Assembly: GCA_028820655.1 (NCBI GenBank)
Contig: JAPPIK010000057.1
Span: forward strand, 1 to 50,205
DNA length: 50,205 nt
Direction: 5' to 3'
DNA from: Candidatus Poribacteria bacterium
Lineage (GTDB): Bacteria; Poribacteria; WGA-4E; JAJDTR01
Under the pieces are notes generated by a model, which saw nothing but the letters and a program-made list of their open reading frames with translations, was not told the origin of the DNA and did not search any database. A program made the translations under genes and the position numbers. Below, one piece after another: positions 1 through 50,205 of the stretch. How positions within the stretch are numbered: the stretch's first letter is position 1; each line of letters begins with the position of its first letter.

Positions 1-309
1 TAAGAAGAGAAAAGCAAACAAATTGACCAGAAAGCAGTGAACTACTAAGTCCCTAGAATTATACTGTGGCAAACTGTCCAATGCCATTATTGAAGTATCG
101 CCCATTGGGAATCCACTAATAGTATTCCTCTATGATGGCAGTGCAGCCATAGCGTCCAGCAGTTCCTCTCGAGGCGTCCCTGTCGCGGTCGAAGTTCACT
201 CCCTTGATCCTCGCCTGCGGCGTGCGGTCAAGAGTGTGGGTCGCGTCACAATCGCATTATCGGAAACCACCATATGCACTGTTATCGAGCGAATAGGCAT
301 TATAATTAT
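1..309. other. Upstream non-coding or remnant region
   Basis: No complete gene was recognised. An open frame on the plus strand runs from about 41 to a TGA at 311-313. It overlaps the ATG at 310 in an ATGA arrangement, but it has no ATG, GTG or TTG near its beginning and no family I recognise. It could be the tail of a decayed gene or chance. The overlap is the only hint that translation of the next gene might be coupled to it. Confidence 0.3.
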
Positions 310-3300
310 ATGAGCAAACAGAGCCTCAAACGCACAATAGCCATTGTGCTTTGCACGTGTTCACTGACCATCATCTCCGATACGGCGGCAGCCCCGCCCC
401 TACCACATACGTATCACGGCAGAGACTATCCAAATGACACAGATTATATCTCATTCCTACAGAGATTCCCCAGTTATGCAAAGTCGCTGTGGCGCAGCAA
501 TTATCGCGGAGATCCCAATTTAGGCTATTTTGGCACCGGCGCACATGATCACAACCAGATGCGATCTCACGCAAACTTCATTTTCGTTTGTGCGCTTCTC
601 TACGCAGACGAGAATTACGATTCGTCCGTGTCTAGAATAGACCGAGACTGGTTGCTGACTCAAGCGCGCGCAGCCCTAAGATTCCTCACGGATACACATG
701 TCACCGGGGATCGGGTGTGTGTCGATGGACGTAAATGGGGAAAACAACCAATTCAGTGGTTAGCGCCGTGGGTAATGTCGAAGGCGTTAGCAGGGGCGCG
801 CCTCATTTGGGACGAACTGACCGAGGTTGAAAGGGTTTCAATCCAGCGCATGGTGGTGCAAGAAGCCAATTACCAGTTGAAACAGCGCGCCTTGTCGCGC
901 GTGTATGGGGATTCGCATGCTGAATTCAATGCCATAAATTCCGAAGTTCTAGCTTGGGCAGCTAGTTTATATCCAACGCATGCGAACGCAGATGCATGGT
1001 TGCTTAAGGCGCAGGAACAGTTCATGAACACGCTTTCGGTTGCTCAGGACCGACAAAACGCAGCGATCGTAGATGGCAAGCCGGTGAGTGAATGGGTCTA
1101 TACTACAAATGTGCATCCAGATTTTACACTTGAAGGCCACGGTGGATATCAGTTTGACTATATTGCCGTGCCGTTGCATTCTCTTGCTTGGGCGTATTAC
1201 GCGTTTGTTAGTAACGGTCAACCTGTACCCCAATCCCTATTTCACAATCTCTTGAACGTGTGGAATGCCGCCAAGCGAACCCATCTCTATTCAGGGCGTT
1301 TCGCTTACCCGCAAGGCAAGGATTGGGCACGGCACGTATACGGCCCTTACTTCATCGTACCCGTGTTGGTGTTGCTTCAAAATGAATTTGGCGAATCAGA
1401 CGCTCGATTCGTAGAGCAGCTTCGCTTTGGAGCGTTTCAGTGGGAACAGCAGCAGAACAGCCGCGGAAGCGTTTTCGGTAGACGATTCGGATATGAGCGC
1501 AAAGGTTGGCCAGTGATATATGAAACGGATTGTTATGCGAATTTGGGGCTGGCATACCTACTTCACCAATACGGCCCTTCGATTCACGCGGAAAGCGCGC
1601 ATGACTTTCAAGAACGGGTCACGGGTAATTTTCACAGCAGATTCTGCCGGTTTCTTTACGCTCGAAATAACAAGGTGTTTGTATCGTTCAGTTGGAAACA
1701 CCTTACAAGGAATTATCCGATGGCGCTATTCGTACCGGGGGACGATTATATGGTGGAATGGGCCGACGCCAATCTAATGGGGACTCTAAGGGTGGAAAAC
1801 GCCGACATGAGCCGAACCACCGCGCGCCAAAAAAACCGTCTAATCGAGGACGGCTTTGTCACTACCGGCCACATTCAAGAGGGGCGATTAGGAGGCACTT
1901 TTGGAGTGGATCACTACGTCAGTTTCACAGCCTTGCCAAGGAACAGCATGGCTGTATTGATAGAACTGTTGGTTGCAAAGAAGACGATCCGTGTAGCGGA
2001 GCAGTCAGGATTGTCGTATTACCTTCCAAACGATATTTTCAACGATGGTAGCAGACTCGTAAATTGGGAGAGAGACAACGCGCGCTTGCGAGGAGCAAGG
2101 GGAGTGGGAACAAGCCCCGTAGTCATGGATTCAAGTTGGGTCAATATAGACAACAAACTTGGTATCATTAGCGTGCCGGATAACGGTCGGTTTCAGTTCT
2201 CGGCGGGGAATAGAAGTATTTGGAACGGGCAGATAAGCGAGCGAATCGACTACGTGCCGACATCGGTGCGACGCATATATAATCGGGATGATGTCATCCG
2301 AGCGCAGGCGTATTTTTTTTATAGCGGAAATGCGCGTTCGACGCGAAAGATGGCGCGAACCGAAGTTCAATGGTTGAGCGCGGACGAAAGTCTCGTCAAA
2401 GCGGTGGCGTTCATTGATGGGAGATCCAATCGTCTGATAGCCGCCAACTTCGGTCGCACGTCGGTAGACACTACTATCCGACTGCAGAGCGGAGAAAGAT
2501 TAGAGGTGCGTATTCCAGGGTTAAGTACCGTGATACTGGATGAGGTCGCCGGATCCGAAATCGTACACCCGAAGGACAACGGAACGATGGTGCTCGTACC
2601 AGCAGGCGATTTCATCATGGGAACGACGCATTCACAACTTCAGAGAATTCTCCAGGGACGGAAGGATGCCGACTTTCTCAGGACGATCTTTGCACATGAG
2701 CAACCGCAGCACGTCGTTTATCTCGACTCATTTTACATCGACAAATACGAGGTCACCAATCGCCAATTCGAGAAGTTTGTGGATTCGACGGGATACGTCA
2801 CAGATGCGGAGAGACAGGGCTGGGGATTCTTGTGGGACGGATCTAATGAATGGCCTCGACCGAGAGGAGCATCGTGGCGTGCCCCCCACGGCCGTGGAAG
2901 TTCAATTGAGCGTAAGGACAACCACCCTGTGGTGCAAGTTAGCCACAACGACGCATTGGCGTACTTAAAATGGGCGGGGAAACGGCTGCCGACCGAAGCA
3001 GAATGGGAGAAGGCTTCGAGAGGCATAGACGGTCGACTTTATCCATGGGGAAATCAGTGGGATCCATCCCGCCTGAACTCATGGGAGGCGGGACCGCACA
3101 GGACTACACCGGTTGGAAATTATCCCAAAGGGGTCAGTCCTTACGGTGCATACGACATGGTAGGCAATGTGTGGGAGTGGGTGTTCGATTGGTATCACCC
3201 CACATATTACCGTACTCCTCGCGAATGGTCAAATCCGAGGGGGCCGGCAACGGGAAAACATCGTGTATTGCGAGGGGCGTGCTGGTTAAACCAAAAGATT

Positions 3301-4047
3301 GTCACGCGGTGTGCCCATCGCGACAATTTCGTAACCGTGCCCGATTTTCGCGTTCACCTGGGAGGATTCAGGGGTGCGGTATCTGCAAACCGGTTCGGGG
3401 GCGCATCAAGATTTCGCAATCTTGAAGATGTGAACTCGGATGGAGCCGTTAATCTATTGGACTTCATGCTGGTGGCTAGTGAATTTGGCCAACCGGTGCC
3501 TAGTCAATCCACTCCGGATGTCAACCTTGACGGGCTGGTTGACGTTGCGGATTTGACTCTTGTTGCGTCACACATCGTCGAAGATGATGTGCCTACGGCA
3601 GCGCCGAGCGGCAAGATGCATTATTCTCAACATCAACTCGCCAACATGCGCAACGCACTTGACAGTATGGAAGCCCTTGCCGATCCTTCGCCCGGTATGT
3701 TAATTGCGCGTGAGTTTCTCAGGGATTGGTTGAGACCTATTCCAACAATTGTTACGGCTACGAAATTGCTGTCCAACTACCCTAATCCCTTCAATCCAGA
3801 AACTTGGATTCCCTATCAGCTATCGGCTGATGTCGACGTTCAGATCCTGATCTACGATGTTTCGGGTACTCTCGTGCGTCTATTGGAAATTGGAAATAAA
3901 AAGGCCGGGGTTTATGATCTGAAATCCAAAGCAGCGTATTGGGACGGGAAGACGGAAAACGGAGAACCTGTTTCGAGTGGTCTGTATTTTTATCAACTCC
4001 GCGCGGGCGAATTCACCTCAGTTAAGCGCATGGTAGTAATCAAGTAG
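310..4047 (+). CDS. Secreted lyase-like / SUMF1 fusion with dockerin-like repeats and C-terminal sorting tag
   Basis: Exported multidomain protein of about 1245 aa. From the ATG at 310 the N-terminus is a good signal peptide (basic MSKQSLKR, hydrophobic core, small residues ending near TAAA). An in-frame ATG at 274 would spoil that signal. Residues about 30-740 look like a helical-toroid polysaccharide lyase-type region, judged by overall pattern only. Residues about 758-1023 form a formylglycine-generating-enzyme/SUMF1-type domain (MVLVPAGDFIMGT, RLPTEAEWEKASRG, GNVWEWVFDWYH, RVLRGACWLN, GGFRGA). Only the RCAHRD cysteine matches the FGE active-site pair, and the partner five residues earlier is Lys. 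True sulfatase activation is therefore unlikely. Two calcium-loop repeats follow (VNSDGAVNLLDF, DVNLDGLVDVADL; about 1040-1092), then a FlgD/T9SS-like tag from about 1152. Role inferred: cell-surface or extracellular glycan processing. Confidence 0.85.
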   Translation: MSKQSLKRTIAIVLCTCSLTIISDTAAAPPLPHTYHGRDYPNDTDYISFLQRFPSYAKSLWRSNYRGDPNLGYFGTGAHDHNQMRSHANFIFVCALLYADENYDSSVSRIDRDWLLTQARAALRFLTDTHVTGDRVCVDGRKWGKQPIQWLAPWVMSKALAGARLIWDELTEVERVSIQRMVVQEANYQLKQRALSRVYGDSHAEFNAINSEVLAWAASLYPTHANADAWLLKAQEQFMNTLSVAQDRQNAAIVDGKPVSEWVYTTNVHPDFTLEGHGGYQFDYIAVPLHSLAWAYYAFVSNGQPVPQSLFHNLLNVWNAAKRTHLYSGRFAYPQGKDWARHVYGPYFIVPVLVLLQNEFGESDARFVEQLRFGAFQWEQQQNSRGSVFGRRFGYERKGWPVIYETDCYANLGLAYLLHQYGPSIHAESAHDFQERVTGNFHSRFCRFLYARNNKVFVSFSWKHLTRNYPMALFVPGDDYMVEWADANLMGTLRVENADMSRTTARQKNRLIEDGFVTTGHIQEGRLGGTFGVDHYVSFTALPRNSMAVLIELLVAKKTIRVAEQSGLSYYLPNDIFNDGSRLVNWERDNARLRGARGVGTSPVVMDSSWVNIDNKLGIISVPDNGRFQFSAGNRSIWNGQISERIDYVPTSVRRIYNRDDVIRAQAYFFYSGNARSTRKMARTEVQWLSADESLVKAVAFIDGRSNRLIAANFGRTSVDTTIRLQSGERLEVRIPGLSTVILDEVAGSEIVHPKDNGTMVLVPAGDFIMGTTHSQLQRILQGRKDADFLRTIFAHEQPQHVVYLDSFYIDKYEVTNRQFEKFVDSTGYVTDAERQGWGFLWDGSNEWPRPRGASWRAPHGRGSSIERKDNHPVVQVSHNDALAYLKWAGKRLPTEAEWEKASRGIDGRLYPWGNQWDPSRLNSWEAGPHRTTPVGNYPKGVSPYGAYDMVGNVWEWVFDWYHPTYYRTPREWSNPRGPATGKHRVLRGACWLNQKIVTRCAHRDNFVTVPDFRVHLGGFRGAVSANRFGGASRFRNLEDVNSDGAVNLLDFMLVASEFGQPVPSQSTPDVNLDGLVDVADLTLVASHIVEDDVPTAAPSGKMHYSQHQLANMRNALDSMEALADPSPGMLIAREFLRDWLRPIPTIVTATKLLSNYPNPFNPETWIPYQLSADVDVQILIYDVSGTLVRLLEIGNKKAGVYDLKSKAAYWDGKTENGEPVSSGLYFYQLRAGEFTSVKRMVVIK

Positions 4048-4668
4048 GCTTGGGCACGAAGCGGATTCACTCCGGGAACGAAAACTCGAGAAACCAGATT
4101 CATCTATACTTTACGCCATCGGAAGTTGCTTTTTTTAAGAGTCAAAAATTGAGCGTAAACGGAGCGTGGGTTTTGCAGGAGGTAGGAGGAGTTCCCACCA
4201 ATTCCCGACCGTCGCGATTCGGAGAAGATCTCTATCGCACACACTCTTCATTCGCTTGGTCTCCTACGAACCTTCGGTACTCAATTGCGCAAAATTAATT
4301 GATGCTGAGAATAGATTATCCATTGTGCGAGGGAAATACGGTTTCACAACCATCAGACTATAGAATCCGACGTCGAATTGGACATCGATCCAATTGGCTC
4401 AAGGGGTCACACTTAGCCCAGGGCCTATACGGCACTTGGTATGAGTTGGAAATCCAAGACTGAAATAAACATGCGCGGATTCATTTTGATGTGTTGCCGA
4501 TCAATTGTGGTGATTTCTTTTCTCGTTCCCTTGAAAGTAGATTCCTTGTCATAATGGCCTTTTCTACATTCGCGAAAGAGAAGGCCAACGAGGCTGTTAG
4601 GTTTGAAATCAGATAAATCAGGGCAACCAGTGTGCCATTCGCAGGAGGCAGAATACGAATCGCTTCGC
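4048..4668. other. Intergenic region, no gene seen
   Basis: About 620 bases between two large secreted-protein genes. Short open frames occur (for example 4050-4298 and 4425-4670) but they show no recognisable domain or start signal. No hairpin followed by a T-run was found after the first gene. An in-frame TTG at 4603 is a possible upstream start for the next gene. Confidence 0.5.
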
Positions 4669-7600
4669 ATGCAACCTATTTATAGTCGCTTACTCTGCCC
4701 ATTCTTATTTCTCTTTTGTTTTATCGAGCCAACGTGGGCGGAATCGATCATCCGCACCGTTTACGCCGACTCCACTAGCCTCGTCGTTGAATTCAAGTTG
4801 CCAGAATTACGATTCAGCGAAGTAGTCGATGGGGGTGATACGTACTCTCAAGTTACTTTTGACGGTTCCCATCACACGCTGAAAGATGGCTACCCACAGC
4901 TTCCCACCTATTCGCAATTGATTGGAATTCCCGTTCGCGAGGTTCCACAAGCCACAGTGATCAACTCCCAGTTTGATACTCGGCCTACCGAGAAAATCCT
5001 GCCTGTACAGGCAGACCTCGTACGTGAATCCGAGTCATCACACGTTCCGCGCTCAGTTCGGAATGAGATGAACACAGATTTCTATGGGAAAAACCGATTT
5101 TACCCGACACATTTGGTTGAGATCATTCCGATTGGCTTCATCCGGGACCAGCGAGTCGCGCTACTTAAGATTCAACCTATTCAATATAACCCCCGGTTGT
5201 CACGACTCAAAATTTATCGGTCAATGCAGATTCGAGTCGAATTCAATCAACCGACACATTCCGGTTCTCAAGCGTTTACCACCTATCAGCCATCAAGACC
5301 GTTCGAAGAATTATTTCAATCAAGGCTGCTCAACTATAATCAATCCAAGGCATGGCGGATGCCACGGCAATCACAGGCTCAATTTGCCTCCACGTTTTCA
5401 GAAGGCGAGATGGAGCAAAGATACAGAATCTCGGTTAAACTCACCGGTATGTATCGAATTGCTTATTCCAGACTACAGCGGGCAGGGGATCCATCCAGTA
5501 TCGACTTAAATACGATAAAGCTTGAAAACAACGGGCGCATGGTCGGAGTGTACATCTTTGATAAAGCCGAGGACGGGAAGTTTGACCGCGAGGATTCCAT
5601 TATATTCTATGGTCAAGCGATTGTTGGAGACAAATACACCGACACGAACGTGTATTGGCTATCTTGGAATAGTCTCGAGAGTTCGCGCGTAGGGGTTAGC
5701 GACGCCCAGCTAAAGACTCGGGGCATACGGCTACCGATAGCGTTTCTGAAGAGGGAACGCTTTGAAAGAGACATTTTTCATGATGCCTTAGAGGCGGCTG
5801 ACGCCGACTCGGGGGATGCGGATCACTACTTTTGGGCTCGCTTCAAAAGCGGCGAGGACAAACCGTTTCCAATTGACTTACCGGGCGCGGTGCCACGCGA
5901 ATTGATACACCGTTCCGCAACGGTCCGCGTGAAGCTTCAGGGGGTCTCCCTATTTACTCATAAAGCGAGAATTCTCCTCAATAAGAAATGGATTGCGCGC
6001 ACACAGGACTGGAGGCGACAGGATGATATTCTGACGATCCACGAATTTGACCAGCGCCGATTTCTTGTCCATCATACGACCAACGAGTTAACCGTGATTG
6101 CCGACCCCAACCCCAGAGTATCTACAGACGGGATCGAGTTTTACCTTGATTGGTTTGAATTCGACTATTGGCATAGTTTCAAGGCTTTGTCCGGGTCGCT
6201 AGAGTTTAACTCCATCACCGAACCTGAATCTAACGGGATTGTTCAATACCGCGTCGAGAATTTGCGCAACAGCGAAGTTGACGTCTATAAGATACGTAAT
6301 GGTAGCATTGTCGAAAAGATGGTCAACGGGAGAATCAGTCAAAATGCCAACGAAGATTTTCAGATTGTGTTCGAGGATGTGGTCACGCAACCGACCAGTT
6401 ATATTGTACTTGATAGCAGTGCCTACGAGAACGCCAGTATAGTTCCGGCGAAGCCGCAAACACTCAAAAACCCTGCGAATCAGGCTGATTATATTGTAAT
6501 CAGCCACAGAAATTTCCTTGAAAGCATACAACCCTTAGTCGAATTTCGACGTTCTCAAGGAAATTCCGTCATTGTAGCGGATATCGACGATGTATACGAC
6601 CAGTTCAATTACGGCGTGTTCAACCCGTATGCCATCCAACACTTCTTGCGCTATGCATACACGAGTTGGCGACAGCCAGCTCCTTCCTACGTGCTTCTCG
6701 TTGGCGACGCGCATTGGGACTATAAGGGCGCAAGCCGCGAATATTGGCGGCTAGTCGGCAAGAGGTTTACACTCCCTCCCATTTATGTTCCTACAATTCA
6801 CGGCTGGGCACCGGTAAGCGGCGAAACGGCAATGGATCATCGATTTGTCACCGTCAGCGGCGATGACACACTTCCCGACATGTTCATTGGACGATTGTCG
6901 GTTCAACGTTCAGATGAGTTAGATGACATGGTGAAGAAACTCATCGATTATGAACAAAACCCCAATGTTGGCGTGTGGCAACGGACGCTCGCCCAAGTCT
7001 CGGACGACGAAAAGAGCAATAGCATTGATTGGATATTCGAAGACAGCCGCAATCGCATCATCAAGGAATACATCCCAATTGCTTTCGACACACGCGAAAT
7101 TTACCTTAGAAAAATCGGGAGTCCCGAGCGCACAAACCGGCTCATCCTTAATTCTATTGATGAAGGTCTGCTGATTCTCGAATATGCAGGACACGGCGGG
7201 TCCGAAACATGGGCGGATGAGGGCATTTTTCGGATCGAGAATATCCCAGGGATGAGGAATCAATACCTTCCCTTTGTTATAACAACCACCTGTCTCAACG
7301 GGCAATTTGACAGGCCTCTTGAGTACGGCTATCGTAGTTTGAGTGAAGAATTCATGATGGGATTACACGCTGCGGTCGGCACGTTGAGCGCCACGCGCCT
7401 GACGTTTGCAACGGCCAACGCAGCGTTTGACGAAGATCTGTTCGACTCCATATTCAATGTGAAACCGGCAACCCTTGGCGCGATAACTGCCGATGCAAAA
7501 ATAAAATTTATAGGAGAGGCAGCAAGCAAAAACAGGGGATCATGGATTCCCGGCGCCGAACAGTACATTCTTTTTGGAGACCCCGCGACTCGGTTGGCAT

Positions 7601-10600
7601 TTCCCGATATGAAAATTAAGGTAGAACTGAGTGATATTGCACTGAATCCCAACAAGCAGTTAGTGATAAAGCAGAATACGATCGGGAACCAAGAGTTTAA
7701 TATAGCAACGGGCGAGAGAAGATTCATTACTGCCACGGACTTCAGTACAGAACGATTGTCGGCGGCAGTTGTGTTTGCAAATAGTTTCGACGAGGATCCT
7801 TACAACGATCTGTCCGCGCGGCAGGACCAACTCAATGTTTGGAAAGGCGAATTTGGCGCAATTCGCTTTGACTTGCCGCTTGGTGTGACTGCGGGGCGCG
7901 GGATTGTGCGACTGTTCGCGAGTGACGGTGAGCGCACGGCTTTAGGCGGCGCGGAATTTTGGACCGAACAGCCGAGAATCCATGACGTGCGAGAAGAACT
8001 GGACAGAGAATCAGCCAATGCACTAAATCTCCGTGTACAGATTGTGGATGATGCCGGACAGGCCGGAGTCGAGTCGGTCGATGTAGTGTGGAACGATACC
8101 GTCTTGTACAAAACGCGCACGACGCCAATGATCCCCGATCCGCAATTTTCGGCTCCCGTTTCCGACGGGGGGCGATGGTGGCGACTACAGACTCCAATTC
8201 CACTACCGCCGGCGGAGCGGTCAGTGATCTACCACATTCTCGCGACCGACAAGGACAACAATGTTGTCTATTATCCATCGGAAAAGGAGCGAAAAACTGT
8301 CAAAGTACCGGCGGATGCCAATTTGGCCATCGTTCCGAATTCACTAGACGCTCCGTCTATTCGCTATGTACGCTTGGAAGACAGCAATATGCCAGTCCTG
8401 AAAGTGGATTTAATAAACGACGGGGGAGATGACGTTCCAGTAGATGTTGAAGTCTGGTTCTCGGAGGGCGATCCTGATCGAAATGTGGATCACCAAATAG
8501 ACCCGGACGCAAATATAATCGGGAAAGTAGAGGTTAATACCTACGAATGGGTACCGGGAGACACAGTTCATCAGCAAGCTACAGCTATTTTGCCTTTGAA
8601 TGAACCGCTATCACGCGGGCACCACGAAATCCATGTTTTTGTCGATCCGACCCCGCCCGACCAGAATTCGGAAAATAGGGTTTTCGGCGTCCTTGATGAA
8701 ACGCGTTCTGCCGACAACAGGGAGGTGATCTCAATTGATGTCAACGAGTTTGCTTTTCAGCCGGAGAATGAACTGACATGCGCCAGTCTCGATCAAGTAT
8801 TTGAAGCATTTTTCACTGTTGATGCATTAGAGCCCACCACACTTTCGATAAACGCTCTTGACGCACCAATCTCCACTCAGCCGGGCCTAAGATTTGTAGC
8901 TATTCCCCAACCGGCGAACGAGCAGAATACACTCGTACGCCAATACGCCGGCGCTTCACAGGCGTATGTAATCAATCTCCCTTCATCGGATTCGCAACTT
9001 CTGCGACCTGTTGAAGTTAGATTTCGATTCGACAATGATCACCTACATGACCTAGGTATTTTGAATCCTGGCGATGTCAACAACCAAGACAACCTCTTAA
9101 GCAGAATGGGAATCTATTCTTGGAGAGAACAGACAAAAACTTGGAAACGGTTAGCGTCAAGAATCCGCTACGAGGAAAATGGGAGTCTATATCGGGAAAA
9201 ATTCCTCGCGCCAGCGCAGAATAGAAACAGAAATCCGTACGAATTGCTGGATTCACAGATTCGAATTGATTCGGAACTTACTCCAATCGGGATGTGGATA
9301 ATATTCTTTTTGGATTCGGATAGGTACCTCGTTCTGTTTCGTGACGCGGATAATTCGACTGTTAATCAGGTCGGTGCGATCGGGAAGCCGGGACAAATCT
9401 TCATTATTAACGAATTCGGTGTTCGGGTAGAAATCAAGAGGGTGGAGGAGGTGGACATCGGTAGACCGTTTGAATTTGGGGACGTGTTGACGTTTGAAAC
9501 CAAGTTGGATCGGTTTGAGCGTCTTGTCTTGTCCGAAATAAGGAATAGCAACCGGGGCAATGGAACTCCAGAACTGAACTTAAGAGTTGGGTCCGAGGAT
9601 AATTTTCGATCCGGTGATTGGCTTATTCTGTTTAGAGACAACCAAACATTTGAGATTCATGATAGATTAAACCTTTCTGATGGAAAAATCTCCGGAGATG
9701 TCCTCCTCGGTTCGGTTGGCGAACCTCTGTATATGAGCGACCCTGGCGTTGAAGTGTTGATTACTCCAGGTGAAGAACCGTTTGCGTTTGGAGACAAATT
9801 TAAGATTGGCACAAAAACGGTCAGCATAGTGACCGCGGAGGCAGCCAAATTCAGTCCGTTCGCGCTTATGGCAAGTTCGGACACACGGTCACCCAGAATC
9901 AGAATGTGGATTGAAGGAGAAGCGCTGGTATCAGGCAGCGTTATCCCGTCTCGGCCACAGATTTCCATGATTCTTGACGATTCTAACGGAATAGATATGG
10001 ATGCTTTCCGATTTGTCGTAGGCAAGAACGGGGGACCATTTAAGGAAATCACCGAATTCACAATAACAAATCCGGAGCAAGTCGCGCCGGTGACGATTTT
10101 CTATGCGCCTGTCCTTTCAGTAGGCCGCTATCTATATCGAATCTGGGCGAAGGATTTGAACGGCAATGAGCTTAGGCACGACGGCGGATATAATGAGTTC
10201 ACGCTCTATGTGGAAGAGCCGCCTGATCTTGAACCGCCGGCGGCAGAAATCCGCTTAAATCAAGAAATCTTAACGGATAGTTTGATTGTTCTAGAACAGC
10301 CCGAGATTGAGGTGCAACTTACCGATAATCGCGCAATAGAATCCAACACGATACAACTCTCGTTCGCCAAAGTAGGGGAGGAACTTAGCTCGATCCCGCG
10401 CGAGGCGTACGACTTGGTGTTTGACGAGGCTCAGCCCGACCAAGCCACTATCATATATGCACCGAGTCTAGCGAATGGCGAGTACCAAATTCAAACTTTC
10501 GCCAGTGACACGAGCGGAAATACATACGAAGGAGAGGAACTCCGCTTTCAGCTTGACGAAGAGGTAGAGATTGAAGACATACGGAATGTTCCGAATCCGA

Positions 10601-10857
10601 TACGCACCGGTACCTTCTTTACCTACAACTTCGTGCAGAGACCGGAGCAGGTGACCATCAAGATTTATTCCATCTCCGGCAAATTGGTTCGCACTATTGA
10701 AGACGCATCTTCAACGCGGGGCTACAATGAAACGTACTGGGACGCGCGCGACGAATCTGGCAGTCGATTGTCAAACGGTACGTACTTTTACAAAGTAACC
10801 GTTGAGGCAGAAAACGGAGCTATGGAGAGGGTCGGCAGACTCGCCATCTTGCGCTAA
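4669..10857 (+). CDS. Gingipain-type C25 cysteine peptidase, large secreted protein (PorU-like)
   Basis: About 2062 aa from the ATG at 4669, chosen because it begins a clear signal peptide (MQPIYSRLLCPFLFLFCFIEPTWA). An in-frame TTG at 4603 adds 22 polar residues. Residues about 30-230 resemble the C25 propeptide region. The peptidase domain spans about 607-975, beginning ADYIVISHRNF and containing SYVLLVGDAHWDY. The catalytic His is in YAGHGG (His842) and the catalytic Cys in TTTCLNG (Cys875), the His-Cys pair of the gingipain/caspase-like fold. A long run of beta-sandwich-like modules follows, ending in a FlgD-like tag (NVPNPIRTGTFFTYNF, TIKIYSISGKLVRTI, WDARDESG, NGTYFYKV). It may act as the sortase-like peptidase of a type IX-like pathway or as an independent surface protease. 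The tag differs from the NYPNPFNPETW type on its neighbour. Confidence 0.88.
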   Translation: MQPIYSRLLCPFLFLFCFIEPTWAESIIRTVYADSTSLVVEFKLPELRFSEVVDGGDTYSQVTFDGSHHTLKDGYPQLPTYSQLIGIPVREVPQATVINSQFDTRPTEKILPVQADLVRESESSHVPRSVRNEMNTDFYGKNRFYPTHLVEIIPIGFIRDQRVALLKIQPIQYNPRLSRLKIYRSMQIRVEFNQPTHSGSQAFTTYQPSRPFEELFQSRLLNYNQSKAWRMPRQSQAQFASTFSEGEMEQRYRISVKLTGMYRIAYSRLQRAGDPSSIDLNTIKLENNGRMVGVYIFDKAEDGKFDREDSIIFYGQAIVGDKYTDTNVYWLSWNSLESSRVGVSDAQLKTRGIRLPIAFLKRERFERDIFHDALEAADADSGDADHYFWARFKSGEDKPFPIDLPGAVPRELIHRSATVRVKLQGVSLFTHKARILLNKKWIARTQDWRRQDDILTIHEFDQRRFLVHHTTNELTVIADPNPRVSTDGIEFYLDWFEFDYWHSFKALSGSLEFNSITEPESNGIVQYRVENLRNSEVDVYKIRNGSIVEKMVNGRISQNANEDFQIVFEDVVTQPTSYIVLDSSAYENASIVPAKPQTLKNPANQADYIVISHRNFLESIQPLVEFRRSQGNSVIVADIDDVYDQFNYGVFNPYAIQHFLRYAYTSWRQPAPSYVLLVGDAHWDYKGASREYWRLVGKRFTLPPIYVPTIHGWAPVSGETAMDHRFVTVSGDDTLPDMFIGRLSVQRSDELDDMVKKLIDYEQNPNVGVWQRTLAQVSDDEKSNSIDWIFEDSRNRIIKEYIPIAFDTREIYLRKIGSPERTNRLILNSIDEGLLILEYAGHGGSETWADEGIFRIENIPGMRNQYLPFVITTTCLNGQFDRPLEYGYRSLSEEFMMGLHAAVGTLSATRLTFATANAAFDEDLFDSIFNVKPATLGAITADAKIKFIGEAASKNRGSWIPGAEQYILFGDPATRLAFPDMKIKVELSDIALNPNKQLVIKQNTIGNQEFNIATGERRFITATDFSTERLSAAVVFANSFDEDPYNDLSARQDQLNVWKGEFGAIRFDLPLGVTAGRGIVRLFASDGERTALGGAEFWTEQPRIHDVREELDRESANALNLRVQIVDDAGQAGVESVDVVWNDTVLYKTRTTPMIPDPQFSAPVSDGGRWWRLQTPIPLPPAERSVIYHILATDKDNNVVYYPSEKERKTVKVPADANLAIVPNSLDAPSIRYVRLEDSNMPVLKVDLINDGGDDVPVDVEVWFSEGDPDRNVDHQIDPDANIIGKVEVNTYEWVPGDTVHQQATAILPLNEPLSRGHHEIHVFVDPTPPDQNSENRVFGVLDETRSADNREVISIDVNEFAFQPENELTCASLDQVFEAFFTVDALEPTTLSINALDAPISTQPGLRFVAIPQPANEQNTLVRQYAGASQAYVINLPSSDSQLLRPVEVRFRFDNDHLHDLGILNPGDVNNQDNLLSRMGIYSWREQTKTWKRLASRIRYEENGSLYREKFLAPAQNRNRNPYELLDSQIRIDSELTPIGMWIIFFLDSDRYLVLFRDADNSTVNQVGAIGKPGQIFIINEFGVRVEIKRVEEVDIGRPFEFGDVLTFETKLDRFERLVLSEIRNSNRGNGTPELNLRVGSEDNFRSGDWLILFRDNQTFEIHDRLNLSDGKISGDVLLGSVGEPLYMSDPGVEVLITPGEEPFAFGDKFKIGTKTVSIVTAEAAKFSPFALMASSDTRSPRIRMWIEGEALVSGSVIPSRPQISMILDDSNGIDMDAFRFVVGKNGGPFKEITEFTITNPEQVAPVTIFYAPVLSVGRYLYRIWAKDLNGNELRHDGGYNEFTLYVEEPPDLEPPAAEIRLNQEILTDSLIVLEQPEIEVQLTDNRAIESNTIQLSFAKVGEELSSIPREAYDLVFDEAQPDQATIIYAPSLANGEYQIQTFASDTSGNTYEGEELRFQLDEEVEIEDIRNVPNPIRTGTFFTYNFVQRPEQVTIKIYSISGKLVRTIEDASSTRGYNETYWDARDESGSRLSNGTYFYKVTVEAENGAMERVGRLAILR

Positions 10858-10921
10858 GTTATTGCTAATCAGGAATTATACATTTGGATATCAAACGAAT
10901 GACCCTATCGGTTTTCAACAC

Positions 10922-11632
10922 ATGTCTAACCAGAGCTACAGACCCCATGTTTTCTTAAACATGGCGATGAGCATCGACGGAAAGATTTCAACACGCGATG
11001 GCACGGGACCTCGCTTTACGGGCACCGCGGACGAAGTGCGACTGCGAGAGATTCGAACGCACGCCGATGCCATCCTTGTGGGAGCAGGTACGATAATTTC
11101 CGACGATCCGACGTTCACGGAAGACGGAATCTACAAAGACGAGCGTGTTCAACGCGGTCTGTCACCCCAGCCAATCAAGGTAGTCGTCAGCGGTTCCGGG
11201 AGCGTGCCGGAATCTGCTCGTATGTTCGAGCCAAACGGCGCGCCGGCGCTCGTCTTTACTACGACACGCATCCCCTCAAATCGCAAAAAAATGTTGGACA
11301 ACGCAGCAGATGCGGTGCATATTGTAGGGGATGATGAAGTTGATTTCACTCAAATCGTAGAGCTTCTAGGGCGAGATTACAACGTGAAGAACCTGCTAAT
11401 CGAAGGGGGCGGGCAGGTTAACTTCGCGATGTTTCGCGAGCAACTTATCGACGAAGTCTATCTCACTTTGTGTCCGCGAGTGATTGGCGGACGTGATGTC
11501 CCGACGCCTGTTGAAGGGGCGGGGTTCGACTTTATTGACTTAATCGAGCTTGAGTTGTTGGATCATCGCATTGTCGAGGGCGAGAATTTTCTCCATTATC
11601 GCGTGGTACACAGAAATCGAGAAAACGCGTAA
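10922..11632 (+). CDS. RibD C-terminal domain reductase (dihydrofolate-reductase-like)
   Basis: 236 aa from the ATG at 10922. An upstream extension in the same frame overlaps the preceding gene and is not needed. The RibD C-terminal/DHFR-like fold is visible: FLNMAMSIDGKIST near the N-terminus, DAILVGAGTIISDDP (NADPH-binding side), NLLIEGGGQVNFAMF and LTLCPRVIGGRDVPTP. The family includes the reductase that acts on 2,5-diamino-6-ribosylamino-pyrimidinone 5'-phosphate in riboflavin synthesis, plus many stand-alone paralogues of unknown substrate. No deaminase domain is attached and no other rib gene is nearby, so the substrate is uncertain. It follows the C25 gene by 64 bases and faces the minus-strand DUF1854 gene. 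Confidence 0.85.
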   Translation: MSNQSYRPHVFLNMAMSIDGKISTRDGTGPRFTGTADEVRLREIRTHADAILVGAGTIISDDPTFTEDGIYKDERVQRGLSPQPIKVVVSGSGSVPESARMFEPNGAPALVFTTTRIPSNRKKMLDNAADAVHIVGDDEVDFTQIVELLGRDYNVKNLLIEGGGQVNFAMFREQLIDEVYLTLCPRVIGGRDVPTPVEGAGFDFIDLIELELLDHRIVEGENFLHYRVVHRNRENA

Positions 11633-11684
11633 CGTTTAGAGTTGGCTGCGAATCGCCGGTTTCATCGACTAAATTGCGCTTCCG

Positions 11685-12260
11685 CTACAGGTACCGCTGG
11701 ATCTGGGCGAAACTGTTCGGATCCAGTTTACGATAATCCGGTAGATCGTAACGATTGCCGCGAACATCCGTAACGAGAATTCGTGCCGGCGCGACCTGCT
11801 TAATGTTTTGGTGCAGTCCTTGCACAGAGAAGTTGGCTCTTCCCCGTGAGGTATCAACATCCCATTCATGGACGCCAAATCGCTCTTTAACACGGTGAAT
11901 CCTGGTTATGGCGGGCGTGAAATACCGCTTATCTAACTCCTCGAGAACGATCTGGCGGCTTTCAAGATTCAGTTTCGAGGGGTCCACGACTATTCCAATT
12001 TCAACATCATCTCCAACTCCAAGTGAAATATAGTTATCAGGATCGCTGAGCGGGAGAATTCGCCGGAATGTCACGCGCAGATAGCACACTTCATTCCGAA
12101 TTTCAAGTCGCGGCGATCCCATGGGTGAGCGATACAGCCGCACTCTCTCGGGGTTCAAATATTTCGGAACAAAGTCATCGTCATCAAAATCAAGCCCAAA
12201 CTCCGATTTTGTTTCCCTGCCGGGGCTGGCTTTTTGTTCGTGCTGTTTTTCTCGGTGCAT
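11685..12260 (-). CDS. DUF1854 family protein, partner of the adjacent ABC transporter
   Basis: 191 aa. The core (YLRVTFRRILPLSDPDNYISLG, DVEIGIVVDP, VLEELDKRYFTPAITRIHRVKERFG, WDVDTSRGRANFSVQGLHQNI, ILVTDVRGNRYDLPDYRKLD) matches the DUF1854 pattern known beside ABC exporters, including those annotated as cyanophycin-metabolism associated. The first 30 residues are charged and acidic (DFDDDDF). It lies 31 bases downstream of the ABC transporter gene on the same strand, so the two are very likely co-transcribed. Molecular function is unknown. I infer an accessory or regulatory subunit of the transporter. No cyanophycin synthetase or cyanophycinase is present in the window. Confidence 0.85.
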   Translation of the reverse strand: MHREKQHEQKASPGRETKSEFGLDFDDDDFVPKYLNPERVRLYRSPMGSPRLEIRNEVCYLRVTFRRILPLSDPDNYISLGVGDDVEIGIVVDPSKLNLESRQIVLEELDKRYFTPAITRIHRVKERFGVHEWDVDTSRGRANFSVQGLHQNIKQVAPARILVTDVRGNRYDLPDYRKLDPNSFAQIQRYL

Positions 12261-12291
12261 GGTTTACTCCAAAATCTATTCGATTAACGGC

Positions 12292-14613
12292 TTAACGCTC
12301 GACCACTTGAGCTGCGGAACGGATCTCAGAAGCCTCTCGTTGCGTTTCAACTAGCTTAAAGTATATTCCTTTCTTTTCCATTAGTTCTTCATGAGATCCA
12401 CATTCAACACCTCGTCCCTTTTCAATGACAAAGAGACGGTCGGCACTGCGAAGAGTGGAGAGGCGATGCGCAATTGCGAAAGTTGTTCGATTCTGCACCA
12501 GCCGGTCGATCGCTTGTTGGATTTTCTTCTCCGTTTGTACGTCTACCGATGAGGTAGCTTCATCTAGAATCAGGATGCGCGGATTGTGCAGGATCGCCCG
12601 CGCGATAGAGATACGCTGGCGTTCGCCTCCCGAAAGTTGCCCTCCTCGCTCGCCGACTTCCGCGTCATATCCATCGGGAAATTTCACGATGAATTCGTGC
12701 GCATTTGCGGCTTTCGCCGCCGCGATGACTTCCTCCATCGTTGCATCCGGTTTTGCGTAAGATATGTTTTCTGCTATGGAGCCGCTAAAGAGAAACGGTT
12801 CTTGGAGGACAACTCCGGTCTGGCGCCGCAAATCTTCCAGCCGAATCTTTGTAATGTCTTCTCCATCAATGTAGATCCCGCCAGAATCGGGTGAGTAGAA
12901 TCGGCAGACGAGGTTGATCATTGTTGATTTGCCCGCACCGGAATGTCCAACCAAACCGATCATTTCTCCACTCTTCACATGGAGATTGATGTCCCGTAAC
13001 ACGGGTTGATGTGAATCGTAGCCAAAGGTCATGTTTCGAAACTCGACTTCTCCTTTCAGTTCCGGCATTGAGATGAGTGTGCCGTCGTCATACTGTTCCG
13101 GTTGGGAATCAATGACCTCGAAAATTCGTTCGGCGGCAGTCAACGCTCGCGACGCGTAATTGATTAAAGGGCTTATATGCCTTAGAGGTCCGTAGAACAT
13201 CGCCAAGTAGGCGTGAAACAGGAGCAGTGTTCCCAGTGACATGTCACCGACTATCACCTGAAGACCGCCGGCGTACCACGCGATGAGGGTACCTAGTGAT
13301 ACAGTAAAGGCCAACGGAGGATAATAGGTTGCCCACACAGTTTCGGCATAGGTGTCGTAGCGCCGTGCGTCCTCGTTTGCCGTTGAGAACCTGCCTATTT
13401 CTCCGGTTTGCCGACCGAATGCCCTAACAACACGAATACCGGAAATTGAGTCGTTTACGATGTCGAACAACTTGGATCGCCGCCGCCAGGCACGGTGCCA
13501 TAGATGGTGCACCTTCTTCCAAAACCATCTTGCTCCGATAATGATCAGCGGGATCGGAATGAGGATGAGACAGGACAAGTTCCAGTTTTCCGAGAAGAGC
13601 ACGACGCCAATACCGAAGATCATCAACAAATCAACGGCAACAAATTGAAGAAAGTCTAGCATGAACCATTCAAGACGCTGGCTGTCTTCGGTGATGTGGG
13701 AGATTACGGTTCCCGTCTTGCGTTTATCGAAGAATCGTATGGCAAGACTGTGAAGTCGATTATAGACTTGGCTTCGGATATCAGCTGTCAGACGAATCGT
13801 CAACCATGCGCTTAAGCGACCGAGCAAGACGTCATTGATTGAGGTTATAATGTGAACTGTCAGGAGGCATCCGACGGCGGCGATCAAAGCTATGGAAGCG
13901 GTTCCAACCTCTCGAAACAATTGACCCAATCGCGTCTCTGAAACCTCGCCGGCCGTTCTAGCAGCATCGTTCAACGCCAACACATCGTCCACCAAAATGC
14001 GCATGAAATGGGGCGGCACAAGCTGGAGTGCGGTGGAGCCAATCACCGCGAGCATCAACATTGCGGCAGCAAACTTGTACGGCTTCAGATAAACCAGAAT
14101 CCGCAACAGCACGCGATGCTTCTTTGTGCAAGCAGGACAGGGCGAGAACTCATCACGCAGCGGCAAGCCACACGTTTGGCAGAATTTCCTTTCTTCTTTG
14201 TAATTCCAAGCCGGCGCTTCGTCTCTTTTGCCTTGTCGATGTTCGATTTCTTCACTCAAGAACTGTGCGATATACCCGAGTTTCGGGGCGAGTCCGTTGG
14301 AATATCGAAGGAAATCAAGGGCGTCCGCCTCCTTCTCGAGAACAATGATTCCTCCATCAACAACCGGTTCCGCCCGTATTGCTGTTACTTCCTTATACCG
14401 GACTCGATTTAGGATTGTTCCCGTTGCGTCGAGCGCCAACACGTCCGTCTCGGTGAGTACGAACCAGCCTTCACCAAACGAGCCGTCGGGTTCAACATCG
14501 GTTCGCGCTGCAAAGCGCACAGTTTCGATACCAATGTCTTTGTCTCGTAGAGCGCTCTCAATTACGCCGGGTAGAGTGTCCAACGCCGGTTTTTCGTTAT
14601 CTGTTGTTGACAT
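12292..14613 (-). CDS. ABC exporter (fused permease-ATPase) with N-terminal PH-like and zinc-ribbon regions
   Basis: 773 aa half-transporter. Residues 1-130 form a beta-rich region that resembles a PH-like domain by pattern. Residues 145-162 carry two CxxC pairs (Cys145, 148, 159, 162), a zinc-ribbon-like knuckle. The six-helix exporter domain spans about 175-470, and the ATPase is the last ~260 residues, with Walker A GLVGHSGAGKST, Q-loop VLQEPFLF, signature LSGGERQRI, Walker B ILILDEATSSVD and switch His in IAHRLSTL. All ATPase motifs are intact, so it should function as a homodimer in the inner membrane. The substrate cannot be read from sequence. Pairing with DUF1854 matches the cyanophycin-associated ABC type. 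The N-terminal extension is absent from ordinary MsbA-like exporters. Confidence 0.92.
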   Translation of the reverse strand: MSTTDNEKPALDTLPGVIESALRDKDIGIETVRFAARTDVEPDGSFGEGWFVLTETDVLALDATGTILNRVRYKEVTAIRAEPVVDGGIIVLEKEADALDFLRYSNGLAPKLGYIAQFLSEEIEHRQGKRDEAPAWNYKEERKFCQTCGLPLRDEFSPCPACTKKHRVLLRILVYLKPYKFAAAMLMLAVIGSTALQLVPPHFMRILVDDVLALNDAARTAGEVSETRLGQLFREVGTASIALIAAVGCLLTVHIITSINDVLLGRLSAWLTIRLTADIRSQVYNRLHSLAIRFFDKRKTGTVISHITEDSQRLEWFMLDFLQFVAVDLLMIFGIGVVLFSENWNLSCLILIPIPLIIIGARWFWKKVHHLWHRAWRRRSKLFDIVNDSISGIRVVRAFGRQTGEIGRFSTANEDARRYDTYAETVWATYYPPLAFTVSLGTLIAWYAGGLQVIVGDMSLGTLLLFHAYLAMFYGPLRHISPLINYASRALTAAERIFEVIDSQPEQYDDGTLISMPELKGEVEFRNMTFGYDSHQPVLRDINLHVKSGEMIGLVGHSGAGKSTMINLVCRFYSPDSGGIYIDGEDITKIRLEDLRRQTGVVLQEPFLFSGSIAENISYAKPDATMEEVIAAAKAANAHEFIVKFPDGYDAEVGERGGQLSGGERQRISIARAILHNPRILILDEATSSVDVQTEKKIQQAIDRLVQNRTTFAIAHRLSTLRSADRLFVIEKGRGVECGSHEELMEKKGIYFKLVETQREASEIRSAAQVVER

Positions 14614-15260
14614 TCACATCTCCGGTGACAGGAAGTGAATCTGGATATCGGGTCAAATTTGACTTTGACATCAGGCTCGTGATTTAAGGTCCGGCAGCGC
14701 TGATTTTTCATTGTAACTGTGTGAAATATTCCAGTACAGTGTTTTAGTCCCGAGTCTTTCACTATTCCGCAAAATAGGATGCACTTTTTGCGAGTTTTGC
14801 GAAAAAAATGTGATGATCGGGGAAATTGCAGATGTTGACCGCCCCTGCTTGAAATTGCCAACCGAGTATGGCAATTCGGGGCAACAGCAGGGAATGTAAT
14901 CTGCCTTGTGGTTCAACACTAATGTCCCGCGTATCATTGCTCCGCAGTGGTCAACTAAACAATAGCTTCTTTACAGGGCGAGATATCCAAGCAAATCCAC
15001 TGAAGCCTCAAAAGTTCGAATCAATTCGAAATCTAACCATCGCATCTGAAAAGAGCAGGTCAAATCCACACCCCTTGTTCATTAGTACGGGATACGGGCA
15101 ATGGGCGGTTGCTTCACTCCTTCTTGCCTTATCCGTAAAAGTGTAGTAATATCCTGTCGAGACTTGATCAAAACTAGATTGATGCCATTAGGTTGCAACT
15201 AAAGTGTCTCCGTAACGGGCGGATCCGAACTACCAATCATTTAAAGAGAAAAACTCCAAA
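14614..15260. other. Intergenic region between divergent genes, nothing recognised
   Basis: About 650 bases between the minus-strand ABC gene and the plus-strand gene at 15261. It must hold both promoters, but I see no convincing -35/-10 pair. The 92-codon open frame at 14868-15146 has no recognisable family or strong start signal and is probably chance. Confidence 0.4.
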
Positions 15261-15821
15261 ATGGTTAATGCCACTGAAAATGACAGAAATCAGATCGTCG
15301 AAAACCTTAGAATACTTGGCATCTGTTACTTAGCTTCAGGTGAAATGAATAAGGAGGCAAGAAATCGTCTCTCTCCGCGGGTTTTAATCAAGCGAATCGC
15401 AGAGGATTCGGACCCGCGTCTTCGGCTAGCTCTTATTGCTCTATTTATTCGGCATCCGCAACACTCCACGATTGTGTCAGACCTTGTAGGACAGTTAAAC
15501 GAACCGGCACGTACAGAACTGAAGACGTTTTATACGGCTGCAGTATACCTACAACGATTCTGGATGCCTCGGTTAAAACTTTACATCAAAGACTTTCCAC
15601 TTCTCCCAGATCTGTATTCTCAGGAACTCTCCCTTCCCAAACCTGAAGACCGACACGGTAAGAACGGTCTGTATGCACTCGCAGATTGGCATGCGAGTCG
15701 ATCACCGTACCACTTCAACTGGCGCGCCTCTTATCTCAAAGTGATGGATTTACTATTTGCCCAGTTAAGAATGGAGAACAACTATGAGTTTTCGCGATGC
15801 GGTGAATCGCAACCGTATTGA
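15261..15821 (+). CDS. Unknown protein paired with a nucleotidyltransferase (possible antitoxin or partner)
   Basis: 186 aa with no recognised domain. The middle is helical and hydrophobic-rich (LRLALIALFIRHP, VSDLVGQLNEPARTELKTFYTAAVYLQRFW). A more polar C-terminal half contains DWHASRSPYHFNWRASYLKV. The ATG at 15261 begins the frame after an A-rich stretch (aaagagaaaaactccaaa). The 3' end overlaps the DUF6036-like gene by 38 bases, which implies translational coupling. In bicistrons with MNT/AbiEii-like nucleotidyltransferases the upstream gene is often the antitoxin or regulator, so that role is possible here. That rests on gene order only. Confidence 0.7.
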   Translation: MVNATENDRNQIVENLRILGICYLASGEMNKEARNRLSPRVLIKRIAEDSDPRLRLALIALFIRHPQHSTIVSDLVGQLNEPARTELKTFYTAAVYLQRFWMPRLKLYIKDFPLLPDLYSQELSLPKPEDRHGKNGLYALADWHASRSPYHFNWRASYLKVMDLLFAQLRMENNYEFSRCGESQPY

Positions 15822-16335
15822 GGGGTTCCTTAACCAACTTGGAAAGCGATTTCGGGGTGCAGGGCAAGTTTATCTCGTTGGCGGGACAACGATGGTTTAT
15901 GAAGGATTCCGCACACAGACTCTAGACATTGACATCGCTTTTGAATTGGACCCTAAAGACCACACTGAATTTATTCATGTCGTGCGCGAACTCAAGGAGG
16001 AGATGCAAATAAATGTAGAGGAAGCCTCGCCGCGTCACTTTATCCCACTGCCATCCGGCTACGAGACGCGCTGCCAGTTCTTGGGGCATTACGGGAAGAT
16101 TGAGGTATTTCATTTTGATCCTTACAGCATGGCGCTCAGCAAAATCGAACGTGCAACTGCAGAAGATTTCTCAGACGTGTTGGCACTTCTCAAGCACAAT
16201 TGGATACAGATTGAGATGCTTGAAGAAGCGTTCCGCGATATTCTCCCCCGATATGCCAGCGAGAGTCTGAAGGGTGATTCACTTGAGTTTAAACGGAAGT
16301 TTTCGGCACTCAAACAGATGTGGGAGACTGAATAG
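15784..16335 (+). CDS. DUF6036 / AbiEii-like nucleotidyltransferase
   Basis: 183 aa. The Pol-beta-type nucleotidyltransferase signature is clear: VYLVGGTTMVYEGFR (Gly33-Gly34) followed by TLDIDI, with acidic residues Asp48 and Asp50. The third strand may be RCQFLGHYGKIEVFHFD. A helical C-terminus (ERATAEDFSDVLALLKH) is typical of DUF6036/AbiEii-like proteins, in which a KxxR and D motif holds the nucleotide. The ATG is preceded by ggagaa and lies inside the end of the upstream gene. Related proteins act as toxins that modify tRNA or other targets. Activity here is inferred from the family only. Confidence 0.82.
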   Translation: MSFRDAVNRNRIEGFLNQLGKRFRGAGQVYLVGGTTMVYEGFRTQTLDIDIAFELDPKDHTEFIHVVRELKEEMQINVEEASPRHFIPLPSGYETRCQFLGHYGKIEVFHFDPYSMALSKIERATAEDFSDVLALLKHNWIQIEMLEEAFRDILPRYASESLKGDSLEFKRKFSALKQMWETE

Positions 16336-16419
16336 ACCGTAGCGCTATTTGAACGAACCTCTTGATTTCGATTGAATCATTGCGAGGGCACGTTGGCATT
16401 CATGTGAGATGTATCCGTA

Positions 16420-16473
16420 TTCGTAGGGGCGAGTTCCCTCGCCCAATGGGTTGGGAGACCCAACCCCTACGAA
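16420..16473. repeat. 54-bp palindromic mini-element with nested hairpins
   Basis: Outer arms TTCGTAGGGG (16420-16429) and CCCCTACGAA (16464-16473) are perfect inverted repeats. Inside lie two more hairpins: GGGCGAG/CTCGCCC with loop ttcc (16427-16444) and GGGTTGGG/CCCAACCC with loop aga (1648-55/59-66 within the 16400s). The inner hairpins compete with the outer stem. This looks like a non-autonomous REP- or MITE-like element. It sits between two convergent genes and could also slow transcription. Confidence 0.75.
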
Positions 16474-16532
16474 GAATCCTGCGATTGTGCAGTCCTCTTA
16501 ATGGTCATGTTGCGATAAAATGTCATTGGAGT

Positions 16533-18374
16533 CTAGTTATCATCCTCACGTTCGCTGAGCAATTCACCGCGCGCTAACCTCTCAGCGTTCTCCGTTGACC
16601 AAAGTATTCCTTTCATCAGTTTTTGCGCCGTGATGTATCTGGTGGCCGCCAAGAGATGCATTCTTCTCTCCATCGGGTCATCAGACAGGTCATAGTGTCT
16701 AAACGCAACTTCGAGCACCTGGAACATGTGAAGTTCCGCGTCTTCACGAAGCAGAATGTGAGCGAGTGTGCGTCGAAGTCTGCCAACATCATGCCCTTCC
16801 TCGAGGTATTGGCTGACGAGAATCTCTGCCTCAAAGACCTTTTGAAAGTCTGCAAACTCTTGGAGTCGATCCAGCATTTTATCCACAGAAGCGAATTGTT
16901 CGTCGAGTCGCTGTCCTAGGGCCGGAACGCGGGCAGCAGGCATGTTTAACCAACGTACGTACGCTAAGAAGACCGCACCGTGAAAGATTCCCCTTAGCAG
17001 TTCTTTGCTTGGCGCATAATGAAAGGCGCAGTAAAGCGCATGAGCGTAAGAATATATGTTCGCTACATCGTGCCAGTCTCCTTCATTCTTCAGGTGAAAA
17101 CGCGCAGTGCGAATAGCGGACGCGTAAGTCATCGCACGGCAAATGTCAACCGGATTTACACCAGCACGCAACTTCCGCTCAATTTCCTCGACAATCGGTG
17201 CGAACTCGCTGCCAAGCAGGGTTTGCGTAAAATCCGATATGTCGAGAGAATCGTGACACGATTGATTCTCGGTCCAAATATCATCAAGCCGCTCAAAAAC
17301 CGGCTCCAAGACTGGTACGGCGTCCGCCCAACGGGATGTTTCCTCGTGCCGGGTCCGACTGACAAGATCGACAACAATGGGGCGCAACATCTCATGAGCG
17401 CCGTCCCACTCTACATAATCCAGCGCTTCAAACATTTTGTTGGCGAAGTCAAGAGCGTGACCATCCCCAGTGAAGTAGAAGTCGGTAGCCGCGGTAAAGA
17501 CAAAATCGGCAATCACTGATTTATCATGACCACGATCTCGAAGCGTCAGCAAGATACGTTCGGCTGCCCCGGAATGACGCTTATCAACGAAATACCGAAA
17601 CCACCGTTTTAAGGTAGTGAGATCGTGCTCGTCATCCGTGCGTGGGAATGGTGCACGATATGGACGCGAACTGCCCGTTGTACGATTGCTAATCTGTGTT
17701 AGTCCGTGTACCAGAAACAGGTTATGGTCTCTGTCGTCTACTTCATTCCAAAGGTTCGCCGCAAGTGTAAGGATGGCGACACCGGACGACCAGCCATCGC
17801 TGCTCTTGTTGGCACCGTAGTAAAGTCCCTGCTGTATAATCTCTTGTGGCGTTGCTCCCGCATCATTAAGTGCCGTCACCGCCTTCGCGATAAAGAACGA
17901 ACTTCGATCTTTAAGTCCACGCTCCAGCGCGCGCTTTCCCCGGTCTATTACGCGGCGTTGTGCCGCTTCTTTCTCTCCGCGAGCTAATCCGACGTACAAA
18001 TTGCCGTCGTCTTGCAATTCAACGGGAAAGGCTTTCAAGTCATCACCGAAAGCCAAGAAGCATCCACCAGATTTCAGGTCGAATTCCCAGTGATGCCAGT
18101 GACAGATTAGCACGCCGTCTCTGACACTACCTTCCGACATTGGATAGCCCATGTGCGGACAGCGATTGTCTAAGGCGAAAAATTTTTCGCCGTATCGGAA
18201 AACTGCGAGATGCGTACCATTCACATGAAATGGTTTGCCTTCTCCTTGTTCAAAGGATTGTGCGGGGCATAGTTTGTGATACACGAGATCGGTTTGGTCT
18301 ACAAATTCGACTGGCGGATCATCAATATGGATTGAACTAGCTGTGGTCTCTTGCGGGGCGACAGTTGAAGCCAT
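16533..18374 (-). CDS. Rieske [2Fe-2S] protein fused to a long helical domain
   Basis: 613 aa. Residues about 30-140 are a Rieske domain: CPHMG (Cys72, His74) and CHWHHWEF (Cys91, His94) are the C-x-H...C-x2-H cluster ligands. The remaining ~450 residues contain no catalytic-domain signature of a ring-hydroxylating oxygenase. They are alpha-helical, repeat-like and rich in His and Asp (for example TGDGHALDFANKMFEALDYVEWDGAHEML). The ATG at 18374 has an AGGAGG ribosome site 8-9 bases upstream. A second, stand-alone Rieske gene lies 218 bases upstream on the same strand. It may carry electrons or serve as a sensor. The helical domain's function is unknown. Confidence 0.85.
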   Translation of the reverse strand: MASTVAPQETTASSIHIDDPPVEFVDQTDLVYHKLCPAQSFEQGEGKPFHVNGTHLAVFRYGEKFFALDNRCPHMGYPMSEGSVRDGVLICHWHHWEFDLKSGGCFLAFGDDLKAFPVELQDDGNLYVGLARGEKEAAQRRVIDRGKRALERGLKDRSSFFIAKAVTALNDAGATPQEIIQQGLYYGANKSSDGWSSGVAILTLAANLWNEVDDRDHNLFLVHGLTQISNRTTGSSRPYRAPFPRTDDEHDLTTLKRWFRYFVDKRHSGAAERILLTLRDRGHDKSVIADFVFTAATDFYFTGDGHALDFANKMFEALDYVEWDGAHEMLRPIVVDLVSRTRHEETSRWADAVPVLEPVFERLDDIWTENQSCHDSLDISDFTQTLLGSEFAPIVEEIERKLRAGVNPVDICRAMTYASAIRTARFHLKNEGDWHDVANIYSYAHALYCAFHYAPSKELLRGIFHGAVFLAYVRWLNMPAARVPALGQRLDEQFASVDKMLDRLQEFADFQKVFEAEILVSQYLEEGHDVGRLRRTLAHILLREDAELHMFQVLEVAFRHYDLSDDPMERRMHLLAATRYITAQKLMKGILWSTENAERLARGELLSEREDDN

Positions 18375-18592
18375 GACGCGTACCTCCTAGTTGGATAACG
18401 GTTGCCTGACCTATTGACAAGCACCGCGCCGGACAGTCTAGATCATTGGGAGAAATCTACTATACACGCTTCTCAACGCTCGGCGCTGATACTACGGGAG
18501 TGGCAATGACCGAGTTGTTGGTTCGTAACAGGACGGTAGTTAATGGTGCATCGGGTTAATTCCTAGGAAAATGACTACCATGTAATCGAAGG

Positions 18593-18973
18593 TTAAGCCT
18601 CCATCTTCGCGTATACGGGCGAGTTGACATCTACTAGAATATTGTCTCCCTCTACTTTTACGGGATACGTCGCGATGCAGGTTTGCCCAGGCCAAACACA
18701 CTTCCCAGTTTTTACATCAAATTCCCACATGTGGAGCGGGCAAGTTATAACATTATCGTTCAGGAATCCATAGCTCAAAACTCCTCCGAGGTGCGGGCAG
18801 ATGTTGTTCATGGCATGGAATTCACCGGCGACATTGTATATTCCCACCAAAACTCCTTCAACTTTGACACCGATGCCGCGGCCCACTTGGATTTCATCGG
18901 TTTTCGCAGCTTGCGCAAATTGGCCCATTCGCAACTTCCTTTCAGCTAATGCTTCTATCTCTTCAATAGACAT
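18593..18973 (-). CDS. Rieske [2Fe-2S] ferredoxin-type protein
   Basis: 126 aa, the size of a stand-alone Rieske ferredoxin. Cluster ligands are Cys59 and His61 in ICPHLGG, and Cys78 and His81 in TCPLHMWEFD. The fold is completed by KTGKCVWPGQTCIATYPVKVEGDNILVDV. A short helical N-terminal extension (IEEIEALAERKLRMGQFAQAAK) precedes the domain. It probably passes electrons to an oxygenase. Candidates in the window are the fused Rieske protein downstream or the PhyH/amidohydrolase region, though PhyH enzymes do not need a ferredoxin. Confidence 0.9.
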   Translation of the reverse strand: MSIEEIEALAERKLRMGQFAQAAKTDEIQVGRGIGVKVEGVLVGIYNVAGEFHAMNNICPHLGGVLSYGFLNDNVITCPLHMWEFDVKTGKCVWPGQTCIATYPVKVEGDNILVDVNSPVYAKMEA

Positions 18974-19140
18974 CTTTCCAAAATAACGTCAGTAGTTTCT
19001 GGATTTGTTCACAGTCTCGATTAACCAACCGCGCAAATGCACAGTCAAGAGATTGAAGGAATGTACTTATATGCCTGTTTACCTGCTTGTCTTCTCACTT
19101 CCGGCCTCAAGCCTCCGTATCTTTGTGAATTGACTAATGC

Positions 19141-19227
19141 GTGTTGCTACCTTTCGCCCCTCTGGGGCTTTGGTGAGTGTGTATTCGGTGTTGCTATACA
19201 CCTGCCGCCCCTCTGGGGCTATGTGAG
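19141..19227. repeat. Paired REP-like hairpins (GCCCC-TCT-GGGGC doublet)
   Basis: Two related units of about 37-40 bp. Each starts GTGTTGCTA and has the perfect palindrome GCCCC-TCT-GGGGC (19156-19168 and 19207-19219) followed by a G/T-rich tail ending GTGAG. Palindrome spacing is 51 bases. The same layout with different stem sequence recurs at 32942-33007. A weaker relative occurs near 50031-50053. Confidence 0.75.
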
Positions 19228-19698
19228 TTGATTCAATAAATTTTTTAATGCTCTATTCTGCTAGAGGGAAAGGAAAATCACTTCAATTTTAGCTTAAAAC
19301 CAGTGGATTATTAATCGTCTGCAACAAAGGTTAATTTGGAAAGATGTCTATTAAAGATTTTATCACGTCTTTCTCGTATTACTCAACCAAATTGTGATTT
19401 TCTGCGTAAGATTCTCCCCATCGCATATACGAAAATGTTCAGCGCTTTCATGCTCCATGCATACATTGATTCGACTTTGTACATTCGAGAAGCATAACAA
19501 GCGGTATCAATCAATCGACCTAGAAAAGGGGATAAGATTTTTACCGTATATTTTTTTCGGTGGACCATCGAAAAAGTCGAATCCGCTTCTGCATCCCAGA
19601 ACCGGTATGTTACTCACCGGATGCAGTAGAAAAGATTGCTAAGGGTCTCTGAAGCCATGAAGGCCGAGAAATCTCTTTGGATACTCTATCGCCTTGGG

Positions 19699-19983
19699 AT
19701 CTCGATCGCGCTCTCTTTCCACTCGCTTGATCGGGCATTATTCATTCTCGTGATCTCCTAAAGATGGAGCGGGGAGATTGCTCCTGCAGCGACTTACACC
19801 TGTCGCCCCGATGGGTCTTTTTCAAGCGGGGTGAATCCATGTTGCTACACACCTTAAAATTTCTATCGCGCTCGCTGTCCTCTTGCTTGATCACCGCTGG
19901 CGCTTTTGGATTCTGGTCCGCGGGGGATTTTGTATGGGATCTCTATGGGAGTTCTATCGCGGTCGTTATTCACTCGTTTGATC
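19699..19983. repeat. Three imperfect copies of a ~32-bp direct repeat
   Basis: Copies at 19699-19732, 19861-19892 and 19952-19983 share the pattern tctatcgcg-ctcg, then tcactcg or tcttgc, then ttgatc. Spacing is irregular (162 and 91 bases), so this is not CRISPR-like. Origin unknown. Confidence 0.45.
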
Positions 19984-20206
19984 TATTCACTCCCTTAATT
20001 CCACCCTACAGATGTATAAAATCTGTTCGCCAAAAAAACTAAATGGGTAATCCAACACAGCTTTCGGACTGCGGTTGCAATTGCCGGCAATGAACCATAG
20101 TCATTTCAAACAGGGATTATACATTCAAAACTTATAGAGAACGCTTTGTAGCAACGCAGTCTATTGTCTATCTTTCTAGTGCAAGTTCTACATGCGCCAG
20201 CATATC

Positions 20207-20222
20207 GCGACCGGGAGGTCGC
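20207..20222. repeat. Small GCGACC/GGTCGC palindrome
   Basis: Perfect 6-bp arms around loop GGGA, followed by tcctaca. It resembles the diverged sequence near 19767-19785 (gcggggagattgctcctgca). A short repeat of the same general class as the other palindromes in this window. Confidence 0.5.
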
Positions 20223-20620
20223 TCCTACAAGTAGCTGGTTAGTCGCAACAATCTTCAAATATCAAATCGAATTACATACAATCTATGCATGTGAATATGA
20301 CTGCAACTGCCTGTACATGAACTTTTCACTTGAAGTGAGTTTTGGGGAATGGAATTGTACTGATAGGTTGTCTTAGGATGACTGCTATGGGCAGACGAGG
20401 ACGGTCACAGAAGATTGTCAAGACACAACCGCGGGATAGAGTATATTTGCCTGAAACCCCTCGTCGCTACGGGTTCACTAGTGGCGGCGTTGCTGCGCAG
20501 TTGGATGTCAGGAGGGGCTGAGATTATCGATTGGAGCGTTGAATATGGACGAATCTCCAGGATAACGTGGTGATTGTCCTTAAAAGGTGTGGAAAGGGGA
20601 GGAACAACCTTCAGAATGGA

Positions 20621-21880
20621 TCAAACGGTTTCTTGAAGTTTGGGGTGGTCGCCAAGCACCTTGATTAACGTGCGCGCGAGTTTTTCAGGGTCATGGCGAA
20701 TCACATTCAGTTGCACTCCATTTTCAATGACGACTGTATCACGAATAATGTCGGCTTCGACAACATGGCCACCCTCAATATTGTCGCGCTCAAAATCGTA
20801 CATAACCTGTACTTTAGAAGTGTCAGCCATCTGTTCCCGAGTTTCATCGGATATTTGAGAGATGTAGTTCGTCAAACTCATGACCAAATCTGTTGGACGA
20901 ACCTTATTGTCCTCAAGCAATGTTAGACCTTCCTCGGCGCGCGATTGAATCCTTGTCAGGAGTTCCGATAGTTCTTTCTGAACATATTTTTTGACTAGCT
21001 CGTCAGGTGCCGGTTGGCTGTTGACAACGACGTAGTCAAGTGAAACATCAGCGTGATCGTATATTGCCTGAACGTGGTCAGTCACTGAATACCCGTCCGT
21101 CTCTCCCGGTTGCGTCATAACATTGCAAATGTAGATTTTCATGGCATCCGATGCCTGAATTGCATCCACAATTCCTTTGACAACGAGATTCGGCATAATG
21201 CTGGTATATAAGCTACCGGGACCAATGATAATTACATCGGCATTTTCTATGGTTTCGATAGCTTCTCGATGGGCGACACATTGATATGTATCCGGTGAAA
21301 CGTGCGGATGGGCTTTACCATTTTCACGCGGCGCCAGGAATACTCGTCGAATCGGTTCACGGTTCCGGCGGTTAGGAATCTGCGATTCTCCGCTAACTAC
21401 CTCACCATCCGCTAGTTCCGCGCAGAGCATTGTGTAATCGAGACTTACCGGAATGATCCTTCCGCGTACCGCGAGGAGTTCGGATGCGGCTTGAATCGCT
21501 TTTGGAAAACTACCTTCACTCAGTTCTGTTAATGCAATCAGGAGCAGATTCCCGACTGTATGGCCGCCCAAGTCGCCATTGCTGGAAAAACGGTATTCAA
21601 ATAATCGTGCGAGCAATTCGTCGGCGTCAGAAAGGGAATAAAGAAGCTTGCGAGTATCTCCGGGCGGCAGTACGTCAAATTCTTCGATGAGTCTACCGGT
21701 ACTGCCGCCGTCATCAAAAACAGAAACAACAGCGGCTAAGTTATTTATGTCAATAATCTCTGACTGATCGCGTTTGGCGCTTGTATACTTCTTAATGCCG
21801 CTTAGCAGAGACGATAGACCAGTTCCGCCGCCGATACAGGCTAGTTTCAACGCATTATTGTCCGTCATGAATTTCTCCAT
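20621..21880 (-). CDS. yvcK: YvcK/CofD-family gluconeogenesis factor
   Basis: 419 aa. The glycine-rich start CIGGGTGLSSLLSGIKKYT, the VSVFDDGGSTGRLIEEF motif, PPGDTRKLLYSL, GGHTVGNLLLIALTEL and ADVIIIGPGSLYTSIMPNLVVKGI are the signatures of the YvcK branch of the CofD/UPF0052 family. In Bacillus subtilis and Mycobacterium the protein binds UDP-sugars and links central metabolism to cell-wall precursor supply. It is the last gene of the minus-strand cluster. The gene for phosphoglucosamine mutase (a UDP-GlcNAc pathway enzyme) ends 46 bases upstream, which fits that role. Two nearby ATGs (21880 and 21868) are possible starts. The C-terminal ~100 residues are less conserved. Confidence 0.92.
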   Translation of the reverse strand: MEKFMTDNNALKLACIGGGTGLSSLLSGIKKYTSAKRDQSEIIDINNLAAVVSVFDDGGSTGRLIEEFDVLPPGDTRKLLYSLSDADELLARLFEYRFSSNGDLGGHTVGNLLLIALTELSEGSFPKAIQAASELLAVRGRIIPVSLDYTMLCAELADGEVVSGESQIPNRRNREPIRRVFLAPRENGKAHPHVSPDTYQCVAHREAIETIENADVIIIGPGSLYTSIMPNLVVKGIVDAIQASDAMKIYICNVMTQPGETDGYSVTDHVQAIYDHADVSLDYVVVNSQPAPDELVKKYVQKELSELLTRIQSRAEEGLTLLEDNKVRPTDLVMSLTNYISQISDETREQMADTSKVQVMYDFERDNIEGGHVVEADIIRDTVVIENGVQLNVIRHDPEKLARTLIKVLGDHPKLQETV

Positions 21881-21926
21881 AGATTATTTATCACCAAAGG
21901 AACTTAGGACGAAATTACGATCTTGT

Positions 21927-23363
21927 TTAACTCTCGATTAGTCCCTTCAAGGTTTCAACTGTTTCATTACAAAGCAATTCGGCATGGTCAGCAGTTGGCG
22001 CCTCACTGAATACTCGAATCACCGGTTCAGTGCCCGACTTTCGAATGTTGACCCAGCTGTCTCCCCAGACGCGTTTCACACCGTCCGTTAAATCGAGAAA
22101 TACTCCCTCGTTTTCAGTTGATTGACTTCCTTTCGCGTAAATCTCCGCAGCGCGTTGCACTACCGCTTCAGAAAGCGACTGCGAATGACTTTCCAACTTT
22201 TTTTGACACATTGTGTAACTCGGTAATGATTTAACCAACGCTGAAACCGTGGTGTTAGATTCAGCGAGTTGGTGAATGATGGCTGCGATAGATGCCAGCC
22301 CGTCGGTCGTATATTGGATTTCAGGGAAAACCACGCCTCCCGTGCCTTCGCCGCCAATGACCGCGTTGGATTCGCGCATTTTCTCAACAACGAAACCTAC
22401 ACCAACCGGAGTACGGTGAACTCGAGATTGATGTCGAGCCGCAATGTCGTCAATCATTAGGCTGGTGGAGACCGTACCAACAACGTCACCACACCTTTTT
22501 TTTAGGATAAAATCGGCAGAAAGCGCAAATGTGTACTCGCTGCTCACGGGAACACCGTCTTCGGACACAATTACGAGCCGGTCCGCGTCACCGTCATGCG
22601 CTAACCCAATGTCTGCACCGTTTGCAAAAACAGCCGTGCAAAGTTGCTCAAGCGCGTCCGGGGTCGGTTCAGCCGAGCGCGGAAAACGGCCATCCGGAAT
22701 ACAGTTAATTTCAACGACTCGGCATCCAAGCTGCCTGAGCAAGTGTGGACTGGCGACACTACCCGCCCCGTTGCCACAATCGATGACGACATTAAGGGCG
22801 CGAGCGCGCAACACGTCAAGGTTTACCCAGTCGCAATCCAGAATCTTTTCAATATGCCGATTGACGGCGCCTTCATAGGTTTCAACCGATCCCTGTTGGT
22901 TCCATTTGGCAAGGTTGCAGTCCATGGATTCGTAGATTTGCATGAACTGCTCTCGCTCAGCTTGATTCAACAGTCGCCCCGATTCAAGTGCAAATTCCAA
23001 GCCATTCCATTCTACGGGGTTGTGGCTTGCGGTGATGACGATGCTGCCACTCGCGTTCAATTCTTTCGCCATGAACAGAATCGTTGGCGTTGGACACAAA
23101 CCTACATCGATTACTCTGCAACCGGTAGAAATAAGCCCGGCTACAACGGCAAGTCGTACCATCTCACCCGACGCTCGCGAATCTCTACCAACTACCACAG
23201 TATTGGGACGTTCGCTGTTGTTCCGTGTGTCCTCACGGTGCCGGCACTTTGCAGTGTTAACCATGGTGCCAAATGCGGTTGCAAACCGTGTCAACATAGC
23301 CGCACTCAGGGATTCACCAACGATGCCACGAATTCCTGACACGCTGGCAATGGGAGTGTCCAT
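21927..23363 (-). CDS. glmM: Phosphoglucosamine mutase / phosphomannomutase family
   Basis: 478 aa alpha-D-phosphohexomutase. All four family signatures are intact: the phosphoserine loop TASHNP (Ser113), the metal loop DGDADR (257-262), the sugar loop GEGTGGVVFPEIQYTTDG and the phosphate site RKSGTEPVIRVFSEA. The start MDTPIASVSGIRGIVGE is typical. GlmM interconverts glucosamine-6-P and glucosamine-1-P on the way to UDP-GlcNAc. The paralogous ManB acts on mannose phosphates, and sequence reading alone cannot separate them fully. It starts 6 bases after the membrane-protein gene ends, so they share an operon. The gene symbol is the most likely one. Confidence 0.9.
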   Translation of the reverse strand: MDTPIASVSGIRGIVGESLSAAMLTRFATAFGTMVNTAKCRHREDTRNNSERPNTVVVGRDSRASGEMVRLAVVAGLISTGCRVIDVGLCPTPTILFMAKELNASGSIVITASHNPVEWNGLEFALESGRLLNQAEREQFMQIYESMDCNLAKWNQQGSVETYEGAVNRHIEKILDCDWVNLDVLRARALNVVIDCGNGAGSVASPHLLRQLGCRVVEINCIPDGRFPRSAEPTPDALEQLCTAVFANGADIGLAHDGDADRLVIVSEDGVPVSSEYTFALSADFILKKRCGDVVGTVSTSLMIDDIAARHQSRVHRTPVGVGFVVEKMRESNAVIGGEGTGGVVFPEIQYTTDGLASIAAIIHQLAESNTTVSALVKSLPSYTMCQKKLESHSQSLSEAVVQRAAEIYAKGSQSTENEGVFLDLTDGVKRVWGDSWVNIRKSGTEPVIRVFSEAPTADHAELLCNETVETLKGLIES

Positions 23364-23368
23364 AGCAT

Positions 23369-24277
23369 TTAAGCCTTGTCACGGTGAAAATCCTTGAAAA
23401 GATTAAGTCTTGACACCATAAAGAAACAGCAAAGCCCAAGCAAGACTTGAAAACCGCATACGGCATACCATTTGGGGTAATAGAACACAGAAGACGGGAG
23501 CGGAGTCAGATTGTACAGGTGCGGCGCTCTGAATATGTCGACATCAAACAACTGGCACACAGCGATTAGTGGATTTATGAGAAGGAACACGGGAACAATC
23601 GAATACTTGCCAGCGATCAATAGCGATCCGAAGAAGCGATTCAATGGCGAAAGAAGAAAAACCCCTCCAATCATCAACAGTGATATGGCGTACGCGAACT
23701 GAACGGCATGAATTTCATGGCGAAAAATCCGCCATCCCAACATACCGATACGTGCACCCGAAAATACAGAAGCGAGAAGCACCAGATAATAGGACAATAA
23801 CTTGACAAGCGACACGCCGCCACTTGATTCTTCAATAAGGACAAAGGCGGGTGTTGTTAGGATTACAAAACAGATAAGCAGGACCTGACTCCTCACTGCG
23901 ACTGCACCAAGTGAACATCGCGGGTTTATACGGCTAAGTACAATAAGATTATCCGGCGAGACGTCACTGAATTTGTTGGCGAGAGCGCGACTTGAAAAGT
24001 AGGGTGAAGCAATCAGGACCAAGAGGAGCTCCGACATCAACGTGGTCCCCAAAGTGTCGGCAAGTTTGGCTTGCGATAGGAGTTGATTAAGCGCCCACAA
24101 GAGAAGACCGAGTACTGCAACGGAAAAGAAGATTCGCCTCGTCGTGCATAGACTCATCGCATGGCCGAATCTGTAGTAATTGTATCGCCCGCCCACTCCG
24201 AGGTGTGTCAATTCAGTCCTCTTCCATATGTTGCTGTAAAGTATCTTGTATTTCCGCGATGATGCGAGCGATTGCAT
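23369..24277 (-). CDS. Polytopic membrane protein (ABC-2 permease-like)
   Basis: Up to 302 aa with about six hydrophobic segments (for example FFSVAVLGLLLWALNQLL, LLICFVILTTPAFVLI, LLSYYLVLLASVFSGA, AYAISLLMIGGVFLL, VPVFLLINPLIAVCQLF, GFQVLLGLCCFFMV). The order and the loop FSDVSPDNLIVLSRINP recall ABC-2-type permease subunits, but no cognate ATPase gene is adjacent. Assignment is tentative. The longest start (24277) overlaps the upstream TPR gene by 65 bases. The ATG at 24160, giving MSLCTTRRIFF just before the first membrane segment, is a plausible alternative. Confidence 0.75.
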   Translation of the reverse strand: MQSLASSRKYKILYSNIWKRTELTHLGVGGRYNYYRFGHAMSLCTTRRIFFSVAVLGLLLWALNQLLSQAKLADTLGTTLMSELLLVLIASPYFSSRALANKFSDVSPDNLIVLSRINPRCSLGAVAVRSQVLLICFVILTTPAFVLIEESSGGVSLVKLLSYYLVLLASVFSGARIGMLGWRIFRHEIHAVQFAYAISLLMIGGVFLLSPLNRFFGSLLIAGKYSIVPVFLLINPLIAVCQLFDVDIFRAPHLYNLTPLPSSVFYYPKWYAVCGFQVLLGLCCFFMVSRLNLFKDFHRDKA

Positions 24278-24878
24278 AGAGATTCGGGTTGATTTCTACA
24301 GCTCGCTGAAACGCATCTAATGCAGCGGTTAGGTCTCCGAGTTTTAGATAGCACTGCCCCATTCCCGCAAATGCGCCAAAATGAAAGGGATTGAGATCAA
24401 TCGTCCTTTTACAATCTTCAACTGATTTGCTCAACTCGTCGTTCATGAAGTATGCAATTGCGCGCTGATTGTACCCTTCTGCATAGTCGGCGGCAATCCG
24501 AATGACCTCCGAGAACACTTGAATCGCCTCGTCGTACCGTTGTTTTTTTATTTGGATTACACCTTGTTGCATCATGTCGTCAACCGATTCATCTTCAGAC
24601 CGAAACCAGATAGACCACAATGCCTGCTCGGCATTGGCACGCGTTCCCGGGTCATCGTGCGTAAGCGCTCCTACCAAAGATGGGATTGCACCTTCGTTAG
24701 CAATCTCACCCAGCGCGTACGCGGCAGCCCTGCATGTAAGCGGTTTCTGATTTTCCAATGAATCTATGAGGGTTTCTTGAGAATAATTCTCCGACAGGAC
24801 ACGCCTCAACGCAGTTTTCCGGTCCGGTTGCTGGTGCATCAACTTAGCAAGTTCGGAGAATCCATTTTGTTCCGGCAT
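24213..24878 (-). CDS. HEAT-repeat plus TPR-repeat protein
   Basis: 221 aa. Residues about 45-95 form HEAT/PBS-lyase-like helical repeats (CRAAAYALGEIANEGAIPSLVGALTHDDPGTRANAEQALWSIW). Residues about 100-215 contain three TPRs (GVIQIKKQRYDEAIQVFSEV, NQRAIAYFMNDELSKSVEDC, MGQCYLKLGDLTAALDAFQRAVEINP). No signal peptide is seen, so it is a cytoplasmic protein-interaction scaffold. It is the first gene of the minus-strand run leading to the membrane protein, glmM and yvcK. A promoter-like pair lies about 90-115 bases upstream. Confidence 0.88.
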   Translation of the reverse strand: MPEQNGFSELAKLMHQQPDRKTALRRVLSENYSQETLIDSLENQKPLTCRAAAYALGEIANEGAIPSLVGALTHDDPGTRANAEQALWSIWFRSEDESVDDMMQQGVIQIKKQRYDEAIQVFSEVIRIAADYAEGYNQRAIAYFMNDELSKSVEDCKRTIDLNPFHFGAFAGMGQCYLKLGDLTAALDAFQRAVEINPNLYAIARIIAEIQDTLQQHMEED

Positions 24879-24965
24879 ACTAATCCTTTTCTGTTCCAGC
24901 TCGACTTCGATTGTCCAACATCAGCTTAACACGTCTCATTTTATCAATCCGAAAATAGTGACCGA

Positions 24966-24994
24966 ATCATAACATACCTTGGCACTCCACTCAA
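24966..24994 (-). promoter_or_regulatory. Sigma70-like promoter for the TPR-glmM-yvcK operon
   Basis: On the minus strand, TTGAGT (24994-24989) and TATGAT (24971-24966) are separated by exactly 17 bases. The predicted transcript would start near 24959 and carry an ~80-base leader before the ATG at 24878. No terminator is visible between the four downstream genes. Confidence 0.5.
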
Positions 24995-25174
24995 GAGAAA
25001 AGCATAAACCGGGTATTCGCACATCAAAGCATCGACGTGCGTAGAGGAATTAGGGAGGACGACACAAATTGGCGCGGAGTGGTTGCGCATTCGCACAAGA
25101 GGTGATGGGTTCACGATGGAGCAAAGTAGCGTGGAGTGACAGACATTCGCTGCATCTGATAGAACCAGATGTGC

Positions 25175-25203
25175 TTGCAGAACCTCTGCTTGTCAGATAT
25201 AAT
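25175..25203 (+). promoter_or_regulatory. Sigma70-like promoter upstream of FemAB-like gene
   Basis: TTGCAG (25175-25180) and a perfect TATAAT (25198-25203) are separated by 17 bases, about 140 bases before the ATG at 25344. The rest of the 24995-25343 gap holds no recognisable gene. A small hairpin, CATCTG/CAGATG, lies at 25153-25171. Confidence 0.5.
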
Positions 25204-25343
25204 GCTCTGAATCAGGCGCGTTTAGGTTTCATGTGAAGAACCGCGTTCGCCTGGCAACTTCCGAATCTGACACGGGAGGCCGATATCCCTCGAGCGGTAT
25301 GTAAGTTACGATTGAATGACTGCCGAAATTGTCTATAGCAAGC

Positions 25344-26384
25344 ATGTATACGATTGAACCCTTGAACTCTCAACACGAGGACTCGTGGGATGAGGTTTTG
25401 GAGAGGTGTCCGGGAAGCAATGCGTTCCATTCAACGGCATGGAGAGTTGCCCTCGACCAAGCGTTTGCTCAACTGTCTCCGATGTACCACGTGATTAAGG
25501 AGAACAACAAATTAATTGGCGGACTTCCAGCATTCGTTTTCCGGCCGATTCCCGGCATCAGGATGTTACATTCAATGCCGTGGAATTTGTATGGCGGTCT
25601 CCAACTCGCCGCCGGTGAGGAGATAGATTTTACGACGTTGCTTGAATTGGCGGAAAACCGCTTTTCAAATGCGGTACGCGATAAGGGGATTTGCGAGACG
25701 GTCATTACACTTTCATGCGATAGAACGGCAGACTACGGAGACAGGCTCGGCGAAATGGGCTATCAGAAACACATGACGCTTTTCACTCATCTTCTCAAGA
25801 TGTCGGAGGATTATGATGAGATATGGAGAGGGTATAACAAGCGTGTTAGGGGTGCGGTGCGGAAGGCGGCAAAGGCAGGCGTGAGCGTTTCTGACGCACA
25901 TTCGAATGCTGATTTGGAAGCGTTTTATGGAATCTATCTCGCGACGATTAGACGCGTAGGCGGCACGCCGAAGCCGAAATCTTTAATTCAATCTCTTTAT
26001 CGAAGCGGTATCGGAAAATTGGCAATCGCAAAGCGGAAGGGCGTGGTCATCGCCGGATTGTTGTATCTCTACTTCAATCGGACGGTAACCCTGTGGTGCG
26101 AAGCATCCGATCCTCGGCATTTGGAATATCGGCCGAACAATGCCATCTTTCACCACATTATTCAGTGGGCTTGCGCACAGGGATATGAGTGGGTAGATTT
26201 TGGCGCCTCCCCGCCCGAAAACCACGGTCTAATCGCTCACAAAGAGCAGTATAGGGCGCATCGGTTTGACTTTTGCAGTTACATGAAGGTTCATTCGCCA
26301 TTGAGAAGAGAGTCGTGGCGGATCGCGGAACCTTCACTTCGAAAATTATATGCGTGGATTCAACACGTCCGCATCGGAGTCTAG
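25344..26384 (+). CDS. FemAB-like / GNAT-fold peptidyl or acyl transferase
   Basis: 346 aa from the ATG at 25344. An in-frame TTG at 25329 adds five residues. Both GNAT-like halves of a FemAB/BioF2-type protein are visible: W...LERCPGSNAFHSTAWRVALDQAF near the N-terminus, and MSEDYDEIWRGYNKRVRGAVRKAAKAGVSV in the middle (the typical KxRxxIRKAxKxGV pattern). The C-terminal half ends WACAQGYEWVDFGASPPENHGLIAHKEQYRA, as in the FemAB-related XrtA/PEP-CTERM-associated group. Family members transfer aminoacyl groups to peptidoglycan precursors or act in exopolysaccharide loci. The exact substrate is unknown. It is a single-gene unit that converges on the lipid kinase gene. Confidence 0.85.
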   Translation: MYTIEPLNSQHEDSWDEVLERCPGSNAFHSTAWRVALDQAFAQLSPMYHVIKENNKLIGGLPAFVFRPIPGIRMLHSMPWNLYGGLQLAAGEEIDFTTLLELAENRFSNAVRDKGICETVITLSCDRTADYGDRLGEMGYQKHMTLFTHLLKMSEDYDEIWRGYNKRVRGAVRKAAKAGVSVSDAHSNADLEAFYGIYLATIRRVGGTPKPKSLIQSLYRSGIGKLAIAKRKGVVIAGLLYLYFNRTVTLWCEASDPRHLEYRPNNAIFHHIIQWACAQGYEWVDFGASPPENHGLIAHKEQYRAHRFDFCSYMKVHSPLRRESWRIAEPSLRKLYAWIQHVRIGV

Positions 26385-26449
26385 TTGTGACAAGCAGAGG
26401 AATTATGCACTTAGACCAGCCACAGATTTCGGGGTTTTAATTCTGCACA

Positions 26450-27367
26450 TTATGCCGAGGGCACTAGTACCGTAAGTCCGCGTTCGACAAGTTGCACCGT
26501 AGCAGGAGTGTACCCTACTTGCTCGCCATCGGCGTAAAGCAGGGTTGGCGGTTCTGTATGAATAGTCAGCGATTTTGTGCGCTGAATGCTGACTGCGGGA
26601 TGGGATGTGTGGCCACCCCAGAACAATTTCACAAGCATACTCAACACCGTCAGTCGAGACACCGGTTCAATAATGCAGACATCAAACAGACCATCGTTGA
26701 TGACAGCGTCAGGAACAATTTTGAATCCGCCTCCATAGCGAGGCGTGATCCCCGTTGCAGCCAAGAGAATATCCCCTTCATACACGCCGAAATCGCCTTC
26801 GATTCGCGCAGCAGGGGTGTTGTAAGAGAAAAGCGTGGCAATTGCCGCGTACACGTAGGTTGCGGTACCAGAGAAGGGAACATTCGACTCGGAAGCACGA
26901 CGGCTCACTTCGGCGTCGTACCCGCACGTGACTATCGTATCAAAATAAAAATCTCCAATCCTACCGACGTCAACTTGATAAGGTCTGCCACTTAATAGCA
27001 CTTGAATGGCTCGATCCGTTTTTTTTGGAATTCCGAGCGCTCTAGCAAAGTCGTTGCCCCTTCCACACGGAATGAGTCCCAGTAATACTTCCGACCTCGC
27101 CGCAATTGCATTGACAACTTCATGAACCGTCCCGTCGCCACCACATGCAATCAGCCACCGACATCCGTTCCGGATGGCTTCTTGTGCCAAGCGGCGGGCA
27201 TCTCCTCGCCGGGTTGTCAGCGTAATTCTACCGCTTCGCCCGCTGGAAGTGAGACGCTCGAGAGCTTTCTCGGCAATTATTTTACCATTGCCTTTTCCAG
27301 AAATCGGATTTGCGATAAGCAGAAAGTCTTCGGAGATCGGAGTTTCAATCCTGTTTTCCATGATCAT
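26450..27367 (-). CDS. Diacylglycerol kinase family lipid kinase (YegS/DgkB type)
   Basis: 305 aa. The NAD/DAG-kinase superfamily nucleotide site is intact: LLIANPISGKGNG near residue 16, the catalytic loop CGGDGTVHEVVNAI (GGDGT at 76-80) and LGLIPCGRGNDFARALGIP. The beta-sandwich C-terminal domain follows (PYQVDVGRIGDFYFDTIVTCGYDAEVS, FKIVPDAVINDGLFDVCII, YADGEQV). It phosphorylates diacylglycerol or related lipids with ATP at the membrane. The gene could also encode a long-chain-base kinase-like paralogue. It is transcribed away from the selenoprotein gene. Confidence 0.92.
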   Translation of the reverse strand: MIMENRIETPISEDFLLIANPISGKGNGKIIAEKALERLTSSGRSGRITLTTRRGDARRLAQEAIRNGCRWLIACGGDGTVHEVVNAIAARSEVLLGLIPCGRGNDFARALGIPKKTDRAIQVLLSGRPYQVDVGRIGDFYFDTIVTCGYDAEVSRRASESNVPFSGTATYVYAAIATLFSYNTPAARIEGDFGVYEGDILLAATGITPRYGGGFKIVPDAVINDGLFDVCIIEPVSRLTVLSMLVKLFWGGHTSHPAVSIQRTKSLTIHTEPPTLLYADGEQVGYTPATVQLVERGLTVLVPSA

Positions 27368-27489
27368 GTTGGTGTGGTTGGTGATCGAGGTATGGTACTT
27401 GGTAAGTGGTGGGCTGTGACGGTCCAGAAAAGATGATATCAGACTTCTTTCAAGGGGTCAATCTGAATCGTTGTGTCAGCACTTGATTC

Positions 27490-27518
27490 TTGACAGGTAG
27501 GCATCGCACACGTATAAT
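27490..27518 (+). promoter_or_regulatory. Consensus sigma70-type promoter of the selenoperoxiredoxin gene
   Basis: Perfect TTGACA (27490-27495) and perfect TATAAT (27513-27518) are separated by 17 bases. Transcription would begin near 27525, which leaves the ATGs at 27559 and 27646 as possible starts and rules out an in-frame TTG at 27490. This is the best promoter in the window. Confidence 0.75.
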
Positions 27519-27558
27519 TCGGCGAGGTCTAAAGCGAGAGTTTTCAAGGGTACAGATT

Positions 27559-28560
27559 ATGCATAATAGTTTAACAGGCGCAGTTTTCCTAACTTTAGCA
27601 ACATTCGTGGCATTTATTGTGCAGTCACATTCGGAGGGGGAATCTATGGAGGAATACAAATCACTGCAGGTTGGCATGGTAGCGCCAAGTTTTACCCTAA
27701 TGGATGGCGATGGGGTTGAACGCAATCTGTCCGACTTTCTAGGGCAAAAGAACGTCGTTTTAGCGTTTTATCCGAAGGATTTTACCGGCGGCTGAACGAC
27801 GGAGTTGCGTTCGCTCCGGGATGAGCTGAGTAACATTGAAGCCACTGACAGTGTGGTGTTTGGCATTAGTGTAGATGACGTGCAGTCGCACAAGAGATTC
27901 CAGGAGGTTGAGAAGTTTGGCTTTTCCTTACTTGCAGACACGGAATTTGCGGTCAGCAAAATTTATAGTGGGATAATGGAACGGTTCAACGCTTCGAATC
28001 GCGTAACGTTTGTTATCGACAAAGCCGGATATATCAGAGTCATCGATGAGGAGGTTGACGTTGCGAATCATGGTGCCGACGTGGTTAAGTTCATCAATAA
28101 CAGAGTAACTGGCGAACTGGAGGTCGGACAACCCGCACCGGACTTTATTGCTACCGACCAAGATGGCGAAACATATCAGCTCAGTCAGTTCAAAGGGAAG
28201 AAGAGTGTTGTTTTGGCGTTTTATCCCAAGGATTTTACGGGCGGCTGAACGGCAGAAGTTTGCTCACTCCGGGATGAGTCGAGCGTATTTGCCCTCCATG
28301 ATGCGCAGATTTTCGGAATCAGTGTCCAAGACGCCGAGTCGCATAAGAGATTCGTACAGGAGCATAGCCTGAATTTTCCACTGCTTGTAGACAGCGGGCG
28401 CAACCTTAGCTTGCTTTTCGGCGCTGCCGATGCTCCAAGCGACATGAGCAAGCGCATTACCATCATTGTTGACAAAGCGGGGAAGATTTCCAAGATTGAC
28501 ACCAACGTCAATGCAAGAACTCACGGCAAAGATCTCGTTGATTTCTTCAAGGGAATGTAG
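27559..28560 (+). CDS. Tandem two-domain peroxiredoxin with two in-frame UGA (selenocysteine) codons
   Basis: Read through two TGA codons (27793-27795 and 28246-28248), one frame gives 333 aa made of two AhpC/TSA (BCP/PrxQ-like) domains. Each domain has V/G-x-x-APDF or [19 protein letters not shown] and a downstream SLRDE. The UGA sits exactly where peroxiredoxins have the peroxidatic Cys (T-x-x-C). Domain 2 keeps a Cys five residues later (U-T-A-E-V-C), the PrxQ resolving position, while domain 1 has Arg there (U-T-T-E-L-R). From the ATG at 27559 the first ~25 residues form a signal peptide or membrane anchor. The ATG at 27646, preceded by ggaggggg, would give a cytoplasmic form with Sec at 50 and 201. 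Role: peroxide reduction with thioredoxin-like donors. A pseudogene with two identically placed stops is much less likely. Confidence 0.88.
27809..27831 (+). promoter_or_regulatory. Putative bacterial SECIS hairpin 1
   Basis: Arms GTTCGCTC (27809-27816) and GAGCtGAGT (27823-27831, one bulged base) close the 6-base loop CGGGAT (27817-27822). The loop begins 22 bases after the first UGA and has G at its second position. Both features lie within the known range for bacterial SECIS elements. Two of the outer pairs are G-U wobbles. Confidence 0.7.
28262..28284 (+). promoter_or_regulatory. Putative bacterial SECIS hairpin 2
   Basis: Arms GCTCACTC (28262-28269) and GAGTcGAGC (28276-28284, one bulged base) close the loop CGGGAT (28270-28275). 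All eight pairs are Watson-Crick. Loop sequence, bulge position and distance to the UGA (22 bases) are identical to hairpin 1. One inner pair changes from G-C to A-U by a compensatory double change. Confidence 0.75.
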
Positions 28561-28610
28561 CACATTCCCAAAGGCGGATGCGATAGGTAGGATTCCTTTC
28601 GGTTAATCTC

Positions 28611-28644
28611 TGCCCTTGTCGCTAAACTGCCCTTGTCGCTAAAC
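28611..28644. repeat. 17-bp perfect tandem duplication
   Basis: The sequence tgcccttgtcgctaaac occurs twice head to tail (28611-28627 and 28628-28644), just before the ribosome site of the next gene. It does not alter that gene's reading frame from the ATG at 28657. Confidence 0.8.
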
Positions 28645-28656
28645 AGGGGGAATTGG

Positions 28657-29214
28657 ATGACAATCAATAGCCCGAGGTTCCAACAGGCTGAGACCTTTCT
28701 TACTTCTTACGACACCGGGGAGATTGCGCACTTTAACGGGGATTTTTTCTCCCACTTGCGTCGGACAGCCGACTTGCTCGTCAGGTGGGGGAACACCGAG
28801 TATGTATGCCTCGCGGGTTTGTGTCACGCTGTTTACGGTACGCAGGGCTTTCAACAAGGCATTCTGGAACCTGACGAACGCCACCTCCTGCAGGAGGTCA
28901 TCGGGCTCGATGCTGAAGGGCTTGCGTATTTTTACTGTTCATGCGACCGCTCCAGTCTGTATCCAACAATTGGTGCGTCAGGAGGATTCAAGTTTCATGA
29001 TCGTTTCACCGGTGACAGATATGAGCCGTCCGAACAGATGGTATGCGATTTCCTTGAAGTTACATTTTCAAACGAAGTGGAGCTAGGTTCGTTGAGCCCA
29101 GAGTTTGTCAACAATTGCCGCGAGTTTTTCCAAGACTTTATGCCCCGCTGCAAACCGTATGTGTCTCAATCGGCATTCGAGGCAGCCGTTAGGCTATTCG
29201 AACTTCCAGTGTAG
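28657..29214 (+). CDS. DUF6817 domain protein (HD-like helical)
   Basis: 185 aa from the ATG at 28657, preceded by an aggggg ribosome site. A TTG eight codons upstream lies inside the tandem repeat and is unlikely. The pattern HFNGDFFSHLRRTADLLVRWGNTEYVCLAGLCHAVYGTQGF, then ERHLLQEVIGLDAEGLAYFYCSCDR, matches DUF6817. His pairs spaced as in HD-domain hydrolases (H-x5-T, AGLCHAVYGT) suggest a metal-binding helical fold. Substrate unknown. The C-terminal part (FVNNCREFFQDFMPRCKPYVSQSAFEAAVRLF) is helical. It is followed 52 bases later by the PhyH gene on the same strand. Confidence 0.8.
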   Translation: MTINSPRFQQAETFLTSYDTGEIAHFNGDFFSHLRRTADLLVRWGNTEYVCLAGLCHAVYGTQGFQQGILEPDERHLLQEVIGLDAEGLAYFYCSCDRSSLYPTIGASGGFKFHDRFTGDRYEPSEQMVCDFLEVTFSNEVELGSLSPEFVNNCREFFQDFMPRCKPYVSQSAFEAAVRLFELPV

Positions 29215-29266
29215 CGGACAAAACGTGTCGAATAGTCGGGACAATTAGCCGCGTAAGGTAATCGCC

Positions 29267-30142
29267 ATGAATGAGCAAGTTGACTTTGTGACCATGAGTG
29301 ATCGAGAAAAATACCTGTTCGACCTTCAGGGTTTTCTCGTAGTCAAAGACTTTCTTACCTCTTCCGAAGTGCAATCGCTTAATGAGGCTGTCGACGCCAA
29401 TATGAATGAACGCATTGAGCGTCAACCCCGCTTGCAAGGAACGGGGCGATTTGTTCAGGGTGAATTCGCCTCATTTTTTCATCACTTGAACACTCTCACA
29501 TGGGATCAGCCGTGGTGTCAACCGTTTCGCGACTTGCTGGCGCATCCGAAGGTTATTCCATATCTCAACACGTTAATGGGACGCGGCTGGAAACTGGACC
29601 ATGAGGTCGAAGTCTTGACGGCAACAGTTGGCTGCCAAGGTCTGCCGCTGCACGGAGAGGGCAATCTGAATTTTAATGGCTCCCGTTTTTATAAATATCA
29701 GAACGGACGCATGCGTTGTGGTCTTGTCGTCTTACAGTATTATTTGAAGGACGCGAACCCGGGCGATGGGGGGCTGTGTGTTGTTCCCGGCAGTCACAAG
29801 GCGAATTTCCCCATGCCCGAAGTCATAAGAACTGGAGAGGCGGACCAAGAACTCGTGCATCAGATTGTTGCGAATGCAGGCGATTTGGTGATATTCAACG
29901 AAGCCACAACTCACGGCACGCTCCCTTGGAAGGGAAAAGGGGAAAGACGTTTGGCATTCTATCGCTATACACCGAAATACCTTCATTACCACGGGGGTTA
30001 CTACGAGACTGCTCTTCCGGAGTGGGTCTCGGAGCTAACCGACGCCCAACGGGGCGTCTTGGACCCGCCTTACATCTACCATCGACCTCTGATCGAGGAT
30101 GACGGCATCACGGTCGTCCGCCCACGGCGCGAGGGTGAGTGA
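29267..30142 (+). CDS. Phytanoyl-CoA dioxygenase (PhyH) family protein, HxE variant
   Basis: 291 aa Fe(II)/2-oxoglutarate dioxygenase-like protein. The N-terminus has FDLQGFLVVKDFLTSSEVQSLNEAVD. The core has YYLKDANPGDGGLCVVPGSHKANFP and GDLVIFNEATTHGTLPWKGKGERRLAFYRY, typical of PhyH proteins. The first iron-ligand motif reads LHGE (His129, Glu131), where the family normally has HxD. The distal ligand is His216 and the 2OG-binding Arg is probably in GERRLA. Glu can replace Asp in some 2OG enzymes, so activity is plausible but not assured. The ribosome site aagg is 8-9 bases before the ATG. Confidence 0.88.
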   Translation: MNEQVDFVTMSDREKYLFDLQGFLVVKDFLTSSEVQSLNEAVDANMNERIERQPRLQGTGRFVQGEFASFFHHLNTLTWDQPWCQPFRDLLAHPKVIPYLNTLMGRGWKLDHEVEVLTATVGCQGLPLHGEGNLNFNGSRFYKYQNGRMRCGLVVLQYYLKDANPGDGGLCVVPGSHKANFPMPEVIRTGEADQELVHQIVANAGDLVIFNEATTHGTLPWKGKGERRLAFYRYTPKYLHYHGGYYETALPEWVSELTDAQRGVLDPPYIYHRPLIEDDGITVVRPRREGE

Positions 30143-30205
30143 GACAATTGCGCTGATGATTAAACTTACTTTAATTGCTATAACGGCGTGATGCAGGGAA
30201 AACGA

Positions 30206-31420
30206 ATGGGTTGGGAAATTCGCCCGGTTGCGGGTGAAGACGGAAAAGAATTCGACGATTGGGCAACGACCTTGGCTACCGCCCTTAGCCGAGGCAGGTT
30301 CAGTGAAGAGAACATCTCTTCGATAGATAGACCTACCTACCAATGGGAGCGCAGTTTGGGCGCTATCGAAGACAGCGTGGTCGTGGGAACCGCGCATTCG
30401 TATCGCTACGACCTCATCGTGCCGGGCGGGAAATTGCCGTTTGCAGGGGTCGGTTGGGTATCCGTGAGACCGACGCACCGTAGACGGGGCATACTAACCG
30501 CACTGATGAAAAGGCAGCTAGAAGACATGTATGAGCGAGGCGAAACGCTCGCCACGCTCGGGTCATCCGAGAGCATCATTTACGGGCGTTACGGCTATGG
30601 CATCGGCGCCATGAAAGAGAACTGGCGTATTGAGAGAAAACACACCGCCATTGAATTTGCAGCGGAAACTTCGGGGAGGACGGTGTTTGTCAGTCCCGCC
30701 GAGATGAGAGAGATATTTCCCGGGGTATACGAGCGGGTTGCGGCGGGAAGGCCCGGTATGGCTGCTAGCCGACCGGGATTCATTTGGGATACTTGGGTCG
30801 CAGATTACGAACCGCTTCGCCGCGGCAGTAGCGCAGGATATTACGCGATTCACGAGTTGGACGGTGAGATTGATGGATACGTGTGTTATCGGACCGCCGG
30901 AAATACTCTAATCGTGCGGGAACTCTTGGCTGCCTCGGACGCTGCCTACGCCGCACTCTGGCAATTCTGCTTTGGAGTGGATCTCAAGACCGAGATTGAA
31001 GCCCCCGGGCGCGCCGTGGACGAGCAATTGGTATGGATGTTGGCTGATCCACGCCGACTGGAAAGGATAAAAACGGACGGAATGTGGATCCGCTTGGTGG
31101 ATGTAAAAACCGCGCTATCGGGTCGACGATATGCACAAAATGGTCGGTTGGTCATTGAAGTACAAGATCCGGTCTGCCCATGGAATGAGGGATATTATGA
31201 ATTGGATGGGGGACCCGCCGGGGCGGAGTGCCGATTAACCAAGGATTCGCCAGACCTCGTACTCAGCGCTACCAATCTCGCCAGTACATACCTTGGGACG
31301 ATCAAATTTTCGACTCTCTACTGTGCTGGGCACATTGAAGAGCGAAGCAGCGGCGCACTAGCGCGAGCCGATTCCATGTTCTCTGCCTCGCGCGAGCCTT
31401 GGTGCATACTGCACTGGTAA
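30206..31420 (+). CDS. Eis-like GNAT acetyltransferase, copy 1
   Basis: 404 aa from the ATG at 30206, which has an aggga ribosome site and aligns with the start of the neighbouring copy. In-frame GTG 30188 and ATG 30191 are alternatives. The N-terminal GNAT domain has AGVGWVSVRPTHRRRGILTALMKRQLEDMYERGE, the acetyl-CoA pyrophosphate loop (RRRGI), followed by LGSSESIIYGRYGYG. The middle is a second GNAT-like domain and the C-terminus an SCP2-like domain, as in Eis/DUF4081-type proteins of ~400 residues. Eis enzymes acetylate amines, including aminoglycosides in mycobacteria. The substrate here is unknown. A close paralogue lies 264 bases downstream. Confidence 0.88.
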   Translation: MGWEIRPVAGEDGKEFDDWATTLATALSRGRFSEENISSIDRPTYQWERSLGAIEDSVVVGTAHSYRYDLIVPGGKLPFAGVGWVSVRPTHRRRGILTALMKRQLEDMYERGETLATLGSSESIIYGRYGYGIGAMKENWRIERKHTAIEFAAETSGRTVFVSPAEMREIFPGVYERVAAGRPGMAASRPGFIWDTWVADYEPLRRGSSAGYYAIHELDGEIDGYVCYRTAGNTLIVRELLAASDAAYAALWQFCFGVDLKTEIEAPGRAVDEQLVWMLADPRRLERIKTDGMWIRLVDVKTALSGRRYAQNGRLVIEVQDPVCPWNEGYYELDGGPAGAECRLTKDSPDLVLSATNLASTYLGTIKFSTLYCAGHIEERSSGALARADSMFSASREPWCILHW

Positions 31421-31684
31421 GTTGTACAGAGTTTCTGCGATGGTGTCCTCACCTGTGAAGGTTTTGTACACACAATTGGCAGCCCAAGTCTTTCATATCT
31501 ATTCTAAAAACAATGTCTTTTTTACACGTCGGTAGGTTCAGTTACCCGGCCGGACCGGAATTCATCCAGTCTCGACAAAGTGTGCCGTCAGGTCTTCGCG
31601 CCAGTTCTAAAACGTGATCGATCTTGAGGGTGCATCAAAATCAACCCCGCCGATTTTCAAGAGTCTTTCAAGGAAAGTCAGAAT

Positions 31685-32884
31685 ATGGAATGGGAGATGC
31701 GTCCAATCGAAGACGATGACGACGAATACGAAGCGTGGACGAAACCAATGGTGCGCGCCTTCGGCTTCGACTTCAGCAAAGAACTGCCTAAGACTCGGGG
31801 CAATTTCGAGTTTGACCGTGCGTTGGGGGTAGTTGACAAGGGAGAATTCGTAGCGGCGACTCACGCTTATTCTTTAGAGATGCGGGTACCCGGAAATGTG
31901 TTGCCGATGGCAGGGGTGAGTCATGTTTGCGTACAGGCGAGTCATCGGCGACGCGGCATCATGACGGCGATGACAAAGCGCCAGTTCCAAGACTTTTATG
32001 ATCGCGGAGATCCGATTGCCGGGCTTGGTGCGTCGGAAAGTATCATCTACGGCCGCTTAGGGTATGGTATAGCGACTCATCGCGAGAATTGGACTATTGC
32101 CAAGGAGCACACGGCGTTTAATCCGCCCATCGTATCCAAAGGACGGACCAGATATGTGGATACTAGCGAGATGAGAAATATATTCCCGGAGGTGTACGAG
32201 CGTACCGGGGAGGACAGACCTGGCTGGGTGCCCCGCCCCGGCTACGTATGGGATTTCATTGCCAGCGATTACGACTTTCGGCGACACGGCTGTAGCGCCA
32301 ATTATTATGTCGTTTATGAGGAAGGCGGCAATGTTGACGGTTATGTTAACTACCGTACAATCGGGAATACGGTGAGGGTGATCGGGCTTATGGCAACAAC
32401 CCGTCACGCCTATGCCTCCCTATGGCAATTTTGCTTCGGTATAGACCTAAAATCAGTCATAGTAGCTCCGAATCGTCCGGTGGATGACCCGTTAATGTGG
32501 ATGTTGGCTGACCCCCGGCGTTTGCAGCGATCAACGGAAGATTCAAAATGGCTGCGCTTGGTGAATGCGGCAGTGGCATTATCGAGCCGGCGTTACTCAC
32601 AAGGCGGATCTCTAGTAATAGAACTGCGAGACGCGCTCTGCCCGTGGAATGAAGGACGCTATGAGTTGGATGGCGGACCGGATGGGGCGGATTGCCGAGT
32701 TTCAAGCAAGTCACCCGATATTGTGCTGCGCGCCTCAGAATTGGGCGCCACTTATTTGGGCGGTGTGACGTTTTCGACGCTTGCGAGCGCCGGGCGAATT
32801 GAGGAGTGTGTACATGGTGCCTTGGAGCGCGCCGATGCCATGTTTGCCAATCACCTTAAGCCGTGGTGTGCAATGGGATGGTAA
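31685..32884 (+). CDS. Eis-like GNAT acetyltransferase, copy 2
   Basis: 399 aa. Strongly similar to the upstream gene along its whole length: WEMRPIEDDDDEYEAW, AGVSHVCVQASHRRRGIMTAMTKRQFQDFYDRGDP, LGASESIIYGRLGYGIATHRENW, LWQFCFGIDLKS, LMWMLADPRRLQRS, CPWNEGRYELDGGPDGADCR. The two copies therefore arose by tandem duplication and have since diverged. The ATG at 31685 follows aagga. The acetyl-CoA loop is intact, so both copies are probably active. No recognisable transport or target gene is adjacent. Confidence 0.88.
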   Translation: MEWEMRPIEDDDDEYEAWTKPMVRAFGFDFSKELPKTRGNFEFDRALGVVDKGEFVAATHAYSLEMRVPGNVLPMAGVSHVCVQASHRRRGIMTAMTKRQFQDFYDRGDPIAGLGASESIIYGRLGYGIATHRENWTIAKEHTAFNPPIVSKGRTRYVDTSEMRNIFPEVYERTGEDRPGWVPRPGYVWDFIASDYDFRRHGCSANYYVVYEEGGNVDGYVNYRTIGNTVRVIGLMATTRHAYASLWQFCFGIDLKSVIVAPNRPVDDPLMWMLADPRRLQRSTEDSKWLRLVNAAVALSSRRYSQGGSLVIELRDALCPWNEGRYELDGGPDGADCRVSSKSPDIVLRASELGATYLGGVTFSTLASAGRIEECVHGALERADAMFANHLKPWCAMGW

Positions 32885-32925
32885 GAATGGATTGTCCATC
32901 ATGGAAAACCCCAGAACGTCTCTCG

Positions 32926-33033
32926 AGTAACACTCGACATTGCACTCCGCTGGAGTGCAGACGCGGGGAGGATTCATGTTCTATTGACATCTCACTCCTC
33001 TGGAGTGAAAACCAGACCACGGAGGAACACTTT
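32926..33033. repeat. Palindromic repeat unit, copy A
   Basis: About 108 bp beginning agtaacactcga. It contains GCACTCC-GCT-GGAGTGC (32942-32958) and CACTCC-TCT-GGAGTG (32993-33007), and ends in ggaacactttttt. It is nearly identical to copy B 238 bases downstream. The two hairpins have the same layout as the GCCCC/GGGGC doublet at 19141-19227. Confidence 0.85.
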
Positions 33034-33163
33034 TTTCAGCCAGTCATAAAGCGATAAATGAATGTGTCCCGCTGATGGATTGCGATCGCAAACTAACAGT
33101 TTGCGGTACAAAAGTGTTACTTGCTGAAAGAATTATTCCGACAGGGATAATGGCACGCTACCA

Positions 33164-33272
33164 AGTAACACTCGAGATGGCACTCCGCTGGAGTGCAGAC
33201 GCGGTGAGGACTCGTGTTCTATTGACATCTCACTCCTCTGGAGTGAAAACCAGACCACGAAGTAACACTTTT
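33164..33272. repeat. Palindromic repeat unit, copy B
   Basis: Direct repeat of copy A with a few substitutions, including both palindromes and the 3' run taacacttttt. Similarity continues past the unit (agtcattgagcg; then ttgcttgctgaaagaat), but with a ~52-base length difference. This indicates a tandem duplication followed by gain or loss of a smaller element. Confidence 0.85.
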
Positions 33273-33529
33273 TACGGCTAGTCATTGAGCGAAAACCTAC
33301 TGTTGCTTGCTGAAAGAATCAGTCAGACAGGATGAAAAAGTGATAGTTACGCGTATACGGAAAACTCTGGATGAATTCGGACTGACGCTTTTGAATGCTG
33401 ACGGTCCCGTAGCTCGATGATACATTCCGCCAGGTACGACTTGAAAACACGGTTGGTAAATGGCGGCGCTTGAACCCTAGAGCGTGTATCGGAAACAAGC
33501 AGTTTTCAGCGCGAAAGGAACGCTTTTTG

Positions 33530-36500
33530 ATGAACAGAAAGGGTATTGCGACATCAATTTCGCTAACACTCTGTGCAGTCCTTATAGCCCTGCCAATTGC
33601 GTCTGTTATAGGGGAGGAAAAACAACGGATTCGACTGAGAGCAGGAGCGGCCTTGCACCGCATAAAATCGAATTCAGAAACCCCTGCTCGAGCGCGATGG
33701 CATCGTCACCGCGGGACGGTGCGCAGTCTTTACAATTTGACCTTACCTGTCCCGATAGGAACGCTAGAAACATCGATGCGTAGATGCGTTAATGACTACC
33801 GTGACCTATTTGCGATGACCGATCCGGGCATAGAACTGCAGGTCACGGACATACAGCGAAGCTTAACCGGCAATCATGTTCGTTTCCAACAATACCACAA
33901 CGGTATCGAAGTTTATGGTGCGACGGTCTCACTGCATACCAACCGATTCGGTCAGATACGGGTCATTCACAGCAACTACCTCTCCCACATCAATCTCAGT
34001 ACAGTTGCATCGCTTTCTCCCGAACATGCGATCAGTATTGCTATTGCCGATGCCGGTGCATCTGAGTTGCGCAAGCCGTCACGTGCCGACTTGGTAATCT
34101 TCCCGTATCGCGGCGCGGGACAGACAGGTGACCATTCGGATGTGGGTCATCTCGCGTACCGCGTACATTTACATTCCCGTCGGCCTTTGGAAAGTTGGGA
34201 GTACGTCATTGATGCCAACGCAGGTGAACCGTTGCACCGGCGGAACTTGCTTAGGTTTGCAGACGGGCGGGGGCGTGTTTTTAACCCAAATCCCGTGGTC
34301 GCCCTTAAGGATTTTGCTCTCACGGATCAGGACGATTCTGCCAACGCAATACCTGAAGCAGCGTATACGGATGTGATGCTGCCCGATTTGGACGGTAGTG
34401 GATTTCTTGATGGGTCCTACGTGAGAACAAGATTGACCGAAAGTCGTGCCAACGAGCCAAGGTTGGTGTTCAACTATCTCCGTGATGACCCCCGATTTGA
34501 GGAGGTGATGGTTTATTATCACGTAGATTCAGTGGGGCGTTATCTGAAGGGACTCGGCTTCGATTTCGTGGATAATTGGCAGGTTTCCGCGAATGTGCAT
34601 ACCGGTATGACAAGAGCCGGTTTTTACGACGACAGTGACGGCTCGATTGGTTTTGGAGATGCCGGTACCGATGTTGCCGAAGATGGCGAAGTGATCGTCC
34701 ACGAATATGGCCACGCGATTCTTGATCGGCAAGTTCCCGGCATAAACAAAGGAGAAGGCGGAGCGATACATGAAGGGTTCAGTGATTTTCTCGCGGCCAG
34801 TTTTTTCAGCGCGGTGAGTGACGGTTTCAGTGACACTCTGGTTTTTGAGTGGGCCGGTTCGGAAGACCCGGAGGTTGCCACGCGCCCCGTAAATGGCAAC
34901 AAACGCTATCCCGATGACGTAGTGGGCGACCCGCACGCCGACGGGCAGATTTGGTCGGCGGCACTATGGGAAATTTTCGAGGCGATTGGACGCGACGCAA
35001 CGCTCCGACTGGTTGTCGAAAGCCACTTTTTCCTTTCGCCTGACACGGAATTTCTCGATGCGGCGATGGCAATTCTTCTGGCGGACCAAGAGTTGAATGG
35101 TGACGCAAATTTCGGCCTGATCTTAGGAATTATGGAGAACCGCGGATTCTTTACGCGCCCCCGATTGGCACTTGATGCCTTGGAGGAAAACGATACGGTG
35201 GAGACTGCGGCCATAGTGGAACTCCCTTATATCAACGAAGAGCTATCAGTGCATTCAGCGGACAATGAGGATTACTATCAATTCCGTTTAGACGAGACAA
35301 TGCAGGTTGGGTTAGGGATTGATTTTCAACCCATCTACGGGGAAGTGATGCTAGCATTGACGGGTCCGAATGGCATCAAACTCGTTAACTTTGAAACGAA
35401 GGATATCACGTCGCTTGAATTAGTGCCGGGCGATTATCTCGTTACGGTATCCGGCGTTAATGGTGCGACAAACGATTACAAACTAGCGTTGATCATCGAC
35501 AGTCACGGCGATACGCCTGACACAGCGACAGCCGTGTCGATCGGGGACACTTTATAGAGTTTCATTGACTTTGATGGCGACACGGATTTCTTCGCATTTG
35601 AAGGTGCGAAGGGGCAGCGCATTGATGTCACCGTCGCCACGAAGAACTCCAACCTAGATTCATTGCTCGTTGTTTATGGGCCTGATGGTGAACTCTTTGC
35701 AAAAAGTGATGATGTCTTACCGACTGTTGGTCCGGAGCCGAATCCCGAACTGAATCCCCTGGGAATTGATTCTCGAGTGAGTGCGGAACTGCCAAGCGAT
35801 GGAACATATTTGCTCGCTATCAGCAACATCGCGCTTCCCAATCTGAATGTGCCCTTCGGCGGTCTGAACTACTCCTACACACTGACAATCGGTGGAAAGA
35901 CCGATGACCATGCAGCGTGCGGTAGCGGCGAAGAAACCCCATTGACTTTCAACGAACCCATATCCGGGGACATCACACTTCGCACCAACCCCGCATCTCG
36001 CGATCCTCATGACTCGGACGGTTTCCGTTTTCAAGCTTCAGCAGGCACAGCCGTTGCCTTGAGCGTTGTGATAGAACAGCCTGGACGTGAGGTAATGTTC
36101 TTTGTAGCGCAACTTAGTCTTTTGAACGCCTCCGGAGAATCGTTGGTATCTGCCCGCGGCGCCCCCAACAGTTTAGAGGTACGGATTGATGGATTTCGAA
36201 TTCCCGCCGATGGTGAGCATTGTGTCGATATTGCCGGTTTCATAGGAGGCGCTATCGGTTCCTCCTATACCTACACGCTGACGTTATCCGAGGGTGAACT
36301 ACCCGAAGATGATCACGACGATCTAAAAGGGACTCTGACTCCGTTAGCGGCGGGCGTCCCCGTCGAGGGGGTGATCAGTTATGCCGGGGATACCGATGCG
36401 TTTCAGTTTGACGCCAAAAGAGGTCAGATCATCACACTAGAGGGGAATGGATTATCCACTGGCCCTCTACCGGTCTCAAATTTAATTTTGGCGCTCTATA

Positions 36501-37540
36501 ATGACGATTTTCAGCGTATAGCCGAGGCTCCACTCTTTGTAGAAGGCATTGATTCAATGCTGGAAGGATTTGAGATTCCCGTAGACGGAACATATTACGC
36601 CGAGATTAGGGATGTGTTTGGCGGAGGCGGTGCGGAATTTACGTACACATTGACCTTGACAATCGAAGAAGATGTTGAGCGTAGGTTTTCCCCTTATGAT
36701 GTCAACCTAGATGGAATGGTGGATATTTTCGATCTCGTAATAGTCGCTCAACATTTAGGCGAAAGATTCATAAATGCCGCGCCAACTGCGGGGTTTGGGC
36801 GATTCCGCTCGGCATCGCCGGAAGGGGAACTGAGCCTCATCGTAACCCCGAGTGTGACAGATACACGCCGGTTGACCGTTGCAATTCACACGATGGCGAT
36901 AGAGGACCTTTTCGGTTACCGTTTCTTGATCCAGTATGATCCGGAGGTATTAGAACTCCTTACCTGCATTCCAAGCCCCGTGTTGGACACGGCGCAATAC
37001 CAGAGCTACTGGCATGTCTCTCAGCAAGAGGCGCACCTGGAGCTAACGCAGACGCGCCGGGGAACGATGGGGGGACTAACGGCAGAGGAGGCATTAGCTA
37101 CACTCGTTTTTCATGTCAGAAAGACGGAACCCCCTACATCACAATTTCCAATTCAACTCGTTGACATCCAGATGGCGGATTCCTTGGCTAGAGCGATTCC
37201 GTTACATGTGGTTGGTGAGAAAATTTCAATGGTAGATCTATTCCCAGACCAACCGATGCTGCTGCAAAATTATCCGAATCCATTTAACCCGGAAACATGG
37301 ATTCCGTATCAGCTCTCTACCGATTCAGATGTGACAATCTCAATTTTCGATCCTGACGGCGAGGGTGTCCGTTGGTTCAACCTTGGTTATCAGCACGTTG
37401 GGACGTATACAACTCCCGGCAGGGCGGTCTACTGGAATGGGAAAGACCTGAATGGTGAGTCGGTTGCAAGCGGCCTGTATTTCTATCAGATTCGGGCGGG
37501 GAATTTTACTCAAGTGCGACGTATGGTAATCCTAAAATAG
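33530..37540 (+). pseudogene. Secreted thermolysin-like zinc metalloprotease interrupted by an in-frame amber codon
   Basis: One frame encodes 1336 codons from the ATG at 33530 but contains TAG at 35555-35557 (codon 676). The N-terminus is a signal peptide (MNRKGIATSISLTLCAVLIALPIAS). An FTP-type propeptide (VRFQQYHNGIEVYGATVSLH) is followed by the gluzincin domain with HEYGH (His391, Glu392, His395) and AIHEGFSDF (third ligand Glu415), as in M4/M36 peptidases. Past the TAG the frame continues without loss in a pre-peptidase C-terminal domain (SFIDFDGDTDFFAF). Further PPC-like domains, a dockerin-like loop (DVNLDGMVDIFDL), a cohesin-like region and the NYPNPFNPETWIPYQLS sorting tag follow. 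The TAG separates the catalytic part from the tag. Could be a recent nonsense mutation, readthrough or sequence error. Confidence 0.8.
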
Positions 37541-37717
37541 TATACTGTCAAAAGCTGCTTCACTGGATCACTTTCGCAGTAGCTCTTCGCTCCTTTGATT
37601 GCACCTAACAGCATGTACTCTTCAATCAGGCCCTAAGCGAGTCATTGCGGCAACGGCGAAAATCCCCAGTATCAAAATTGAGTGAGCACAAATCCTATGA
37701 ATTAAGAAAAGTCCGAA

Positions 37718-38752
37718 TTGTCGGTTGAGCCAGATCAGCTTCGCGAGTTCTGTAATACGCTTTATCAAAAAGCGGGACTGTCATCGGAACATGCAACGGT
37801 AATGGCTGAACTACAGGTCGAAACTGATCTACGAGGTGTGTATTCTCACGGCACACGCGCGTTGCCCGGATACATACAAAGTATTCTGGACGAAGACGTG
37901 AATCCGGCACCTCAGTTCACCGTAGTCCGGGAGGGCCCGAGTTTCGGGATCATAGAGGGCGATAATGCTTTAGGTCATCCGCCTTCTGCATTCGCGATGG
38001 AGATGGCGATTAAAAAAGCCAAAAAAACCGGAGTTGCAGCGGTTGGGGTGCACAATGCAGGACATTTCGGAGCGGCAGCTTGTTACGGAATGATGGCTGT
38101 CCGCGAGAAGATGATTGGATTCGCGACAACAAGCACGGCAGCGAGGACAGTTGTCGCGCCGGGCGGCGCCACCCCCGTCGCCGGAAATACAGCGATGTGC
38201 TATGCGCTTCCGGCTGGTGAGGAGCGACCGATTGTGCTGGATATGGCTTGCGGCATCTCAGCCTGGAACAAGATTCGAACCATGCACATGTACGGCATTC
38301 CCATCCCAACCGATTGGATGTTGACCGCCGATGGAAAACCGACCGGGGATCCGGATGAGGGACGAATGCTCGCACCCGCAGCAGGGCCAAAGGGATACGG
38401 ATTGGCGATGATCATGGGTGTCTTAGCGGGGCCTCTCGTTGGCGGGTTAATGGGTTGCCATAGAGCGGGCGGTCCATCTGAACACTTCTTCATGGCGCTG
38501 AATATCTCCAGCTTTACGGATTTCGATGAATATTCTGCGGAACTTGATCGAGGCATACGTACCGTGAAGGCTTCGAAAACGGTCGAGGGCGTGGACGACG
38601 TTTACCTGCCCGGAGAGATTGAGTGGCGCAACTATGAGATGTGGATTGAGAATGGACTTCCACTTCACCTCGATCACCTGCAGGGGCTCGAAGCAATTGC
38701 CGAAAAACTAGGGGTTGAGACATTTTGGGAGCGAGAGTATTCTGAGTCATAA
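37718..38752 (+). CDS. Malate/L-lactate dehydrogenase family (Ldh2) oxidoreductase
   Basis: 344 aa. The family pattern is clear: L..FCNTLYQKAGLSSEHATVMAELQVETDLRGVYSHGTRALPGYI at the N-terminus (conserved SHG), then GVAAVGVHNAGHFGAAACYGMMA, PGGATPVAGNTAMCYALPAG, PIVLDMACGISAW, PAAGPKGYGLAMIMGVLAGPLVG. These NAD(P)-dependent enzymes reduce 2-oxoacids or imines such as pyruvate, ureidoglycolate or diketogulonate. The exact substrate is not evident. The frame has no ATG upstream of the conserved region. TTG at 37718 follows aagaaaag and is the likely start. It precedes a PhyH gene by 77 bases. Confidence 0.88.
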   Translation: MSVEPDQLREFCNTLYQKAGLSSEHATVMAELQVETDLRGVYSHGTRALPGYIQSILDEDVNPAPQFTVVREGPSFGIIEGDNALGHPPSAFAMEMAIKKAKKTGVAAVGVHNAGHFGAAACYGMMAVREKMIGFATTSTAARTVVAPGGATPVAGNTAMCYALPAGEERPIVLDMACGISAWNKIRTMHMYGIPIPTDWMLTADGKPTGDPDEGRMLAPAAGPKGYGLAMIMGVLAGPLVGGLMGCHRAGGPSEHFFMALNISSFTDFDEYSAELDRGIRTVKASKTVEGVDDVYLPGEIEWRNYEMWIENGLPLHLDHLQGLEAIAEKLGVETFWEREYSES

Positions 38753-38829
38753 TGGGTACCGGTTGATTGTTAGTATCCCTGGTGTCTGCGGGAGTTATGT
38801 AATATGATCGGATTCCAAAGGAGTAGGAA

Positions 38830-39681
38830 ATGGAAGGTCAAGGTTTTCAGCTAACCGCACAGCAGATGAGTTTCTTTCGTACTTTTGGCTATCTCAGTTT
38901 TCCCGGTCTGATGACTGACCGAATCGAAGAGATCCTACGTGAGTTCGAGGCAGTTTGGGTAGCACACGGGGGCGGTCACAACGGCAAGCCGCACGACGGG
39001 AAGGCTCGGTCGTGTATCGTTCCGTTTATTGACCAAAGCGAGACGCTATGTTCTCTGCTGGATGACCCGCGCATCCTTGGCATTGCTTCTTCAATCTTGG
39101 GTGGAGACTTCAATTATACAGGCAGCGATGGTAATTTCTACGTGGGGGAGACCAGATGGCATTCCGATGGAGCACGCAAACCGGAGGATCCAATTCACAT
39201 CAAAATCGCGTTCTATCTCGATCCACTGACGCGTGACTCTGGAGCGCTGCGCGTCATTCCGGGTAGTCATCACTTCGGTGACGGGTACGCAGATTCGTTG
39301 AGTGATCAGGTTAGGGATAGTCAGGAGCTTTGGGGACTGCAAGGGCGGGATATACCGGCGGCTGTCTTGGAGACGCAACCCGGCGACCTCGTTATGTTCA
39401 ATCATAACACCAAACACGCAGCGTTTGGCGGGGGCATCCGGCGACGCATGTTCACCATAAATTTGAGTCAGCGTTATCCGGAAGATCGATTGGAGGACCT
39501 GCACGATCATATTTCAACTGCTTCGCGATTTTGGATTAATCGCAAATATGGGGAGAAAATGGTGCGCACAGCCGGACCGGAACGTATGCGGCACCTGGAG
39601 CAGAACATGGCGAACGATGGACATCTGGCGGAACTCTCTCGTCAGGCAAGGGAGCGGATGAGTGAACCGTCACGGGGATGA
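38830..39681 (+). CDS. Phytanoyl-CoA dioxygenase (PhyH) family protein
   Basis: 283 aa. FFRTFGYLSFPGLMTDRIEEILREFEAVW at the N-terminus. The canonical HxD iron motif is in WHSDG (His111, Asp113), the distal ligand is His196 in NTKHAAFGGGIRRRMFT, and the likely 2OG Arg follows directly. IAFYLDPLTRDSGALRVIPGSHH and PGDLVMFNHNTKHAAF are typical of the family. The ATG has an aaaggag ribosome site. Unlike the PhyH gene at 29267, its metal triad is complete. Family members hydroxylate diverse small molecules; the substrate is unknown. Confidence 0.9.
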   Translation: MEGQGFQLTAQQMSFFRTFGYLSFPGLMTDRIEEILREFEAVWVAHGGGHNGKPHDGKARSCIVPFIDQSETLCSLLDDPRILGIASSILGGDFNYTGSDGNFYVGETRWHSDGARKPEDPIHIKIAFYLDPLTRDSGALRVIPGSHHFGDGYADSLSDQVRDSQELWGLQGRDIPAAVLETQPGDLVMFNHNTKHAAFGGGIRRRMFTINLSQRYPEDRLEDLHDHISTASRFWINRKYGEKMVRTAGPERMRHLEQNMANDGHLAELSRQARERMSEPSRG

Positions 39682-39874
39682 CAAACTCAGTCGACTCCGT
39701 AAGGTGTTTATTAGCGTTTGTGGCAATCAAGGAAATCTTCCAAATGATTTAGGAAAGTGAGGCGTGCACTGGGCACCAATGGAGGACAGTTTAGGGCTGT
39801 CAATCGCAAATGCCTCGCGTGCCATTCGGGAGATCCGTGTCTAAGTACCAGCGTCTTCCAACATCTGTTTTGTA

Positions 39875-39904
39875 TTGACAAAACTGGAGTGGAGAAGGTA
39901 TGCT
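39875..39904 (+). promoter_or_regulatory. Sigma70-like promoter before amidohydrolase 1
   Basis: TTGACA (39875-39880) and TATGCT (39899-39904), 18 bases apart, lie about 60 bases before the ATG at 39963. This marks amidohydrolase 1 as the start of its own transcript rather than a continuation of the PhyH unit. Confidence 0.55.
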
Positions 39905-39962
39905 AAACCCATTGAACGCAATTGAAACCTAACAGAGAAATTGGCGATAGAAGGTGAATTTC

Positions 39963-41048
39963 ATGGCAACAACTGATGAGAAACCGGGCTTCATTCAAGC
40001 GGGTTTGCCCGCGATTGATTGCGACCTCCACAACCGGTTGCCATCACTTGAAATGCTCTACCCTTACTTGGCGGACTACTGGGTAGATCATTGCGAGGAT
40101 TCCGGCTTCTATGGTCCTGACGCCAATGATTATCCGCGCGGCGTACCGACCTCGACGCGACCCGGAATTACGGAGCCTTCGGAAGACCGACCGGCATCAG
40201 ATTTGGCTCTCCTACGCGAACATGCCTTAGACGCCTGGGACGTGGAATGCGGAATACTTACCTGCGCGTATCGCGTGCAGAGCGTGCACAATGAAGATCT
40301 GGCGGCAGCGCTTGCCTCCGCGGTCAACGATTGGCAGATAGAACATTGGCTTGAGCCTGAGCCGCGACTCAAGGCTTCGCTGATTGTTCCGAGCCAGAAT
40401 CCGGAGTTGGCGGCGCGCGAAATCGACCGGTTGGGCGATCATCCGAGTTTTGTGCAGATTATGCTGCCAGTGCGCTCGCAGGCGCCCTACGGCAACAGAC
40501 GCTACCATCCTATCTACGCCGCTGCGTGTCGGCATGACCTCGCAATCGGGATTCATTACGGCGGCGCGCCCGGTTTGCCGCCGACGTCCGTGGGTTGGCC
40601 CTCGACGTATCTCGAAGAGTACGTCGGAATGTCTCAGGTGTTTCAGGCACAGGTGCTCAGCCTCGTGTCGGAAGGGGCTTTTGACCAGTTCTCCGATCTG
40701 CGCGTGGCACTGATCGAAGGCGGCTTTACGTGGATGCCGTCGTTGATGTGGCGATTTGACAAGGAGTGGCGCGGCTTGCGACGGCTGACGCCGTGGGTCA
40801 AACGATTGCCGTCCGAGTATATCCGCCAACACATGCGGTTGACGCTCCAGCCAATCGACGCACCTCCGACCGCTGAACAACTGCTGCAGATTATCGGGCA
40901 ACTCGACTCGGACGACCTACTGATGTTTTCGACAGACTATCCTCATTGGCATTTTGACTCTCCCGATGAGGCTTTTCCATCAAAGTTGCCGAAGACGTTG
41001 GCACGCAAGATTTTGTCTGAGAATGCGAGGGAGTTTTACCGGCTTTGA
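39963..41048 (+). CDS. Amidohydrolase family 2 protein, paralogue 1
   Basis: 361 aa from the ATG at 39963 (aaggtg upstream; in-frame GTG at 39954 is an alternative). PAIDCDLHNRLPSLEMLYPYL places the metal-binding segment at the N-terminus, as in the ACMSD-like amidohydrolase_2 family. DLAIGIHYGGAPG, LIEGGFTWMPSLMWRFDKEW and MFSTDYPHWHFDSPDEAF supply the other ligands (His, His, Asp). The first motif is D-x-D-x-H rather than D-x-H-x-H. It probably catalyses hydrolysis or decarboxylation of an aromatic or cyclic acid. Two more paralogues lie at 44646 and 45853, beyond the toxin-like island. Confidence 0.9.
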   Translation: MATTDEKPGFIQAGLPAIDCDLHNRLPSLEMLYPYLADYWVDHCEDSGFYGPDANDYPRGVPTSTRPGITEPSEDRPASDLALLREHALDAWDVECGILTCAYRVQSVHNEDLAAALASAVNDWQIEHWLEPEPRLKASLIVPSQNPELAAREIDRLGDHPSFVQIMLPVRSQAPYGNRRYHPIYAAACRHDLAIGIHYGGAPGLPPTSVGWPSTYLEEYVGMSQVFQAQVLSLVSEGAFDQFSDLRVALIEGGFTWMPSLMWRFDKEWRGLRRLTPWVKRLPSEYIRQHMRLTLQPIDAPPTAEQLLQIIGQLDSDDLLMFSTDYPHWHFDSPDEAFPSKLPKTLARKILSENAREFYRL

Positions 41049-41132
41049 GGGAATGCGATATTCAGGAATAGGACAAACAGGGATTTAGACCGGAACATTA
41101 AATATGATTCAAGCACGCTGAATCAAAATACA

Positions 41133-41480
41133 ATGCCTCTTAGAAAGGTCCGTTGGATTGGCGATTCATGAAAACGGTTACAAGGTTTCCCAGAGGCGGT
41201 GCGGAAAGATATTGGCCATGCGTTGTATCGCGTACAGATTGGCGAAATCCCACCATCCGCAAGAATGATGGCGCGCAAAGGCACTGGTGTTAATGAGATT
41301 GTTGACAATTATGACACAGATACTTATCGTGTAGTCTATCCCGTAAAGATTGGCAGTAACATCTATGGATTACACATTTACCAGAAGAAGTCAAGAAGGA
41401 GGATCAGTACACCCAAGAAGGAAATTGATTTGATTAAACGAAGGTTAAAACGGGCGAAAGAAATGGAGATGGAGGTATGA
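41133..41480 (+). pseudogene. HigB/RelE-type toxin (Gp49-like) with premature TGA
   Basis: Reading from the ATG at 41133 gives MPLRKVRWIGDS, then TGA (41169-41171), then KRLQGFPEAVRKDIGHALYRVQIGE...GLHIYQKKS. This is a complete Gp49/HigB-like toxin (RelE superfamily, mRNA interferase family) with one nonsense codon. A GTG at 41199 could start a shortened product of 93 aa lacking the first strand and helix. The 3' end overlaps the antitoxin gene (ATGA), the usual toxin-first higBA order. No SECIS-like hairpin follows the TGA at the expected distance, so I read it as a disabling mutation. Confidence 0.75.
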
Positions 41481-41800
41481 GCAATAAAATCAGGGTTGAA
41501 GAGGGCAGCGGCAACATCTTCAAAGATTTAGGGTTCTCCGATGACGTTGCAAAGGACGAACTATTGAGAGCGCAACCAGGAGTAGAAATCCAGTGTATTC
41601 TAAAGGAACGAGAACTCACGCAGACGGAAGCGGCAAATTTGCTCGGAGTAAAACGGACTGAAATATCTCGCCTAAACGACGCCAAACTTTCCGACTATAG
41701 CGTTGAACGACTCCTGCGGTTTCTTGAGTGCCTGAACTGCGAGGTAAGCATACATATATGTGCGCCGGGATACGATACAGCGCGAGTTATCGCGGTGTGA
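41477..41800 (+). CDS. HigA-like XRE-family antitoxin
   Basis: 107 aa. IQCILKERELTQTEAANLLGVKRTEISRLNDAKLSDYSVERLLRFLECLNCEVSIHI is a helix-turn-helix of the XRE/HigA type. The N-terminal part (VEEGSGNIFKDLGFSDDVAKDELLRAQ) matches the small helix-turn-helix proteins paired with Gp49-like toxins. It overlaps the toxin gene by four bases. The frame is intact although its toxin is broken, as expected if loss of the toxin is tolerated. It would bind its own promoter and the toxin. Confidence 0.9.
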   Translation: MSNKIRVEEGSGNIFKDLGFSDDVAKDELLRAQPGVEIQCILKERELTQTEAANLLGVKRTEISRLNDAKLSDYSVERLLRFLECLNCEVSIHICAPGYDTARVIAV

Positions 41801-41831
41801 TGATTTTCCATTAAGGGTGGGAATTCAATAG

Positions 41832-42029
41832 GAAGTATTTCTAATTCCAACTGATTCCGATAAGTGGGACAATGAAATCCGCCGGTTAACAGATGAATTT
41901 AGGGGCGCCCGATATGTAGTTTGCGGAAATGCCTGTGACGGAAGGGATGCCAACGCGGTATGTCGAATCTTGGATTCGGGGAAGCTAAGAATAATAACAG
42001 TTTACGTGACGGAACGAGAAGGACATTGA
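41832..42029 (+). pseudogene. Remnant of a DUF4258-like small protein (toxin-like)
   Basis: The frame 41832-42029 encodes VFLIPTDSDKWDNEIRR...RYVVCGNACDGRDANAV...RILDSGKLRIITVYVTEREGH. The ending resembles small MqsR/DUF4258-type proteins found upstream of YgiT-like antitoxins. No start codon follows the in-frame TAG at 41829-41831. The nearest upstream start is GTG at 41817, so the gene is either truncated or carries a nonsense codon. It overlaps the YgiT-like gene at a TTGA junction. Family assignment is tentative. Confidence 0.5.
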
Positions 42030-42265
42030 GAGCGAACCAATGTGAATATTGCACCGGAGCCATTCAACCAAAAAAGGTTACAGCAGAACACTGGTATGAG
42101 GGTACATTGGTGATTATCAGAGATGTGCCCGTTGGCGTATGCGGGACATGTGGAGAACGGTATTATGAGGCATCAACTCTGGAACAATTAGATGCGATTG
42201 CGAGGGAGAGCGAATCTGCTCAAGAAAGAATGTCTGTTCCTGTCGTGACATTTGCCCTTTCATAA
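42026..42265 (+). CDS. YgiT/MqsA-type zinc-finger antitoxin-like protein
   Basis: 79 aa from TTG at 42026, which overlaps the stop of the preceding frame and is preceded by gagaagg. A longer frame from 41960 reads unrelated sequence. Two CxxC pairs (CEYC near the start, CGTC in GVCGTCGERYYEASTLEQLD) and YEGTLVIIRDVPVG form the YgiT-type zinc-binding domain of MqsA-like antitoxins. It lacks the DNA-binding helix-turn-helix domain of full-length MqsA, which is common in this subgroup. The partner toxin appears degraded. Confidence 0.85.
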   Translation: MRANQCEYCTGAIQPKKVTAEHWYEGTLVIIRDVPVGVCGTCGERYYEASTLEQLDAIARESESAQERMSVPVVTFALS

Positions 42266-42325
42266 TGATTAGCAGGGCGTTTGGCTCAATAGGATGGCCC
42301 ATGTTACGTTTAGAGGGTGGATGTA

Positions 42326-42562
42326 GTGAAAACCAAGCTGCTTGACGTTGTTGCTCTTACAGACGATTTGCCTGAATATAATCTCAGGCGAGGGCAAGTT
42401 GGTACGGTGGTCGAAATCCTTGCAGGCGGTACTGCATTTGAAGTTGAATTCAGTGACCGTGACGGCCGTACGTATGAGTCAGTCGGTTTGCGACCAAATC
42501 AGATTATGACGCTGCACTATGAACCAATGGAAATTGAGCCAGTTCAACTTGTTCGCGCCTAA
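42326..42562 (+). CDS. DUF4926 domain protein
   Basis: 78 aa from the GTG at 42326; a GTG at 42317 is also in frame. KLLDVVALTDDLPEYNLRRGQVGTVVEIL...AFEVEFSDRDGRTYESVGLRPNQIMTLHYEP is a characteristic DUF4926 sequence, a small beta-barrel, SH3-like domain. Such genes occur in toxin-antitoxin-like and mobile islands, often beside a DUF6883 gene that is not present here. Function unknown. A gagggtgg stretch upstream may serve as ribosome site. Confidence 0.85.
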   Translation: MKTKLLDVVALTDDLPEYNLRRGQVGTVVEILAGGTAFEVEFSDRDGRTYESVGLRPNQIMTLHYEPMEIEPVQLVRA

Positions 42563-42722
42563 CAAGTTGTTGGAATCGCTGTGATCCTGCTAATTGTTTT
42601 TATATCACGCTAGGTTTCGGTTTGTCGCCCGTTTTCTTAGGATACCGGGTGTCTTTCCGTACAGACGAGCAACTGAACTCAGGCCATTAGGTGTTTAGCG
42701 ATAAAAAGGGGTATGAGTCGGC

Positions 42723-42950
42723 ATGGCAAGGATTGATAAACTAAAGGAAGAAATTGGATGGTTTAAGATTGTATTCGCCATATTGATTGCCACTGACATT
42801 TCGCTGGTCGCTTGGCTGGTTCAGAATTACGGTAAAGTTAGCCCACGTCTTCTAATAGTTTGTACGGTAGCAGTATTTCTAGTTACATTTGCGATTGTTT
42901 GGGTCAATAGAGTCGCATATCGAAAGATTGATCAATTGGAGGAATTGTAA
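42723..42950 (+). CDS. Small two-helix membrane protein
   Basis: 75 aa. A charged N-terminus (MARIDKLKEEIGWFK) leads into membrane segment 1 (IVFAILIATDISLVAWLVQNY). Segment 2 (LLIVCTVAVFLVTFAIVWVN) is followed by a charged tail (RVAYRKIDQLEEL). No named family. The stop overlaps the ATG of a 30-aa membrane protein (TAATG), so the two are translationally coupled. I recall similar small pairs in accessory regions of other bacteria but cannot verify it here. Confidence 0.75.
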   Translation: MARIDKLKEEIGWFKIVFAILIATDISLVAWLVQNYGKVSPRLLIVCTVAVFLVTFAIVWVNRVAYRKIDQLEEL

Positions 42951-43042
42951 TGGAATGGCTTGTCATTGTTGTGTTTGTCGTGTTTCTCCTTGGTTTAGGC
43001 ATAGTCACGCGAGATGTCATAAAACGCGCTAAAAAAGACTAG
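42950..43042 (+). CDS. 30-aa single-pass membrane peptide
   Basis: Frame MEWLVIVVFVVFLLGLGIVTRDVIKRAKKD. One hydrophobic helix is followed by a basic tail. The ATG at 42950 overlaps the TAA of the upstream gene and has a strong ggaggaatt ribosome site 7-8 bases before it, inside that gene. Features resemble small toxin peptides or membrane-complex subunits. Function unknown. Confidence 0.7.
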   Translation: MEWLVIVVFVVFLLGLGIVTRDVIKRAKKD

Positions 43043-43123
43043 CGCGTGATGAATACGGGTCAACCAACAGTAGAAGAGATTCTACGGTTTTGCTAATACT
43101 TTTTGCTGGGAAGCATTTAAACC

Positions 43124-43985
43124 ATGAACCTAGAATTTGAGAGGAGTCCGAAACTTCAGAAGTGGCTGCGTTGGATGGAGGTTGTTCATAGCGAGATTTC
43201 CGTACTGCTTCGGGATACGAGCAAGTTTTGGGAAGTCCAAGACATTATAAGTGCGAACCCGCGTATACAAAAGCCTAGCACTTTCTATTGCTATCTGGGA
43301 AGAACCTATCTTTCTCACGCACTGGCAGGTTTACGACGACAAATTAAACCGAACAAAGAAAGCATTTCCTTAATAGGGCTGCTTGATGATATCGCAGAAA
43401 ACCCTGAACAACTCTCCCGGAGTTACTACCGTTCTCTCTGCTCTCATCCCGATGAGCCTGACATCTGCCAAATAGAAAGCGAGGGTAGGACAACGCTTGC
43501 AGAAGCGGGAATTACTGACTCGTCACAACTTAAGAAATTGATAAATGTGGATGACTTCGCTCAATATGCAGATTAAGAAATTGATAAATGTGGATGACTT
43601 CGCTCAATATGCAGATGCCAGTGGGAAGCATGTTTGTCCACAAATGGTAATGGCTGATCGTGACAAGCTTAAATCAGCGGTAGGGGCATGTGAGGGGTAT
43701 GCCGATAAACGTATTGCCCACCGGGATAAGGACAATCCTGACACTGTACCAAGATTCGGGGAACTTGATGAGTGCATTAAATTGCTTGATAAGACGTATG
43801 TAAAATACCACGTACTGTTTTACGCAGAGTGGATGGACACGTTGATGCCAACCTATCAATACAACTGGAAGACGGTTTTCCTTGAACCGTGGCTAGCCGC
43901 TGTTGCTGGAAGTGCAAAAAGACTCATCCACATATCTGAAGATTTCGACGGTGAATTACCGGAGTTCAGAGAGTATATGCAGTGA
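43124..43985 (+). pseudogene. HEPN/AbiU2-like protein disrupted by a 43-bp tandem duplication
   Basis: The first frame (43124-43576) ends at a stop created by the second copy of a 43-bp sequence. The next frame carries on from 43617. Removing one copy restores a single 272-aa protein, MNLEFERSPKLQKW...LKKLINVDDFAQYAD-ASGKHVCPQMV...ELPEFREYMQ. ALAGLRRQIKPNKESISLIGLLDDIAENPEQL and CEGYADKRIAHRDKDN are like HEPN_AbiU2-type proteins (an R...H motif near DKRIAHRD), a family of putative RNases linked to abortive infection and toxin-antitoxin loci. The end overlaps a VapC-like gene (GTGA). Family call is by pattern only. Confidence 0.65.
43530..43615. repeat. 43-bp perfect tandem duplication
   Basis: Copies 43530-43572 and 43573-43615 are identical. 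The length is not a multiple of three, so it shifts frame inside the HEPN-like gene. It could revert by slippage or recombination. Confidence 0.95.
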
Positions 43986-44400
43986 GATACCTACTTGATA
44001 CCCACACGTTGCTCTGGTTTCTCGCTAACGATAGAAGATTGAGTCGCCATGCTCGACGACTCATCGAAAGTTCAAACAACGATAGATTGCTCAGTGTCGC
44101 TAGTCTTTGGGAGATTGCAATCAAGGTGAGGATGGGGAAACTAGATTTAATTGAACCGTTTGATCGCTTGTTTCCAGAACAACTGCATCTCAATAGGATT
44201 GAAATGCTCCATATTACAGTTGATAGCCTCGTTAGGCTGACTACATTACCTTTCTATCCGCGACACAGAAATCCTCACGACCAACACACAGATCCGTTTT
44301 ACCGTTTGATAATTGCCCAAGCACTCGTTGAAACATATCAATTATTGGAGTAGACCCAGACTTTGATGCATACGGCGTAATTAGAGAATGGTCAGAATGA
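43982..44400 (+). pseudogene. VapC-like PIN toxin with C-terminal frameshift
   Basis: PIN-domain toxin starting with GTG at 43982: MRYLLDTHTLLWFLANDRRLS (Asp6), VASLWEIAIKVRMGKL (Glu44), DPFYRLIIAQALVE (Asp104). The frame stops at 44353 (123 aa). The missing end is present in another frame (ISIIGVDPDFDAYGVIREWSE, stop 44398-44400). One extra A in the short run at 44331-44333 would join them as ...ALVE-N-ISIIGVDPDFDAYGV, restoring the last acidic residue of the active site. No VapB-type antitoxin precedes it. The HEPN-like gene overlaps its start instead. Confidence 0.75.
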
Positions 44401-44645
44401 AGCGCCTGTGATGGCTTAACTCACTTCACTGGTTTTCGTCGGTTTGAGCCGCTTATCTAGAAAGTCTATGCTGCCAAGGGAAAAGAGTTTATAATGTGTT
44501 TCATTGTTGCACGGACTTCTCTTTGTAGTAATTCAAACCACCAAATACAGAGGTTCGGTGCGAGAGATTGTTGATTGTCATGACTAAAGCTTCTTGGTAG
44601 GGAATTGCAGCATATCGCACTCACCCAAGTTGGAGTTTAGCGACA

Positions 44646-45719
44646 TTGAAGAGAGAAATCAAAAGAAACAAACTGCCAATCATCGACTGTGATGTTCACA
44701 ACACTCTAGCTTCGGACAAGGTGTTGTACCCCTATTTGTCAAAGCGGTGGCAAAGGCATCACGAGCTGCTGGAGACGCCGGACAAGGTCGGAGGATATAT
44801 CGCACGCGGTATGCCGTACGGCGCTCGTCATGACGCGTGGCCGCCATCCGGGGAACGTCCCGGTTCCGACCTCGACTTTATGCGGGAACAGTTGCTAGAC
44901 GTATGGGACATCGAGTTCGGCATCCTGAATTGCCTCACCGCCGTGCCCGACATGCCCAATCTGGAGTACGCGGCGGCGTTTGCTAGAGCGGTGAATGACT
45001 GGCAGATTGATAAGTGGCTGGAGCCCGAACCACGGTTGCGTGCTTCGATTACGGTGGTGTGCGATGATGGTGAATTGGCGGCTGGGGAAATCAACCGACT
45101 CAGCAATCACCACGGCTTTGTGCAGGTGTTGGTACTAGCACGTACAATGGAACCCTTGGGACGCCGGAAATATTGGAAGATGTATGAGGCAGCGTCACGC
45201 CACGATCTTCCGATTGGCATCCATTTCACCGGCGTTGGAGCGGGACCAATCACCGCTGTCGGCAGACCTTCACACTACATCGAAGACCATACGGGAATGA
45301 CGCAAGCGTTCCAGACGCAGGTCACAAGTCTGGTGTGCGAAGGCGTTTTCGAGTACTTTCCAACGCTCAGATTTGTCTTGATTGAAGGCGGTTTTGGTTG
45401 GTTGCCGCCACTGATGTGGCGGCTTGACCGCGCTTGGAAGAAATTGCGGGATGAAGTGCCGTACTTAAATCGGTTACCCTCGGATTATATTCGCGACCAT
45501 TTTTGGTTAACAACGCAGCCGGTGGAGGAACCGCCCAAGCGGGAGTATTTTCAGCAGTTGCTTACACACATCGATGCCGACGAAAAGCTGATGTTTGCCA
45601 CCGACTACCCGCATTGGGACTTCGATTCACCGGAGTACGCCATTCCCAAGAACCTATCGCTAGATCTGAGACGGAAAATCATGGCGGGGAATGCTCGGAA
45701 TTTCTATCGCTTTTTATGA
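44646..45719 (+). CDS. Amidohydrolase family 2 protein, paralogue 2
   Basis: 357 aa. LPIIDCDVHNTLASDKVLYPYLSKRWQRHHE, PIGIHFTGVGAGPITAVGRPSHYIEDH, LIEGGFGWLPPLMWRLDRAW and MFATDYPHWDFDSPEYAIP correspond to the metal-site strands of the ACMSD-like amidohydrolase_2 family. It starts with TTG at 44646; ttggag lies about ten bases upstream. It is closer to the next gene than to the copy at 39963: both share YIARGMPYGARHDAW- or YLPRGNPYAARKDAW-type segments, ending PPSG. It likely hydrolyses or decarboxylates a cyclic substrate. Confidence 0.9.
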   Translation: MKREIKRNKLPIIDCDVHNTLASDKVLYPYLSKRWQRHHELLETPDKVGGYIARGMPYGARHDAWPPSGERPGSDLDFMREQLLDVWDIEFGILNCLTAVPDMPNLEYAAAFARAVNDWQIDKWLEPEPRLRASITVVCDDGELAAGEINRLSNHHGFVQVLVLARTMEPLGRRKYWKMYEAASRHDLPIGIHFTGVGAGPITAVGRPSHYIEDHTGMTQAFQTQVTSLVCEGVFEYFPTLRFVLIEGGFGWLPPLMWRLDRAWKKLRDEVPYLNRLPSDYIRDHFWLTTQPVEEPPKREYFQQLLTHIDADEKLMFATDYPHWDFDSPEYAIPKNLSLDLRRKIMAGNARNFYRFL

Positions 45720-45852
45720 CAAATATTTCCTATAATATCAGCACATCGCTCAACATGAATTAGCAGACAGAGCCCAGATTAATGAGTCGCTTGGCAGAAT
45801 CTTTTCGCGTTTAAGTTCACTGATTGAAGGTTGAACCAAGGAGGATAGAATA

Positions 45853-46941
45853 ATGGCGGCAGTTGAGGCACAAACGAGTTCATCGGAAAATCGACGGAAA
45901 ATGCCCGTAATTGATTGTGACATCCACAATGCCATACCTTCACACAAGGCATTGCATCCGTATATGTCAGAGCGTTTGCGACGGCATCTTGAGATGGTGG
46001 GAACTCCCTCCCGAAACGGGTCGTATCTCCCACGCGGGAATCCATACGCGGCAAGAAAGGATGCCTGGCCACCTTCCGGCAAAGCGCCCGGTTCTGATTT
46101 GAAGTTTATGCAAGATCAGCTACTTGACTACTGGAACATTGAATATGGGGTTCTAAACTGTTTAATCTTCCAAGATATGCGGAGCGTGGAATTCAATGCC
46201 GCGTTGTCACGCGCGGTTAACGACTGGCAGATTGAGGAATGGATTAAGCCGGACTCAAGGTTGAGAGCATCAATCCTCGTTCCGTTTGAGGACGGTGAAC
46301 TCGCCGCCGATGAAATTGATCGACTCGGCGACCACCCAGGGTTTGTACAGGTGCTGCTTGTCGCTCGCTCGATAGAACCCTTGGGACGTCGTCGTTACTG
46401 GAAGATTTACGAGGCAGCGACACGGCATGACCTACCGATCGGGATTCACTTCGGGGGTGTAGGTGCCGGTCCAATCACTTCTGTAGGCAAACCTTCGCAC
46501 TACATTGAAGACCATGCGGGCATGTGTCAAGTGTTTCAAACCCAAGTGACCAGTCTCGTGTGCGAAGGGGTCTTTGAACACTTTCCTACACTCAAGGTGG
46601 TGCTGATCGAGGGCGGATTCGCTTGGTTACCGCCGCTGATGTGGCGGCTCGACCGCTCTTGGAAAATGCTCCGCGAGGAGGTTCCATATCTGAAACGCTC
46701 GCCGTCAGAATATATTCGCGAGCATTTCTGGGTAAGCACTCAGCCGATGGAAGAACCCCCCAAACAGGAATACTTTCAGCAGTTGCTTGAACATATCAAC
46801 GCGGATGAGAAATTGATGTTCGCCACCGATTATCCACATTGGGACTTTGATTCTCCGGGCCACGCGCTTCCCAAAAATCTCAACCCTAATCTGCGACAGC
46901 GGATTATGGCTGAGAATGCTCGTGCCCTGTATCAATTCTAG
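45853..46941 (+). CDS. Amidohydrolase family 2 protein, paralogue 3
   Basis: 362 aa with a strong aaggagg ribosome site before the ATG. MPVIDCDIHNAIPSHKALHPYMSERLRRHLE, PIGIHFGGVGAGPITSVGKPSHYIEDHAG, LIEGGFAWLPPLMWRLDRSW and MFATDYPHWDFDSPGHALPKN match the other two copies. It ends 155 bases before a Rieske gene, followed by two alcohol dehydrogenases, suggesting a catabolic unit. Like its relatives it has D-x-D-x-H at the first metal motif. Confidence 0.92.
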   Translation: MAAVEAQTSSSENRRKMPVIDCDIHNAIPSHKALHPYMSERLRRHLEMVGTPSRNGSYLPRGNPYAARKDAWPPSGKAPGSDLKFMQDQLLDYWNIEYGVLNCLIFQDMRSVEFNAALSRAVNDWQIEEWIKPDSRLRASILVPFEDGELAADEIDRLGDHPGFVQVLLVARSIEPLGRRRYWKIYEAATRHDLPIGIHFGGVGAGPITSVGKPSHYIEDHAGMCQVFQTQVTSLVCEGVFEHFPTLKVVLIEGGFAWLPPLMWRLDRSWKMLREEVPYLKRSPSEYIREHFWVSTQPMEEPPKQEYFQQLLEHINADEKLMFATDYPHWDFDSPGHALPKNLNPNLRQRIMAENARALYQF

Positions 46942-47096
46942 TTGGATTGAGGGGAGTGGATGATGTCAATCGATACACAGTACCGTCTGGGTTGGGAAAT
47001 CCAATCCCCGCGGATTGAACTGTGTCCGTATATTCAACCTGAGCGCATAATACGAAGACGCCTTAACCTCTTTGGAATCGGTCATTACACTAGTTT

Positions 47097-47549
47097 ATGG
47101 CAAAGCACATAGTTGCAACCCTTGACGAAATCCCACCCGGCGAGCGGAAGATTGTGGAGATTGGTGGACGGGTAGTCGGCGTTTTTAACATCGACGGTGA
47201 GTTTTACGCACTTCGCAACAATTGCCCGCATACAGGAGGACCGCTCTGCGAGGGGCATCTTACAGGTTTTCTGAAGTCTGGGGTGCCGGGAGAATACGAG
47301 TATGTCCGCAAAGGGGAAATCCTGCGGTGTCCGTGGCACGGCTGGGAGTTTGATGTCAAGACGGGGCAATCTTGGTGGAGTCCGGCGAGAAGACGCGCTC
47401 GAAAATACAAGGTCAGTGTGGAATCTGGACCGCCTCCTTGCAGCGATGACGATGAAGTTGAAGGGATGGGACTTGAGAAGGGACCGTACACAGCTGAGGC
47501 CTATTCCGCGTCGGTTGACGAGAAGTATGTGGTGGTAGAGATTCCCTAA
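47097..47549 (+). CDS. Rieske [2Fe-2S] ferredoxin-type protein
   Basis: 150 aa. Cluster ligands are Cys43 and His45 in NNCPHTGGPL, and Cys78 and His81 in RCPWHGWEFD. The 32-residue gap between the two motifs, with an inserted segment CEGHLTGFLKSGVPGEYEYVRKGE, is longer than in the other two Rieske proteins of this window. It probably delivers electrons to an oxygenase not seen here. It lies 17 bases before the first alcohol dehydrogenase gene, with which it is probably co-transcribed. Confidence 0.92.
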   Translation: MAKHIVATLDEIPPGERKIVEIGGRVVGVFNIDGEFYALRNNCPHTGGPLCEGHLTGFLKSGVPGEYEYVRKGEILRCPWHGWEFDVKTGQSWWSPARRRARKYKVSVESGPPPCSDDDEVEGMGLEKGPYTAEAYSASVDEKYVVVEIP

Positions 47550-47566
47550 TCAGAAATGTGCCATAA

Positions 47567-48580
47567 ATGCGCTCAGCACAGTTTCGTTCCCTCTTTGACG
47601 TAGCGATTGTCGACAAACCGACACCCTCTCCTGCGAGAAACGAGGCGCTAGTTAGGGTGGGCGTGAATGCCGTCTGCGCCAGCGATGCCCGCTACATCGA
47701 AGACGGCAATCCGAATCCCGGACACGAGGCAGTTGGTATCGTCGAAGCACTGGGTGAAGATGTCACGAATGTGCGTGTCGGGGATCGGGTCGTGGTTCTC
47801 GCTTGCATCGGCTGCGGTCGCTGTCGTTACTGCCTAACCGGATACACCGTGCATTGTCCCGATGAATTTCTCTCGCTCTGGGATGGCTACAGCGAGTTCG
47901 TTTGCGTTCGGTCCGATGCATGTCTCCCCTTACCAGATTCAATCAGCATCCTTGACGGCAGCCTCATAGCAGATACGCTCGGGCCGGCATTCACCGGTGT
48001 CAAAGCTGGCGAGGTGCAGGACAAGAGTGTTGCCGTGTGGGGGTGCGGGCCCGTTGGACAGATGGCAGTTCAGTTATGCAAGGCATTCGGCGCGAAGGAA
48101 ATAGTAGCGTTAGACCCGATCGATTTCCGTAGACAGAAAGCGGAGGAATTCGGCGCCGACATCGTGATGGACCCAACCGCCTGTTCGCCTATAGAGGATT
48201 TGCATCGACTCGGGTATCCAATGGGCGTGGATGTAGGGATTTGTGCGACATTTGCCGGAAATGTGCCGGATCGGGCACTGCTATCAACAAGACTTGAAGG
48301 GCGCTTCATCTCGGTGATGGGTGTGGCGAGGCTGAACGAAGATGAGTTGCGCCACCGATTTTCCTACGGGGTACACTACTTTCGGCGGGACCACTATGAC
48401 GAAATGGTGAAGTTGGTGGCCGAAGGACGCGTGAATCTGAAGTCAGTGACCACGCATACGTATCCGCTAGAGGATATCGCCGATGCATTTAGAATGCGCT
48501 TTTCACAGCAGGGGCAGTCGCTAAAAGTGGGTGTGCTGACAGGGGCAATCAGCGAATCAGACACCGTATCAGTATTTTGA
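47567..48580 (+). CDS. Zinc-dependent alcohol dehydrogenase (MDR family), copy 1
   Basis: 337 aa medium-chain dehydrogenase. Catalytic zinc ligands are Cys37 (VCASDAR) and His53/Glu54 (PGHEAVGIVE). The structural-zinc cysteines are CIGCGRCRYCLTGYTVHC (80, 83, 86, 89, 97). The Rossmann motif is VAVWGCGPVGQMAVQL. It oxidises alcohols or polyols with NAD(P). Substrate not evident. The ATG at 47567 follows the Rieske gene closely. Confidence 0.9.
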   Translation: MRSAQFRSLFDVAIVDKPTPSPARNEALVRVGVNAVCASDARYIEDGNPNPGHEAVGIVEALGEDVTNVRVGDRVVVLACIGCGRCRYCLTGYTVHCPDEFLSLWDGYSEFVCVRSDACLPLPDSISILDGSLIADTLGPAFTGVKAGEVQDKSVAVWGCGPVGQMAVQLCKAFGAKEIVALDPIDFRRQKAEEFGADIVMDPTACSPIEDLHRLGYPMGVDVGICATFAGNVPDRALLSTRLEGRFISVMGVARLNEDELRHRFSYGVHYFRRDHYDEMVKLVAEGRVNLKSVTTHTYPLEDIADAFRMRFSQQGQSLKVGVLTGAISESDTVSVF

Positions 48581-48722
48581 AGGAAAGCTAGTTGCCGTAA
48601 TTTCTGAAGAAACTCACGTCCGAAATGTCTCGGCTTCTCTATCCAAAGCCACGGGGTTCACCCGAAGAAATTAGTACCGTCGGCATTATTTATATTATTG
48701 AACTGTGAGGAGGTTTGAGTCT

Positions 48723-49811
48723 ATGAAGGCTGCCGTGTTATATGATGTCCACACAACTTTAAAAATCGAAGAACTTGACCCAGCCGAGGTGACTCACGGC
48801 ATGGTGGGAGTAAGATTGTGCGCTAGCGGCGTGTGCCATTCCGATTGGCATGTCGTCAAGGGTGATTGGCCATTCATCAAACTTCCGGTCATTCTCGGTC
48901 ATGAGGGAGCGGGCATCGTTGAAGAGGTTGGCAGAGGTGTGACGGGGGTCGCCGAAGGCGACCATGTGATTCTAGCGTGGAGACGGAGTTGCGGCTACTG
49001 CGAGATGTGTCAAGAGGGGTTTTCAAACCTCTGCACGGTTGATCCGGACAACACTCGCCGTCCTCAGTTCAAAGGACGCGACGAAACGGTAGGCAAGTTG
49101 GCGGGGTTAGGCACGTTCGGTACTTACACTGTCGTGCCACAGGATGTGGTGGTACCTATACCGAAGGATTATCCACTAGCGCAGGCGGCGCTGATTGGTT
49201 GCGGCGTTATGACGGGTGTGGGTGCCGTTATCAATACGGCTAAGGTGCCACCGGGGAAATCGGTAGCCATCTTCGGTTGCGGCGGAGTAGGGTTGAATTG
49301 CATTCAGGGCGCCGTCTTGGCAAATGCGGAGCCGATTATCGCTGTGGACATTCTCGACAGCAAATTGGAGGTGGCAGAGCAGTTTGGCGCGACGCACTCC
49401 ATCAATTCCTCCAGAGAAGATCCCGTCGAGCGTATCAAGGAAATCACAGGCGGTGCCGGCGCGCACTATGCGTTCGAGGCGATCGGGCTGACAGGGGAGC
49501 CGTTCCTACAGACCATTCAGTGTACTCGGCGCCGCGGCGTCACGGTCTTTATCGGACATGCTCCCGTGAACACCCCGGTCGAGATAGACGCTCGAATCTT
49601 GATGCTTGAAAAGTCGGTGATTGGATCCTACTATGGCACGGCACGCACCCACGTGGACTTCAATCGGTTGCTTAGCCTATACCGAGCAGGAAAACTCAAG
49701 TTGGATGAACTTGTCACGAGAACCTATCCGCTGGAGGGAGTGAACGACGCTTTTGCCGCCCTCGAAAAGGGAGAGGTGGTGCGGAGTGTGTTAGATTTAT
49801 CGGAAGCTTAG
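48723..49811 (+). CDS. Zinc-dependent alcohol dehydrogenase (class III-like MDR), copy 2
   Basis: 362 aa from the ATG at 48723, chosen over an in-frame GTG at 48705 because gaggagg lies about ten bases upstream. Catalytic zinc: Cys38 in SGVCHSDWHV, His60-Glu61 in LGHEGAGIVEEVG. Structural zinc: Cys90, Cys93, Cys96, Cys104 (CGYCEMCQEGFSNLC). Rossmann loop: VAIFGCGGVGLNCI. It resembles glutathione-dependent formaldehyde dehydrogenase or NDMA-type dehydrogenases, but the substrate cannot be fixed. It is followed by a rho-independent terminator. Confidence 0.9.
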   Translation: MKAAVLYDVHTTLKIEELDPAEVTHGMVGVRLCASGVCHSDWHVVKGDWPFIKLPVILGHEGAGIVEEVGRGVTGVAEGDHVILAWRRSCGYCEMCQEGFSNLCTVDPDNTRRPQFKGRDETVGKLAGLGTFGTYTVVPQDVVVPIPKDYPLAQAALIGCGVMTGVGAVINTAKVPPGKSVAIFGCGGVGLNCIQGAVLANAEPIIAVDILDSKLEVAEQFGATHSINSSREDPVERIKEITGGAGAHYAFEAIGLTGEPFLQTIQCTRRRGVTVFIGHAPVNTPVEIDARILMLEKSVIGSYYGTARTHVDFNRLLSLYRAGKLKLDELVTRTYPLEGVNDAFAALEKGEVVRSVLDLSEA

Positions 49812-49877
49812 GGATGATCGTCAGGTTGCATCGATAAAGGAACTTAAAATTAACGCTGTCGAGATAATTCTAGGAAT

Positions 49878-49916
49878 GGCTTGAATCCTTGAGGTATGTG
49901 GGTTCAAGCCGTTTTT
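49878..49916 (+). terminator. Rho-independent terminator
   Basis: An 11-bp stem (ggcttgaatcc at 49878-49888 and gggttcaagcc at 49900-49910, one T-G pair) with an 11-base loop is followed by gttttt. It lies 67 bases after the alcohol dehydrogenase stop and marks the end of the catabolic block. Confidence 0.8.
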
Positions 49917-50205
49917 GTTGTATCAGATTTTATCAGCAATTCCGTAAAGTGCGCAAAGAATGTCAGTCAATGCAATGTCGGTGAACCTGCTTGAACAATC
50001 AGACAGAGCCGTGAGGAGCATTTGCAAGCTTTTACCTGTCGCCCCCCTGGGCTTCAAGGTCTAGTCATACCATTTCCTTAAAATTACAGTGCATTGATTA
50101 CATGGTTTGAGTGTAGGAGTTTTCTTGAAACGGAACAATAAGCTTTCGGTATTAGTAATTTGTAGCTTTTAGACAGACGTCAAACGTAAAACGTAAGAAA
50201 AATGT
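49917..50205. other. Terminal intergenic region with a weak repeat
   Basis: No gene. Around 50031-50053 the sequence tttacctgtcgcccccctgg resembles the REP-like hairpin family at 19141-19227. The rest shows no recognisable feature. Confidence 0.4.

Follow-up and report, generated by a model that had tools for sequence, protein, structure and literature searches.

Does a single reading frame that crosses two TGA codons encode a peroxiredoxin with two selenocysteines? The question is raised by a locus in the 50,205-nucleotide stretch of Poribacteria DNA analysed here (hereafter, the window). The idea that it encodes a double-selenocysteine fused peroxiredoxin was supported by the computational tests that were run, and we give a probability of about 0.85 to a real, conserved tandem peroxiredoxin of one order of Poribacteria in which selenocysteine (Sec) would be inserted at both TGA codons. 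The best reading of the product is an exported tandem peroxidase of the PrxQ/Bcp type with two selenocysteines, for which we infer insertion, activity, and export from sequence. The features of the gene are the following.

27559–28560, + strand: tandem peroxiredoxin coding sequence, 333 residues if TGA is read through, TAG stop at 28558–28560
27559–27645, + strand: signal-peptide-like N-terminus, residues 1–29, predicted by crude hydrophobicity and AXA-like rules
27646, + strand: Met30, possible alternative start
27658–28113, + strand: domain 1, AhpC/TSA, about residues 34–185, from Pfam and structure matches, boundaries approximate
27793–27795, + strand: TGA 1, peroxidatic position, codon 79, TGA in 55/55 members
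27808–27810, + strand: codon 84 (Arg), U+5 of domain 1, the place of the PrxQ resolving Cys
28114–28557, + strand: domain 2, AhpC/TSA, about residues 186–333, from Pfam and structure matches
28246–28248, + strand: TGA 2, peroxidatic position, codon 230, TGA in 55/55 members
28261–28263, + strand: codon 235, Cys at U+5, putative resolving Cys, column Cys in 55/55 members

The read-through translation is matched by Pfam AhpC-TSA in two stretches (6.5e-68), and the two TGA codons, both in the context KDFTGG-U-T, lie 151 codons apart. The original prediction was thus borne out as to a single frame with two AhpC/TSA domains and as to TGA at both peroxidatic positions. It had also expected gene callers to break the gene into three fragments, and this held in part: the mechanical ORF list interrupts the gene at each TGA (27490–27795 and 27805–28248), but contains no third fragment of at least 80 aa. 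Because ordinary gene calling cuts it into pieces, such a conserved gene can escape notice in a phylum that is represented mainly by metagenome assemblies.

The protein is probably exported, as judged from its signal-like N-terminus: the crude hydrophobicity rule was passed by 51 of the 55 members and the AXA-like rule by 49. The first ATG was preceded by a ribosome-site-like sequence in all nine window-clade genes examined, the weakest being that of the window, where Met30 is also preceded by such a sequence. A cytosolic start at Met30 was kept as an alternative only, the column being non-Met in 13 of the 20 members listed.

The set of homologous loci was obtained from one scan of genome contigs, which returned 66 loci, 57 from Poribacteria and nine from elsewhere. 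In the query, Cys stood at each of the two sites, and the scan was therefore not biased towards TGA. Fifty-five full-length members, namely the window and 54 of the 57 Poribacteria loci, were retained, leaving out L077, L081, and L083. When these homologues were inspected for UGA or Cys at the two sites, as proposed with the original prediction, both peroxidatic columns were found to be TGA in 55/55 members and TGC or TGT in none. L081 has an assembly gap inside the gene, with TGA at each site in separate frames. L077 (L137, positions 3366–4508 of L077) is a paralogue whose domain 1 site encodes Ser and lacks TGA; this domain has lost both Sec and Thr (FCPTDFLIGST), and domain 2 retains FTSGUT with TGA. 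It resembles a half-dead tandem peroxiredoxin, of which an intact copy (L062) comes from the same isolate. L083 (L139, positions 5022–5483 of L083) is a single-domain FTSGUT peroxiredoxin with TGA.

A panel of 84 genomes from the phylum was also examined, which shares members with the set of 66 loci and so gives no independent count. Among the matches listed, the tandem gene with two TGA codons was present in 62 of the 72 panel genomes that belong to the order and in none of the 12 outside it. Among the order genomes without an intact tandem gene, G015 has a single domain, G030 an assembly gap, and G059 a run of N, and no tandem match was among those listed for G031, G037, G047, G050, G067, G071, and G076. 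In the nine loci from other phyla the match spans the length of one domain only, with TGA in seven (L085 and L087–L092) and Cys in two (L093 and L094). The tandem double-Sec form was thus not seen outside Poribacteria in this one scan, which works from peptide seeds and so favours close relatives. Cys occupies the UGA site in the homologues L128, L131, and L093. We also observed that a sister family of single-domain PrxQ proteins (f7) has Sec in L129, L130, and L132 (DDTPGUT) and Cys in L128 and L131 (DDTPGCT), and so forms a natural Sec/Cys exchange set at the same site.

The enzyme class was examined from the active sites and the predicted fold. The PxxxT/SxxC(U) motif is present in both domains of the window protein, and the whole two-domain protein scored 183.1 bits against the NCBIfam model NF006960 (Bcp-type thiol peroxidase; cut-off 140). 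The structure model (pLDDT 88.7, pTM 0.83) matched AhpE and Bcp structures with domain 1 and the PrxQ of Xylella with domain 2; the match of domain 1 to AhpE (Z 24.0, rmsd 1.7, 149 residues) gives no placement, because it was tied in Z with Bcp structures. No solved structure containing both domains was among the 50 matches listed from one structure comparison or among those from a second, which is no test of absence. An Arg is found once per domain, at alignment columns 162 and 316, in 55/55 members, and we take these residues to be the putative catalytic active-site Arg.

In PrxQ/Bcp enzymes the resolving Cys lies five residues after the peroxidatic Cys, although not in all PrxQ. The corresponding residue in domain 1 (U79+5) varies among the 55 members (Cys 18, Gln 13, Arg 11, Asn 9, Lys 3, and Ser 1), and U230+5 in domain 2 is Cys in every one of them. 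The Thr of the TxxU motif in domain 2, present in the window, is Thr in 12 members and Gly in 43, and all 11 members with Arg at U79+5 have this Thr. Past alignment column 37, the end of the signal part, U230+5 is the single Cys in 33/55 proteins, and Cys235 is the sole cysteine of the window protein. The two domains are thus non-equivalent by their aligned residues, the putative PrxQ-type resolving Cys being kept throughout only in domain 2. If the window protein is a peroxidase with two selenium centres and only one cysteine, the chemistry at each of these centres should be easy to test.

According to the mechanism that we propose, SelB and Sec-tRNA would insert Sec at codons 79 and 230, directed to each UGA by a hairpin that lies about 21 nt past it. 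By analogy with the family, each domain would reduce hydroperoxide by a selenolate in its PxxxTxxU site. In domain 2, Cys235, which lies five residues further along, would resolve the selenenic acid in the manner of PrxQ/Bcp, and a thioredoxin-like partner would then reduce the resulting Sec230–Cys235 selenenylsulfide. Domain 1, devoid of a resolving Cys in the window, may act as a 1-Sec enzyme, with either an external thiol or domain 2 as its reductant. An exported two-Sec relay, in which domain 1 acts as a rapid 1-Sec peroxidase and passes its oxidation within the chain to Sec230–Cys235, is a tentative extension of this scheme to which we give roughly one chance in four. If the relay were true, the Thr-less domain 2 of most members would be a peroxiredoxin domain converted to serve as an internal selenium reductase.

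The alternative that survives best, although we hold it to be doubtful, accepts that Sec is inserted at both sites and makes domain 1 the real peroxidase and domain 2 chiefly an internal redox partner, whose Sec–Cys pair resolves and re-reduces domain 1. The absence of the +5 Cys from domain 1 in 37/55 members together with its presence in domain 2 in 55/55, as well as the loss of Thr from domain 2 in 43/55, are consistent with such a division of labour. However, domain 2 of the window retains TxxU, the paralogue L077 keeps TxxU in domain 2 next to a degenerate domain 1, and L083 is a domain 2 type protein standing on its own, all of which speaks against it.

Downstream of TGA 1 and of TGA 2, dN/dS ranged from 0.03 to 0.25 in the computable pairs of the 13 tried, dS being saturated in 2/13 pairs between the TGA codons and in 1/13 after TGA 2. 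Purifying selection acts on the reading frame past each TGA codon, and the tandem peroxiredoxin is a conserved gene, chance being excluded. It has to be considered that two recoding events per chain should cut the yield of full-length protein, and the UGA codons might then serve mainly as a selenium-dependent switch with truncated products as the usual output; but protein-level selection was equally strong after TGA 2 and before TGA 1, which makes a switch of this kind improbable.

Insertion of two selenocysteines calls for the corresponding machinery, whose absence from the genome would have spoken against the original prediction. All four components, tRNA-Sec, selA, selB, and selD, were found in the genome of the window. 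The first three lie together on contig C51, with selB and selA side by side, and the tRNA-Sec scored 76.6 bits against a gathering score of 47, with a TCA anticodon by eye. The selD gene (C22:246651–247577, L026) has its own in-frame TGA, and its product is itself a predicted selenoprotein (CAGUASK). Among the 62 tandem-bearing genomes, tRNA-Sec was above the cut-off in 56 and selA in 57; no tRNA-Sec above it was seen in six and no selA in five, with neither in G028 and G060. As the genomes are drafts, these gaps carry little weight, but they do count against the proposed reading. The frame is open through both TGA codons, as would also be expected if UGA specified one of the ordinary amino acids, whether through an altered genetic code or through read-through. 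Such decoding is nevertheless highly improbable, since TGA sits precisely at the redox position and Sec genes are present in the genome. Reassignment of UGA was rejected: TGA terminates 6 of the 22 mechanical ORFs of at least 250 aa in the window and also 6 of the 55 tandem peroxiredoxin genes themselves.

A pseudogene or a sequencing error, which might be suspected from the fact that most sequences are metagenome assemblies and that L081 has an assembly gap in the gene, is already refuted by comparison and has a negligible probability, since the same TGA pair is repeated in 54 other loci under purifying selection, some of them on contigs of 5–7 Mb (L031, L043, L054, and L055), which makes a base-calling error untenable.

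In the genome of the window, in-frame TGA codons occur in 5 of the 23 AhpC-TSA matches, two of which are the tandem gene. The other TGA-bearing AhpC-TSA frames (L003, L004, and L007, on contigs C4, C56, and C15) are of a peroxiredoxin-like kind, with the motifs RGVFUPFC, RGAWUPFC, and RGTWUPNS. By eye, the 'WSFGUT' frame of L067 and L079 did not look like a protein and was set aside.

Candidate recoding signals were looked for downstream of the two UGA codons, and a SECIS-like hairpin was predicted at each site.

27800–27838, + strand: SECIS-like hairpin 1, loop CGGGAT at 27817–27822, 21 nt past TGA 1; weaker, clade-dependent
28262–28284, + strand: SECIS-like hairpin 2, loop CGGGAT at 28270–28275, 21 nt past TGA 2; indicated by folding and frozen codons

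Codon choice just past the TGA codons is nearly frozen. The Leu+7 codon is CTC in 55/55 members at one site and 54/54 at the other, Arg+8 is encoded by CGG or CGT only at both sites, and at site 2 Asp+9 is GAT and Glu+10 is GAG in 55/55. Normalised codon entropy was 0.17 over 13 columns of near-invariant residues just past the TGA codons, a range picked after the codon freeze had been seen, versus 0.75 over 91 columns located elsewhere, and a value as low was reached in 0 of 100,000 random draws. At site 2, a stem of 8 bp with a bulge, the position of which differs by one base between two analyses, and a 6-nt loop CG(G/U)GAU had 97.1% of cells paired, and two of the pairs show changes on both sides. 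At site 1, a 7-bp stem suiting the majority clade was paired in 89.3% of cells when every row was counted, and a stem of the site 2 type in 69.9%; no hairpin common to all members was found at this site (−0.04 kcal/mol). The bacterial SECIS model given in PMC13188914 was fitted by 45/55 members at site 1 and 54/55 at site 2, and by 30% and 52% of synonymous shuffles, respectively. The hairpins of the window fit this model (−10.7 and −13.9 kcal/mol, loop CGGGAT, 21 nt after UGA), and when the window is taken by itself, its folding is matched or surpassed by some of the synonymous shuffles. The SECIS-like signal can thus be regarded as a putative family-level signal, best supported at site 2. 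With two Sec codons and a predicted hairpin for each in one message, the gene would offer a natural test case for the SelB-directed recoding of two UGA codons.

The origin of the tandem was addressed with a tree of 51 sequences, comprising the domains of 17 of the 55 tandem proteins and of L077 and 15 single-domain sequences. In this tree, whose bootstrap was not quite settled, the domain 1 rows all grouped together, as did the domain 2 rows (100/99 for each group), and the two groups joined (94/80) apart from the single-domain Sec/Cys peroxiredoxins, which were taken from sister families and other phyla. The separation of the two groups therefore places the duplication before the order diversified. 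Sec was probably already present when the domain was duplicated, because TGA is present in both copies in every one of the 55 members. L083 falls within the domain 2 group (100/99), its closer place being unsure (81/6), and has therefore probably lost domain 1.

The class to which these domains belong is known (Sec peroxiredoxin, PrxQ), and the double tandem form is the new part. Sec peroxiredoxin with a TxxU motif was reportedly first described from Eubacterium acidaminophilum. Table 1 of the 2026 review PMC13188914, which covers 119 families, gives it as experimentally verified and with one Sec. The tandem protein shares with it the AhpC/TSA fold and Sec at the peroxidatic TxxC position, but has two domains, two Sec, and a signal-like N-terminus. 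PrxQ/Bcp thiol peroxidases are its best NCBIfam match above cut-off and a fold match, with the domain 2 Cys at CP+5; unlike them, it is a tandem, has Sec for Cys at both CP, and in the window lacks the +5 Cys in domain 1. Domain 1 resembles AhpE-type 1-Cys peroxiredoxins in the absence of the +5 Cys and in its match to the AhpE structure, but carries Sec for Cys and is fused to a second domain. Two Sec per chain are also found in prokaryotic selenoproteins listed in PMC13188914, among them a Prx-like thiol:disulfide oxidoreductase (UxxC/UxxU), MbdU, and TsoB; these belong to other families or have other motifs, and Table 1 of that review holds no TxxU tandem peroxiredoxin. A domain fusion with a Sec peroxiredoxin appears in PMC2398784, where the partner is a PP2C phosphatase-like domain and not a second peroxiredoxin. 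Selenocysteine is mentioned together with Poribacteria in PMC5649159 and PMC9999580, the former of which records SelA and SelB among bins of sponge symbionts from several phyla. In the open-licence full-text literature, nothing was found that joins a selenoprotein or a peroxiredoxin with Poribacteria, and there was no mention of a tandem, double, or duplicated peroxiredoxin. The original prediction had taken the double-Sec fused form to be probably undescribed, and our search agrees within that literature, a description elsewhere being possible.

Finally, the neighbours of the 55 loci gave nothing firm as a clue to the reductant. In 40 of the loci (L036–L073 and others), the tandem gene is directly followed on the same strand by a gene for a protein of about 200 aa, membrane-like by eye; the window is not among these 40, and it is absent from all 14 neighbour families listed as the most frequent. 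In 15 loci, a putative cytochrome bd-like gene lies about 3 kb upstream on the opposite strand. In the window itself, two adjoining frames of 410 and 399 aa (30188–31420 and 31685–32884, + strand) are alike by eye, and are likely to be a tandem gene duplication.

What the first reader, a model, noticed from the sequence alone, without database searches (positions are those of the whole stretch)
43530..43615. 43-bp perfect tandem duplication that turns a HEPN-like gene off
Removing one copy restores a complete 272-aa frame. Exact identity shows the event is very recent or under turnover. A reversible duplication of this kind could work as an on/off switch for an abortive-infection-like gene.
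Basis: partly seen in the sequence, partly recalled or inferred. Interest (0 to 1): 0.6.

Follow-up and report, generated by a model that had tools for sequence, protein, structure and literature searches.

The report
Broken fused antitoxin gene, not switch
A perfect 43-base tandem duplication really does break a gene here, but the gene is best read as the antitoxin of a VapBC-type toxin-antitoxin pair whose toxin gene is damaged too, so it looks like a recently decaying defence-type module rather than an on/off switch.

Summary
In detail: two identical 43-bp copies stand head to tail (43530-43615, plus one shared T) and the copy junction makes a TAA stop. Counting the unit once gives 272 codons, the length that 13 relatives from other Poribacteria genera match almost end to end with no stop (58-72% identity). 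The interpretation does not hold well. The gene is an AbiU2/HEPN-like domain fused to a C-terminal VapB antitoxin tail (20 of 25 relatives match NCBIfam TA_VapB). It overlaps a PIN/VapC toxin gene by ATGA. Relatives without the tail have no PIN gene next to them. So the duplication breaks an antitoxin-type gene. The window's vapC carries its own damage: a 27-nt insertion beside the active site and a 1-nt deletion that removes the C-terminus. The same-genus copy is broken differently, by an IS110. Every array of two or more copies keeps the junction stop, and the copies share only 1 bp of flanking microhomology, so reversible cycling is unlikely. Period 43 appears nowhere else in 1.16 Mb of this genome. 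Best reading: recent pseudogenization of an unusual AbiU2-VapB/VapC module. The fusion is the interesting part. Read-level copy number could not be tested.

The parts
43124..43576 (+). N-terminal open frame (150 aa) of the AbiU2/HEPN-like - VapB fusion gene, ending at the junction TAA
   Evidence: matched by relatives at 58-78%
43530..43572 (+). copy 1 of the 43-bp unit
43573..43615 (+). copy 2 of the 43-bp unit, identical; 43616 T continues the repeat by one base
43574..43576 (+). TAA created at the copy 1/copy 2 junction; present for any number of copies above one
43566..43568 (+). ATG in the C-terminal frame 5 nt before the junction TAA: a possible reinitiation start (no clear Shine-Dalgarno)
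   Evidence: inference
43545..43985 (+). C-terminal open frame (146 aa), keeping the rest of the AbiU2-like domain and the whole VapB tail
43842..43979 (+). VapB-type antitoxin tail (NF050009 TA_VapB, E 6.7e-6), ...SAKRLIHISEDFDGELPEFREYMQ
43982..44353 (+). vapC/PIN toxin gene, overlapping the antitoxin frame by GTGA; damaged (123 aa instead of about 128 plus insertion)
   Evidence: (PF01850 E 1.5e-7)
44258..44284 (+). 27-nt in-frame insertion in vapC just before the DPFD active-site motif (DPFD is DPFY here); absent from 16 relatives
44318..44400 (+). 1-nt deletion in vapC (about 44318-44325); the conserved C-terminus IIGVDPDFDAYGVIREWSE continues in another frame to TGA 44398-44400
42317..42562 (+). 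neighbour: DUF4926 gene, conserved upstream in the same-genus genome (context, not part of the module)

Best explanation
The locus is a VapBC-like type II toxin-antitoxin module in a Poribacteria genome. Its antitoxin has an AbiU2/HEPN-like N-terminal domain of about 225 aa in place of the usual small DNA-binding domain, joined to a standard VapB toxin-binding tail, and its toxin is a PIN-domain VapC encoded by the overlapping downstream gene. A single illegitimate duplication of 43 bp (1 bp of microhomology) recently frameshifted the antitoxin in or beside its length-variable linker. The toxin gene also carries two lesions. The module is therefore most likely decaying: with the toxin crippled, losing a full-length antitoxin costs little. 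The tail-bearing C-terminal frame is still open and directly abuts vapC, so a shortened antitoxin could still be made by reinitiation. Shown: the duplication, the stop, the fusion and operon in relatives, and the lesions. Inferred: toxin/antitoxin function, loss of activity, and the order of events.
For: Relatives match almost end to end with no stop. The tail matches TA_VapB in 20/25 members, and in the window's own C-terminal piece at E 6.7e-6; DUF2281 (PF10047) in 16/25. Tail-bearing members have a PIN gene or a remnant of one nearby downstream (in G014 it is on another contig); the 5 tail-less members (L020, L021, L028, L029, L031) have none. Less similar VapCs (38-46%) in the same group of bacteria are preceded mostly by ordinary short Phd/VapB antitoxins ending in the same motif, GKVKIAxDFDELPE. 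AbiU2 assignment: PF18734 scores 36.4 bits against a 26.8 cut-off in L028, a homologue of the window gene. Window vapC has an insertion plus a frameshift. The same-genus locus, syntenic at 80-83%, has an IS110 inside the antitoxin. dN/dS of about 0.1 in both window pieces against G010 argues for a recent break.
Against: No function has been tested. PF18734 is below its cut-off in the close relatives and in the window, and TA_VapB is below its curated cut-off (26-37 bits against 60) because only the tail matches. A damaged vapC might still work. The vapC 1-nt deletion could be an assembly error. In G001 and G016 the antitoxin is broken while vapC is intact, so a broken antitoxin does not require a broken toxin; in both, as here, the tail-bearing frame remains open.
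Confidence: 0.72

Rival explanations
1. Reversible phase-variation switch: the array gains and loses one 43-bp copy and so turns the gene off and on, as tandem duplications do in pneumococcal capsule genes.
For: Perfect 43-bp repeats can delete by slippage or recombination. Precedent for spontaneous in-gene tandem duplications that control capsule phase variation: Waite et al. 2001 and 2003, cited in PMC4022640. The protein still looks constrained.
Against: Only 1 bp of flanking microhomology, so ON to OFF would be rare. The stop is at the first junction, so no array of two or more copies is ON. The downstream vapC is broken as well. Relatives carry the region once, without duplication. No comparable duplication was seen interrupting a gene elsewhere in 1.16 Mb of the genome.
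Confidence: 0.08
2. Split antitoxin that still works: the N-terminal 150 aa and a restarted C-terminal piece (ATG 43566 or 43545) are both made, or the tail-bearing piece alone neutralises VapC, so the duplication only detaches the AbiU2-like domain.
For: ATG 43566 lies 5 nt before the TAA, a usual layout for reinitiation. The tail frame is open and overlaps vapC. In the other broken antitoxins where the 3' part can be read (G001 with IS110, G016 with a frameshift) the tail frame also stays open.
Against: No clear Shine-Dalgarno. Window vapC is itself damaged, so there is little to neutralise. Open tail frames could be chance in recent breaks.
Confidence: 0.15
3. Assembly artefact: the genome has one copy and the second is an assembly error.
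For: A metagenome-type genome in 61 contigs; no reads available; relatives have one copy.
Against: No other period-43 repeat in 1.16 Mb, so no constant-overlap signature. The array of 87 bp is shorter than a normal short read, and the site is inside a contig.
Confidence: 0.07

Closest known systems
VapBC type II toxin-antitoxin modules with Phd/VapB-type antitoxins (NF050009 TA_VapB, PF10047 DUF2281)
   Same: Antitoxin upstream, 4-nt overlap with a PIN toxin gene, C-terminal tail GxxKGxIxIxxDFDxELPxF, PIN fold with DTH, WEI and DPFD motifs
   Different: The N-terminal DNA-binding domain is replaced by an AbiU2/HEPN-like domain; the antitoxin is about 225-276 aa instead of about 80
AbiU2 family of HEPN domains (PF18734; Anantharaman et al. 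2013, PMC3710099)
   Same: Distant relatives of the gene score above the Pfam cut-off over nearly the whole profile
   Different: AbiU2 is listed with a conserved Rx4-6H motif and in operons with Sel1 or R-M genes. Here the presumed motif position reads ADKRIAH, without the R, and the operon partner is VapC
HEPN-RHH fusions (paREP1 family; Makarova et al. 2009, PMC2701414)
   Same: A HEPN domain fused to an antitoxin-type domain
   Different: Fused to a DNA-binding RHH domain, not to a VapB tail, and not paired with a PIN gene there
Pneumococcal capsule phase variation by in-gene tandem duplication (Waite 2001, 2003, cited in PMC4022640)
   Same: A tandem duplication in an open frame shuts the gene off
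   Different: There, phase variation is reported; here a single two-copy state in one genome, beside other lesions in the operon

Membership tests
VapBC type II toxin-antitoxin | PIN-domain toxin encoded downstream, overlapping or abutting the antitoxin gene | tested here: met
   PF01850 E 1.5e-7; stop/start overlap of 4 nt in relatives and window
VapBC type II toxin-antitoxin | Antitoxin with a toxin-binding C-terminal tail | tested here: met
   TA_VapB tail in 20/25 relatives and in the window C-terminal piece, below the curated full-length cut-off; same tail motif in ordinary VapBs of the same group
VapBC type II toxin-antitoxin | N-terminal DNA-binding domain (RHH, AbrB, Phd) in the antitoxin | tested here: not met
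   N-terminal part gives no such domain; only AbiU2-like matches
VapBC type II toxin-antitoxin | Toxin neutralised by antitoxin; RNase activity of the toxin | not testable with these tools
   needs expression assay
HEPN_AbiU2 (PF18734) | Match to the family profile above its cut-off | tested here: inconclusive
   Window 13.3 bits, L017 19.0, L028 36.4, L029 26.8; cut-off 26.8. Membership only through homology to L028 and L029
HEPN_AbiU2 (PF18734) | Catalytic Rx4-6H motif | tested here: inconclusive
   At the presumed C-terminal position no R at -5, -6 or -7 in 25/25 members and H lost in 4; an alternative RTYLSH at residues 60-65 is common; not resolved without a structure
Phase-variable gene by tandem repeat | More than one copy number seen among cells or strains | not testable with these tools
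   one genome per species, no reads
Phase-variable gene by tandem repeat | Repeat kept in relatives at the same site | tested here: not met
   13 relatives carry the region once with no stop

The most novel reading that the evidence does not exclude
The duplication acts as a detachable-sensor switch: with one copy, VapC is held by an antitoxin carrying an AbiU2-like sensing domain; with two copies, reinitiation inside the repeat makes only the short tail antitoxin, uncoupling VapC from the sensor, and slippage restores the full form.
Probability: 0.06. Interest if true: 0.65.

Novelty: new variant of a known kind. Interest (0 to 1): 0.36.

Why it matters
The duplication itself is an ordinary disabling mutation. 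What it led to matters more. Across many Poribacteria genomes, an abortive-infection-type AbiU2/HEPN-like domain is joined to a VapB tail and sits in the antitoxin place of a VapBC pair. That architecture is not listed in the HEPN survey passages read (PMC3710099). It suggests that antitoxins can exchange their DNA-binding part for a possible sensing domain. A TPR protein with the same tail next to a vapC (L131) points the same way.

Tried and rejected
PADLOC: no consistent defence-system match for the family. PDB sequence search: only unconvincing matches. Viral contigs, plasmids and phages: no relatives, so no evidence that the module is on phages or plasmids. DNA hairpin as cause of the duplication: the region folds worse than shuffles, z +1.3. 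Constant assembler overlap: rejected. Origin of the 27-nt vapC insertion as a tandem duplication: no self-similarity found. A first count of the window's deviations at conserved sites read the second piece in a wrong frame and was replaced.

Full report
Observation. Two identical 43-bp copies lie at 43530-43572 and 43573-43615, with one further matching base at 43616. The unit is 14 codons plus one base. The first open frame (43124-43576, 150 aa) ends at a TAA that straddles the copy junction. The second (43545-43985, 146 aa) carries the remainder in the shifted frame. Because the stop is at the junction of copies 1 and 2, every array of two or more copies is broken; only a single copy gives a full frame.

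Derived state. A 272-residue reading with the unit counted once was searched in 194 genomes. Thirteen relatives match with no stop at 58-72% identity: eleven over 270-272 positions and two from position 6. Others have shorter versions of the linker just before the duplicated segment. So one copy is ancestral. The window pieces have dN/dS of about 0.11-0.12 against G010, like intact pairs (0.10-0.14), and deviate from only 5 of 83 invariant positions. The break is recent.

What the gene is. The N-terminal part is AbiU2/HEPN-like: PF18734 scores 36.4 bits in L028, 26.8 in L029 and less in the nearer relatives (cut-off 26.8). The C-terminal part is a VapB antitoxin tail: TA_VapB matches 20 of 25 members, and the window's own C-terminal frame at E 6.7e-6. 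The next gene, overlapping by 4 nt, is a PIN/VapC toxin. The five members that lack the tail lack a neighbouring PIN gene, while the tail-bearing ones have a PIN gene or remnants (in G014 an IS-like transposase lies beside the antitoxin and the PIN gene is on another contig). These genomes are related, so this is not 25 independent events. More distant VapCs of the same bacteria mostly have ordinary short Phd/VapB partners with the same tail motif, and one has a TPR protein with that tail (L131). The gene is therefore best read as an antitoxin with an unusual front domain.

State of the module. The window's vapC has a 27-nt insertion next to the DPFD motif (here DPFY) and a 1-nt deletion that moves its last residues, including the conserved D of the FDAYG region, into another frame. 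In the same-genus genome G001 the syntenic locus (80-83% identity on both sides) has an IS110 between about codons 84 and 85 of the antitoxin, seen as two contig ends. G016 has a frameshift near codon 76-85. In G001 a second copy has an intact antitoxin and a broken PIN gene. These modules break often and in different ways. In the window, G001 and G016 the tail-bearing frame stays open, which may mean that the tail alone suffices; this is inference from three cases.

Switch or scar. For a switch: perfect repeats can shrink, and tandem duplications do control pneumococcal capsule genes (Waite 2001, 2003, cited in PMC4022640). Against: only 1 bp of microhomology, so the duplication would seldom form again; a damaged partner gene; no repeat in relatives; and in 1.16 Mb (20%) of the genome no second period-43 array, the other arrays of 33-147 bp being mainly dispersed 33- and 35-bp element families. 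The genes around those other arrays were not examined one by one. The scar reading is favoured. The reads that would settle it were not available.

Comparison. By its parts it works like VapBC. It fails the usual VapB feature of a DNA-binding N-terminus. As an AbiU2 it is a borderline member, and the Rx4-6H motif is not found at the presumed place (AbiU2 is listed as having it in PMC3710099). HEPN-RHH fusions are known (PMC2701414); an AbiU2-VapB fusion was not found in the papers searched. That search covers open-access text only.

Noticed in passing
window 27700-28560: Two tandem peroxiredoxin domains each have an in-frame TGA at the peroxidatic cysteine (FTGG*T), suggesting a double selenocysteine peroxiredoxin; the genome has a tRNA-Sec above cut-off (76.6 bits).
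   Followed up: partly
L131 (G045:C38), ORF ending at the PIN start: A 421-aa TPR-repeat protein ends in the same VapB tail and overlaps a vapC gene: a second kind of large-domain antitoxin fusion.
   Followed up: no
window 41199-42562: Cluster of toxin-antitoxin-like genes (HigBA-like pair, YgiT-type zinc finger protein, DUF4926) between two amidohydrolase genes; in G001 the same place also holds a second AbiU2-VapB gene.
   Followed up: partly
window 28610-28644: A 17-bp perfect tandem duplication (2.06 copies) at the start of the 28633-29214 reading frame.
   Followed up: no
L067, L069, L088, L093 (own genome): A 35-bp element occurs as tandem arrays of 2.3-2.8 copies at several places, and a 33-bp element likewise (L056, L093).
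   Followed up: no
L012 2310-2693 (G028): VapC relative with two active-site-region acids changed (DPFD to YPFG) beside an intact antitoxin: a likely inactive toxin.
   Followed up: no
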